Origin: Pelotomaculum sp. PtaU1.Bin035
Lineage (GTDB): Bacteria; Bacillota; Desulfotomaculia; Desulfotomaculales; Pelotomaculaceae
DNA length: 44,441 bases
Assembly: GCA_002067965.1 (NCBI GenBank)
Contig: MVRN01000076.1
Location: 1-44,441 of the forward strand
Direction: 5' to 3'
A program made the translations under genes and the position numbers. Positions 1 to 44,441 of the stretch are shown here, piece by piece. The notes beneath the pieces were generated by a model. The model was given only the letters and a program-made list of their open reading frames with translations, had not been told where the DNA came from and searched no databases. The number at the start of each line of letters is the position of its first letter. The stretch's first letter is position 1.

Positions 1-171
<171 letters not shown>

Positions 172-584
172 ATATCTTTATAAAGGTTTGTTTTCTTGGC
201 TCTTTTCTTGCTTTAAAATTACTGCTCGTTTTTCGCTTTCGCTTTGACGAGAGTCATGTGTCTACAGCCGCCTGTCACCGGTTGCCTTACTGGCTTTTTC
301 CGCCTACCGGCTTCTGACTGCTGTATTTCCATCCATCCACTGTTTAGTTTTCAAAGACCGGTTGGTTGTCTGTCAACTGCTGATTTTGCCGAAACACAAT
401 TGCTACTTTAACACCATCGTTATCTCTTGTCAAGAACTTTTTTTAACCGCCGGGGCCACTACTATTAATAGCGATCCCGGGAACTCATGATATCATAGAG
501 TTAATACCATGTCAAGCATATATAGAGCCAAACTTCATATCTTGTGATAAATATCCCGCGATAAACTATCCTACGATAAACCGC
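172..584 (-). other. Gene-free leader between lysS and 16S rRNA
   Basis: This 413-base stretch holds the tandem rRNA promoters and the transcribed leader; I see no protein gene in it. At its lysS side the word GATAAA begins at 546, 560 and 575, a short near-periodic repeat (14-15 bases). The last copy belongs to ACGATAAACCGCT, a word also found in the dispersed intergenic repeat described elsewhere in this window. No convincing intrinsic terminator for lysS was found. Confidence 0.6.
405..515 (-). promoter_or_regulatory. Tandem sigma-A promoters of the rRNA operon
   Basis: Two near-consensus promoters point at the 16S gene. The distal one has -35 TTGACA at 510-515, a 17-base spacer and -10 TATCAT at 487-492. 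The proximal one has TTGACA at 428-433, a 17-base spacer and TAAAGT at 405-410. Tandem promoters are usual for rRNA operons. A third TTGACA at 371-376 is followed by a poor -10 (TGAAAA), which overlaps the TTTGAAAACTAAACA motif common in Firmicute rRNA leaders. Confidence 0.75.
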
Positions 585-2610
<2,026 letters not shown>

Positions 2611-2713
2611 TAACACAAGTCTCCTTATCTCTGGAATAACCTTACAAACAATATATGTCTCCGGCTTTTTAATATTCGCTCAAGGTAAAAGAAAAAACCC
2701 CAAACTACACTTA

Positions 2714-2747
2714 AAGCACTGCAAAATAAAATTCATTTGCAGTGCTT
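2714..2747 (-). terminator. Hairpin downstream of the acyl-ACP-reductase-like gene
   Basis: A perfect 12-bp stem (2714-2725 with 2736-2747, arms AAGCACTGCAAA/TTTGCAGTGCTT) around a 10-base loop. It sits about 110 bases after the stop of the gene at 2855-3943 and before greA. On the minus strand the T-run comes only some 15 bases further on, so this is terminator-like but not a textbook example. Confidence 0.5.
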
Positions 2748-2854
2748 GATGGTGTTGTGAGTTAATTCATTACGGTCAAGACTTTAGTGACATTATAAAA
2801 AGACGATCCCATTTTGTCAAGGCTATCTTAGCCCGCGCAGAAGCGATGATAAAA

Positions 2855-3943
2855 CTATTTTACTATCGCAGGTGTGACATTACCCCTGGCGCGAAGCTTA
2901 ATCATCTCGATTTCCCGTGGCGGGACGGCCCTGCCAAAGCTTCGGAAACCGTCCACTCTAAAGCCGTGTTTCTTTGCCAGGGCAGCTATTTCTTCGACCT
3001 TCTCAATGAGCAGTTCCCGGCCAAGCGTGAAGCTTTCATACCGCTTCTCCAACGCCAGCACTATCGTCTCGGCCATGCAGGCATAAGCAGTCTTGGGTGG
3101 AAAACCAAAATTCAGGTTAAATTCAACATTACCCGGAACTTCCACGACCCCACCTTCGATAACCAGGACATCATTACGCGCTTCAGCTACTCGCTGCGAC
3201 ACATCGCGCGGCCTGGACACATCACAAATAACCGCGCCGGCCCGAAGATCTTCAGGCTCGATAATAGTATCTACAGCGCTGGTCACAGTTATTACTATAT
3301 CCCCCATGCGGAGCGCTTTTTTTATATCGGACGTAATCTTTACCGCCAGCCCGGTGTCATAGAGAATTTTCACCGCCAGATCTTCCAGCTTACGCTCGTT
3401 GCGTGCCACCAAGGTCATATCGCGCGCCTCTCTGGCCAGGATCATCGCGCAAACCCGGCCAATGGAACCGGTGGCGCCAAGGACCACAACCGCCGCTTTT
3501 TTCACGTCATGGCCCATCGCCCGGGCGGCCTCCCTGACCGCCTCAATAGCCGTCGCAACTGTGTAACTGTTCCCGGTGGTTACAGGAATATTTAAATTTT
3601 TAGCTACTGTAATACCGGCATCGCCAACAACCTTAGTGAAAGCACCCAGGCCAAGTATTTTAGCGCCAAGTTTTTCAGCCACGCGGCCACCCTGAATTAT
3701 TTTGTTCATAACATATACCGGCGGCAGGCTCATTATCAACCTTGCCGTAAGTGGACAGGCTACGAACCACCCCTCCGCCTTTCCGTACGGAGAGCTAATC
3801 CCCGTGATATCAGATATCTTCATCGAGGGCAGCAAGGCGAACGCCCGTTCAACCACCTTGTCCGGCACAAACCCGGCAAACTTAAATTTTCTAGCCACAT
3901 CCCCGGCCTCCATGGGGTGGAGCATAAAGGCAAATCTATGCAA
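2855..3943 (-). CDS. Acyl-ACP-reductase (AAR)-like NAD(P)-dependent oxidoreductase
   Basis: The 362-residue protein resembles the cyanobacterial long-chain acyl-ACP reductase family (COG5322, often mislabelled shikimate or amino-acid dehydrogenase). Matching landmarks are the 'LGAFTKVV' and 'TTGNSYT' blocks (about 100-128), a Rossmann nucleotide site 'GATGSIG' (156-162), 'IEGGVVE' (262-268) and a C-terminal 'ACMAETIVLALE' with Cys289. That Cys aligns with the acyl-accepting Cys of the cyanobacterial enzyme, as I recall that sequence. Known members reduce acyl-ACP to fatty aldehyde; the substrate here is unknown. The start is TTG after AGGAGG at 7-base spacing. It follows an HTH regulator gene by 11 bases, so the two form an operon. 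Confidence 0.75.
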   Translation of the reverse strand: MHRFAFMLHPMEAGDVARKFKFAGFVPDKVVERAFALLPSMKISDITGISSPYGKAEGWFVACPLTARLIMSLPPVYVMNKIIQGGRVAEKLGAKILGLGAFTKVVGDAGITVAKNLNIPVTTGNSYTVATAIEAVREAARAMGHDVKKAAVVVLGATGSIGRVCAMILAREARDMTLVARNERKLEDLAVKILYDTGLAVKITSDIKKALRMGDIVITVTSAVDTIIEPEDLRAGAVICDVSRPRDVSQRVAEARNDVLVIEGGVVEVPGNVEFNLNFGFPPKTAYACMAETIVLALEKRYESFTLGRELLIEKVEEIAALAKKHGFRVDGFRSFGRAVPPREIEMIKLRARGNVTPAIVK

Positions 3944-3954
3944 ACCCGCACCTC

Positions 3955-4479
3955 CTATTCTCTGATCACCCTTACCAATTCCAATATTTTACCGGGGTCA
4001 ACGTACTTATCTTCCTGAATAGGCGACTCGCCAATCTCAAACCCCACCACTTCCTTGTCCAATACCGCCTCAAAGATTTTTATCCGCTGATTTGAACCGA
4101 TTACAAGCACCTGGTCAAATGAATGCGCCATAGCAATTAAATCCATGAGCGAATCTAACAAATCAACACCGCTCTTTTGTTTAACAAACTCCCACCGCTC
4201 CTCCTCGGACATCAAGAAAATAAAGTCCACACCTTCACGCTCCAAAACATCTTTAATCTCTTTCTTATTTAGTATTGGGAAACCAAAAACTGCCAGCCTG
4301 CGTCCCTTTCTAATTTCACCTAGATTTTCCAGGCGGCATACCAATGTCCGGTCCACTTCCAGCCGTGAAGCCACTTCGGTCTGGGAAAGACCCCCGGCTC
4401 TTAAATTCAGGATATTGTTAATAACCTGGTCAATTTTACGTCTACTGATGATTTTTCCCCCGAGGCGAATTAATTCCAA
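3955..4479 (-). CDS. HTH transcriptional regulator of unknown ligand
   Basis: Residues of about 15-60 form a helix-turn-helix ('GLSQTEVASRLEVDRTLVCRLE' region). The remaining ~110 residues ('ILNKKEIKDVLEREGVDFIFLM...VLVIGSNQRIKIFEAVLDKEVVGFEIGE') look like a small alpha/beta sensor domain I do not recognise. The most likely start is the TTG at 4479 (174 aa), 8 bases after AAAGGG; a GTG three codons upstream overlaps that site. It immediately precedes the acyl-ACP-reductase-like gene, and two palindromes lie in its promoter region, so it probably controls itself and that enzyme. Its ligand might be fatty-acyl or aldehyde related, but that is a guess. Confidence 0.75.
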   Translation of the reverse strand: MELIRLGGKIISRRKIDQVINNILNLRAGGLSQTEVASRLEVDRTLVCRLENLGEIRKGRRLAVFGFPILNKKEIKDVLEREGVDFIFLMSEEERWEFVKQKSGVDLLDSLMDLIAMAHSFDQVLVIGSNQRIKIFEAVLDKEVVGFEIGESPIQEDKYVDPGKILELVRVIRE

Positions 4480-4506
4480 GATGAACACCCTTTAATATAA
4501 AGTACT

Positions 4507-4540
4507 CAGAATCCAGTGGCCAGTAATTCAGAATATTGAA
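4507..4540. repeat. Dispersed intergenic repeat, short copy
   Basis: The stretch contains CCAGTGGCCAGTAATTCAGAAT, close to the left part of larger copies at 32144-32230, 36191-36280 and 39053-39098. The copy at 36191 shares the CAGTGGCCAG word. Only the left half is present here. Confidence 0.4.
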
Positions 4541-4568
4541 GCGAAGCTCCATGGGCGTCTGACCGCCG

Positions 4569-4592
4569 TGTGTGCACAAATATGTGTACACA
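4569..4592. promoter_or_regulatory. Paired TGTG-nn-CACA palindromes, candidate operator
   Basis: Two palindromes lie in the 145-base gap upstream of the HTH gene: TGTGCACA at 4571-4578 (flanked by TG) and TGTGTACACA at 4583-4592. Their centres are 13 bases apart. A weak promoter on the minus strand (TTGTTA, 17 bases, TATTTG) would have its spacer and -10 covered by them. An operator for the adjacent HTH regulator is the simplest reading. Confidence 0.45.
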
Positions 4593-4625
4593 CAAATATT
4601 AACAAAGCTTGCTGTCCCGCGCAAG

Positions 4626-5585
4626 TCAGATATGCAAACTTGAGGTTATTATTTCTTCCAGCTCCTCTTTACTTCCGGCTTTATTTATCCTGTCCCTCAA
4701 CTTGGCCGCGCCCCGCAGTCCCTTGGTGTACCAAGCAGCGTGTTTACGCATCTCCCGCACTGCCACCGTCTCACCCTTATATTCAATAAGCAGGCTCAAA
4801 TGTCTCAACAATGTTTTCACCCGCTCTTCAGGCGTGGGGCCAGGCAAAGATCCGCCGGTCTTCAAGAAATATATAGTCCGGCTAAACATCCAGGGGTTAC
4901 CCAGGGCCGCCCGGCCGATCATTACCCCGTCGCAGCCGGTTTGCTCCATCATCAGAAGGGCGTCACCGGGCTGCCAGATGTCGCCGTTGCCGATCACCGG
5001 GACGTCCACCGTTTTTTTCACCGCCGCGATGATTTCCCAATCAGCTTTCCCGGTAAAAAACTGGGACCGCGTGCGGCCGTGCACGGTTAAAGCCACGGCT
5101 CCGGCATCGACTGCCAACTTCGCCAAATCCACGGCGTTTACCGAATTTTCGTCCCAGCCCTTGCGCATCTTTACCGATACCGGCGTCTTCACCCGCCCGG
5201 CCACCGCTCTGACGATTTTAGCGGCTTTCCCGGGGTCCTTCATAAGAGCCGAGCCTTCCCCGTTTTTCACGATCTTTGGCGTCGGGCAGCCCATATTAAT
5301 ATCAATGATATCAGCGCCGCGCGCTTCCGCGATCTCTGCGGCCCCGGCCATATAATCCGGATCCGAGCCGAAGATTTGCACACTCACCGGACCGGTTTCA
5401 CCAGTTATATTAAGCAGGCCGCATGTCTTGGGGTTCCCATATAAAAGGGCCTGGTCGCTCACCATTTCGGTGCAGACCAGGCCGCATCCCGCCTCTTTAG
5501 CTATCACCCGGTAGGCCTTGTCGGTAACACCCGCCATGGGAGCTGATACCACCGGGTTAGCCAGTATTACAGATCCGATCTTCAT
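4626..5585 (-). CDS. dusB: tRNA-dihydrouridine synthase (DusB family)
   Basis: An FMN- and NADPH-dependent enzyme that reduces uridine to dihydrouridine in tRNA D-loops. At 319 residues it has the family's TIM barrel with '[11 protein letters not shown]' (17-27), the catalytic-Cys motif 'NMGCPTPK', 'KMRKGWDE' and '[16 protein letters not shown]', then 'VIGNGDI' and '[10 protein letters not shown]' of the FMN phosphate site. Its ATG overlaps the coaX stop by 4 bases, so translation is coupled to coaX. The pairing with coaX is common in Clostridia-like genomes. Confidence 0.95.
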
Positions 5586-6352
5586 TTCGGCAGATTCCTC
5601 TCGTATATCAACCGCAGGCCAGTCAAAGTTAAAAAGGGGTCAACACGGTTAATTTCAGTACTTTCTTGAGCGATAAGTCTGGCCAGGCCGCCGGTGGCTA
5701 TAACTTTAGTATTCTCACCCAATTCTTTCTTCATCCGCGTTACAATTCCATCTACTTGTCCGACAAACCCGTAAAATATTCCCGACTGCATGCTGGTAAC
5801 AGTGTTCTTTCCGATTACGGAAAGCGGCTTAACCAGTTCAACCCTTGGCAATTTAGCCGCCCGGGCGAAAAGCGCTTCGGTGGAAATGCCAATACCAGGC
5901 GCAATAGCCCCGCCCAGGTATTCACCCCTGGCATTTATCGCGCAAAAGGTGGTGGCTGTTCCAAAGTCAACAATAACAAGCGGACAGCCGTACAGTTCAA
6001 TACCCGCCACGGCATTGACAATCCGGTCCGCCCCGACTTCCCTGGGGTTCTCGTAATTCACCGGAAGCCCTGTTTTGATGCCGGGTCCTACTATCAGAGG
6101 GGTGAGATTGAAGTACTTCCGGCAAGTCCTTTCCAATGCGAATGTCAGAGGAGGCACCACGGTAGAAATAACTGTGGCTTTAATTGAATCCATCTCTAAT
6201 TTTGAGATGTCAAACAGCTCTTTCAATATGACTCCGTATTCATCCGCTGTCCGGTCACGGCTTGTGGATATACGCCAGTCTGCTATCAACTCGCTGCCGC
6301 GGTAGACTCCCAATACGATATTTGTGTTGCCGACATCGAAAACCAGGATCAT
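5582..6352 (-). CDS. coaX: Type III pantothenate kinase
   Basis: Phosphorylates pantothenate in the first committed step of coenzyme A synthesis. The 256-residue ASKHA-fold protein begins with '[16 protein letters not shown]' (phosphate-1 motif) and carries '[12 protein letters not shown]' and '[13 protein letters not shown]', with '[12 protein letters not shown]' near the end; all are typical of CoaX. It ends in a 4-base ATGA overlap with dusB. panE, which makes the precursor pantoate, is present in the same window at 26546 but is not linked to it. Confidence 0.96.
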
Positions 6353-6441
6353 TGCCGTCCCCGCTTTCTTAAATTACATACTATAATCTTATCAAATAGA
6401 AAGATACGGCGCAACCTCGCATGGAATACTACCAAACATGC

Positions 6442-6723
6442 CTAATCATTCTCTCTTGAATGGTGCGGTTTTTTGCCCACAATCCCAACCGCTTCAGTTA
6501 CGGCCCGGAGCAGATCCACCCTCAGCTGCTGCTTCAGCGAACTCGCCCGGAGCAGGACCTCACCCTGCGATGTGACCACATAAGAAGGGGACAACCTGTT
6601 CAGAGCCAGCGCGGCCATGTCCAATTTGCACCGTTCACAACTGCAAATTTCTTTAAAGCTTTTCAGAACATCATCAATGGTTTCAAAAACCATCATTTCC
6701 GTTACATTAACCAAGCGGAGCAT
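6442..6723 (-). CDS. ComFB-like protein (late competence development family)
   Basis: A 93-residue protein with 'VNVTEMMVFETIDDVL' followed by a CxCxxC cluster (Cys27, Cys29, Cys32 in 'CSCERCKLDMAALALNRL') and 'SPSYVVT'. This matches the ComFB family, in which the cysteines bind zinc. The function of ComFB in Bacillus competence is not settled, and no other com gene is nearby. AAGGAG lies 10 bases before the ATG. It is 89 bases upstream of coaX and probably leads into that operon. Confidence 0.8.
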   Translation of the reverse strand: MLRLVNVTEMMVFETIDDVLKSFKEICSCERCKLDMAALALNRLSPSYVVTSQGEVLLRASSLKQQLRVDLLRAVTEAVGIVGKKPHHSREND

Positions 6724-6823
6724 CTGCTACCAACTCCTTCTAAGAGCTCATGCAAATTAATTCTCCACTTTTTATAATACTCCTCTCTAAAAATAAAAAA
6801 GACTGTTAAATTGCGGCATATTA

Positions 6824-7420
6824 TTATGATACAGAGTTACCACCCATACCATATGCTTCCAGTCTACGATAAACCGCTCTTGCCAGTATCGCGGCAACTA
6901 CCGCCTTGGCTAGGTCAAGCGCGATGAATGGGGTGAAACCAATCGCCAGCACCTGTGCCGCTGAAACGGTTTTACCCAGGTAAAATGTCATTATGGCATA
7001 AAGATACGGCAACCCAACTATATAATATACTGCTATGCCAGCAATCATTGAAAGGAAATAGCGGAGAAACCCGCTCCGCTCCCGGTTTTTCAGCAGGATC
7101 CCGATAACGTAAGCGCTTCCGGCAAACCCCGGCAGGAATCCGAAGGTCGGCTGCAACACATAGGACGGCCCGCCAAAAGGAGGACTGGCAAATACAGGCA
7201 CGCCAATCAAACCCAGCATAATATACACTACGATGCTCAAGGCTCCCCGGCGGGCTCCTAAAAGGCCGCCTGACAGCAGGACCACAAAGGGTAAAAGGCT
7301 AAAAGGCACAATACTAAAAGGCACAATAGCGCCGGCGTAGCGGGCCAACACTGCGGCGACTACCGCCAGGGCGGCAAAAACCGCAGTCATAGTGATATCG
7401 CGGGCAGAAAACTTTGATAT
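6824..7420 (-). CDS. bioY: Biotin transporter substrate-binding subunit BioY
   Basis: The membrane S-component that captures biotin for uptake. The protein has about six hydrophobic segments and the BioY pattern 'DITMTAVFAAL', 'GGLLGARRGALSIVVYIMLGLIGVPVFA' and 'GPSYVLQPTFGFLPGF'. The start is unusual: GGGAGG at 7428-7433 is followed in frame by GGT ATT ATC ATA, and the ATA at 7418-7420 has the best spacing (about 7). The only upstream candidate is a TTG that overlaps the ribosome site itself, and the first ATG is about 10 codons further in. A BirA-type operator lies just upstream, so repression by biotin-BirA is expected. Confidence 0.93.
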   Translation of the reverse strand: MSKFSARDITMTAVFAALAVVAAVLARYAGAIVPFSIVPFSLLPFVVLLSGGLLGARRGALSIVVYIMLGLIGVPVFASPPFGGPSYVLQPTFGFLPGFAGSAYVIGILLKNRERSGFLRYFLSMIAGIAVYYIVGLPYLYAIMTFYLGKTVSAAQVLAIGFTPFIALDLAKAVVAAILARAVYRRLEAYGMGGNSVS

Positions 7421-7453
7421 GATAATACCTCCCAACTATAAGTTGAAAAGAGA

Positions 7454-7487
7454 ATTGTAAACCAGTACATATATTGTAGTTGACATT
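7454..7487. promoter_or_regulatory. BirA operator upstream of bioY
   Basis: ATTGTAAACC, 14 bases, AGTTGACATT. This fits the published Firmicute BirA site (attGTtAAC - spacer 14-16 - GTTaACaat). The core spacing, GTNAAC-N16-GTTRAC, is identical to that of the site upstream of birA. It lies between the birA stop and the bioY ribosome site. Confidence 0.7.
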
Positions 7488-7503
7488 AAGAGCAACCAGT
7501 TTT

Positions 7504-8475
7504 TTATCTTCTTATTGAAACATCCCCCGCAACCAGCCGCTGGAGCCTGCCGTCCGGCAGCCGCAGCATCAGCGCTCCGTCTTCGTCAACATCTTCAGCC
7601 CAACCCTCCCATGACTTATTAAGTGTATGTATGTGAACAGGGCAGTCCAGAGAAACCGATATTTCCTTCCATTTCGATAGGATCGCGGTAAACCCTTGCG
7701 TCAGCCAAAACTGGTACCAATGCTCAAATTCCGCAAGCATAACCTGCAACAAACCGGCCCTGGCAACACTCCTCCCTAATTCCACCTTCAGCGAGGTTGC
7801 GGTTTCACGCATTTCCGGGGGGAATTCCAACCGTTCCTGGTTGGCGTTAATTCCCGCTCCCACCACCAGATAGTTTACTTTATCCATCTCCGCGCCAAGC
7901 TCAGTGAGTATGCCACAGAGTTTTTTGCCGCCCGCCAGCAAGTCGTTCGGCCACTTTATACCCACGGGTATTCCCGTCTCTTTCCTAACCGCCAGGGCCA
8001 AGGCCACCGCTGTCACCATAGTCACCTGAGACACCGCGGAAAGGCCGACAGGGGGGTAAAGAATCAGGGAAAACCAGATACCCTTGTACCTAGGCGAAAA
8101 CCATGCCCGGCCCAGCCGGCCCCGGCCACCGGTCTGCTCCTCGGCAAGCACTACTGAACCATCATCCGCGCCCTTCTGAACTAAATCTTTAGCCAGGTCA
8201 TTGGTGGAAGAAACGCCACCGTAATAATAAACCTGCCGGCCGATAAATTTGGTGGAAAGCCCGTCGAGGACCTCGCCGGGGAAAAGCCGGTCCGGCGCGC
8301 TGACCAGCGAGTAACCGGCGTTCGTGCGCGCTTCAATTTCGTACCCATCCTCCCGCAAGGACTGAATATGCTTCCACACGGCAGTCCGGGTGACATCAAG
8401 GCTCTTACATATATCTTCTCCGGATACGAATTCAGGCCGGCGGTCTTTTAGCAGCCGGAGTATGGCGCTTTTCAA
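7504..8475 (-). CDS. birA: Bifunctional biotin--protein ligase / biotin operon repressor
   Basis: Attaches biotin to carboxylase carrier domains and, as the biotinyl-AMP form, represses biotin genes. The 323-residue protein has an N-terminal winged helix (about 1-65, 'GEDICKSLDVTRTAVWKHIQSL'), so it is the regulatory type. The ligase domain follows, with 'SSTNDLAKDL', the biotinyl-AMP loop 'GGRGRLGRAW', 'GIKWPNDLL' and a C-terminal SH3-like domain ('DEDGALMLRL'). The start is TTG. bioY follows downstream and BirA-like operators precede both genes. Confidence 0.95.
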   Translation of the reverse strand: MKSAILRLLKDRRPEFVSGEDICKSLDVTRTAVWKHIQSLREDGYEIEARTNAGYSLVSAPDRLFPGEVLDGLSTKFIGRQVYYYGGVSSTNDLAKDLVQKGADDGSVVLAEEQTGGRGRLGRAWFSPRYKGIWFSLILYPPVGLSAVSQVTMVTAVALALAVRKETGIPVGIKWPNDLLAGGKKLCGILTELGAEMDKVNYLVVGAGINANQERLEFPPEMRETATSLKVELGRSVARAGLLQVMLAEFEHWYQFWLTQGFTAILSKWKEISVSLDCPVHIHTLNKSWEGWAEDVDEDGALMLRLPDGRLQRLVAGDVSIRR

Positions 8476-8519
8476 AAAAAGATCTACCCTTTCATATTAA
8501 TTTTATCTGTTTACGGAAT

Positions 8520-8553
8520 AATGTCAACTCAAATCACAGCTCAAGTTAACTAT
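8520..8553. promoter_or_regulatory. BirA operator upstream of birA
   Basis: AATGTCAACT, 14 bases, AGTTAACTAT, located 45-78 bases before the birA start. Half-site sequence and spacing match the bioY operator, which supports autoregulation of birA. Confidence 0.62.
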
Positions 8554-8606
8554 TGATATATTTATTATAACCACCTGACCTTGGCCGCATGAACCATGTC
8601 AAGGGT

Positions 8607-9455
8607 TCACCGGCAAATTTCTTCCAAATCCAGGCTAATATCAAGCGATTTAACCGAATGTGTCAGTTCTCCCACAGAAATCAGGTCGACACCCGCCGCC
8701 GCGACCGGCCGGATGTTCTCAGCGGTTATCCCACCGGAGGCTTCAGTCAGCGCCCGGCCGGCTACAAGCGCCACAGCCTCACTCATCACTTCCGGAGCCA
8801 TATTATCCAGCATAATAATATCCGCCTTGGCATCCAGCGCCTCCCGCACTCCCGCCAGGCTTTCCACTTCCACCTCAATTTTTGCGGTATGGGGACTGCC
8901 CCGCCTGGCCGCTTCCACAGCCCTTGCGATCCCCCCGGCCATTTTAATATGATTATCTTTAATCAGTACGGCGTCATATAGGCCGAAACGGTGATTATGC
9001 CCGCCACCCACCCGCACCGCATACTTTTCCAGTATCCTTAAACCAGGAGTAGTTTTTCTAGTATCTATAATATGAGATTTTTCACCGGCCACCAAGTTTA
9101 CCAACTGGCTTGTCCGGGTGGCAATTCCTGAAAGGCGTTGGAGGAAGTTCAGGGCCAGCCGCTCACCGGCCAGGATTGCCCGCGCGTTCCCCCGTATCTC
9201 CGCCAGCAGCCGGCCTCGCTCAACCAACTCGCCGTCACTGGCACGCGCATGGAATTGAACCGCCGGGTCAAGATATTGAAATACCATCTCCGCCACCGGC
9301 AGCCCTGCCAGCACTCCGGCTTCCTTAGCGGTAATACAGGCGGAAGCGGTGGCATTATACGGTACTATACTGTTTGTGGTCAAATCGCCCGGACCGATAT
9401 CTTCATTCAGGCCACATTCAATCAATTTTCGCAATTCAAGCCGGTTAAAGTCCAT
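8607..9455 (-). CDS. nadC: Nicotinate-nucleotide pyrophosphorylase (quinolinate phosphoribosyltransferase)
   Basis: Converts quinolinate and PRPP to nicotinate mononucleotide in de novo NAD synthesis. Family landmarks are 'NEDIGPGDLTT' near the N-terminus, 'LNFLQRLSGIAT', 'DTRKTTPGLR', 'GGGHNHRFGLYDAVLIKDNH', 'IEVEVES' and 'ASGGI'. The ATG at 9455 gives 282 residues; a GTG three codons upstream is the alternative. nadA and nadB are not seen beside it. It lies shortly after a lipoprotein gene and may be read with it. Confidence 0.95.
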   Translation of the reverse strand: MDFNRLELRKLIECGLNEDIGPGDLTTNSIVPYNATASACITAKEAGVLAGLPVAEMVFQYLDPAVQFHARASDGELVERGRLLAEIRGNARAILAGERLALNFLQRLSGIATRTSQLVNLVAGEKSHIIDTRKTTPGLRILEKYAVRVGGGHNHRFGLYDAVLIKDNHIKMAGGIARAVEAARRGSPHTAKIEVEVESLAGVREALDAKADIIMLDNMAPEVMSEAVALVAGRALTEASGGITAENIRPVAAAGVDLISVGELTHSVKSLDISLDLEEICR

Positions 9456-9476
9456 AGCCGTCACCCGCCTTAAAAC

Positions 9477-10547
9477 TTAAATGTTATACGTTTTCTTCAG
9501 GTAATTTACCGTAAACTCTTCCAATGTGGTTTTCTGTGGGTCAAAACTACTCACCAGCGCTTGAGCATAATCCCTGTCAAAAACATAAATTCCTTCCCCA
9601 ACGTCCCTGGTTATCCCTTTGCGAACATTTAGATACTTGGCGTAGCCCTCAACAAGGTTCTCTTCCACCCATCCTTCCCAGGTATAGGGGACGTCCTCTT
9701 TAAACCTGGCCATCAATTTTTCGTCTTTTTTCAGCTTACCGGCCAGATATTTAAACGACCAGCTTCCGGTAAAAGTCCGAAAAAAGGGTTTGCTGAATTC
9801 GTGGAAAGAGGCCTCCCAAATTTTTTCAGCCCCTCGGTTCCACTGGATAGTCGCTAACGAGTCCTTCTTCCGGGTAAAGCCCGAGAAACCGATCATCCGC
9901 ATATTTAGCAGCAGTTCAAGGGAATCCGGTTTTTTCTTTAGATGAATACCTGTTTCCTTTTCCAAAAAGCTGACAATATCAAACCCCTTATCCACCATGG
10001 CCGCCGCTATTTCAACCTTTCGCTGCAGCAGGGGCTTGATTTGCTCATAATGGGGCATCGCGTAGTTAGATCCGTACCATGAATAAAAATCAATCAGCAC
10101 ATCCCGGTGGCTTTTAAAAAAACGATCCTCCCGGATAAACTTTATAATCTCATCCAGACCCGCCTCCTGCTTTCCGTTTTGGACCAGGCGCTCAGACATG
10201 GGCTGAGAGTAGTATTCAGAAAAGATTTCTTTTAATTGGGCGCGGCGGTGGTCGTCCCATTTGCCGTAAGTGTCATACAGCCAAGAATAATGAGCGGCAT
10301 ATTCTGCGTCCCGGTTGGCTTTTTCCCGCAGGCCCGCCCAGACAGTCTGATCTTTAACGTTGGCCCGGTAAATCTCTTCCGAAGACTCGAACAAAAAAAT
10401 ACTGAAATCCTCCGCTTTGATTACCAGGGGCCTGCCTGAAGCATTTTCATCAGTCTGCCAAAGAGAACATCCGGACAACAAGAAAACAACAATCACCGCG
10501 GGCAAGCATATGCACATTCCCAGGGCCTTTATAATTTTATTATTCAA
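9477..10547 (-). CDS. Lipoprotein with degenerate HExxH-like motif (DUF4932-like)
   Basis: A lipoprotein signal peptide ends in the lipobox LSGC (Cys27), so the 356-residue product should be anchored to the outer face of the membrane. The middle has 'SFHEFSKPFF' (His249-Glu250...Lys253) and, about 50 residues later, 'EENLVEGYAKYL' (Glu300). The layout recalls DUF4932-type zinc-protease-like proteins, whose motif is HEFSH, but the second His is Lys here. Either it has lost metal binding or it uses another ligand. The start is TTG. Family assignment is tentative; an unknown lipoprotein is the safe description. Confidence 0.7.
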   Translation of the reverse strand: MNNKIIKALGMCICLPAVIVVFLLSGCSLWQTDENASGRPLVIKAEDFSIFLFESSEEIYRANVKDQTVWAGLREKANRDAEYAAHYSWLYDTYGKWDDHRRAQLKEIFSEYYSQPMSERLVQNGKQEAGLDEIIKFIREDRFFKSHRDVLIDFYSWYGSNYAMPHYEQIKPLLQRKVEIAAAMVDKGFDIVSFLEKETGIHLKKKPDSLELLLNMRMIGFSGFTRKKDSLATIQWNRGAEKIWEASFHEFSKPFFRTFTGSWSFKYLAGKLKKDEKLMARFKEDVPYTWEGWVEENLVEGYAKYLNVRKGITRDVGEGIYVFDRDYAQALVSSFDPQKTTLEEFTVNYLKKTYNI

Positions 10548-10602
10548 AACGTCAATCCACTCCTACGGGCACCGTCTATAGATTACGGCACATTACGCAT
10601 GG

Positions 10603-11010
10603 CTAGCCGTTCTTTTCGTAAAGAAGCTGCTCTAATTTAAGGAGTCTATCCACTCCATCAGCCTCAGGAGATTCTCCCAGCTCAGCCTCCAGTTTTTTAA
10701 CTTCTTCATCATCATCGGGCAGTATACTGTTTATCTCAATCCACTCAAGATTGTTTGCTGCATTTTTCCTGTCCCCCCGCTCCAAAGCCATCAGGGCCCA
10801 TTCCAAAACTTCTACTTGCCTTAGAAGTTCTCCGGTAGAGCTGAAAACGCCGCAACAACTGCCTACATTGGGGGAGAGCTCAAAAAGCCTTTCCTTTACA
10901 TTGAAATATCCTCTAAGTTCCTCTATAAGCCCGCCTTCCCCACCCGGTTCACTTGATATTAACTTTTGTTTCAACTCCCTTATTCGCTGACGGGTAATCA
11001 TGCCCCGCAT
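10603..11010 (-). CDS. Conserved-looking hypothetical acidic protein
   Basis: 135 residues, acidic and mostly helical, with no signal peptide or membrane segment. A hydrophobic centre includes 'SCCGVF' and 'VLEWALMALE', and the C-terminus is rich in Glu/Asp and Leu. GGGAGGG precedes the ATG at good spacing, and third-position base use fits a real gene. It lies 55 bases upstream of the lipoprotein gene and may be co-transcribed. I do not recognise the family. Confidence 0.65.
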   Translation of the reverse strand: MRGMITRQRIRELKQKLISSEPGGEGGLIEELRGYFNVKERLFELSPNVGSCCGVFSSTGELLRQVEVLEWALMALERGDRKNAANNLEWIEINSILPDDDEEVKKLEAELGESPEADGVDRLLKLEQLLYEKNG

Positions 11011-11234
11011 ACCAATCCCTCCCTGGAAATAGAACTAATGCAAGTCCTCCGTATATGACCCGACACTTTATATTACCACCTTTTAATATGTTTAATATTC
11101 GCCGGGATGCTGGGATTTCCTGCCTCGCGATTGGTTTCCCGCCAGATTTTTATAGATTTGCCGGGCTTATTAAGAGTTGTGCCTCATGTGTATCATTTCA
11201 GTAATCTACAAGCGATATTTAAAAACTGCGACGC

Positions 11235-13367
11235 TTATATCCCAATTCCAAGCAGCAATCCTCCCCTGTAGGCCAGAAACGAAACCACCCAGGCCAGAAT
11301 CAAAGTGTATGCAATGGTAAACAAAGGCCATTTCCACCCATTAGTCTCCCGCTTCATGACTGCGATGAAGGCCATGCAGGGAACGTAGAGCAGGGTGAAT
11401 ATCATCAGCACATAGGCTACCAGCGGAGTATACCCCGACTGTTCCCGGGCTCTTTCAGCGAATCCGCCGAAAGATTCCCCTTCCTCTCCGGCAAGAGCTT
11501 CCTCGTCTTCTATGCTGTAAAGGGTACCAAGGGTGCTGACTACCACTTCCTTAGCTCCCAAACCAGCAACCAGGGCTACACTGGTTTTCCAATCAAAGCC
11601 CAGGGGCTGAAAAACCGGCGCTATAGCTCTACCCAGCTGCCCGGCGTAGCTGTTTTCCAACTGCACAGTGGAGTTTTCCCATTTCCCTCCCCGGCTGTCT
11701 GCGGTTGGGAAGGTAAAAAGGCCCCACATTAGAATAGATATAGCCAGAAGTATGGTCCCTGCTTTTTTCAGATAGAGCCATGTCCGTTCCCACATGTGGA
11801 TGAGAATGTTTCTTATAGTGGGCAATTGATAGGTAGGTAGTTCCATGACAAAAGGTTCGGTATCACCAGGCAACACCCAGGTCCGAAATATCCGGGCCAT
11901 AACTATGGCCATGAAAATACCGAGCAGATAAATGGAAAAAAGAATATTTCCTCCCATTTGACCCGGGAAAAAAGCGGCGGTCAGAATACTGTAAACCGGC
12001 AGCCGGGCCCCGCAGCTCATCAGCGGTGTAACCAGCATGGTAACCAGACGATCACGAGGGTTTTCCAGGGTGCGGCTGGCCATTAATGCGGGAACCCCGC
12101 AGCCGAAACCTATCAGCATGGGAACAAAGGATTTCCCATGCAAACCGGCTTTGTGCATGACCTGATCCATGACAAAAGCGGCCCTGGCCATATAACCCGT
12201 TCCTTCCAGAAAGGCGATGCCCAGAAAGAGCAGCAGGATATTGGGCAAAAAGACGATGATCCCTCCTACGCCGCCCACTATGCCGTCTACCAGCAGGGAA
12301 CGCAACATACCATCAGCCATATTCGCATTTAACCAGTCTCCCAGGGTGGATACTCCGGCGTCAATCCAGTCCATGGGGGGCGAGCCCAGAGTGAAGGTTA
12401 ACTGAAAAAGCAGCCACATCAAGCCTAAAAATATGGGAATGCCCAGGACACGATTTAACATGACATTGTCGATTTTTTCTGTCAAGGTCAGCTTGTCGTC
12501 TAAAGTACTTCTCTGGCAGGCCTCGCGGCAAATACCGCGGGTAAAAGCGTAGCGGTCTTCTACCAAAGCCATTTCCGGATCATCGCCCAGAAGGTTGTTG
12601 AGGCGCATGCGGCTTTGCTCAACTTCACTCATAAAACTCTGGCTTTCCTTATAAACAGCAATTTGCTTACTTACTAACTTATCATTTCCCAAAAGCCCGG
12701 TTAGCAGCCACCGGGACGGCGTAGAAAGAAATGAAACGCCTTCGTCCACCCCAGCCGCAGTTTCCAATCCCAGGTGCTTGAGAGATTGCAATTGCTCCTC
12801 CAAGCGGCTCATTTCTTTTTCAATTTCCGGCCGGTAGCGCACCTGCCGTTCTCGTATACTTGACCGGACGGAATCACAATTTATGACAGCCTCCAAAATT
12901 TCATCTATACCTTCGTTTTTGCTGCCTACGGCTCGTATGACTGGAAGACCCAGTAGTTGAGAAAGCATTTCGTAATTAATTTTGACTTTGTTCTTTTCGG
13001 CTACATCCGCCATATTCAAAACCATTATGACCGGAACCTCCAGTTCCTTTATCTGCATGGTCAGATACAGGTTGCGCTCCAAGTTCGAAGCGTCAACAAC
13101 ATTAACCAGAATATCCGGCTTTTCTTCAATAATGACCCGGCGCGCCACAACCTCATCCGGAGAATAGTCTGACAAGCCATAGGTTCCGGGCAGATCGATT
13201 ACGGTAATATCATGGCCCTTATATTTTACCCGGCCTTCTTTTCTCTCCACCGTTACTCCGGGATAATTGCCCACGTGCTGCCGCGCGCCAGTTATGGCAT
13301 TAAATATTGTAGTCTTTCCCGAGTTGGGATTGCCCGCCAGGGCAATTACAATATTTTTACGGTTCAT
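11235..13367 (-). CDS. feoB: Ferrous iron transport protein B
   Basis: The GTPase-coupled inner-membrane Fe(II) transporter. The N-terminal G domain shows G1 'GNPNSGKTT' (12-20), G3 'DLPGTYGLS' and G4 'NMAD'. A helical GDI region (about 170-285) and a C-terminal membrane region with two Gate domains follow ('FLPNILLLFLGIAFLEGTGYMARAAFV', 'GFGCGVPALMASRTL' and 'GLGAKEVVVSTLG'). At 710 residues it is full length for the family. It starts 2 bases after feoA. Transcription probably begins at the iron-responsive promoter at 13939-13967. Confidence 0.97.
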   Translation of the reverse strand: MNRKNIVIALAGNPNSGKTTIFNAITGARQHVGNYPGVTVERKEGRVKYKGHDITVIDLPGTYGLSDYSPDEVVARRVIIEEKPDILVNVVDASNLERNLYLTMQIKELEVPVIMVLNMADVAEKNKVKINYEMLSQLLGLPVIRAVGSKNEGIDEILEAVINCDSVRSSIRERQVRYRPEIEKEMSRLEEQLQSLKHLGLETAAGVDEGVSFLSTPSRWLLTGLLGNDKLVSKQIAVYKESQSFMSEVEQSRMRLNNLLGDDPEMALVEDRYAFTRGICREACQRSTLDDKLTLTEKIDNVMLNRVLGIPIFLGLMWLLFQLTFTLGSPPMDWIDAGVSTLGDWLNANMADGMLRSLLVDGIVGGVGGIIVFLPNILLLFLGIAFLEGTGYMARAAFVMDQVMHKAGLHGKSFVPMLIGFGCGVPALMASRTLENPRDRLVTMLVTPLMSCGARLPVYSILTAAFFPGQMGGNILFSIYLLGIFMAIVMARIFRTWVLPGDTEPFVMELPTYQLPTIRNILIHMWERTWLYLKKAGTILLAISILMWGLFTFPTADSRGGKWENSTVQLENSYAGQLGRAIAPVFQPLGFDWKTSVALVAGLGAKEVVVSTLGTLYSIEDEEALAGEEGESFGGFAERAREQSGYTPLVAYVLMIFTLLYVPCMAFIAVMKRETNGWKWPLFTIAYTLILAWVVSFLAYRGGLLLGIGI

Positions 13368-13369
13368 CT

Positions 13370-13612
13370 CTATTCGCCTCCAGTTATTAACTCCAGGACA
13401 ATTGTATCCGCTTCTTCTTTGCGCAAAGATAAATGGAAACCCTGGCTTTTTACTTCCACCGGGTCGCCTAAAGGCGCATAACGCTCCATCATGATTTCCA
13501 CCCCCGGCACCAGGCCCATTTCCACTATGCGGCGGCGGATGCTACCGTGGCCGGTAACAGCTTTAATACGCCCGGTGTCTCCGGGCATCAGATCTTTTAA
13601 AGTGCGGGTCAT
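13370..13612 (-). CDS. feoA: Ferrous iron transport protein A
   Basis: A small cytoplasmic SH3-like partner of FeoB (80 aa). It has the typical 'LKDLMPGDTGRIKAVTGHG' opening and 'RRIVEMGLVPGVEIMMERYAPLGDPVEVKSQG', ending in 'LRKEEADTIVLEL'. GGAGGTG stands before the ATG. It sits between the small Cys-rich protein and feoB in one operon. Confidence 0.95.
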   Translation of the reverse strand: MTRTLKDLMPGDTGRIKAVTGHGSIRRRIVEMGLVPGVEIMMERYAPLGDPVEVKSQGFHLSLRKEEADTIVLELITGGE

Positions 13613-13655
13613 ATCCGTTCACCTCCTTGAAAATCGCTCTTTTGGAAAGCATGGA

Positions 13656-13841
13656 CTATTTGTGTACTGGATCACCAGATGTATTCGGAATCTCTCGGAT
13701 AGCGCATGAATTGGAGCAGTTGCCACAGTCGCAAGAGCTTTTCACATAATCGCCTTTGACCATGCCGACAAGACGCCTGGCTTTGAAATATAGAATAACC
13801 GGGGCCAAAATACCTGCTGCCAGCAAAATGACGGCTTCCAT
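13656..13841 (-). CDS. Small Cys-rich FeoB-associated membrane protein
   Basis: A 61-residue protein with one N-terminal membrane segment ('MEAVILLAAGILAPVILYF') and a Cys-rich tail 'SSCDCGNCSNSC'. Short proteins of this shape beside feoAB are known as FeoB-associated Cys-rich proteins; the tail may handle Fe(II), but the mechanism is not established. I chose the ATG at 13841 because GGGAGGTG lies just before it; a GTG at 13859 would put the ribosome site inside the gene. It is the first gene after the feo promoter. Confidence 0.85.
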   Translation of the reverse strand: MEAVILLAAGILAPVILYFKARRLVGMVKGDYVKSSCDCGNCSNSCAIREIPNTSGDPVHK

Positions 13842-13864
13842 GGAACTCACCTCCCGCACAAGGA

Positions 13865-13883
13865 TTAGGTTAGCCTAACTCAT
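13865..13883. promoter_or_regulatory. DtxR/IdeR-type iron box in the feo leader
   Basis: The 19 bases starting TTAGGTTAGCCTAAC agree with the DtxR consensus (TTAGGTTAGCCTAACCTAA) at 16 of 19 positions, including the first 15. The site lies between the feo promoter and the first gene of the operon and adjoins a DtxR-family regulator gene. Confidence 0.75.
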
Positions 13884-13913
13884 GGGACAAAAAATATACG
13901 GCAGTTACGCTTG

Positions 13914-13932
13914 GATTATGATAATGATTCTC
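13914..13932. promoter_or_regulatory. Fur-like box at the feo transcription start
   Basis: GATTATGATAATGATTCTC matches the classical 19-bp Fur consensus (GATAATGATAATCATTATC) at 16 of 19 positions. It lies just downstream of the -10 element, where bound repressor would block initiation. Confidence 0.6.
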
Positions 13933-13938
13933 AAATTC

Positions 13939-13967
13939 ATGATAGCAATATCTTTAATCATTGTCAA
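13939..13967 (-). promoter_or_regulatory. Sigma-A promoter of the feo operon
   Basis: -35 TTGACA at 13962-13967, 17-base spacer, -10 TATCAT at 13939-13944, reading toward the small Cys-rich gene, feoA and feoB. It begins right after the stop codon of the DtxR-family gene, so feo can be expressed independently of that gene. Confidence 0.75.
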
Positions 13968-13975
13968 TAATTTTT

Positions 13976-14383
13976 TTAATCTCTTAAAACCGGCCTAAAA
14001 GAGGACGGATGTTCATCTCCAAGCCAATCGGCCATACGAAAAACTGTTTCCGGGCTGATGACATGCTCTATCATACAAGCGTCTTTTTCCGCCACCGCAG
14101 GTGAAACTTTGAGAATTTCCAGAAGAAAATGGCTTATAATCTGGTGACGACGCCAAATGTCTCGCGCCTGGGATTGTCCTTTCGTGGTAAGGGATATCGG
14201 TCCATAAGGGGCCTGATTTACCAAGCCATCACGGCGCAGTGAGGCCACGGCCTGGGTGACACTGGGTTTGGCAATTTTCAGCCGCTTGGCAATATCACTG
14301 ATTTTGGCCGTGCCATTATCTTCGCAAAGTTGGAGAATAGTCTCTAAATAATCCTCCAGAGCCGGGGTCAAGGTTTCAGCCAT
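13976..14383 (-). CDS. DtxR/MntR-family metal-dependent repressor
   Basis: 135 residues. An N-terminal winged helix ('DYLETILQLCEDNGTAKISDIAKRLKIAKPSVTQAVASLRRDGLV') is followed by 'YGPISLTTKGQSQARDIWRRHQIISHFLLEIL' and 'KDACMIEHVISPETVFRM'. This is the standard DNA-binding plus metal/dimerisation layout of DtxR proteins; Cys, Glu and His of 'DACMIEHVIS' are typical metal ligands. There is no C-terminal SH3 domain, so it is of the short MntR/SirR kind. The next feature is the feo promoter with a DtxR box, which suggests that it senses Fe(II). Confidence 0.9.
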   Translation of the reverse strand: MAETLTPALEDYLETILQLCEDNGTAKISDIAKRLKIAKPSVTQAVASLRRDGLVNQAPYGPISLTTKGQSQARDIWRRHQIISHFLLEILKVSPAVAEKDACMIEHVISPETVFRMADWLGDEHPSSFRPVLRD

Positions 14384-14612
14384 TTAAAACACACCCTCTT
14401 TTTTTTGAAATGAAGCCGGATAAAGTCGTACGGGAGTTATTGAATAGCATACCATTTATTATGTTAAAATCGAGAGGAAACAGGCTTTTAGCAACCCATG
14501 CCGGAGCAGAATCAGGTATAATAATGGTATAATAATATAGACATAGTATTTATAAGTTATCCTTAATGTCCGACACAATGTATCCTAATAACGTACAGAA
14601 AGCAGGTGAACG

Positions 14613-15536
14613 ATGACACTTCAACAATTAAGATATATTATAAAAATAGTTGAATGCGGTTCCATTACCGAAGCAGCAAAGCAGCTTTTTATCTCCCAGC
14701 CAAGCCTTTCAAATGCTGTCAAAGAGCTTGAAGCCGAACTGGGCATCGAGATATTTTATCGAACTACCAAAGGCATATCATTATCCATTGATGGTACTGA
14801 ATTCCTGTCTTACGCGCGACAGGTTATAGAGCAGACTGAACTTCTGGAACAGCGTTATCTGGGCAAAAAGCCCTCAAAACAGCTTTGCTCCGTTTCAACC
14901 CAGCATTACGCTTTCGCTGTCAATGCCTTTGTGAATCTCCTCCTGGCCTTGGATGTGGATGAGTATGAATTTACGCTTCGCGAAACAAGGACCTATGAAA
15001 TCATTGAGGATGTAAAGAATCTTCGCAGTGAGATTGGCATTATATACTTCAGTGACTTTAATAAAAAAGTACTTACTAAACTGTTAAAGGAAAATCACTT
15101 GATCTTTTCCCCTCTTTTTGAAGCCGATCCACATGTTTTTATCAGTTCCGTTCACCCGCTTGCAAATAGAGAAGCCGTCACGCTTGAAGATTTGGATAAT
15201 TACCCGTTCCTGGCGTTTGAACAAGGCGAATATAACTCGTTCTATTTTGCCGAAGAGATTTTAAGCACCGCTCCTCACAAGAAAACCATTCACGTCAGCG
15301 ACCGCGCAACGCTTTTTAATCTGCTGATCGGGCTGAATGGATATACCATTTGCACAGGCGTTCTAAACAGCGATTTAAACGGCGACAACATTATTTCCGT
15401 GCCGCTGGAGACGGAAGAAAAAATGCTTGTGGGTTGGATAGCTAACGAGAAAGCCCACCTAAGCGCGATCGCATCGGATTATATTGCCGAGTTAAAGCGA
15501 TTGATTTCTGAATACGGTTATGCTGTAGTATCATAA
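14613..15536 (+). CDS. LysR-family regulator, probable methionine-gene activator
   Basis: 307 residues with the classic LysR N-terminus ('LQQLRYIIKIVECGSITEAAKQLFISQPSLSNAVKELEAELG') and a periplasmic-binding-like effector domain (about 90-300). It is the only rightward gene in its area and faces metF-metE tail to tail. The MtaR/CmbR/MetR-like palindrome before metE fits a LysR protein, so control of metE-metF is likely though unproved. The ATG follows GCAGGTG. In related regulators the effector is O-acetylserine or homocysteine; which applies here is unknown. Confidence 0.88.
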   Translation: MTLQQLRYIIKIVECGSITEAAKQLFISQPSLSNAVKELEAELGIEIFYRTTKGISLSIDGTEFLSYARQVIEQTELLEQRYLGKKPSKQLCSVSTQHYAFAVNAFVNLLLALDVDEYEFTLRETRTYEIIEDVKNLRSEIGIIYFSDFNKKVLTKLLKENHLIFSPLFEADPHVFISSVHPLANREAVTLEDLDNYPFLAFEQGEYNSFYFAEEILSTAPHKKTIHVSDRATLFNLLIGLNGYTICTGVLNSDLNGDNIISVPLETEEKMLVGWIANEKAHLSAIASDYIAELKRLISEYGYAVVS

Positions 15537-15569
15537 CCCCCGCCGGCTGCATAGAAAAAGGCTTTTTCG

Positions 15570-16433
15570 TTATGCCGTCAGCAGGGTGCTGATTGCCGCG
15601 TAGATCTTCTGTGCAATATACGCATTGTTCATCGTATACAAGTGAATTCCATCAACCCCCTGTGCCATAAGATCGACAATTTGGTCAACGGCATAGGCAA
15701 TTCCCGCGTCACGCATGGCCACAGGATTGTTTTCATATTTCTCCATCATGGTTATAAACTTCTTCGGAAGCTTTACGCCGCACAGCGACACCATTCTTTC
15801 AATCTGTTTTTTGTTTACCACCGGCATAATTCCCGCTTCAACCGGCACGTTTATGCCGACAATGCTGGCTCGTTCCAGGAATGAATAAAAGTAGCTGTTG
15901 TCAAAAAACAGCTGGGTAATAAGCTGATCTGTCCCGGCATCCACTTTGATTTTAAGATTGCGTATATCGTCAACCAGACTTGGGCACTCACTATGCCCCT
16001 CCGGATAACACGCTCCAATAATATTAAAATCGCCGTTTTCCTTGATGAACGAAACCAGGTCGCCGGCATACCGAAAATCCTGTTTTGGCGCAAAGGCGGG
16101 ATTCACATCGCCTCGCAGAGCCAGAATGTTCTCGACGCCCGCTTGCTTTAAGCCTTCAAGAATATTCAGCACTTCGTTTTTCGTGAGATTGATGCATGGA
16201 AGATGTGCAACACTCTCAATACCGTAATTGTTTTTAATAGCTGAGGCAATTTCCAGGGTTGCGGTGTTATTCTCACTTCCGCCTGCGCCATAAGTTACGC
16301 TGATGAAGTCCGGGTTTAACCCTCGCAACTCATCAAGCGTATTGTAAATGATATCAATCGAGGCTGTTCGCCGGGGAGGAAAAATTTCCAGTGACAGTAC
16401 TTTTTTGATTTTAAAGATTTCTGATGTTTTCAT
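15570..16433 (-). CDS. metF: Methylenetetrahydrofolate reductase
   Basis: FAD-dependent reduction of 5,10-methylene-THF to 5-methyl-THF, the methyl donor for methionine synthase. The 287-residue TIM-barrel protein has 'LEIFPPR', 'FISVTYGAGGS' (30-50 region), 'HLPCINLTKNEV', 'ILALRGDVNP', 'GACYPEGHSECPS' and 'GIMPVVNKKQIERM'. Its ATG overlaps the metE stop in ATGA, so the two enzymes of the methyl branch are translationally coupled. Confidence 0.96.
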   Translation of the reverse strand: MKTSEIFKIKKVLSLEIFPPRRTASIDIIYNTLDELRGLNPDFISVTYGAGGSENNTATLEIASAIKNNYGIESVAHLPCINLTKNEVLNILEGLKQAGVENILALRGDVNPAFAPKQDFRYAGDLVSFIKENGDFNIIGACYPEGHSECPSLVDDIRNLKIKVDAGTDQLITQLFFDNSYFYSFLERASIVGINVPVEAGIMPVVNKKQIERMVSLCGVKLPKKFITMMEKYENNPVAMRDAGIAYAVDQIVDLMAQGVDGIHLYTMNNAYIAQKIYAAISTLLTA

Positions 16434-18706
16434 GGCTGCAAACTCCTTCGGACTTCCCGGGCGGCATCCACCAGATTTTCCAGGCTCGGGACCGTTTCCG
16501 CGTTTCCTCTCGTTTTAAGCCCGCAGTCGGGATTTACCCAGAGCTTTTCCCGGGGCGTTTTTTCAAGCATCTTTAAAAGTGCCGCCTTGATTTCCGCGGT
16601 ACTGGGAATTCTCGGCGAATGGACGTCATAAACACCCGGACCGACCGCCGTTTTAAAACCGCGCCGGTTCAATACATTGATAATTGCATGGCCTGAACGC
16701 GAAGCCTCGAAGGTGATAACATCCGCGTCCATATCGCCGATATCCCCGATAATATCGCTGAATTCGCTGTAGCACATATGGGTATGAATTTGCGTCTGTG
16801 CTTTAACGCCGCTGTGCACAAGCCTGAACGCGGGAATCGCCCAGTCCAGGTATTCGCTGTGCCAATCACTTTTTCTTAACGGAAGCTTTTCACGAAGAGC
16901 GGCTTCATCAATCTGAATTATTTTTATACCGTTGGCTTCGAGATCAAGTACCTCTTGCCTGATGGCCAGAGCGATCTGAAAGGCGCATTCCTTCAGGGTA
17001 ATATCCTCACGGGGGAACGACCAGTTTAAAATCGTGACGGGACCGGTAAGCATCCCTTTCATGTATTTCCTGGTAAGCGATTGCGCGTATACGATATAAT
17101 CGACCGTCATTGATTTGGAACGGGAAATATCTCCCCATATAACAGGCGGTTTAACGCATCTGGTACCGTAAGACTGCACCCAGGCTTTTTCTGTGAAAAG
17201 GAACCCGTCAAGGCATTCGCCGAAATATTCAACCATATCGTTACGCTCAAATTCGCCGTGAACAAGCACATCAAGTCCGATTTTCTCCTGCAGCGCAACA
17301 CATTCCGCAATTTTCTCTTTATTGAATTCGATGTACTGTTTTAATGTAATTTTACCATTTTTGAAATTGGATCGGTTTGCTTTGACCTCCGCCGTCTGCG
17401 GGAATGAACCGATGGTTGTGGTTGGCAGCAAGGGCAGATTAAATACCGCCTTCTGTATCTTTTCGCGCTCATAAAACGCAGGATGTCTGATGAAACCCTC
17501 CGGCGAAAGTGAGGAAACCGCAGCCTGAACAGAGGCGTCCGGGCAAAACCTGCTTGCTTTGAAAAGCCTGATGTTTTCAATATATTCAGGAATCTCAGCC
17601 GGGGTATTGCTTGCGGTAATTTTCTTCAGGTCGGCCAGCTCCGTCAGCTTCTCATCCGCAAAGGAAAAATGCTTTTTATACTCTTCAGACAGGGAACTTT
17701 CATTTTTTAAAGTATACGGAACCAGCAGCAGCGAACAGGAGGTATTCAAAACAATATCGCCGCCTGTTTTTCTCAATTCATCAAGGATACGCAAAGTCCG
17801 GCTATAGTTATTTCGCCAGATGTTTTTACCATTGACAACACCGGCAAAAAGGGTTTTATCCGCGGGGAAACCGAATTGTTTTACCAGTTCCAGCGTTTTT
17901 TTACCCTCGATAAAATCGAGCCCTATACCATCAAAAGGCAGTGAGATGACATCCTGGTAGCAGTCGCGTATATCTCCAAAATAGGTTTGTAAAAGCACCT
18001 TGGCGCTGCCTTTGGCTGAAAGAATTTCACTGTAGATTTTATTTAAAAGAACAATGTCATCCGCGGTTAAATCCATAACCAGCGCAGGCTCGTCAAACTG
18101 TATCCATTCCGCGCCTAAATCTTTAAATTTTTTAAGGATCTCCGAATATGACGTGATAATATTTATGATGAAGTCATCCGGCGTTTTATTGCCTGTAAAT
18201 TTCGCGAGCTTTAAAAAGGTAAACGCTCCGGTGACAACGGGTTTGGTTACAATTCCCAGGTCCTTAGCTTCTGAGAATTCATCAAACGGCTTGGTTCCAA
18301 CCAGAGAAATTTCTGTATCGTCCTCAATCTCCGGCACGATATAATGGTAATTGGTATTGAACCATTTTTTCATTGCCAAGGCCTTTACATCACCGTTTAC
18401 GCCTTGATAACCTCTCGCCATTGCAAAATACTCCGCAAGATAATCAAGCCGTAAATCACGGTAGCGTTTGGGAACAACGTTAATCAAAACCGCGGTATCC
18501 AGCATATTGTCATAAAAAGAAAAATCATTGGATGGTATAAAATCAATGTCATTTTCAATTTGAGTTTGCCAGTGTGTTTTCCGGAGAAGAGCAGCGATGT
18601 CTTGAAGCTCCGCTTTTGATAAAACACCGTCAAAATACCTCTCCGTGGCAAATTTTAATTCCCGTAAAGTTCCTATTCTCGGGTAACCGATTATTGCTGT
18701 TTTCAT
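16430..18706 (-). CDS. metE: Cobalamin-independent methionine synthase
   Basis: Transfers the methyl group from 5-methyl-THF-(Glu)n to homocysteine without B12. At 758 residues it has both barrels: an N-terminal one starting 'IIGYPRIGTLRELKFA' and a catalytic C-terminal one with 'TTTIGSFPQT', 'VHGEFERNDMVEYFGE', the zinc-ligand region 'HTHMCYSEF' and 'WVNPDCGLKTR'. I prefer the ATG at 18706 after AAAGG over a GTG at 18718. 'IDEAALREKLPL' replaces the usual DEPALRE by one residue. It is the first gene of metE-metF, under a palindromic operator at 18792-18808. Confidence 0.96.
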   Translation of the reverse strand: MKTAIIGYPRIGTLRELKFATERYFDGVLSKAELQDIAALLRKTHWQTQIENDIDFIPSNDFSFYDNMLDTAVLINVVPKRYRDLRLDYLAEYFAMARGYQGVNGDVKALAMKKWFNTNYHYIVPEIEDDTEISLVGTKPFDEFSEAKDLGIVTKPVVTGAFTFLKLAKFTGNKTPDDFIINIITSYSEILKKFKDLGAEWIQFDEPALVMDLTADDIVLLNKIYSEILSAKGSAKVLLQTYFGDIRDCYQDVISLPFDGIGLDFIEGKKTLELVKQFGFPADKTLFAGVVNGKNIWRNNYSRTLRILDELRKTGGDIVLNTSCSLLLVPYTLKNESSLSEEYKKHFSFADEKLTELADLKKITASNTPAEIPEYIENIRLFKASRFCPDASVQAAVSSLSPEGFIRHPAFYEREKIQKAVFNLPLLPTTTIGSFPQTAEVKANRSNFKNGKITLKQYIEFNKEKIAECVALQEKIGLDVLVHGEFERNDMVEYFGECLDGFLFTEKAWVQSYGTRCVKPPVIWGDISRSKSMTVDYIVYAQSLTRKYMKGMLTGPVTILNWSFPREDITLKECAFQIALAIRQEVLDLEANGIKIIQIDEAALREKLPLRKSDWHSEYLDWAIPAFRLVHSGVKAQTQIHTHMCYSEFSDIIGDIGDMDADVITFEASRSGHAIINVLNRRGFKTAVGPGVYDVHSPRIPSTAEIKAALLKMLEKTPREKLWVNPDCGLKTRGNAETVPSLENLVDAAREVRRSLQP

Positions 18707-18791
18707 GATAGCTTTCACCTTTCATTATATAATGGCAAAAATATACCATGAGATTTTAGCAATAGGGTAATACTTGATTTATATGCCTTTC

Positions 18792-18808
18792 CATAGCTAT
18801 AAGCTATA
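18792..18808. promoter_or_regulatory. MtaR/MetR-like LysR operator upstream of metE
   Basis: On the minus strand TATAGCTTATAGCTATG is an inverted repeat (ATAGCT-3 bases-AGCTAT). It fits the MtaR/MetR box described for Lactobacillales (TATAGTTTnAAACTATA) at 13 of 17 positions. It lies about 85 bases before metE. A poor promoter lies downstream (-10 TAAAAT at 18753-18758, no good -35), as expected for an activator-dependent promoter. Confidence 0.5.
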
Positions 18809-18817
18809 GGAATTATA

Positions 18818-18919
18818 CTATCTTCTCGCTTTTACCAAATTAAAGAGGAAACTTTCTTCACCTTCCAGGTTGTAGAGATACATCATCCAACATTCCAGGT
18901 CGTCCTCCGGCGCCGCCAA
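18818..18919 (-). CDS. Possible 33-residue small protein upstream of metE
   Basis: A TTG start 6 bases after GGAAGGGG opens a 33-codon frame beginning 'MAAPEDDLECWMMYLYNLEG' and ending '...NLVKARR'. Upstream is TATAAT with a poor -35. Base use looks coding (GC-rich third positions in the first half), while the flanks are AT-rich. No family is recognised. It could be a small protein, a leader peptide for metE, or the tail of a decayed gene, since the frame stays open upstream without a start codon. Confidence 0.35.
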   Translation of the reverse strand: MAAPEDDLECWMMYLYNLEGEESFLFNLVKARR

Positions 18920-19036
18920 AGCGTCACCCCTTCCGTCTTTTACCGCTACCCGTATTATACCAGATTCTGAGCACGGGCCAAATATGTGAGCGTAAAATTA
19001 TCCCCGCCTTGTCATGGCTGCATGTTTTCGGGTACG

Positions 19037-19072
19037 ACAAAGCAGGGGCAGTTTAAGTTGCCCCTGCTTTGT
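19037..19072 (-). terminator. Hairpin terminator downstream of the cold-shock gene
   Basis: A perfect 14-bp stem (ACAAAGCAGGGGCA at 19037-19050 with its complement at 19059-19072) and an 8-base loop, about 40 bases after the csp stop codon. The stem is strong, but no long T-run follows, so efficiency is uncertain. Confidence 0.55.
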
Positions 19073-19114
19073 TAGCAAGAGTTTAAATTATATATAAAAG
19101 ATTTTTCTTTTACC

Positions 19115-19312
19115 TTATAATTTAACTACATTAGCGGCCTGAGGGCCTCGATTGCCCTGTACGACATCGAATTCCACGTTCTGGCCTTCGTCCAGGGTTT
19201 TGAAACCTTCAGATTGAATTGAGGAAAAATGAACAAAAATATCATTACCTTCTTCAGTTTCAATAAACCCAAATCCTTTGTCCGCATTAAACCATTTTAC
19301 CTTACCAGTCAT
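19115..19312 (-). CDS. Cold-shock protein (CspA family)
   Basis: A single-stranded nucleic-acid-binding RNA chaperone of 65 residues. The two RNP motifs are intact: 'KGFGFIE' and 'IFVHFSSI'. The ending '[11 protein letters not shown]' is also typical. It has its own promoter (19363-19391) and a hairpin-rich leader of about 40 bases, as often seen for csp genes, and it is transcribed alone. Confidence 0.96.
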
Positions 19313-19362
19313 TCTTTAAACTTACCTCCTATAAATTGCCTCCTGATGAGGCGAGTAGTGTA

Positions 19363-19391
19363 ATTATATACCTACTCATACAAAATTGCAA
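19363..19391 (-). promoter_or_regulatory. Sigma-A promoter of the cold-shock gene
   Basis: -35 TTGCAA at 19386-19391, 17-base spacer, -10 TATAAT at 19363-19368. The leader contains a small GCCTC/GAGGC hairpin just before the AGGAGGT ribosome site. Confidence 0.7.
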
Positions 19392-19689
19392 GGTCTTTTC
19401 TAATATCAGGGTATTATATATTCTAATTATACCAAAACTGGTTTTATTGTGCTATTATTGTAAAAGAGATTATTAGTATAATACTTGGGCCCACTACCAT
19501 TGTAATATTTTGGCTTTAATTATTGCCTTCTACCTCGTTTAGTAATTTGCAGTCAATGACGATAAATTAAGTAAGCGAAGATTTTTTGTATCCATAACAG
19601 GAGGTGAATAATTCTTATTTTTTTTTTACCTTTACCATACTTGGTCAAACTTTACACCCGGCTTTCCCGGGGAAAGGAGGAGCTTCAAA
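19392..19689 (+). other. Leader region of the large surface protein
   Basis: About 300 AT-rich bases without a gene. A TATAAT at 19477-19482 is a possible -10 for the surface-protein gene, with a weak -35 (TTATTG, 16-base spacer). AGGAGGTG at about 19600-19607 is followed by no usable start codon and by a run of ten T residues; a second ribosome site, AAAGGAGG, at 19673-19680 serves the gene. No riboswitch is recognised. Confidence 0.45.
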
Positions 19690-22600
19690 ATTATTAGCAA
19701 AATTCTACCGCGCAAAGTAAAAAACATTATTTTTCCCCTGCTGGCTGCTTTTTGTGTCATTCTAGCCTGGCAGGCCGGCAGCGCCGAGGCGGCTGTCAAG
19801 AGTTTGACGGCGTCTACTAAAACGTTGACTATGTTCGTTGGCCAGTCAACTACTGTCGATATTACAGCCAAACTGGACGATGGCTCCGAGGAGACAGTTA
19901 CCCAGGATTGTGAATGGATCTCTTCCGACGAAGCATCAGTCACCGCCGCCGAAGGACAGATCGACGCTTCCGGCGCAGGCAAGGCCAGCGTAACTGCGAC
20001 TTATGAAAGCAAAAAAGTTAAAATTACAGTCACCGTAAAGCCTGCCATCGAAAGCCTGGCAATCGACACCACCAACCTCGTGCTGACTAAAGGCAGTACA
20101 AAGACCCCTAAAGTATATGCGATTTACGGCACAGGCAATAACGATAAAATGGACGTCACCAAGATGTGCGAGTGGGAGAGCACAGACGACGACATCGCCA
20201 AGGTGGACAGCACCAGTGGCAAGATTACAGCTGTCTCATCAGGCACCGCCACTATAACGGGCAAGTTTGACCCCTATGAGGACGGGCGGTTCGGCTCCCA
20301 GGCCATTGTAGATGTTACCGTAGTACCGACCATAAAAAGTCTTGCCGTGGATTCAACCAAAGTGGTCCTCACAGCCGGGCAGCGCATCGACTTTCCGGTG
20401 ACGGCCGTCTTCTCCGACAACACGGAAGAAGACGTAACCGAAGCGGCAGATTTTAAGGTCGCTAATAAAAGTATTGCCGCCTATGACAACGGCGGCCTGA
20501 CCGGCCTTGTTTCCGGGAAAACCACCCTGACTATCACCTATGCCGGAAAAAAAATCACCGTCACTGTCAATGTAGTAGCAAATGCCATCGGGATTTCGCT
20601 TTCCCCGGAAACTCTTCCCGAACTTACTTCGGGGCAGGTAAAGAACGTCAAGGCCAAGCTGCAACACAGCAAGGGAACACTTGACGTGACCGACATTGCC
20701 GAATGGACCAGTTCAAACGATTCAGTGGCATCTGTTGTGAACGGCAAGATAACGGCGGACAGCGCCGGTACAGCGGTAATTACCGCTACTTACGGCAGCT
20801 ATACCGCCCAGGTGATTGTTGCGGTTGACCGGACGATCAACACTCTCAGCCCGAGCGTCACCACAACATCCGCCAACCCGCTCCTTTTGATTAAAGACGA
20901 CCCGGTCATGAGCAAGCAGCAGATCTCCGTAGCAGCTATTTATAACGACAACAGCCAGGAGGACGTAACCAGCAAGGTCACCTGGAAGACTTCCAACAAC
21001 AAAGTAGCGAATGTGATCCAGATCGGCTACGGCAAGTATATTAACGCCGTAGGCAGCGGCAAGGCAACCATTACCGGCACAACGCAGGGCAAGAGCTTCA
21101 CTGTCAACGTAAAGGTAACTCCCGCCATTCAGTCAATCGCAGTAAGTGAGAGTCTAATTGATTTAGAGGTGGGCAATACCAAAAAGCTGAAGGTGACGGC
21201 TACTTATTCCGACAATACAACGGCGGACGTAACCTCGGAGTGCACATTCACTTCCGGCACACCGGAAGTTGCCACAGTCACCGGCGGGACAATCACCCCG
21301 GTGGCTGAAGGAAGCGCAGTAATAACGATAGCGCACACCGGCGCGAGCGACGTCACCGCGGTGGTCCATGTATCCAACCCGGTCCAGCAGATGAGTATTT
21401 TTGTTGACAATGTCCTCACCAACTACAAAACAATTCCGGTGCTGAACCAGTTCACTGTTGTGGCCAAGGTCAAACGTTCTACAAGCGAGTCGGCGGCTTG
21501 GGAAGTGCCCACGTCCGGCCTTACCTGGCTTTCTTCCAACAACAGTGTGGCGACTGTGAACGGATCAGGCAGCGTGCAGGGAATTGCCCCAGGCACAGCC
21601 GTGATCACGGCCCGCTACGGCACATACGTAGCCAGCATGACGGTGACTGTAACCAATACCCTAATTACCTCAGTCAGCCCTTCGGTCAAGACGCAGGGTA
21701 CGTCTTTCGATCTGACCATTTCCGGGACCGGTACTCATTTTTCAACAACTAATTCACTGGTGTACGTGGGCAGCCAGCCCGTCCCCATTAAGAGTTCATC
21801 CGGCGCCACGAACCTGGTCGTAACCGTGCCTGACAACGTGCAGGCGGGTAAACATAACGTGCGGGTGATCACGGGTACGGAGGACATAATACTGCAAGAG
21901 TCCCTTACCATTCTACAAACGTTGGCTGTATCCAGCGCCAGCACAAGCACCGACGGCTCGACCATTGAAGTGCTGTTCAACCAGTCCATTAAATTTTCAA
22001 CCGGACTTACTTCGGCCACCGGCGCCAACAATTTCTCTTTAGCAATAACCGGCGGCCCAGCCAGCACCGTAACCGGAATAGCCATCAAGTCGGGCAACGA
22101 CAAGGTATTGACGCTCACCCTGGACAGGGCGATCAGCAACGGCTCAACTATAACATTAACCTATAACGGCACCATTGTGCGCAACCTGGCCGGGGACGAC
22201 TTTGCCGCCAAACCCGTAACCCAGACCGTGGTAAACGCCACGCCCGACCAGCAGGCGCCCTACTTTGTCAGTGGAGCTACCAGCACGGACGGCAATACTA
22301 TTTCTCTGACCTTTAATGAGTCCATAGCCCTGACAGGCAGCGATAAAAAAGCCGGTTTTTCAGTGAACGGCTCGTCCACACGGATCATGGGCGCTACCAT
22401 TGACGCCACCAACAGCAAAGTGGTCGTGCTCACCCTGTCGCCGCTCCAGCCGGTAACCGCTTCGGAAATTGTTAAAATAAGTTACTCTAAGGTGCTGGGC
22501 AGCTACAATGTCAAAGACCTGGCCGGCAACAGCCTGAACGACCTGACTAACATGAGCGTCACCAACAACGTCACCACAGCCGCCAGCGGCCCCACCGGCA

Positions 22601-25008
22601 TGACTATCGAAAGCGCCACATTAAATGTCGACGGGAATCTGGTCTTGACCGGCACATTGTTTACCGAAGGCAACGCTGTTGACGTTACCAAGATCGAGAT
22701 TGTGGACAGCGACGTGTGGAACGGCACTCCGATCGCATTAACCAGCGCGGGCACTACTGCGACGATCAATTCAGCTTCTCAAATCACCATTGTACTTGGT
22801 CCGAACACCAACGACCTGCAGGGCGTACTTGGTCCTGGCGTTATGCTCAACGCGCGGCAAGGGTGGCTTAAAGAAGGCAGCGTCGCCTCGACCGACGCGG
22901 ACATATACGGCAAGCCAGTCACTGTGACAAACGCGCTGCCGGTCGGAATGACAATAACAGGCGCCACAGTCTACAGGTACGGAGCGGACTGGAGCATGGA
23001 GCTAACCGGGACCAACCTGAACACCCAGGGAGGCGCCATCGACATCAAAAAGTTGACCTTAACTGATTCAAACGGCAGCCTATCAGGAACAAGCGCGTCA
23101 TACACATTCCAGGACAACGACATTAATACCGGTGGGATTGCGGTCAACTCAGGCGGCACTACCGCTACAATCAGCCTGAATTCAACCGGCAAGACCAACT
23201 TGAGCACAGCCATCCCGAATCTGAAAAACGGAGCGGGCGCCGGTGACAGTACAGTCACACTGGACGCGGCCGCCGGCTGGTATAAAGACGCCGCCGGGCA
23301 GGCTGCCGTTACCGGAGCAGTGTCCGGCCTGGTTGCAGATGTGATAAATCCCCTTGAAATTACTGGAGTCGCGTCATACGACAACAGCGGGGACGGTATG
23401 CTCGACCAAATTATTATTACTCTCAGCGAGTACGTTAAAAACACAAGCACCGGTACAAACAACTGGACCATCAAAGACGCCAACGGCGCTTCACTCACCC
23501 TGGGAACAATTACACCTAGTAACAACACACTGACAATCTCCGTTACCAGTTCCGGCTATAACACCGGCAAGCTGACGGAAGTAACGTACGCCGCCGACAG
23601 CTCAGGTGATGTTGTCTACAACAGCGACACGATCCAGAATAATCTGGCAGACGTAACCGTAGCCAGCACTCTAATAAGCGATAATGCCGTACCAAGAGTA
23701 GTCTCAAGAGTCACACAGGACAGCGCGACCAGGGACGGCAAACTTGACGGGGTCTTGGTAACCTTCACGGAAGCCATGGACGCGTCGACGATCACCAGCG
23801 TGGGGTTCGTAATAACCACAGCCACTAACGGTATTTTAACAGAGTCGTATACAGACACTACAGACGACACGACACTGCTCTTCAAATTTACTGAAACTAC
23901 TGTTGACACCGACAACCTGTTGAAGCTGCAAATCACTGCGGCAACCCTGGCAGACATCAACGGCAACCTGTTCGCGGCGGAAGGCGCGGCAGTTGCGGCC
24001 ACTGACGGAGCAACGCCTGTGTTAATGTCTTCCGTATACACGGCGGGAACTGTCGCGCAAGGTACTGTTACTGTTGATGCCGGCAATGCTGTTGACCCAT
24101 CCACTACTGAGACTGGTTCAATAACATTCACAAATGGAGCAACATCCGATGGCAATATCACAATAACACTTGACGCTAACGCCGTTAACGTCGCAGTAAT
24201 AAACGGTGACACTACTGATAATGTGGCAACCAAAGCCGCCACCGCCCTTAACAATAATGCAACATTCAGCGCAACATACTGGGCAAGAGCCAACGCAGCT
24301 GCCCTGGAAATGTACAGAAAAAATATATCTGACCCCACTAACGTAGCAGCGACATTTGGCGCGGGTGCAGGTGTTTTAGCAAACGCAGTCGTAATTAGTG
24401 ATAGAACTGAAGGCGATATAATCACAACTTGCGAGGCGTCCTACTACTTCCTGGCCAACGGCTCGCCACTGGTGGGCAATATTGGCACAAACACGGTGAA
24501 AGTTGTGGAAATCGGCGCCAGCGCTAACGCCACGGCAGCTAACATCGCCACTGCAATAGGCACCGGCAGCACAACGCTGGACAACCTGAACGCCACGGCG
24601 GCACTAAATGTGGTAACAATGTCCCAGCCGGTCGCCGATGAAGATAACCTGGTTGACCTGTCTAATACCGATGCTGACGCCGGCAATGAACTTACAATCG
24701 TAGCCGCTTCGCAAGTGGCGGCAAACGCCACGGTCGCCATAACCTTCTCTGAGCCTATGGACACAACGACTTATGATGTCAACGGCGAGAAGACACGTAT
24801 AACCATAGGGACCAAGACAATGGGCACAACAGTTACCATGGCTTGGAGCAACGGTAACAAGACGGTGACAGTTGATCTGGACGGCAACAACGACATTGCC
24901 GGGACAGACTCAATCACGGCTGTAAATAGCGCTATTCTCTCCGCTGTGGGTGAAACTGTTGATTATACAAATTCACTTAGCGCCGGGAAGACTTTAGCAA
25001 ACGACTAG
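19690..25008 (+). CDS. Large secreted surface protein with bacterial Ig-like (Big_2, TIG, SbsA-like) domains
   Basis: About 1,772 residues, probably an S-layer or adhesin-type protein. A signal peptide ('IIFPLLAAFCVILAWQAGSAEA') lies upstream of the first ordinary start codon (TTG at 19804), in the same frame. AAAGGAGG is 9 bases before an ATT at 19690, so I start there, provisionally. Some seven Big_2-like repeats ('WTSSNDSVASV...GTAVITATYG') fill the N-terminal third. A TIG/IPT domain follows, then several SbsA-like units ('TSTDGNTISLTFNESI', 'ITFSEPMD'), one interrupted by about 220 Ala/Thr/Asn-rich residues. No SLH domain, sortase signal or membrane anchor is visible; attachment is unexplained. 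Confidence 0.88.
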   Translation: MISKILPRKVKNIIFPLLAAFCVILAWQAGSAEAAVKSLTASTKTLTMFVGQSTTVDITAKLDDGSEETVTQDCEWISSDEASVTAAEGQIDASGAGKASVTATYESKKVKITVTVKPAIESLAIDTTNLVLTKGSTKTPKVYAIYGTGNNDKMDVTKMCEWESTDDDIAKVDSTSGKITAVSSGTATITGKFDPYEDGRFGSQAIVDVTVVPTIKSLAVDSTKVVLTAGQRIDFPVTAVFSDNTEEDVTEAADFKVANKSIAAYDNGGLTGLVSGKTTLTITYAGKKITVTVNVVANAIGISLSPETLPELTSGQVKNVKAKLQHSKGTLDVTDIAEWTSSNDSVASVVNGKITADSAGTAVITATYGSYTAQVIVAVDRTINTLSPSVTTTSANPLLLIKDDPVMSKQQISVAAIYNDNSQEDVTSKVTWKTSNNKVANVIQIGYGKYINAVGSGKATITGTTQGKSFTVNVKVTPAIQSIAVSESLIDLEVGNTKKLKVTATYSDNTTADVTSECTFTSGTPEVATVTGGTITPVAEGSAVITIAHTGASDVTAVVHVSNPVQQMSIFVDNVLTNYKTIPVLNQFTVVAKVKRSTSESAAWEVPTSGLTWLSSNNSVATVNGSGSVQGIAPGTAVITARYGTYVASMTVTVTNTLITSVSPSVKTQGTSFDLTISGTGTHFSTTNSLVYVGSQPVPIKSSSGATNLVVTVPDNVQAGKHNVRVITGTEDIILQESLTILQTLAVSSASTSTDGSTIEVLFNQSIKFSTGLTSATGANNFSLAITGGPASTVTGIAIKSGNDKVLTLTLDRAISNGSTITLTYNGTIVRNLAGDDFAAKPVTQTVVNATPDQQAPYFVSGATSTDGNTISLTFNESIALTGSDKKAGFSVNGSSTRIMGATIDATNSKVVVLTLSPLQPVTASEIVKISYSKVLGSYNVKDLAGNSLNDLTNMSVTNNVTTAASGPTGMTIESATLNVDGNLVLTGTLFTEGNAVDVTKIEIVDSDVWNGTPIALTSAGTTATINSASQITIVLGPNTNDLQGVLGPGVMLNARQGWLKEGSVASTDADIYGKPVTVTNALPVGMTITGATVYRYGADWSMELTGTNLNTQGGAIDIKKLTLTDSNGSLSGTSASYTFQDNDINTGGIAVNSGGTTATISLNSTGKTNLSTAIPNLKNGAGAGDSTVTLDAAAGWYKDAAGQAAVTGAVSGLVADVINPLEITGVASYDNSGDGMLDQIIITLSEYVKNTSTGTNNWTIKDANGASLTLGTITPSNNTLTISVTSSGYNTGKLTEVTYAADSSGDVVYNSDTIQNNLADVTVASTLISDNAVPRVVSRVTQDSATRDGKLDGVLVTFTEAMDASTITSVGFVITTATNGILTESYTDTTDDTTLLFKFTETTVDTDNLLKLQITAATLADINGNLFAAEGAAVAATDGATPVLMSSVYTAGTVAQGTVTVDAGNAVDPSTTETGSITFTNGATSDGNITITLDANAVNVAVINGDTTDNVATKAATALNNNATFSATYWARANAAALEMYRKNISDPTNVAATFGAGAGVLANAVVISDRTEGDIITTCEASYYFLANGSPLVGNIGTNTVKVVEIGASANATAANIATAIGTGSTTLDNLNATAALNVVTMSQPVADEDNLVDLSNTDADAGNELTIVAASQVAANATVAITFSEPMDTTTYDVNGEKTRITIGTKTMGTTVTMAWSNGNKTVTVDLDGNNDIAGTDSITAVNSAILSAVGETVDYTNSLSAGKTLAND

Positions 25009-25038
25009 GCCAGCCGGGGAAAACCTTATTATAACCGT

Positions 25039-25076
25039 AAGAAAACAGCAGGACTATATGGTTCTGCTGTTTTCTT
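25039..25076 (+). terminator. Intrinsic terminator of the surface-protein gene
   Basis: AAGAAAACAGCAG (25039-25051) pairs with CTGCTGTTTTCTT (25064-25076), extending to 15 of 16 pairs, starting 31 bases after the stop codon. The T-rich right arm serves as the release signal. Confidence 0.75.
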
Positions 25077-25276
25077 GAAAGAGGGCATTTTCGGAAAAGG
25101 GTCGTACCCAATATCATCAGGCTATAGTACCATAAATAGGGATAAATTGGACGCCGTTATTTAGTATATCAATTCGATTATGGATAATTCACTTGAAATC
25201 TCTATAATTATACTGTTAAAAGATTACGCAGGTTTTCCGATAACACGGGTCCGTAATCCATGTATCTTAAGATAAA

Positions 25277-26302
25277 TTACAAGTCTAAAGACTTGGAAAA
25301 GCTCAAATCCTTATTATTAAATGTCTCAGTGATTGAATGAATTATTCCGTATCCTTCATCGTCGTCAATTCCATTGGTTATTATCACCAATATATAAGGA
25401 CATGGAGCTAAGATGATAGCACTGTCGGCAAGTACGGAGCCACTGATATTTCCTTCCTTATTCGCCGCCAGACAGCCACTCGACAAGGCAGCCGGAATTC
25501 CATTCCTATAAGATGAACTAGCCATCCATCCCAGCACCTCGGCAAAATTATTCTTTCCCGATATTACCAATTCCCAAATTTTTTTCAATAGAAGCGCCAC
25601 CGAACTGGCGCTCATATAATTTCCATCGTCAAATCTAATCGACATTCCTTCAGCATTTAATTTTTCTTTAACAACATCTTGACCTATTGTACGCATTAAC
25701 ATTCTATAAGATATGTTGTCACTTTTTTCTAATAGCAGCCTGCACAATTCACGTATGGAATAAGAATCTCCTTCTTCAATAGTTTCCTGTAAAATGCCGG
25801 AACCAGTTGTATAATCTTCAGACTTAAAAACAATTTCATCTTCCCAATCCATTTTGTCTTCTTTTATTTGAGACATCACCACATATAATACCGATAACTT
25901 ACTAAGAGAAGCAATTTGCATTTCTTTATCAATATTATTACCTACTTTTTCACCGGTCTTCAAATCAAGAAAACACCAAGATATATCATCTGATGCTATT
26001 AATTGTTGCAATTCCTCATTAGTACCGGAGAAAACACCTGATTTAGAGGAATTGCTTGCCTCTTCCATAGAAAACGCGGATAATTCTGTGCTTTCTTGAT
26101 CTTGAATTCGATCAGATATATTAATGCTTTTTTTAAATCCCTTAATATTGAATAATAATGATACCAATAAGCATAATGTAAGAAAATAAATTAAAAAATA
26201 TTGACCTTTAACTATATTGTTTTTATTTCTTCTCATCCTTCGGCCAACGCGGCCACCATAATTATTATTACTTAAATAACTAAAATCATTGTTAATACTC
26301 AT
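25277..26302 (-). CDS. Membrane-anchored serine hydrolase, class A beta-lactamase-like
   Basis: 341 residues: a basic cytoplasmic N-terminus, one membrane segment (about 35-52), a low-complexity linker, then a beta-lactamase/transpeptidase-like domain. The catalytic SxxK is 'SLSK' (Ser132-Lys135) and the second motif is SDN (194-196). The third, normally KTG before strand beta-3, reads 'NKEGNISG' (Lys282-Glu-Gly). The domain faces outward. Such proteins in anaerobes are seldom resistance enzymes; peptidoglycan or peptide hydrolysis is as likely. It stands alone between the surface-protein gene and panE. Confidence 0.8.
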   Translation of the reverse strand: MSINNDFSYLSNNNYGGRVGRRMRRNKNNIVKGQYFLIYFLTLCLLVSLLFNIKGFKKSINISDRIQDQESTELSAFSMEEASNSSKSGVFSGTNEELQQLIASDDISWCFLDLKTGEKVGNNIDKEMQIASLSKLSVLYVVMSQIKEDKMDWEDEIVFKSEDYTTGSGILQETIEEGDSYSIRELCRLLLEKSDNISYRMLMRTIGQDVVKEKLNAEGMSIRFDDGNYMSASSVALLLKKIWELVISGKNNFAEVLGWMASSSYRNGIPAALSSGCLAANKEGNISGSVLADSAIILAPCPYILVIITNGIDDDEGYGIIHSITETFNNKDLSFSKSLDL

Positions 26303-26545
26303 GGATCAGCCAAACTCCCATAAAATTAAAATATCCCGGACAGTTCCCGTCTCAAGCAATTATACCCCTGTTAGAAACTATTATGCGCATCTTAGCCATA
26401 TATTACCGCTTTTTATATATTCTACATTTTCCCGTATTCACCTTTATGAAATCATGAAATTTAGTCAACTCTTTAATTTTGTCAAATGAAGGAGTATTAT
26501 TATTCATAAAGGAAAGATAAGTATTAATAATTAAGGAGAGCGAAG

Positions 26546-27496
26546 ATGAATATATTAATCTTTGGACTCGGCGCCCTTGGCACTGTCTACGCATGTCTCT
26601 TAAAGGAAAAAGGGCACAGGGTAACCGGCCTTTCGAGAAAGCCTGTCCAAGAAGCAGTCATGGAGAAAGGCGCGCGGGTTACTGGAATCTGGGGCGAACA
26701 TCACGCCATGTTGGATGAAACAGTAACCGGGGTGGATAAAATCAACGGCTCTAATCCCGACCTTGTTATAGTTACTGTTAAATCATACGACACGGAGAAG
26801 GCAGCCGCGGAAATAGCCAGGGTCCTGTCACCTGACACATATGTCGTCCTTGCTCAAAACGGCTACGGCAATTTTGAAGCGGCAGCCAAGCATATCAATG
26901 AGAATCAATTGATCCTCGGGCGGGTAATCTTCGGCGCGGAAACAACCGGACCCGGAGCGTCGAAAGTAACGGTCATTGCCGACGACGTTATTTTAGGATC
27001 CCCGAAAAACCTAATTGCCCGCTACAAGATGGAGAAGCTAGCAAGTGTCTTTAGGGAAGCGGGGATCCCTACCAGGTTTTCAAAAAAGGTAATGAAGTAT
27101 ATATGGGGTAAAATAATGTACAATTCAGCTTTGAATTCCATGGGGGCTATCCTTGAGGTGAATTATGGGAAGCTGGCGGAAGTGGAGCACTCAAGGATGT
27201 TAATGGAAAGCGTTATCCGGGAAATTTTCGCTCTGCTGGATAAGATAGGGCAGGAGACCCTGTGGCCCGATCCCGAGGCTTATATCAAGGATTTCTATGA
27301 AAAATTAATACCAGCCACCGCCTCACATCACCCGTCGATGCTCCAGGACATCCAGAGAGGCAGGAGGACGGAAATAGACGCGTTAAACGGCGCCGTTGTG
27401 GAAATGGGGAAAAAACATGGTGTAAATACACCGGTAAATGATATCATCGTTTCGCTTGTAAAGTCAAAAGAGAAAATGGGGTTGGCAATCAAATAA
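26546..27496 (+). CDS. panE: 2-dehydropantoate 2-reductase (ketopantoate reductase)
   Basis: NADPH-dependent reduction of ketopantoate to pantoate in pantothenate/CoA synthesis. The N-terminal Rossmann motif 'IFGLGALGTVYACLLKEKGHRV' (4-25) and 'VTVKSYDTEKAA', 'LAQNGYGN' and the C-terminal helical domain with 'KIMYNSALNSMGAI' and 'HPSMLQDIQRGRRTEIDALNGAVVE' are all typical. AAGGAG precedes the ATG. Its stop codon is two bases from the 3' end of a convergent tRNA gene. Paralogues of PanE acting on other 2-keto acids exist, so the substrate is probable rather than certain. Confidence 0.87.
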   Translation: MNILIFGLGALGTVYACLLKEKGHRVTGLSRKPVQEAVMEKGARVTGIWGEHHAMLDETVTGVDKINGSNPDLVIVTVKSYDTEKAAAEIARVLSPDTYVVLAQNGYGNFEAAAKHINENQLILGRVIFGAETTGPGASKVTVIADDVILGSPKNLIARYKMEKLASVFREAGIPTRFSKKVMKYIWGKIMYNSALNSMGAILEVNYGKLAEVEHSRMLMESVIREIFALLDKIGQETLWPDPEAYIKDFYEKLIPATASHHPSMLQDIQRGRRTEIDALNGAVVEMGKKHGVNTPVNDIIVSLVKSKEKMGLAIK

Positions 27497-27498
27497 AA

Positions 27499-27572
27499 TG
27501 GAGCGGGTGATGGGAATCGAACCCACGTGCTCGGCTTGGAAGGCCGATGCTCTACCATTGAGCTACACCCGC
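27499..27572 (-). tRNA. tRNA-Gly (anticodon TCC)
   Basis: On the minus strand a 74-base cloverleaf folds fully: acceptor GCGGGTG/CACCCGC, D arm GCTC..GAGC, anticodon loop CTTCCAA with TCC, T arm GTGGG/CCCAC with loop TTCGATT. The discriminator is T and the 3' CCA is encoded. A strong promoter lies 37 bases upstream. It converges on panE, leaving two bases between them. Confidence 0.96.
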
Positions 27573-27608
27573 ATGGAAGTAATATGTCTTTTTTCAAGGA
27601 CAATTAAT

Positions 27609-27637
27609 ATTATAACTAAAAAACCGCCCGCAGTCAA
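27609..27637 (-). promoter_or_regulatory. Sigma-A promoter of tRNA-Gly
   Basis: -35 TTGACT at 27632-27637, 17-base spacer, -10 TATAAT at 27609-27614; the predicted start is about 30 bases before the mature tRNA. Confidence 0.8.
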
Positions 27638-27679
27638 AGCTATTTTATTTTTAACATATAACTGTGAAACTCAGCGCGC

Positions 27680-28153
27680 TCAAATCCGGCAAATACGGGG
27701 CACAATGCCCTTTTCGCCAATTTCCAGGATACCGTAGCTCGGAGAGCCATAATCCAACGGCCTGGTAATGCTGCCGGGGTTAAAGAGAAGTATACCCCCT
27801 TCGTTCACGGAAACAGCAACGTGGGTGTGGCCGAAAACCACCGCCTCAACCGCATTTTCCCCGGTTGCTTCAAACAGCTTCTTGTGCGATAAATTTACCC
27901 CGTGCAGGTGGCCGTGGGTAAGCAGGACGCGCCGGCCGGACAGTTCAACCACTTCCATGACCGGCCCCCCGCCGCGGTAGTCGCAGTTCCCCACCACCGC
28001 CTTTACCGGCAAGCCGGTTTCGGCGGCCAATTTCAGGCCGTCACGGTAATGATCGCCGGCGTGTAAAATAAGGTCGACCTGCCCAATTTTTTTAAGCGCG
28101 TCAAGGGCGAATTCGAGCAGGCCGTGGCTGTCACTAAAAATCGCGGCACGCAA
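27680..28153 (-). CDS. YfcE/MJ0936-type metallophosphodiesterase
   Basis: A 157-residue calcineurin-like phosphoesterase. Metal-binding motifs are in order: 'FSDSHG' (D-x-H), 'HAGDH' (GD), 'VGNCD' (GNxD), 'THGHLHG' and 'FGHTH' (GH-x-H). Relatives hydrolyse phosphodiester model substrates; the natural substrate is unsettled. The start is a TTG inside the end of rdgB (20-base overlap), so it is translated with that gene as the last member of the operon. Confidence 0.9.
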   Translation of the reverse strand: MRAAIFSDSHGLLEFALDALKKIGQVDLILHAGDHYRDGLKLAAETGLPVKAVVGNCDYRGGGPVMEVVELSGRRVLLTHGHLHGVNLSHKKLFEATGENAVEAVVFGHTHVAVSVNEGGILLFNPGSITRPLDYGSPSYGILEIGEKGIVPRICRI

Positions 28154-28775
28154 CAGTTGTCATCCCCCCGCTTTCCTCTTTGCTCAACTTGGATAAGATG
28201 TCCAGGGCTCCGGCCAGCGCTTTGCCGCGGTGGCTAATCTTGTTTTTCAGAGCCAGGTCAATCTCAGCAAAGGTTTTGCCGTATTCCGGCAGGTAAAACA
28301 GAGGATCGTAGCCAAATCCCCCGTCACCGCGCGGCTCCGGAGCAACCATGCCCTCGCAGGCGCCCTGCGCGGTATAGACCGGGCCACCCGGCACGGCAAT
28401 GGCGATAACACACTGGAAGCGGGCGGAGCGCTTATCCGGCGTCACCCCCGCCAAAAGCGCCAGCAGCTTCTCGTTATTGGCGCGGTCGTCCTTACCCTCT
28501 CCGGCAAAGCGGGCCGAGAAAACGCCAGGCGCCCCGTCAAGACAGTCGACCTCCAGCCCGGAGTCGTCCGCGAGGGCTGTCAGGCCGGTCAGGCCGGCTG
28601 TAACGGTGGCTTTTTTAACAGCGTTTTCTAGAAATGTGTCCCCGTCTTCTTCGATTTCTCCGACAGACGGGAATTCATTAAGTGACAACACCTCGATTCC
28701 GAAGGCTGCCAGCAGCCCGGACATTTCCTTTACCTTGCCTTTATTATTCGTGGCTAAAACCAGTTTCAAGGCCAT
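28134..28775 (-). CDS. rdgB: XTP/dITP diphosphatase (non-canonical purine NTP pyrophosphatase)
   Basis: Removes dITP, XTP and ITP from the nucleotide pool. The Ham1/RdgB signature is complete: '[14 protein letters not shown]' at the N-terminus, '[25 protein letters not shown]', '[22 protein letters not shown]' and '[10 protein letters not shown]'. The ATG at 28775 follows GGGGAGGG directly; an ATG six codons upstream would place the ribosome site within the gene. It overlaps rph by 10 bases and yfcE by 20. Confidence 0.95.
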
Positions 28776-29515
28776 ATACCCTCCCCGGTCCATGCTTCCG
28801 CGCCCAGCGCTTCTTTCTGAAAGGAAACCAGCCGGCTGATTCCCCGCACCGCCAGATCAATCATTTCGTCCATCTCCCGCCTGGTAAAGGAAGCTTCCTC
28901 CCCGGTACCCTGGACTTCTACAAAGCGGCCGGAGCCGGTCATAATGATGTTCATGTCGACCTCCGCCGCCGAATCTTCTTCGTAGCAAAGGTCAAGCAGG
29001 ATTTCGCCCTCCAGCCGCCCGACACTGGTAGCGGCAATATAGTCGGTCAAAGGTATGCGTTTAAGCAAGCCCCGCCCCTTCAACTTGTATAAAGCTTCCA
29101 CCAAAGCCACAAACGCCCCGGTAATTGAAGCCGTGCGCGTGCCGCCGTCCGCCTGGATGACGTCGCAGTCCAGATAAACAGTCCGCTCGCCCAGCGCCGC
29201 CAGGTCGGTCACCGAGCGCAGCGAACGCCCGATCAGGCGCTGGATCTCATGAGTTCTGCCGCCTATTTTACCCTTGGCCGCCTCTCTGGGGGACCTTACA
29301 CCGGTAGCGCGCGGGAGCATGCTGTATTCAGCCGTGACCCAGCCTTTTCCTCCTCCCCTTAAAAAAGGAGGGACTCTTTCTTCCACTGTCGCCGTGCAAA
29401 TAACTCTGGTATCCCCCACTTCGATCAGGACAGATCCCTCAGCATACTTATTATAGTTCTTTGTTATCCGCACCGGCCTTAATTGCCCGGGCTCTCTACC
29501 GCCAACTCTTTCCAT
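28766..29515 (-). CDS. rph: Ribonuclease PH
   Basis: A phosphorolytic 3'-5' exoribonuclease that trims tRNA 3' ends. 249 residues with '[30 protein letters not shown]', the RNA-binding '[32 protein letters not shown]', '[26 protein letters not shown]' and '[24 protein letters not shown]'. AGAGGGG precedes the ATG. The order rph-rdgB-yfcE is common in Firmicutes and joins RNA maturation with nucleotide clean-up. Confidence 0.96.
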
Positions 29516-29563
29516 ATTTGCCCCTCTCGATTATTGTTAGTGTTACTGACCCGGCCGCCTATT

Positions 29564-30337
29564 TCAAGGCACCAGGTAAGTCTCTCCTTCTTGCGCCGCC
29601 GATACCGGCCCGCCGAACCCCGCCTTGGCCAGGGCGCTAAGCTCGGCAAGGTCGTATTCCGGCCAAAAATGGGTGATCAACAGCCGCCCTGCGCCGGCTG
29701 CCCCGGCCACTTCCCCGGCCTGACGGGCGGTCAGATGGATCTCCTCCATGTAGTTCGCGTCGCTGTCCAGGCCGCTCGCCTCGCACAAGAACAAGCCCGC
29801 CCCCGCAGCCAGCGAGATAAGTTCGTCCGTCCGGGCGGTATCGCCTGAAAAGACCAGCCTGCCCGATCCCTCAACTGATACGGAGTAGCCCGGCAGGGAG
29901 TGTCTCGCGGGCGCAAAACGGACTGCCAGCCCACCGACGTCCAACCTCCGGGCGGTAAAACCACAGGATATATTGTCTGCCGGCAGCGATTCAATGGCTG
30001 TTACCTCATAAGCCTTTTGGTAGCTGTCAAGGAGGCCGAATTCTCCCGCCGGCCGTGACGGGATATACAATTTCAGCGGCCCGGCGCGGCTACCCGAGCG
30101 CCTGGCTCCTTCCACCGCGTGCCGAAGCGGAAAGAGATCCAGGTAATGATCGTGGTGCAGGTGTGTTACGATTACAGCGTCCAAATCACGAAAATCAATA
30201 TAGCCCATTAACCTGCTCAAAATGCCGCTGCCCGCTTCGAGCAACACATTTACCCCGCCACCGCGGAGCAGGTAGCCCGAGCAGGCGCCGCCCGCCCTGG
30301 GATAAGGCCCCCAGCAGCCAAGGACAGTAAGCCGCAT
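29564..30337 (-). CDS. Metallo-beta-lactamase-fold hydrolase (RNase Z / phosphodiesterase-like)
   Basis: 257 residues. It opens 'LTVLGCWGPYPRAGGACSGYLL', has the metal site 'THLHHDHYLDLF' (HxHxDH form), a later His in 'APARHSLPGY', 'LVFSGDTART' with the bridging Asp, and 'LLITHFWPEYD' near the end. The pattern is that of RNase Z-like and cyclic-nucleotide phosphodiesterase-like members; without the RNase Z exosite I would not call it tRNase Z. Its ribosome site overlaps the tail of the HgdC-like gene, so it belongs to the same operon. Confidence 0.85.
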   Translation of the reverse strand: MRLTVLGCWGPYPRAGGACSGYLLRGGGVNVLLEAGSGILSRLMGYIDFRDLDAVIVTHLHHDHYLDLFPLRHAVEGARRSGSRAGPLKLYIPSRPAGEFGLLDSYQKAYEVTAIESLPADNISCGFTARRLDVGGLAVRFAPARHSLPGYSVSVEGSGRLVFSGDTARTDELISLAAGAGLFLCEASGLDSDANYMEEIHLTARQAGEVAGAAGAGRLLITHFWPEYDLAELSALAKAGFGGPVSAAQEGETYLVP

Positions 30338-30356
30338 CTTTTAAACCTCCACAATT

Positions 30357-31124
30357 TTACACAATAACATTCCCTCTATAAACACAGCAGCCTATAGCGC
30401 CGGTATATTCCGGTTTTTCCGGTACAACTACCGCCGCCCCCGTCTCCTTCCCGATAATCTCCGCGAGCGCGCGGCTGCGGGCCACTCCGCCGGTAAACAC
30501 GACAGTGCCGCTGGCAAGCTTGGCCAGCATCGGGTGAATACGCTTAAAGATGCTGTAATTTACCCCCGCCGCCAGGGAAGGGATGGAATAACCCTCTACG
30601 ACCTTGCCGATTAGCTCGCTCTCCCCGAAAATGGCGCAAGTGGAGGCCAGTTCCACCGGATCCCCGCAGTGGCGGCCGAGTTCTTCCAGGCTGACATTTA
30701 ATACCGCCGCCATATTTTCCAGGTATCTCCCCGTGCTGGCGGCGCACTTGTCATTGGTCAGAAAGTCCACGAGCCGGCCTCTGCGCACCAGAGCTGCCTT
30801 GCTGTCCTGGCCGCCCAGGTCGAGCAGGGTAAAATCAGCCAGCCCGGTCAGGTACGCGGCGCCCAGCATATGCGCTTTTACTTCAGGGATCACCCGCGCG
30901 CCCCGGACGTCAACGGTTTGACGCCCGTACCCCGTCGCGGCTATTTCCGCGCCGGCGACGTCAAGGCCGAGGGCGGCAAAGTCGACGGTAAGCTGCCCTC
31001 CCGCTTTTTTCCCGAATTCCCGGTAAAATTTTATCGTATCAAGCTCATGAAGCTGTAAAGAGCCGTCTTTTTCCATTAACGCAATTTTTACATTGCGGCT
31101 GCCCAAGTCCAGCCCGGCAAACAT
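30357..31124 (-). CDS. HgdC-type ATP-dependent activator (archerase) of 2-hydroxyacyl-CoA dehydratase family
   Basis: 255-residue ASKHA ATPase with 'GLDLGSRNVKIAL' (phosphate-1), 'LLDLGGQDSKA', 'NDKCAASTGRYLENMA' (Cys127) and 'STCAIFGESELI' (Cys163). In HgdC these two cysteines of each subunit hold a [4Fe-4S] cluster at the dimer interface, and ATP hydrolysis drives a low-potential electron into the partner protein. The obvious partner is the HgdB-like gene four bases upstream. Length is normal for the family. Confidence 0.9.
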   Translation of the reverse strand: MFAGLDLGSRNVKIALMEKDGSLQLHELDTIKFYREFGKKAGGQLTVDFAALGLDVAGAEIAATGYGRQTVDVRGARVIPEVKAHMLGAAYLTGLADFTLLDLGGQDSKAALVRRGRLVDFLTNDKCAASTGRYLENMAAVLNVSLEELGRHCGDPVELASTCAIFGESELIGKVVEGYSIPSLAAGVNYSIFKRIHPMLAKLASGTVVFTGGVARSRALAEIIGKETGAAVVVPEKPEYTGAIGCCVYRGNVIV

Positions 31125-31128
31125 GTGA

Positions 31129-32106
31129 TCACCTCAACATATCCAGAAAAGCGTCCAGACGCATCTTGGTACGTGCGTCCAGGCGGTTGGGCTTGTCGCC
31201 CTCCAGGGTCAGCAACGGCAAGTCGAGCTTCTCTCTGACGATCAGGTCTTCGATCTGGCGGAAACAGAAGCTCTGGGCGTAATGGATAACACCGTCCAGT
31301 TTGCGCCGGTCCGCTTCCCTGCGGATATCCTCTAAACGAAAAAAGATACTGTAAGGATAAGTGTACTGCCGGTATTGCTCCACCAGGCCGCCTGTTTCAA
31401 AAGGCATGGCGAACTGCCGTTGGACCTCATTAAACACCACACGCGCCCCGCGCTCTTCAAGATAGTTATACAAGTCGCCCACGATCGGGGGCACACCGAT
31501 ATATCCCAAGCGCAACTCACCTTTTCTAGGCGGCCGGGAGCGGGCTTCTTCTAATAATAACTCTGTCTCGGCACTAAATTTTTCCGGGTTTCCGCTAAAA
31601 TCGCTGCAACTGACCTGATAGAGGTGGTTTTCCCACCCGCTGGCCAGGTTTTCCTGCCAGGTCAGCCGGTCCAATTCCCGCACCTTGTCCCGCACCCGGC
31701 CCAGGCGCTCCCTGGACTCATTCACTTGATTCCAGGATACCCCGAAGAATGACATCATCTTTTCAATCTGCAGGCGCAATAAGTCTGCGTCCCGGCCATA
31801 AGGAAAGGCAAAGGGCACGATCTCCACCCCGGCCAGTTGGAGGGTTTCCATAAGGGCGTGGGTATTGCTGCAATCACCCTGGGTTACCGCGATGACCGTT
31901 TGGATATCCCGGTGATTCAACACCGTGCTGTAAATCCCTTTGATCCAGGCGCATAAATTCCGGGGGTAGCCGGCCAATTCGGCTTCTTCCACCAGCGCCC
32001 GGGGATCTTCGCCGGTTATAAACAGGTTATTCAAGTCCACCGGAGTCCAACCCGCGGCAAATATTACTTCCACAGGTATTGTCGTGGTAATGCCCGCCTT
32101 GGGCAA
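31129..32106 (-). CDS. 2-hydroxyacyl-CoA dehydratase D-component-like protein (HgdB/DCCP-related)
   Basis: 325 residues resembling one subunit of 2-hydroxyacyl-CoA dehydratases. Cys52 ('RNLCAWIKG'), Cys79 ('QGDCSN') and Cys281 ('SFCFRQ') fall where HgdB-type subunits and double-cubane proteins ligate their Fe-S cluster; Cys167 is extra. Only this one subunit gene is present, so it would act as a homodimer or alone, unlike two-subunit dehydratases. The adjoining activator gene makes a complete electron-donor/acceptor pair. The substrate is unknown. The start is a TTG after AAGGAGG. Confidence 0.82.
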   Translation of the reverse strand: MPKAGITTTIPVEVIFAAGWTPVDLNNLFITGEDPRALVEEAELAGYPRNLCAWIKGIYSTVLNHRDIQTVIAVTQGDCSNTHALMETLQLAGVEIVPFAFPYGRDADLLRLQIEKMMSFFGVSWNQVNESRERLGRVRDKVRELDRLTWQENLASGWENHLYQVSCSDFSGNPEKFSAETELLLEEARSRPPRKGELRLGYIGVPPIVGDLYNYLEERGARVVFNEVQRQFAMPFETGGLVEQYRQYTYPYSIFFRLEDIRREADRRKLDGVIHYAQSFCFRQIEDLIVREKLDLPLLTLEGDKPNRLDARTKMRLDAFLDMLR

Positions 32107-32143
32107 GCTTCATACCTCCTTCCCGCAGTTAAAATAGCGCCTT

Positions 32144-32230
32144 TATTCAGAATTCAGCAGTCAGAATTCAGAATAATTCAAGACAATAAACCGCTCCCTT
32201 ATCCTGACTCCTGAGTATTCTAATTACTAT
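32144..32230. repeat. Dispersed intergenic repeat, full copy
   Basis: The left arm carries CAGCAGTCAGAATTCAGAAT, the centre AATAAACCGCTC, and the right arm CCTGACTCCTGAGTATTC. The arms are imperfect inverted repeats of each other, so the whole can fold as one hairpin. It is similar to 36191-36280 and 39053-39098. Confidence 0.6.
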
Positions 32231-32270
32231 TACTATTCACTAGCTTGGTGAGGGATCCTCTTTTTTATCC

Positions 32271-32327
32271 AAAAAAAAAATTAACCCGTGCCGGGTCCGC
32301 TTTATAAAAGCCGGACCCGCCGGGTTA
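32271..32327 (-). terminator. Intrinsic terminator of the cell-wall amidase gene
   Basis: TAACCCG pairs with CGGGTTA (32282-32288/32321-32327) and an inner GGGTCCG-like stem extends the hairpin. On the minus strand ten T residues follow (32271-32280). It lies 30 bases after the amidase stop codon and is a textbook terminator. Confidence 0.9.
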
Positions 32328-32356
32328 TATTACTCATAGACTTATTGCTATTGCCG

Positions 32357-34159
32357 CTAAGCTGTCCTTTTCTCGGCGAAGTAAGCCCCGATCCCTCTGG
32401 CAATCGCTTCCGCCACCTTGTTGCGGAACTGGTCGGTCTTCATTAGTTTTTCTTCGGCGGCGCTGGAAATGAACGCTACTTCCGCCAGGACTGCCGGCAT
32501 ATTTGAAGTGCGCAGCACCGCGAAGTTGGCGTCCTTCACGCCGATATCCCGCAGGCCCAGGGCTTTGAGCAGTTCGGCCTGGACATAGCGCGCCAGCCTG
32601 CCGCTTTCCTGAATCCTGGCAGCTTGCTTGGCATCACCGTTGCCGCTGTAAATATACGTGGTGGTGCCCCCTATTGATTTATCATTATTGGCGTTCATAT
32701 GGATGCTGACAAAAACGTCAGCTTTGGCGTTATTTGCTTTGTCGGTGCGCGGATAAAGGTCTATGTCCTGGTCGCCGGACCTGGTCAGGACGACCTTCGC
32801 CCCTTGCGCCTCTAATATTTTTGCGACTCGCCGGGCGATATCAAGATTAACCTCTTTCTCTTTGGTCCCTCCCGATCCCACAGCGCCGGGGTCGCTGCCG
32901 CCATGGCCGGGGTCGATGGCAATGACTTTGCCCCGGTAAGCCCCGCTGATATCCGGGATGTAAGTTTGAACGGTCAGCACTTTCTGATCGCTGGAAAGTG
33001 AGGCCACGTACTGAGCCCCGCCGGACAATTCAAAAACCAGCCTGGTTATGTCAGGGTCTTTTTGATAATAACCGGCCCGCACATTGAGTACAGTGTCGGA
33101 ATTGACTTTGGTGCTTTGCGGCAGATTGCCGATCGCGACCCCCTTCAGGTCCACAACCAGCCGGTCGGGGTTGTTCAGGAAAAACGACGAGTAGTCAAAA
33201 GGCGCGCTGGCTTCAACAGTTGCGTTTGTTTTGCCGCCGGACTGGCTTATCTTTAAGGAAAGCGCCTCGCCGGCCGGCCTGTCCGCACTCCCTCTGCTTC
33301 CCTCCGGCACGCCATTATCCGGGTTCTGCGCAGCCGGAGCAGGCTGCAGGACATTTACCAGCCAGCCTGCCACCCAGCCCTCCGCACCGCCGCTTAACTT
33401 TACCTTATACCAGTCACCGGACTTGTCCAACACCGGAAGACGTTCGTTCAACCCTACCTGTGAAAACACATCATACCCGGTTCCCGGCCCGCCGCGGACA
33501 TTGACCACGCTGCCGGTAACCACGGCGATCTCCCCGCCGGACCGGGACCCGCCGGAGCCGGAAGAAACCGGCTGGTTAACTGGCGGGCTAACATCCGGGC
33601 CGGCCGTTTCTATGGCGACCAGCCAGCCTGCCACCCAGCCCTCCGCACCGCCGCTTAACTTTACCTTATACCAGTCACCGGACTTGTCCAGCACCGGCAG
33701 ACGTTCGTTCAACCCTACCTGTGAAAACACATCATACCCGGTTCCCGGGCCGCTGCGGACATTGACCACGCTGCCGGTAACCACGGCAATTTCCCCGCCG
33801 TACCGGGACCCGCCGGAGCCGGAAGAAGCCGGCTGGTTAACTGGTGGGCTAACATCCGGGCCGGCCGTTTCTATGGCGACCAGCCAGCCTGCCACCCAGC
33901 CGGTTAAGCCGGAATTCAGCTTGACGCTGTACCAGTCACCGGATTTGTTCAGGACCGTCAGGCGGTCACCCAGGGCAGCCTGCGCCGCCACCTGGTAACC
34001 CGTTCCCGGACCGCTGCGGATGTTGACAAGGTCAACCGCAACGACAGCAGTATCTCCGGCAGCGGCAGAGACGTATGGACTTGTCAACAGGACGCCGAAA
34101 AACAGCATTAGGCCCAATAAAACAACGAAGCCAAAAGAAAACCGGTATCTAAAACGCAT
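32357..34159 (-). CDS. N-acetylmuramoyl-L-alanine amidase with three SH3b domains and AMIN domain
   Basis: A secreted peptidoglycan hydrolase of 600 residues. After a signal peptide ('FVVLLGLMLFFGVLLTSPYVSA') come three bacterial SH3 domains (about 38-100, 125-185, 212-272) joined by Gly/Ser/Pro linkers, an AMIN domain (about 300-400), and a C-terminal amidase_3 domain. The last has the zinc motif 'IDPGHGGSDPGA', 'SIHMNAN' and the catalytic Glu in 'AVLAEVAFISS'. SH3 units 2 and 3 repeat almost exactly with an 87-codon period. I prefer the ATG at 34159 over a GTG five codons upstream. Confidence 0.95.
   Translation of the reverse strand: MRFRYRFSFGFVVLLGLMLFFGVLLTSPYVSAAAGDTAVVAVDLVNIRSGPGTGYQVAAQAALGDRLTVLNKSGDWYSVKLNSGLTGWVAGWLVAIETAGPDVSPPVNQPASSGSGGSRYGGEIAVVTGSVVNVRSGPGTGYDVFSQVGLNERLPVLDKSGDWYKVKLSGGAEGWVAGWLVAIETAGPDVSPPVNQPVSSGSGGSRSGGEIAVVTGSVVNVRGGPGTGYDVFSQVGLNERLPVLDKSGDWYKVKLSGGAEGWVAGWLVNVLQPAPAAQNPDNGVPEGSRGSADRPAGEALSLKISQSGGKTNATVEASAPFDYSSFFLNNPDRLVVDLKGVAIGNLPQSTKVNSDTVLNVRAGYYQKDPDITRLVFELSGGAQYVASLSSDQKVLTVQTYIPDISGAYRGKVIAIDPGHGGSDPGAVGSGGTKEKEVNLDIARRVAKILEAQGAKVVLTRSGDQDIDLYPRTDKANNAKADVFVSIHMNANNDKSIGGTTTYIYSGNGDAKQAARIQESGRLARYVQAELLKALGLRDIGVKDANFAVLRTSNMPAVLAEVAFISSAAEEKLMKTDQFRNKVAEAIARGIGAYFAEKRTA
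33361..33881. repeat. Tandem 261-bp repeats encoding SH3 domains
   Basis: The stretch from 33361 recurs from 33622 with only scattered base changes, and a more diverged third unit begins at 33883. The 261-base period keeps the reading frame (87 codons). The near identity of two units points to a recent duplication or gene conversion. Confidence 0.85.
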
Positions 34160-34203
34160 TATAACCCACCCCACGCCCCAGGCTGTTTAATTACAGCTTA
34201 AAT

Positions 34204-34265
34204 CAAAAAGAACCACATGGGTGTTGAAGTTTGAAACATTTTGTAACTTCAACACCCATGTGGTT
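34204..34265 (-). terminator. Long perfect hairpin with T-run, terminator of the permease gene
   Basis: AACCACATGGGTGTTGAAGT plus one T (34211-34231) is fully complementary to 34245-34265: 21 base pairs without mismatch, with a 13-base loop. On the minus strand CTTTTTG follows, and the permease stop codon is 65 bases upstream. The stem is longer than most terminators. Confidence 0.65.
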
Positions 34266-34330
34266 AGACTCCCAAAAGCTTCAAAAAGTTCCCTTCGTTG
34301 CCCTGGATTATATTACCATTGACATCGCCG

Positions 34331-35695
34331 CTACTTCCTCCCGGCTTCTTCCGTCACCCGCGGCGGGCGGCGTCTTGCCGCAGGTTTGCGGGCGTCATAC
34401 TTCTTTTTCAAATATGGCACGGCAGTGTTCACATAAACCAGGCAGGCCAGAAAGGCTGTAAGCAAAACCATCAGCACCCGCAGTTCGGCCAGTACGGCTG
34501 CTGCCAGGACAGCAAAGACCGCGGCTGTTGACACCGGGATAACGTCCCCCCCTTTTACAAGGTAGGGGCGGGCCTGGCCCGGCATCTTGCGGCGCAGGCT
34601 GATTACAGCCAGGCCCACCAGGGCATAGACAATGGACTCCATAGCGGCTGCCAGTTTCACCAGGACCAGGTAGCGGTGGGTCAGCAGCGTCACACAGGCT
34701 ACGGCCAAGCCGACAAAAAAAAGGGTAACAATAGACACCCACGGCGTGAAAAAGCGCACGCTCACCCGGCAGAAAACCGCCGGGAGGACGTGTTCCCTGG
34801 CAGACGCGTACATGAACCGGGACACGCTGATCAAGCCGGCGTTAAAAGTAGTCACGGAAGCCGCCAGGCTGACCGCCACCATCCATGCCGCGCCGGCGCT
34901 TCCTAAAACCTGCCGGGCGAACACCATCTGGGGAGCGGCTGAAGCTGCCAGCGCCTCTTTCGGCACGACGGCGGTCATAGCCACCGTGAAAACAGCGTAG
35001 GCCACACTAAGAATACCCAGGGCAATCATCATGCCCCTGGAAATCTGCCTTATTTGAGTAACCTCTTCGGCCAGGGGCGTCACCCACTCAAAGCCGACAA
35101 AGAGAAAAACTCCCACTGCCACGGCTTGGATCAGGCCGGAAGCGCCGCCCGGCGAGAAAGGCGTGTTTAGCTGAAAGCCAATTTTATTGAAGGCAATCAA
35201 GCTGATTAAAAACATTGAAGCGATCAGGCTGTAGGTGATTATGTCTTGAAAAACCCCGGCGATTTTCATCCCCCTGATATTCATCCCGGTAGCTAGGAGA
35301 AGCAGCAAGACGATCCAGAAATAAGGCGGCACAGCCGGAAAGACCTCGCCCAGCACCCTTGACAGGACATAACTTTCCGCCCCGACCACACCGACAATCA
35401 CAATCGCCATGTATAATATCGAAACCGTCAGTGACACCTGATCATTAAAAGCGCGGCTGAAGTAAAGCCGGATCCCGGCGGCGGTAGGCAACAAGCCGTT
35501 CAGTTCGGAAAAACAGGCAGCGGCCAGAAAACAAAGGGCCCCACCGATCAGGATGGCGATCCAGGCGGTATCTCCCAATACATAATTAGCCACTTGAACG
35601 GCAGCCACAAAAGACGAACTGGCGAGGGTCAGGCCGGCGCTGGTGGCAACCACTGTGCGCAGGGTAAGGACCCTTTTTAACTGCAAACTATTCAC
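34331..35695 (-). CDS. APC-superfamily amino-acid permease
   Basis: 454 residues with about twelve hydrophobic segments and the APC opening 'LTLRTVVATSAGLTLASSSFVAAVQVANYVLGDTAW'. 'GVFLFVGFEWVTPLAEEV' in TM6 and 'NAGLISVSRFMYASAREHVLP' in the TM8 loop are typical of amino-acid/polyamine antiporters. The C-terminus is strongly basic. The substrate cannot be read from sequence. The start is ambiguous (GTG at 35695, or TTG three codons later, better spaced from GGGG). It overlaps the end of an SCP2-like gene by 8 bases, so the two are coupled. Confidence 0.88.
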   Translation of the reverse strand: MNSLQLKRVLTLRTVVATSAGLTLASSSFVAAVQVANYVLGDTAWIAILIGGALCFLAAACFSELNGLLPTAAGIRLYFSRAFNDQVSLTVSILYMAIVIVGVVGAESYVLSRVLGEVFPAVPPYFWIVLLLLLATGMNIRGMKIAGVFQDIITYSLIASMFLISLIAFNKIGFQLNTPFSPGGASGLIQAVAVGVFLFVGFEWVTPLAEEVTQIRQISRGMMIALGILSVAYAVFTVAMTAVVPKEALAASAAPQMVFARQVLGSAGAAWMVAVSLAASVTTFNAGLISVSRFMYASAREHVLPAVFCRVSVRFFTPWVSIVTLFFVGLAVACVTLLTHRYLVLVKLAAAMESIVYALVGLAVISLRRKMPGQARPYLVKGGDVIPVSTAAVFAVLAAAVLAELRVLMVLLTAFLACLVYVNTAVPYLKKKYDARKPAARRRPPRVTEEAGRK

Positions 35696-36146
35696 CCCAG
35701 ATCATCAGGGAAATAAAATCCAGGCGTATTATGTCGTCTTCAGATCCCATTATTCTCAATGTGCCGTTGTTGTAGGGCTCGGTGGGAGCAATATCGCCGT
35801 AAAAAATGTCTGCCAGGGTCTCGCTGTCTGAAATCACCGTCAGGTCGGGGTTTTCCGAAGCCCCCTCCTTTAAAGAAACCTCGCCGTCCCATAAAGTTAA
35901 AGTATGCAGGGACTCGATATCGGTGGCTTTGATCACAACCACCCGGTCCCAGTCCCTGTTCATTACTTTTAAACGTAAATTATTGTTATAATTATCTTTA
36001 AAAACTGTCAGGCTTTCAGTAATCTCTAAGTGAGTCGCCAAAACTTGCTTCTTACCTGGTTTCTGAAATCTAAACAAATCAAATCCGCTTAGATCCCTCT
36101 CCCGTCCGACTAAACGGGAGGCAGTATCACAATTCACCGGATGCAA
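35688..36146 (-). CDS. SCP2 sterol-carrier-like domain protein
   Basis: 152 residues. The C-terminal two thirds read like an SCP2-type lipid-binding fold: 'LRLKVMNRDWDRVVVIKATD', 'LTLWDGEVSLKEGASENPDLTVISDSETLADIFYGDIAPTEPYNNGTLRIMGS'. The acidic/hydrophobic pattern and the 'DLTV.SD..TL..I..G...P......G.L...G' spacing are characteristic. Its start is TTG; a later TTG ('LATHLEITES') is possible and would remove a poorly matching N-terminus. Overlap with the permease suggests a shared job, perhaps with a hydrophobic substrate, but this is speculation. Confidence 0.65.
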   Translation of the reverse strand: MHPVNCDTASRLVGRERDLSGFDLFRFQKPGKKQVLATHLEITESLTVFKDNYNNNLRLKVMNRDWDRVVVIKATDIESLHTLTLWDGEVSLKEGASENPDLTVISDSETLADIFYGDIAPTEPYNNGTLRIMGSEDDIIRLDFISLMIWGE

Positions 36147-36190
36147 CTGCTAAGAAACCTCTTCCTCTCTGAAACTTATTTTGTTACTCT

Positions 36191-36280
36191 TCAGGAATTC
36201 AGTGGCCAGCAGTCATAATTCGAATGCTCAGAGACGATAAACCGCTCTCTTGTTCCGGCTCCTGACTGCTATTATTTAAC
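36191..36280. repeat. Dispersed intergenic repeat, full copy
   Basis: It contains GGAATTCAGTGGCCAGCAGTC, the central GAGACGATAAACCGCTCTC, and the right arm GGCTCCTGACTGC. Left and right arms are imperfect inverted repeats. It fills most of the gap between the SCP2-like and the next leftward gene. Confidence 0.6.
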
Positions 36281-36285
36281 TCCAG

Positions 36286-37206
36286 TTATCTATTCTCTAA
36301 ATTCAGGACCCGCGGCTGGAAATCCAGCTTGTCCAACAGGTCCAGGTAATCCGCCGGGGTAATCTGCTCCGGCAGCTTACCCAGAATGGCCACCATGGCG
36401 GCCTCTATCACATTTGTACCGAATGAGCGCCCTTCAAATTCGGGGGTGGTGGTGACCAGTGTGCCCACTCCCTTTTCGCGCAGGAAATCAATATCTTCCC
36501 GCGTGGTTGTATTGGTAAGAATGATCCGCCGGTCCATACCGTCCGGCATAAAGCGCCTGATCAAGTGATAATCCCCGGCAATAACCTCAGCATCGTGGTA
36601 ATAATGCGCAAATTGCTTCACCTTGGCCTCATCCTGGCTTTCTTGCTTTTTACCGGTGGGATAAAGCATGTGGAAGGGCATTTTAACCAACTCGGGGAGC
36701 GTGCGGCCGGCGATCTCCTCCAGCTCTGCCACTGTCCTGACCGGATAAGTCATACCCATGGTAAAGATCAGGTCACCGAAAGTCATATCACAGCCCATAT
36801 CGGAAAGCGCTTCAGCCATACCGAACCGGTCCAGAGAACTAACCATCAGGACTCTCATACCCCTTTTGAGCAGGCCGGTCTTTTCGGCAAGAATCCGCAC
36901 TACTTCCCGCTCAAGGGTGTTTTTCAAACCGCTGCCGTCCACCACCGGAGTCACTTTTACCGCTTCCATCAGCTTGAGCCCGTCGCGGATCGTATAGCGC
37001 TTCCGCCGGACAAACAGGTAAACGTCAATCCCGCCAAGGCCGATGGCGTCTACCTTTCCGTCCAGTTCCCGCAATACTTCCAGTGCGCGGTTAAAGTCAC
37101 CGTCAGTACCCATCCGGGATATTTTAAACTTCTCACCCAGGAGTTCCACCCGGACCGTGTGGTCACGCCTGGAAGAACCTAGGCTGACACTGACCACATG
37201 CTTCAA
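36286..37206 (-). CDS. 'Quinate 5-dehydrogenase' family protein of unknown function
   Basis: 306 residues. It matches a family seen in thermophilic and sulfate-reducing Firmicutes and named quinate 5-dehydrogenase in databases, but I see no clear Rossmann GxGxxG and doubt that name. Recognisable blocks are 'KHVVSVSLGSSRRDHTVRVELLGE', 'IGTDGD'-like 'MGTDGDFNRALEVLRELDGKVDAIGLGGIDVYL', 'PVVDGSGLKNTLER', 'DRFGMAEALSDMGCDMTFGDL' and 'LTNTTTREDIDFLREKGV'. The TTG at 37206 is 8 bases after GGAGG; the longer frame upstream lacks a ribosome site. No operon partner is adjacent. Confidence 0.75.
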   Translation of the reverse strand: MKHVVSVSLGSSRRDHTVRVELLGEKFKISRMGTDGDFNRALEVLRELDGKVDAIGLGGIDVYLFVRRKRYTIRDGLKLMEAVKVTPVVDGSGLKNTLEREVVRILAEKTGLLKRGMRVLMVSSLDRFGMAEALSDMGCDMTFGDLIFTMGMTYPVRTVAELEEIAGRTLPELVKMPFHMLYPTGKKQESQDEAKVKQFAHYYHDAEVIAGDYHLIRRFMPDGMDRRIILTNTTTREDIDFLREKGVGTLVTTTPEFEGRSFGTNVIEAAMVAILGKLPEQITPADYLDLLDKLDFQPRVLNLENR

Positions 37207-37329
37207 TAAAAAAACCTCCAATCCCACCCCGATCTTGATCACGATATTTACTCTACCATTGTATCCAAGATTAGCTAAAAACACAAGCGGGGCCTGTTTA
37301 ACGCCTCCCCATATCGCGCGATTCCCCGC

Positions 37330-38979
37330 TTACTTGCGGCTCCCCCAGCGGATGAGCCCGATCATAATTGCCAGGACCGCGGCGATAAACCAGAAAGCGT
37401 CGGCACGCAGGTTGGCAAGGCCGAAAAATACACCCATAACGGTCCCGATAACCGCTCCGTAAATCTCGATCTTCTGAAGATTGTTCACCGTCACCCGCTG
37501 GATCATAGCTACCAGTTCCCCCGGAGAATAGCTGTCGATCCTGGCCTTGACCATTTCCTTTAAATCCAGGCCGTCCAGGAACGCCGGGACTTTACTTTTC
37601 AAATAAAATGTGACCAACTCTACCGATACATCCTCGATTTTTTCCAGGGCAGCCGGTGAAAGGCGGTCACGCAGGCGGCCAACCTTATAGTCCGCGATCC
37701 GCTCTACCAACGAGCGGGCGGCCAGCCTTACGAAACGCCGCGTCACGGGCTGGCGGAGCAAGTCAAGGCCCTGGCTGGCCAGCAGCGCTTCTAACTCTTC
37801 CGGATCGATAACGGTAAACCGCCCGGCCAGGCCTGCCAGTGTACAACCGGCCATGTCCCGGTAACGGCCCAGCAAAACCTCACCCAGCCAATTCCGCGCG
37901 TCCGCGCCGGCAATCCAATTGCCCAGGCTCGCAGCCAGCACGTCATTTACCTGTGCCACGTACTCCGGACCGATCCCTTTAGCCAGATCACCCACCCGCC
38001 GGCCAAGGAACCTGTCCGCCTGATCCCTGATATAACGCTCCAGCCACAGTTGCGCCTCGGGTGAGGACAGGAACCCGCCAAGGCGGGGAAACATCTCGTT
38101 GTGCACGAAGCGCTTTACGTCCGTCCGATATTCACTGAAATACTGGTACAGGCTGATTCCGATGCGCGCCATGGACCCTTTTTCCTTGAAACGTTCCAAG
38201 GCATCCAGGATTGCCACAGTCAAACGCTCCAGTATCTCCTCGTTATCCTGCAAGCGCTTGACCAGTTCCGGCAACACCCGCGCCAGCAGGGCAGGCCACC
38301 CGGCTGCTTGATCCTTTAACGGCCGGGGCAACACCTCACGCAGGGGTATGGTCTGCTTGCAAAGAAAACCATGCAGATGTTCAATCAGGCCTAATAACCC
38401 GGCTTTAAACTCAGTCCCGGACACGTAGCCCGCCAGGCTCACCAGGAGGCAATCGATAAACGCGGCCGCCTTTTCTTCCGGCCAGATCTCACCCACCTTT
38501 TTCTGCCACAGGTACTTTAACCGGCGGTGAGAAAAGCCCTTCAGCCAGGCGCCCGCGTCCGGATCCGTTATATATTTCTCCGCCCATTCAGCCAGGGCAT
38601 CCTTGGTCAACCCTTTCAAATCCGCTTTTATGCCCGCGGCAAGCGGAAGAAATATGGACTCTACGGAAGGATATTGGGTGTCGGCTATTGACAAGATCAG
38701 GTCGTGCAAGGCGGACTGTACCCCGCGCTTGAGCAGCCGCTCCCGCGCAAGGAAGTCCAGTAAAGCCTGCGGGGTGATTAATTCCCTCGCCACCACATCG
38801 CTCACCGCCTCGGCGATTTGCGCCTGCCGGGACGGTATAACCCCCTGCCAAATCTTGACGCGCCCAACCCGCCAGGGTTTAAGCGGGCGAAAAAACATGA
38901 AGACGGCCAAAGAAGCCCCCGCCCAGCCGTGCAGGGTGGACAGGATGATGTTTTTCAACAACACCGTCAGCGCGTCCAC
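37330..38979 (-). CDS. DUF445 family membrane protein
   Basis: 549 residues with an N-terminal membrane helix followed by 'FRPLKPWRVGRVKIWQGVIPSRQAQIAEAVSDVV', the hallmark of DUF445 (YheB/YjiN-like) proteins. The long middle is helical with repeated '...RRVGDLAKGIG...' and 'VNDVLAASLGNWI' segments. Two hydrophobic stretches end the protein ('YGAVIGTVMGVFFGLANL' and 'FWFIAAVLAIMIGLI'). So it probably has a large helical domain held at the membrane by both ends. Function is unknown. The start is GTG after AGAGG. Confidence 0.85.
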   Translation of the reverse strand: MDALTVLLKNIILSTLHGWAGASLAVFMFFRPLKPWRVGRVKIWQGVIPSRQAQIAEAVSDVVARELITPQALLDFLARERLLKRGVQSALHDLILSIADTQYPSVESIFLPLAAGIKADLKGLTKDALAEWAEKYITDPDAGAWLKGFSHRRLKYLWQKKVGEIWPEEKAAAFIDCLLVSLAGYVSGTEFKAGLLGLIEHLHGFLCKQTIPLREVLPRPLKDQAAGWPALLARVLPELVKRLQDNEEILERLTVAILDALERFKEKGSMARIGISLYQYFSEYRTDVKRFVHNEMFPRLGGFLSSPEAQLWLERYIRDQADRFLGRRVGDLAKGIGPEYVAQVNDVLAASLGNWIAGADARNWLGEVLLGRYRDMAGCTLAGLAGRFTVIDPEELEALLASQGLDLLRQPVTRRFVRLAARSLVERIADYKVGRLRDRLSPAALEKIEDVSVELVTFYLKSKVPAFLDGLDLKEMVKARIDSYSPGELVAMIQRVTVNNLQKIEIYGAVIGTVMGVFFGLANLRADAFWFIAAVLAIMIGLIRWGSRK

Positions 38980-39052
38980 TGTACCAACCTCTCATAACAG
39001 ACAATTTTATCCCTTATTATACCACTTTTTTTATTTTGCTGTTCAAGCATTC

Positions 39053-39098
39053 AAAATTCAGGAGTCAGAATTCAGAATACTTTGAGACGATAAACCTT
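39053..39098. repeat. Dispersed intergenic repeat, left half plus centre
   Basis: AATTCAGGAGTCAGAATTCAG followed by AATACTTTGAGACGATAAACC. It shares the left arm of the 32144 copy and the GAGACGATAAACC centre of the 36191 copy; the right arm is missing. Confidence 0.6.
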
Positions 39099-39125
39099 TC
39101 TTGATAAAATTCGAAAAATCCCCCT

Positions 39126-39172
39126 AAAAAACATATTGTCCGGCTGATTATTAATAAAATCAGACTGGACAA
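39126..39172 (-). terminator. Intrinsic terminator of the cysteine synthase gene
   Basis: TTGTCCnnCTGATT (from 39136) pairs with AATCAG..GGACAA (to 39172), with small internal mismatches and an AT loop. On the minus strand TATGTTTTTT follows. It lies about 50 bases after the cysteine synthase stop codon. Confidence 0.65.
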
Positions 39173-39224
39173 ACAATAAATAGATCAGATATTATTTAGA
39201 ACTAAAGCCATTGAACTTATTTTA

Positions 39225-40133
39225 TTAAGGAGAGCACTTGGCGCATATGGACATGAACAAGGTTGTGCTTAAGTAACGGTCGCCGCGATCCGGCAGGATG
39301 GTCACGATGACGCCCGACTCCATACGGCCAGCCGCCTTAAGGGCGCCCGCAACAGCCGCGCCACTGGACATACCCACGAAAATGCCTTCCCTGGTGGCCA
39401 TCATCCTGGCCGTTTCAAAAGCCTCGCCGTCTTCAATGACGTACTTATCGTCCAGCAACCCTGGATGGTAAATTTGCGGGACAATGGCTTCCTCCATATT
39501 TTTCAGACCCTGGATGGTGTGCCCCTTCACCGGTTCGGCGCCGATGATCCGGACGCCCGGCTTTTTCTCCTTCAAATAGCGGCCTGTCCCCATCAGCGTA
39601 CCCGTGGTGCCCATGCCGGCGATGAATACGTCCACTTCCCCGTTTGTCTGGGCGTAGATTTCAGGACCCGTGGTCTCGTAGTGGGCGAGAGAATTGTTCT
39701 CGTTGATGAACTGATTGGGCATGTAGTACAAATCCGGCTCATCTTTGGCTATCTGGTGGGCCAGCCGGATGGCGCCGTCCGTCCCTTCCTCCGCCGGGGT
39801 CAGGATGACCTCCGCCCCGAAGGCTTCCAGGATTTTACTTCTCTCCATACTGACGCAACCCGGCATTACAAGCCTGACCCGGTATCCCTTGGCCACGCCG
39901 ATCATGGCTATGGCAATACCCGTATTCCCCGAAGTCGGCTCGAGGATAATCTTGCCCTGTGTAAGCTCACCGGACTCCTCCGCTTTTTTTATCATGTAAT
40001 AGGCCGGGCGGTCCTTGACGGACCCACCCGGATTGCTGCCTTCCAGTTTCCCGTATATCTTCACCTTCGGATTCGTGTTCAGGTTTTTTAATTCAATCAG
40101 CGGTGTATTGCCTATGGCAGATAAAATATCCAT
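39225..40133 (-). CDS. PLP-dependent cysteine synthase (CysK/CysM family)
   Basis: Makes cysteine from an activated serine and sulfide, or thiosulfate in CysM types. The PLP lysine is Lys40 in 'GSNPGGSVKDRPA'; the substrate loop is 'PTSGNTGIA' (66-74). The phosphate cup is 'AGMGTTGTLMG', and 'GMSSGAAVAGAL' and 'ILPDRGDRYLST' complete the fold. The length (302) and 'EGSNPGGSVKDR' resemble CysM slightly more than CysK. The C-terminus ends 'ICAKCSP', so it has two late cysteines and no aromatic Ile-tail like that which binds serine acetyltransferase. GGAGG precedes the ATG. Confidence 0.93.
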   Translation of the reverse strand: MDILSAIGNTPLIELKNLNTNPKVKIYGKLEGSNPGGSVKDRPAYYMIKKAEESGELTQGKIILEPTSGNTGIAIAMIGVAKGYRVRLVMPGCVSMERSKILEAFGAEVILTPAEEGTDGAIRLAHQIAKDEPDLYYMPNQFINENNSLAHYETTGPEIYAQTNGEVDVFIAGMGTTGTLMGTGRYLKEKKPGVRIIGAEPVKGHTIQGLKNMEEAIVPQIYHPGLLDDKYVIEDGEAFETARMMATREGIFVGMSSGAAVAGALKAAGRMESGVIVTILPDRGDRYLSTTLFMSICAKCSP

Positions 40134-40283
40134 TCTGTGTCGCCTCCAACGTTTACGTCTAAATCCAACACAATCTCTTTATTCGCTGTCCTGACATGAT
40201 TTCCTGCCGGCTGAGATTCTGAATACCCATTTTAACAAGCTTTTTGGAACCGCCTGCACAGCAGGTGGTTTTCGGTACAGACA

Positions 40284-40316
40284 AAAATACCCCAAACTGC
40301 GAAAAACAGTTTGGGG
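40284..40316 (-). terminator. Intrinsic terminator of the Cys-rich repeat protein gene
   Basis: CCCCAAACTG (40290-40299) pairs with CAGTTTGGGG (40307-40316), loop of 7. On the minus strand TATTTTTG follows. It lies 43 bases after the stop codon. Confidence 0.85.
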
Positions 40317-40358
40317 TTGGTATCTGTAGGCTAGTTACACCGTCTTTCCGTTATTGTT

Positions 40359-40763
40359 TTATTTTGTGGGTTGGAGAAACTGCATCATTGAGGCAATGAT
40401 TTGATTTGCCTGCAAAGATTGCTGATTGCCGCATTGTGAATTGCAGTTGCTCAAACATTGAGATGATGTGCAATTTTGCAACAGATTTGAAAGCAACTGT
40501 TGTGTATTCCCAGTACATTGCGGGTTACAGTTACTCACACATTGTGCGGCGCAATTTGGCAATGAATTTGACATTAACTGTTGTATATTGGTACAACATT
40601 GTGGATCCACACATTGCGTACCTATACATTGCGTACCCACACATTGTGGACCCTCACATTGCGGACCCACACACAGCGATGCGGCACTTGCACTAGCTAT
40701 GACACCAAATAACATTAAGAGACAAAGTGAAATCACAAAAACGGCACGTTTGTTTCTGAACAT
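40359..40763 (-). CDS. Secreted cysteine-rich repeat protein under c-di-AMP riboswitch
   Basis: 134 residues with a signal peptide ('VFVISLCLLMLFGVIASASA'). The mature part has 15 cysteines. First come five short tandem units of the form C-x-G/D-x-Q ('CVGPQ', 'CEGPQ', 'CVGTQ', 'CIGTQ', 'CVDPQ'). Two copies of a ~27-residue unit follow ('QQLMSNSLPNCAAQCVSNCNPQC' type). The end is Gln-rich. Nothing else in the mature chain looks enzymatic. AAAGGAG lies 6 bases before the ATG, and a ydaO-type riboswitch sits immediately upstream. Roles as a disulfide-linked wall, spore-coat or metal-binding protein are possible; I do not recognise the family. Confidence 0.82.
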   Translation of the reverse strand: MFRNKRAVFVISLCLLMLFGVIASASAASLCVGPQCEGPQCVGTQCIGTQCVDPQCCTNIQQLMSNSLPNCAAQCVSNCNPQCTGNTQQLLSNLLQNCTSSQCLSNCNSQCGNQQSLQANQIIASMMQFLQPTK

Positions 40764-40779
40764 CTTTTTCTCCTTTCTT

Positions 40780-40918
40780 TGTGCCTCCGGGGTTAGCTGA
40801 CGGGTTCGGTAAAAAAGATACCCTACCCAAGTTCAGTAATACTGAATTGAGATTCACCCCATTGATGGTTCCCCCGTACCCAGTTAGAGTAAGTTTTCTG
40901 GGATTCGGCAATTCAAGA
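40780..40918 (-). ncRNA. c-di-AMP riboswitch (ydaO-yuaA type)
   Basis: On the minus strand all the conserved blocks of the ydaO class appear in order: TGCCGAATCC (40901-40910), GGTACGGGGGAACC (40867-40880), GGGTGAAT (40852-40859), GGGTAGGGTA (40819-40828), and CCGAACCCGTCAGCTAAC ... GGAGGC (40783-40809). Members of this class bind cyclic di-AMP and usually switch off cell-wall or potassium/osmolyte genes. The aptamer ends about 6 bases before the ribosome site of the Cys-rich gene, so control of that gene is direct, perhaps at translation initiation, as no separate terminator is seen between them. Confidence 0.92.
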
Positions 40919-40931
40919 GCCAACGCGGTTA

Positions 40932-40961
40932 AGTATACTATAACTCACGATTTTTTAGCAA
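40932..40961 (-). promoter_or_regulatory. Sigma-A promoter of the riboswitch transcript
   Basis: -35 TTGCTA at 40956-40961, 18-base spacer, -10 TATACT at 40932-40937; the predicted start falls near the first bases of the aptamer. Confidence 0.65.
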
Positions 40962-41265
40962 AAGTCTTATATGCCCTTAACATGCTTTGCGGCAAAAAAG
41001 ATATGAAGTTGCTAAGAATTAAGAAATGATTCTAAATATTAAGACAAGAAGGATTTATGTACCTTTACCTAAATGGCAATATCGCCTTAAAGGCAAGCGC
41101 CATCCCAACCTGTGCAAACTTTATTGTCATAGAAAGATAACGTCTTCAAACAATTCAATTCATCAAACTTATAACCCTCCGATTATTAAGAGCTTGTATT
41201 GATTTAGCAAATATTGTTATAATAATTCAGTAAACAAATTTAAAAAGACGGGAGATCAATATATA
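40962..41265. other. Gap between riboswitch promoter and kinase-ParB gene
   Basis: About 300 bases, AT-rich toward the right. Apart from the doubtful 58-codon frame I see no gene. TATTGTTATAATAATTC near 41210-41226 may supply a -10 (TATAAT) for the rightward kinase gene; no good -35 was found. Confidence 0.35.
41026..41202 (+). CDS. Possible 58-residue basic small protein
   Basis: An ATG opens a 58-codon frame ('MILNIKTRRIYVPLPKWQYR...') rich in Arg, Lys and Tyr with two Cys. There is no clear ribosome site (only AAGAA before the ATG), and the surrounding sequence is AT-rich and shows other gene fragments. It may be a remnant or chance frame rather than a working gene. Confidence 0.2.
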   Translation: MILNIKTRRIYVPLPKWQYRLKGKRHPNLCKLYCHRKITSSNNSIHQTYNPPIIKSLY

Positions 41266-42189
41266 GTGTCAAAATTATTCCCAAATATTTCTATCACAGG
41301 TGACTTAGGTAGTGGAAAAAGCACTATTAGTTCAATTATAGCAAGAAAACTTAACTTTCAATTTTTTTCTATAGGTGAAATCCAACGACAATTAGCCATT
41401 AAATATAATATGACAATTTTAGAATTTAATAATTATATAAAAACACATCCAGAAATAGACATAGAACTTGATAACACTTTGACAGACTTAGGCAATACTA
41501 AAAAATGTATTATATTCGATTCAAGAATGGCCTGGCACTTTGTACCTAATTCTTTTAAAATTTGTTTAATTGTTGACTTGGATATTGCAGCTGAACGAAT
41601 TATTAATGCAAAACGAGGAATGGTAGAAACATATTCCAATAAAAATGAAGCAAAAGAAAAACTTATAGAAAGAAGAAAAATTGAAAAAGATAGATACCTA
41701 AGAGCATATAATAAGGACATAACATTAGATACAAATTATGATTTAATCATTGATACCTCCTTCTCATCTCCTGAACAAATTTCAAATATAATAATAAGCA
41801 CTTTAACAGATTGGCATAACAATAAATATATAAATAACTTTTGGCTTGCCCCAAAACGGTTATACCCAACATTAAATACTATTAGAAATTTAGATTCACA
41901 ATTAATTGATAATTTAAGTGTATCGATATCAAAAGAAGGATTAAACAAAAACCCAATTATTGTATTTAGGTTAGACCAAGATTATTTTATTTATGACGGC
42001 CACCACAGAACGGCAGCCTCAATTCTTAATAATTTGGGCTTAATACCTATCAGTCTTCTAAAAAACAAAACTGTTTCCAATATTACTCTAGAGGAATTTG
42101 TTAAAGGCAATGTTAGCTTATCTCTCATATACGATTGGGAAAAAGTATGTAAATTTAAGTATATCAAATATCCCGAATATGTTGTCTAA
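41266..42189 (+). CDS. CMP-kinase-like P-loop domain fused to ParB/SerK-like domain
   Basis: 307 residues in two parts. Residues 1-180 resemble the Cytidylate_kin2/archaeal CMP-kinase group: Walker A 'GDLGSGKST' (12-20), 'SIGEIQRQLA', 'IIFDSRMAWHFVP' (82-94), 'RYLRAYNKDI' and 'YDLIIDTS'. Residues 190-300 carry 'FWLAPKRLYPT' and 'IYDGHHRTAAS' (242-252), the DGHHR signature shared by ParB-like enzymes such as the ADP-dependent serine kinase SerK. So the protein may phosphorylate a small molecule. Base use is far more AT-rich than the rest of the window, a sign of transfer. The start is GTG, with GGGAG about 12 bases upstream. Confidence 0.75.
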   Translation: MSKLFPNISITGDLGSGKSTISSIIARKLNFQFFSIGEIQRQLAIKYNMTILEFNNYIKTHPEIDIELDNTLTDLGNTKKCIIFDSRMAWHFVPNSFKICLIVDLDIAAERIINAKRGMVETYSNKNEAKEKLIERRKIEKDRYLRAYNKDITLDTNYDLIIDTSFSSPEQISNIIISTLTDWHNNKYINNFWLAPKRLYPTLNTIRNLDSQLIDNLSVSISKEGLNKNPIIVFRLDQDYFIYDGHHRTAASILNNLGLIPISLLKNKTVSNITLEEFVKGNVSLSLIYDWEKVCKFKYIKYPEYVV

Positions 42190-42200
42190 TTTTACTTTTC

Positions 42201-42320
42201 TTGCCAAATGAAGCTTTCGCAGCCGATCAACTTTATAGAATGTTACACGCAGATGAATGTGAAGATTTCAAAAAAGATCAAGACGCTCTTATTATTGGCC
42301 AATTAAATGAATGGATTTAA
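42201..42320 (+). pseudogene. Gene remnant (C-terminal fragment)
   Basis: A frame of 39 codons ending in TAA reads 'LPNEAFAADQLYRMLHADEC...GQLNEWI', protein-like in composition but without a start codon or ribosome site of its own. It lies between the kinase-ParB gene and the MFS gene. It is probably the tail of a lost gene; the family is not recognised. Confidence 0.35.
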
Positions 42321-42332
42321 GAAGGGGATTCA

Positions 42333-43529
42333 ATGCCAAAGTTAAACGGGAAGGAACCGGATTTTTTACTTTTTTGCTTATCCGGCGCTTTTTTGGGTAT
42401 TTACACCGGTCTTTATGATCCTACCTTTAACAATTATATTGCTGAAACGTTTAATATAAGCGAGGCAACCAGAGGGGGGATTGAGTTTTTCCGGGAATCA
42501 CCGGCAGTGCTGGTAGTTTTCATTTCCGGAATTTTAATGGCATTGACAGATGTGCGCATTGCGATAGTTTCACTATTAATTCTATCCTTGGGACTTCTAG
42601 GTCAAGGTTTTATAGCACCGACACTGCATTGGGCAGTAGTCTGGATGGTTATGTGGAGTATAGGCGCGCACCTTTATATGCCTATGTCCAACAGCATTGT
42701 GGTAAGTCTTTCCGAACCTCATGAGGTAGGAAAAAAACTAGGGAAATGGAGCGGCATTAATGCCGCAACTTCACTTATTGGGTATTTAGTCGCTCTGGTA
42801 GGCTTTCGTTACTTTAATATGAATTACCGCTTGACCTTTGGGTTAGCCGCGCTTGCGGTAATAGCCGCAGTAATATGCTTGTTGTTTATGAGCACACAAA
42901 AGATAAGCCGCCCCGGAACATCTATCGTATTCAAAAAGAGATACTCACTCTATTATTTTTTGAGCCTGCTTTTTGGAGCGCGGAAACAGATCTTTTTAAC
43001 GTTTGGACCATGGGTACTGATAAAAGTTTATCATCAAACCGTAGCCACCTTCGCGCTGCTTGGGATAGCAGGTACAGTGCTTGGTACTTTTTTTAAACCG
43101 GTACTTGGTATGGTCATTGACCGTTTTGGCGAACGAATCATAATCATGATGGAATCTGTGGCGCTAGTAGCAGTATGTCTTGGTTATGGATTTGCCAACA
43201 GCATATTACCGGATAATATTGCCCTGATATTTGTTTACATCTGTTTTGTGGGCGATAATTTGCTTTTCGCCTGTCTAATGGCAAGGGCGACGTACCTTAA
43301 TAAAATAGTTGAAAATAAAAGTGACCTTACGCCGACTCTTTCCATGGGAGTTAGCATTGACCATATTGTTTCCATGACGGTGCCTTTTTTCGCCGGCCTG
43401 CTCTGGGAGAATATCGGATTTAAGTATGTATTCCTTTTAGCCGCAGCTCTGGCAATATTTAACTTCTGGGCTGCAACATATATAAGAACGGATAATGTGA
43501 ATCCACAAGGAAATCCAGCTGAGATATAA
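42333..43529 (+). CDS. MFS-type transporter
   Basis: 398 residues with twelve predicted membrane segments. The N-terminal half has 'GAFLGIYTGLYDPTFNNYIAETFNISEATRGGIEFFRESPAVLVVFISGIL' and a basic loop 'EVGKKLGKWSG'; the second half has 'GTVLGTFFKPVLGMVIDRFGERIIIMME', the cytoplasmic loop after TM8. There is no sign of the substrate. AAGGGG stands 5 bases before the ATG. Composition is closer to the host than that of the kinase gene beside it. Confidence 0.88.
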   Translation: MPKLNGKEPDFLLFCLSGAFLGIYTGLYDPTFNNYIAETFNISEATRGGIEFFRESPAVLVVFISGILMALTDVRIAIVSLLILSLGLLGQGFIAPTLHWAVVWMVMWSIGAHLYMPMSNSIVVSLSEPHEVGKKLGKWSGINAATSLIGYLVALVGFRYFNMNYRLTFGLAALAVIAAVICLLFMSTQKISRPGTSIVFKKRYSLYYFLSLLFGARKQIFLTFGPWVLIKVYHQTVATFALLGIAGTVLGTFFKPVLGMVIDRFGERIIIMMESVALVAVCLGYGFANSILPDNIALIFVYICFVGDNLLFACLMARATYLNKIVENKSDLTPTLSMGVSIDHIVSMTVPFFAGLLWENIGFKYVFLLAAALAIFNFWAATYIRTDNVNPQGNPAEI

Positions 43530-43845
43530 TTATAGTATCGCTACTATCGCTACTTTACCGCATTGCGCGATCTTTTCCGAGTTGCGATAAAACGCAGTAT
43601 CTCCACTTTGGCTATTTTATCTCCACCGTTGAAGTACTTGAATCTGACAGACACGTAGAGATGGTAGAGGTATTTTTAGTTATCTGTTTGATACTTCTCA
43701 TTGGAATTAGGAAGAACATTTCCAGTCCAACCTACTATCATTACATCATTGTAAATGTGCATGAATAATTTTTTCCTCATCTTGTCACTTATTTATCTAT
43801 AGAATTGTCTATTATAATATAAATAACATTCTTTGGAGGCATGGG
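43530..43845. other. Gap between MFS gene and orphan gene
   Basis: A 316-base gap. One forward frame stays open for about 70 codons ('RIARSFPSCDKTQYLHFGYF...') and ends near 43769, but it has no start codon except an internal ATG; it may be a decayed gene. TATTATAATATAAAT at about 43810-43824 may provide a -10 for the next gene. Nothing else is recognised. Confidence 0.35.
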
Positions 43846-44253
43846 ATGAAGAAAATTATTGTTCTCTTATTAATAATTTTAGTTCCTGCTTCTATCTGGT
43901 ACTGGGGAAATAGATCCTTGCATCAACCAATATCAGTTAATAATGTTGTGTCAATAAAAATATGGACAGCTATTTCTGGATTTGATAGTAGAAAAGCAGC
44001 TCCGGAGGAAATTCAAAATATTGTTAAATGGTTTAATTCTTCGAATAACATAAGACAAAATAAATATTTTGCAGGTATTACCCCTTATGCAGGAATAATT
44101 ATTGAATTAAAAACTGGTAAACAAATTAATATAATTAACTCAGGCGAAGATTTTGAAGTACAGCGTTATGTTGGCTTCAAAAAAGTCTCTTATTGGGCTA
44201 AACAAAAGGATATTCGGGAACTTCTGGCTAAGTTAGCCAGCGGAGAAATATAA
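43846..44253 (+). CDS. Orphan membrane-anchored or secreted small protein
   Basis: 135 residues. An N-terminal hydrophobic segment ('KKIIVLLLIILVPASIWYW') acts as a signal anchor or signal peptide. The rest is a basic alpha/beta domain ('SIKIWTAISGFDSRKAAPEEIQNIVKWFNSS', 'GIIIELKTGKQINIINSGEDFEV', 'YWAKQKDIRELLAKL') resembling small lipobox-free surface or inhibitor-type domains, but I cannot name a family. GGAGG stands 7 bases before the ATG. Base use is AT-rich, like the kinase-ParB gene. Confidence 0.7.
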   Translation: MKKIIVLLLIILVPASIWYWGNRSLHQPISVNNVVSIKIWTAISGFDSRKAAPEEIQNIVKWFNSSNNIRQNKYFAGITPYAGIIIELKTGKQINIINSGEDFEVQRYVGFKKVSYWAKQKDIRELLAKLASGEI

Positions 44254-44335
44254 CCGATGTAAGATATAAAAGATTTACCTGTGGCACATTTTTAACAACT
44301 GTTCATCTACATCTAATCTCTAATTGAAGTCATGA

Positions 44336-44412
44336 CCACCCCAAAATGGGGTGGCTTGCACGAGCCTACAAGCCAGCGCCTAAAGGACGCTGGCTTAAAC
44401 TTCGTTCAAGCC
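44336..44412 (+). repeat. Two adjacent hairpins, possible mobile-element end
   Basis: First hairpin: CCACCCCA/TGGGGTGG (44336-44343/44347-44354) with a 3-base loop. Second: AAGCCAGCG/CGCTGGCTT (44370-44378/44388-44396), extended by inner CC/GG pairs. GGCTTG at 44353 and CAAGCC at 44407 could close an outer helix around the second hairpin. Compact hairpins like these mark ends and RNAs of IS200/IS605-type elements, but the window stops before any transposase could be seen. Confidence 0.35.
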
Positions 44413-44441
44413 ATGTGCACTGATTACTTGGCAGGACCCTT

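Follow-up and report, generated by a model that had tools for sequence, protein, structure and literature searches.

In the window, i.e., the entire 44,441-nucleotide stretch of Pelotomaculum sp. PtaU1.Bin035 DNA that was analyzed, a complete c-di-AMP riboswitch was found directly in front of a gene for a small secreted protein rich in Cys, Gln and Asn. The locus represents a known riboswitch class with a recognised mode of control and a new conserved target family. We consider it likely that the riboswitch is a canonical c-di-AMP OFF switch, acting on translation initiation of the monocistronic mRNA for the secreted protein.

The aptamer was identified with the Rfam covariance model RF00379 (c-di-AMP/ydaO, ydaO/yuaA), which matched positions 40920–40768 of the minus strand over its full length (model positions 1–134 of 134). 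Its score of 87.7 bits exceeded the gathering cut-off of 38 bits, and the E-value was 2.8e-19; the match is therefore far from chance. Judged by its sequence, the window copy would be expected to bind c-di-AMP. The aptamer lies in the 5' leader, between a sigma-70-type promoter-like site (minus strand, 40961–40932) and the ATG start codon at 40763. The promoter-like site consists of a −35 element TTGCTA, an 18-nt spacer and a −10 element TATACT; roughly 12 nt separate it from the aptamer. In the scanned region, sites of this kind were no more common than expected by chance (5 found, 4.2 expected from shuffles); the −10 element TATACT and the 18-nt spacing recurred at all seven homologous loci, while the sequence of the spacer diverged.

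On the other side of the aptamer, the Shine-Dalgarno (SD) sequence AAGGAG (minus strand, 40775–40770) was located 6 nt before the ATG, and the ATG itself follows the end of the RF00379 model by 4 nt. The gene occupies 40763–40359 of the minus strand (coding part 40763–40362 plus the stop codon). An intrinsic terminator was detected after it by terminator search (minus strand, 40317–40289), the sole terminator-like site within 39900–41400, and the gene was therefore regarded as monocistronic. The preliminary description had placed a complete ydaO-type aptamer on the minus strand of 40359–40961, with a promoter ahead of it and the ribosome site of a secreted 134-residue protein right after it. 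The span was correct and all three elements were borne out, the promoter by its conservation at the homologous loci.

Several other features of the window were recorded. A cytidylate-kinase-like P-loop protein (PF13189, E-value 4e-14) is encoded at 41266–42189 of the plus strand, adjoining an MFS transporter; its C-terminal region resembles ParB_N (PF02195, E-value 0.03, below the cut-off; motif YDGHHRTAAS), an unusual kinase/ParB-like fusion. The gene at 32357–34174 of the minus strand encodes an N-acetylmuramoyl-L-alanine amidase (Amidase_3) that also carries AMIN and three SH3_3 repeats resembling one another. At positions 1–171 (minus strand), the contig breaks off within a 16S rRNA gene, of which the 5' part is retained; its first 160 bases are 97% identical to those of P. 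terephthalicicum.

Homologues of the Cys-rich protein were sought by profile searches in 113 genomes of the order. A contig scan with the single sequence gave no match, whereas an alignment-based query did. Relatives were present in only three genera, all in the host's own GTDB family (Pelotomaculum and its kin); the named matches were Pelotomaculum terephthalicicum JT, two Pelotomaculum metagenome-assembled genomes (MAGs) and one Desulfotomaculaceae MAG. Six further intact genes were obtained, with 30–66% identity to the first aligned member. The start codon, the SD sequence and the signal peptide were conserved among them, the signal peptide best of all protein parts.

RF00379 was detected directly upstream of all six fetched homologues, so that, with the window, seven of seven intact copies carry the riboswitch. 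No intact homologue without it was found in the 113 genomes. The aptamers were better conserved than the genes behind them, with nucleotide identities of 82–91% compared to 63–77%. Gene neighbourhoods differed among the carriers, and the conserved unit thus comprises promoter, riboswitch and Cys-rich gene. An eighth locus, on contig 140 of genome G008 (L169, positions 1495–1839), contained only a truncated Cys-rich remnant, in which the start, the signal peptide and the riboswitch are all missing. RF00379 gave no match in the vicinity, and the locus apparently reflects gene decay. Control of the Cys-rich gene by the riboswitch, as proposed in the preliminary description, is supported both by its position and by the conserved pairing in all intact homologues. 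That description had named homologues consistently lacking the riboswitch as a refutation, and this case did not arise. That description had also regarded a small Cys-rich protein as an unfamiliar target. No such target was found in the literature searched, the scope of which did not extend to the original ydaO gene lists (Nelson 2013).

The protein of 134 residues contains 16 Cys, all but one of them located beyond residue 26. It begins with a hydrophobic signal peptide (about residues 1–27, ending in ASASA; minus strand, 40763–40683), which the alignment delimited, and the mature part of approximately 108 residues holds 15 Cys, 32 Gln plus Asn and only 3 charged residues. Part of the gene is a genuine 15-bp tandem repeat of 5.2 copies (minus strand, 40673–40596), which is translated into a CVGPQ-like array of the pentapeptide C-x-[GD]-[PT]-Q. 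The earlier designation as a protein made of Cys repeats was thus correct for this part, but the array is specific to the window genome and absent from the homologues. The latter are similar in kind, with low charge, low complexity, a Gln/Asn/Ser-rich composition and 8–11 Cys. Closely spaced CxxxxC arrays were seen in the alignment, and the number and spacing of Cys were poorly conserved.

The window protein had no family match in Pfam, NCBIfam or PADLOC, including the CAP domain PF00188, and no relative in the PDB by sequence. When five homologues were scanned against Pfam, four had no match and one gave a weak RicinB match below the cut-off. AlphaFold2 run on the protein without an alignment yielded a low-confidence, uninterpretable model (pLDDT 60, pTM 0.32) with a hydrophobic helix at residues 3–25. 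The dN/dS ratio (Nei-Gojobori) ranged from 0.28 to 0.68 in four informative homologue pairs, which indicates purifying selection on the frame, though weak. Judging from these sequences, the proteins appear to form a fast-diverging family restricted to the host's GTDB family.

The target was then placed within the c-di-AMP regulon of the host family, in which riboswitches of this class were present in all 25 genomes. From these genomes 109 RF00379 sites were fetched, and the first gene after each was called. The distance from aptamer end to start codon was bimodal, with about 60 direct sites (−7 to +7 nt), about 46 distal sites (at least 78 nt) and none between. Among the sites so classed, two called distal (C250 and C170 of genome G006) have direct-type tails, with starts that were probably mis-called, and one called direct (C212 of genome G012) sits on an assembly gap. 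Signal-peptide-like N-termini, as defined by a simple hydrophobicity rule, were found in 60 of 62 direct targets compared to 5 of 46 distal ones. Direct targets sampled by Pfam were LysM+Hydrolase_2, LysM+NlpC/P60 and CAP proteins, and the Cys-rich protein was the only domain-less kind among those sampled. Within the family, practically every direct target is a secreted envelope protein, be it a LysM-hydrolase, an NlpC/P60 or CAP protein or the Cys-rich protein.

In distal gaps, terminator-like hairpins were present in 26 of 46 cases, compared to 3.2 in shuffles. Going by their sequences, the distal products resemble transport proteins of the Kup/TrkA/TrkH type and enzymes akin to lysine aminomutase. 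The host genome itself carries five c-di-AMP riboswitches, whose targets are the Cys-rich protein, two CAP proteins, one LysM-Hydrolase_2 protein and one Kup-like protein. Two diadenylate cyclase (DAC, PF02457) genes, whose products would supply the ligand, were found in each of the six genomes tested, including the host. On contig 170 of genome G006, two c-di-AMP riboswitches on opposite strands were observed within approximately 3 kb, one in front of a CAP-like gene and the other in front of a Cys-rich gene (L159).

In other families of the order, 80 further sites were sampled. Only 15 of 26 direct targets were secreted there, and some cytosolic aminomutase-like genes were direct, so that a rule equating direct with secreted was rejected for the order as a whole. 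No other small Cys-rich target was found among these 80 riboswitches.

The manner in which the aptamer would reach the ribosome site was derived from a predicted pseudoknot joining the loop of the GGGUAGGG...CCGAACCC hairpin to the 3' tail after P1. In the window, its 5' strand is UCUUU (minus strand, 40818–40814) and its 3' strand AAAGA (minus strand, 40780–40776), the latter immediately 5' of the SD sequence. The window copy amounts to only five Watson-Crick pairs, and the helix covaries over 107 riboswitches of the family, with matched changes on both strands (UCUUUU/AAAAGA, CCCUC/GAGGG, CUCUUUC/GAAAGGG, UCUCU/AGAGA, CCCUU/AAGGG and ACCCG/CGGGU). Mean loop-tail complementarity was above that of all 200 re-pairings in the direct and the distal class each, in a control that treats the riboswitch sequences without regard to their kinship. 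The ydaO crystal structure (PMC5393176) likewise includes a pseudoknot. In direct switches of the LysM type the SD sequence (GGAGGG) lies inside the pseudoknot, and in those of the Cys-rich and CAP type a conserved tail, AAAAGAAAGGGGAA, sets the SD sequence directly after it.

Pseudoknot-free folding of the window left the SD sequence partly paired (mean probability of being unpaired 0.34), and the unbound state may therefore not be fully open. The folding energy of the leader was no better than that of shuffled sequences (z −0.06), in a calculation that ignores pseudoknots and is for that reason uninformative. For the loop strand of the pseudoknot, an alternative pairing with AGAAAAAGAUG that covers the start codon was predicted to be stronger in the window (−7.1 kcal/mol). 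This window-specific duplex (AUCUUUUUU/AGAAAAAGAU) was set aside because it is not conserved, as was a pairing of the 5'-end CUCUU with the SD sequence in the minimum free energy fold.

Most simply, the aptamer, once stabilised by its ligand, would itself serve as the expression platform. At high c-di-AMP, ligand binding would stabilise the aptamer together with its built-in pseudoknot, UCUUU pairing with AAAGA just after P1; the stabilised pseudoknot would lie directly against the SD sequence and the ribosome would be excluded. At low c-di-AMP, the 3' tail would be released, allowing synthesis and export of the protein, which is rich in Cys, Gln and Asn and almost without charge. The pseudoknots of direct switches abut or contain the SD sequence, from which a translational OFF switch, with the protein made at low c-di-AMP, is inferred. 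The 4 nt between the model end and the ATG leave no room for a terminator. Occlusion of the ribosome binding site by docking is among the modes listed for ydaO in a review (PMC10907184), and the nlpC riboswitch of Corynebacterium glutamicum was reported as a translational c-di-AMP OFF switch for which a loop-RBS pseudoknot was proposed by its authors (PMC9960051). Features of the latter type were found here as well, namely the lack of a terminator between aptamer and start codon and an aptamer pairing that can reach the SD sequence, abutting it in the Cys-rich and CAP type and containing it in the LysM type.

Both the polarity and the translational level assigned to the window switch are presumptive. 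With regard to polarity, the preliminary description had suggested a protein made in response to stress, understood as a rise in c-di-AMP. This was not borne out, since the ydaO switches that have been characterised turn expression off (PMC9960051); OFF polarity would place expression of the Cys-rich protein at low c-di-AMP.

Since LysM-Hydrolase_2, NlpC/P60 and CAP proteins are under switches of this direct design too, the Cys-rich protein most likely belongs, by analogy, with the products that remodel the envelope in connection with the turgor/potassium signal, c-di-AMP being linked to potassium (PMC5575661). It is probably envelope-associated and made at low c-di-AMP, when potassium importers would also be derepressed. 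The shared regulon and the secretion signal are the basis of this reading, and they likewise suggest the role of a wall component, as had been put forward in the preliminary description.

Regarding the cysteines, extracellular wall or matrix material cross-linked by disulfides is one rather uncertain possibility, compatible with the proposed switch mechanism; a disulfide-linked wall component had been proposed in the preliminary description. It is suggested by the signal peptide, the 15 Cys in 108 mature residues, the low charge and the Gln/Asn/Ser-rich low complexity, a kind common to the homologues. However, Cys number and spacing vary as described above. In a search directed at DsbA and VKOR among the thiol-oxidation proteins, neither was detected in five of the six carrier genomes, the host among them, and VKOR was missing from the sixth as well, in assemblies that are incomplete. 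Disulfide linkage is somewhat disfavoured by the result for the host genome. The same result fits the view, itself doubtful, that the cysteines serve as metal ligands or remain as free thiols, so that the protein would buffer metal or sulfide/redox conditions outside the cells of these anaerobes. The closely spaced CxxxxC arrays are in line with this role, while a His/Asp ligand pattern, a family match or a structural relative by sequence did not accompany them. Metal or free-thiol roles and disulfide cross-linking were judged about equally plausible. A broader, speculative proposal concerns this lineage-restricted, fast-evolving Cys/Gln/Asn-rich family as a whole: in syntrophic anaerobes of the Pelotomaculum type it would provide a new extracellular material (a matrix, a cell-contact layer or a metal/thiol buffer), with synthesis gated by c-di-AMP and the aptamer pseudoknot as expression platform.

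For the switch itself, it is rather unlikely that control is exerted on transcription or mRNA decay, with the translation block secondary, or through intrinsic or Rho-dependent termination in the early coding region. Terminator-like hairpins did occur within 120 nt past the aptamer in 11 of 62 direct genes, and for the Streptomyces rpfA switch, which has no canonical terminator, transcript termination in vitro was reported (PMC9960051, discussion). Against this, the window offers only the short aptamer-to-ATG interval, its terminator-like site lies downstream of the gene, and the terminator-less switch of C. glutamicum acted on translation. It is very improbable that the frame is a chance or decaying one, with the riboswitch a relic or serving the downstream cysteine synthase (39225–40133): the low-complexity sequence does diverge fast, the G008 remnant lacks a riboswitch and the cysteine synthase is the next gene on the same strand, but dN/dS stayed below one in the informative pairs, start, SD and signal peptide are conserved, and a functional link to the cysteine synthase was rejected because of the intervening terminator and the differing neighbours in relatives.

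Given the pairing in every intact copy found, an ordinary c-di-AMP switch would have acquired an undescribed, lineage-specific envelope target. The c-di-AMP regulon gains an undescribed protein family, the riboswitch being present with every intact copy found. In addition, a comparative set of about 60 direct and 46 distal sites is available in a single family, in which one riboswitch class is split by expression platform. The direct ribosome-site design goes with secreted envelope proteins, and the distal, often terminator-bearing design with potassium, transport and lysine-aminomutase-like genes. With this set, the proposed pseudoknot/SD mechanism for translational control by c-di-AMP, which the C. 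glutamicum study did not settle, becomes directly testable.

Compared to known systems, the window copy shares with ydaO/yuaA (kimA; RF00379) the full-length model match, the conserved core and the 3' pseudoknot strand. The ydaO switch of B. subtilis has a terminator and controls a potassium importer, whereas that of the window has no terminator and a secreted Cys-rich target. The nlpC switch of C. glutamicum is alike in having no terminator before the gene and a secreted envelope target, and translational OFF control would be common to both; it differs in phylum and target, and the window pseudoknot abuts the SD sequence rather than containing it. Read from its sequence, the RNA-Puzzle 12 ydaO construct (PMC5393176) allows pairing between its loop CUCCUUCG and the 3' segment CGAAGGAG, in a pseudoknot that includes GGAG. 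Its pseudoknot sequence differs from that of the window, and the SD-like GGAG lies inside, as in the LysM-type direct switches of the family. Counterparts are also found within the family itself, in the direct switches of LysM-Hydrolase_2, NlpC/P60 and CAP genes, which have the same aptamer-SD design and secreted products but, unlike the Cys-rich protein, recognised domains.
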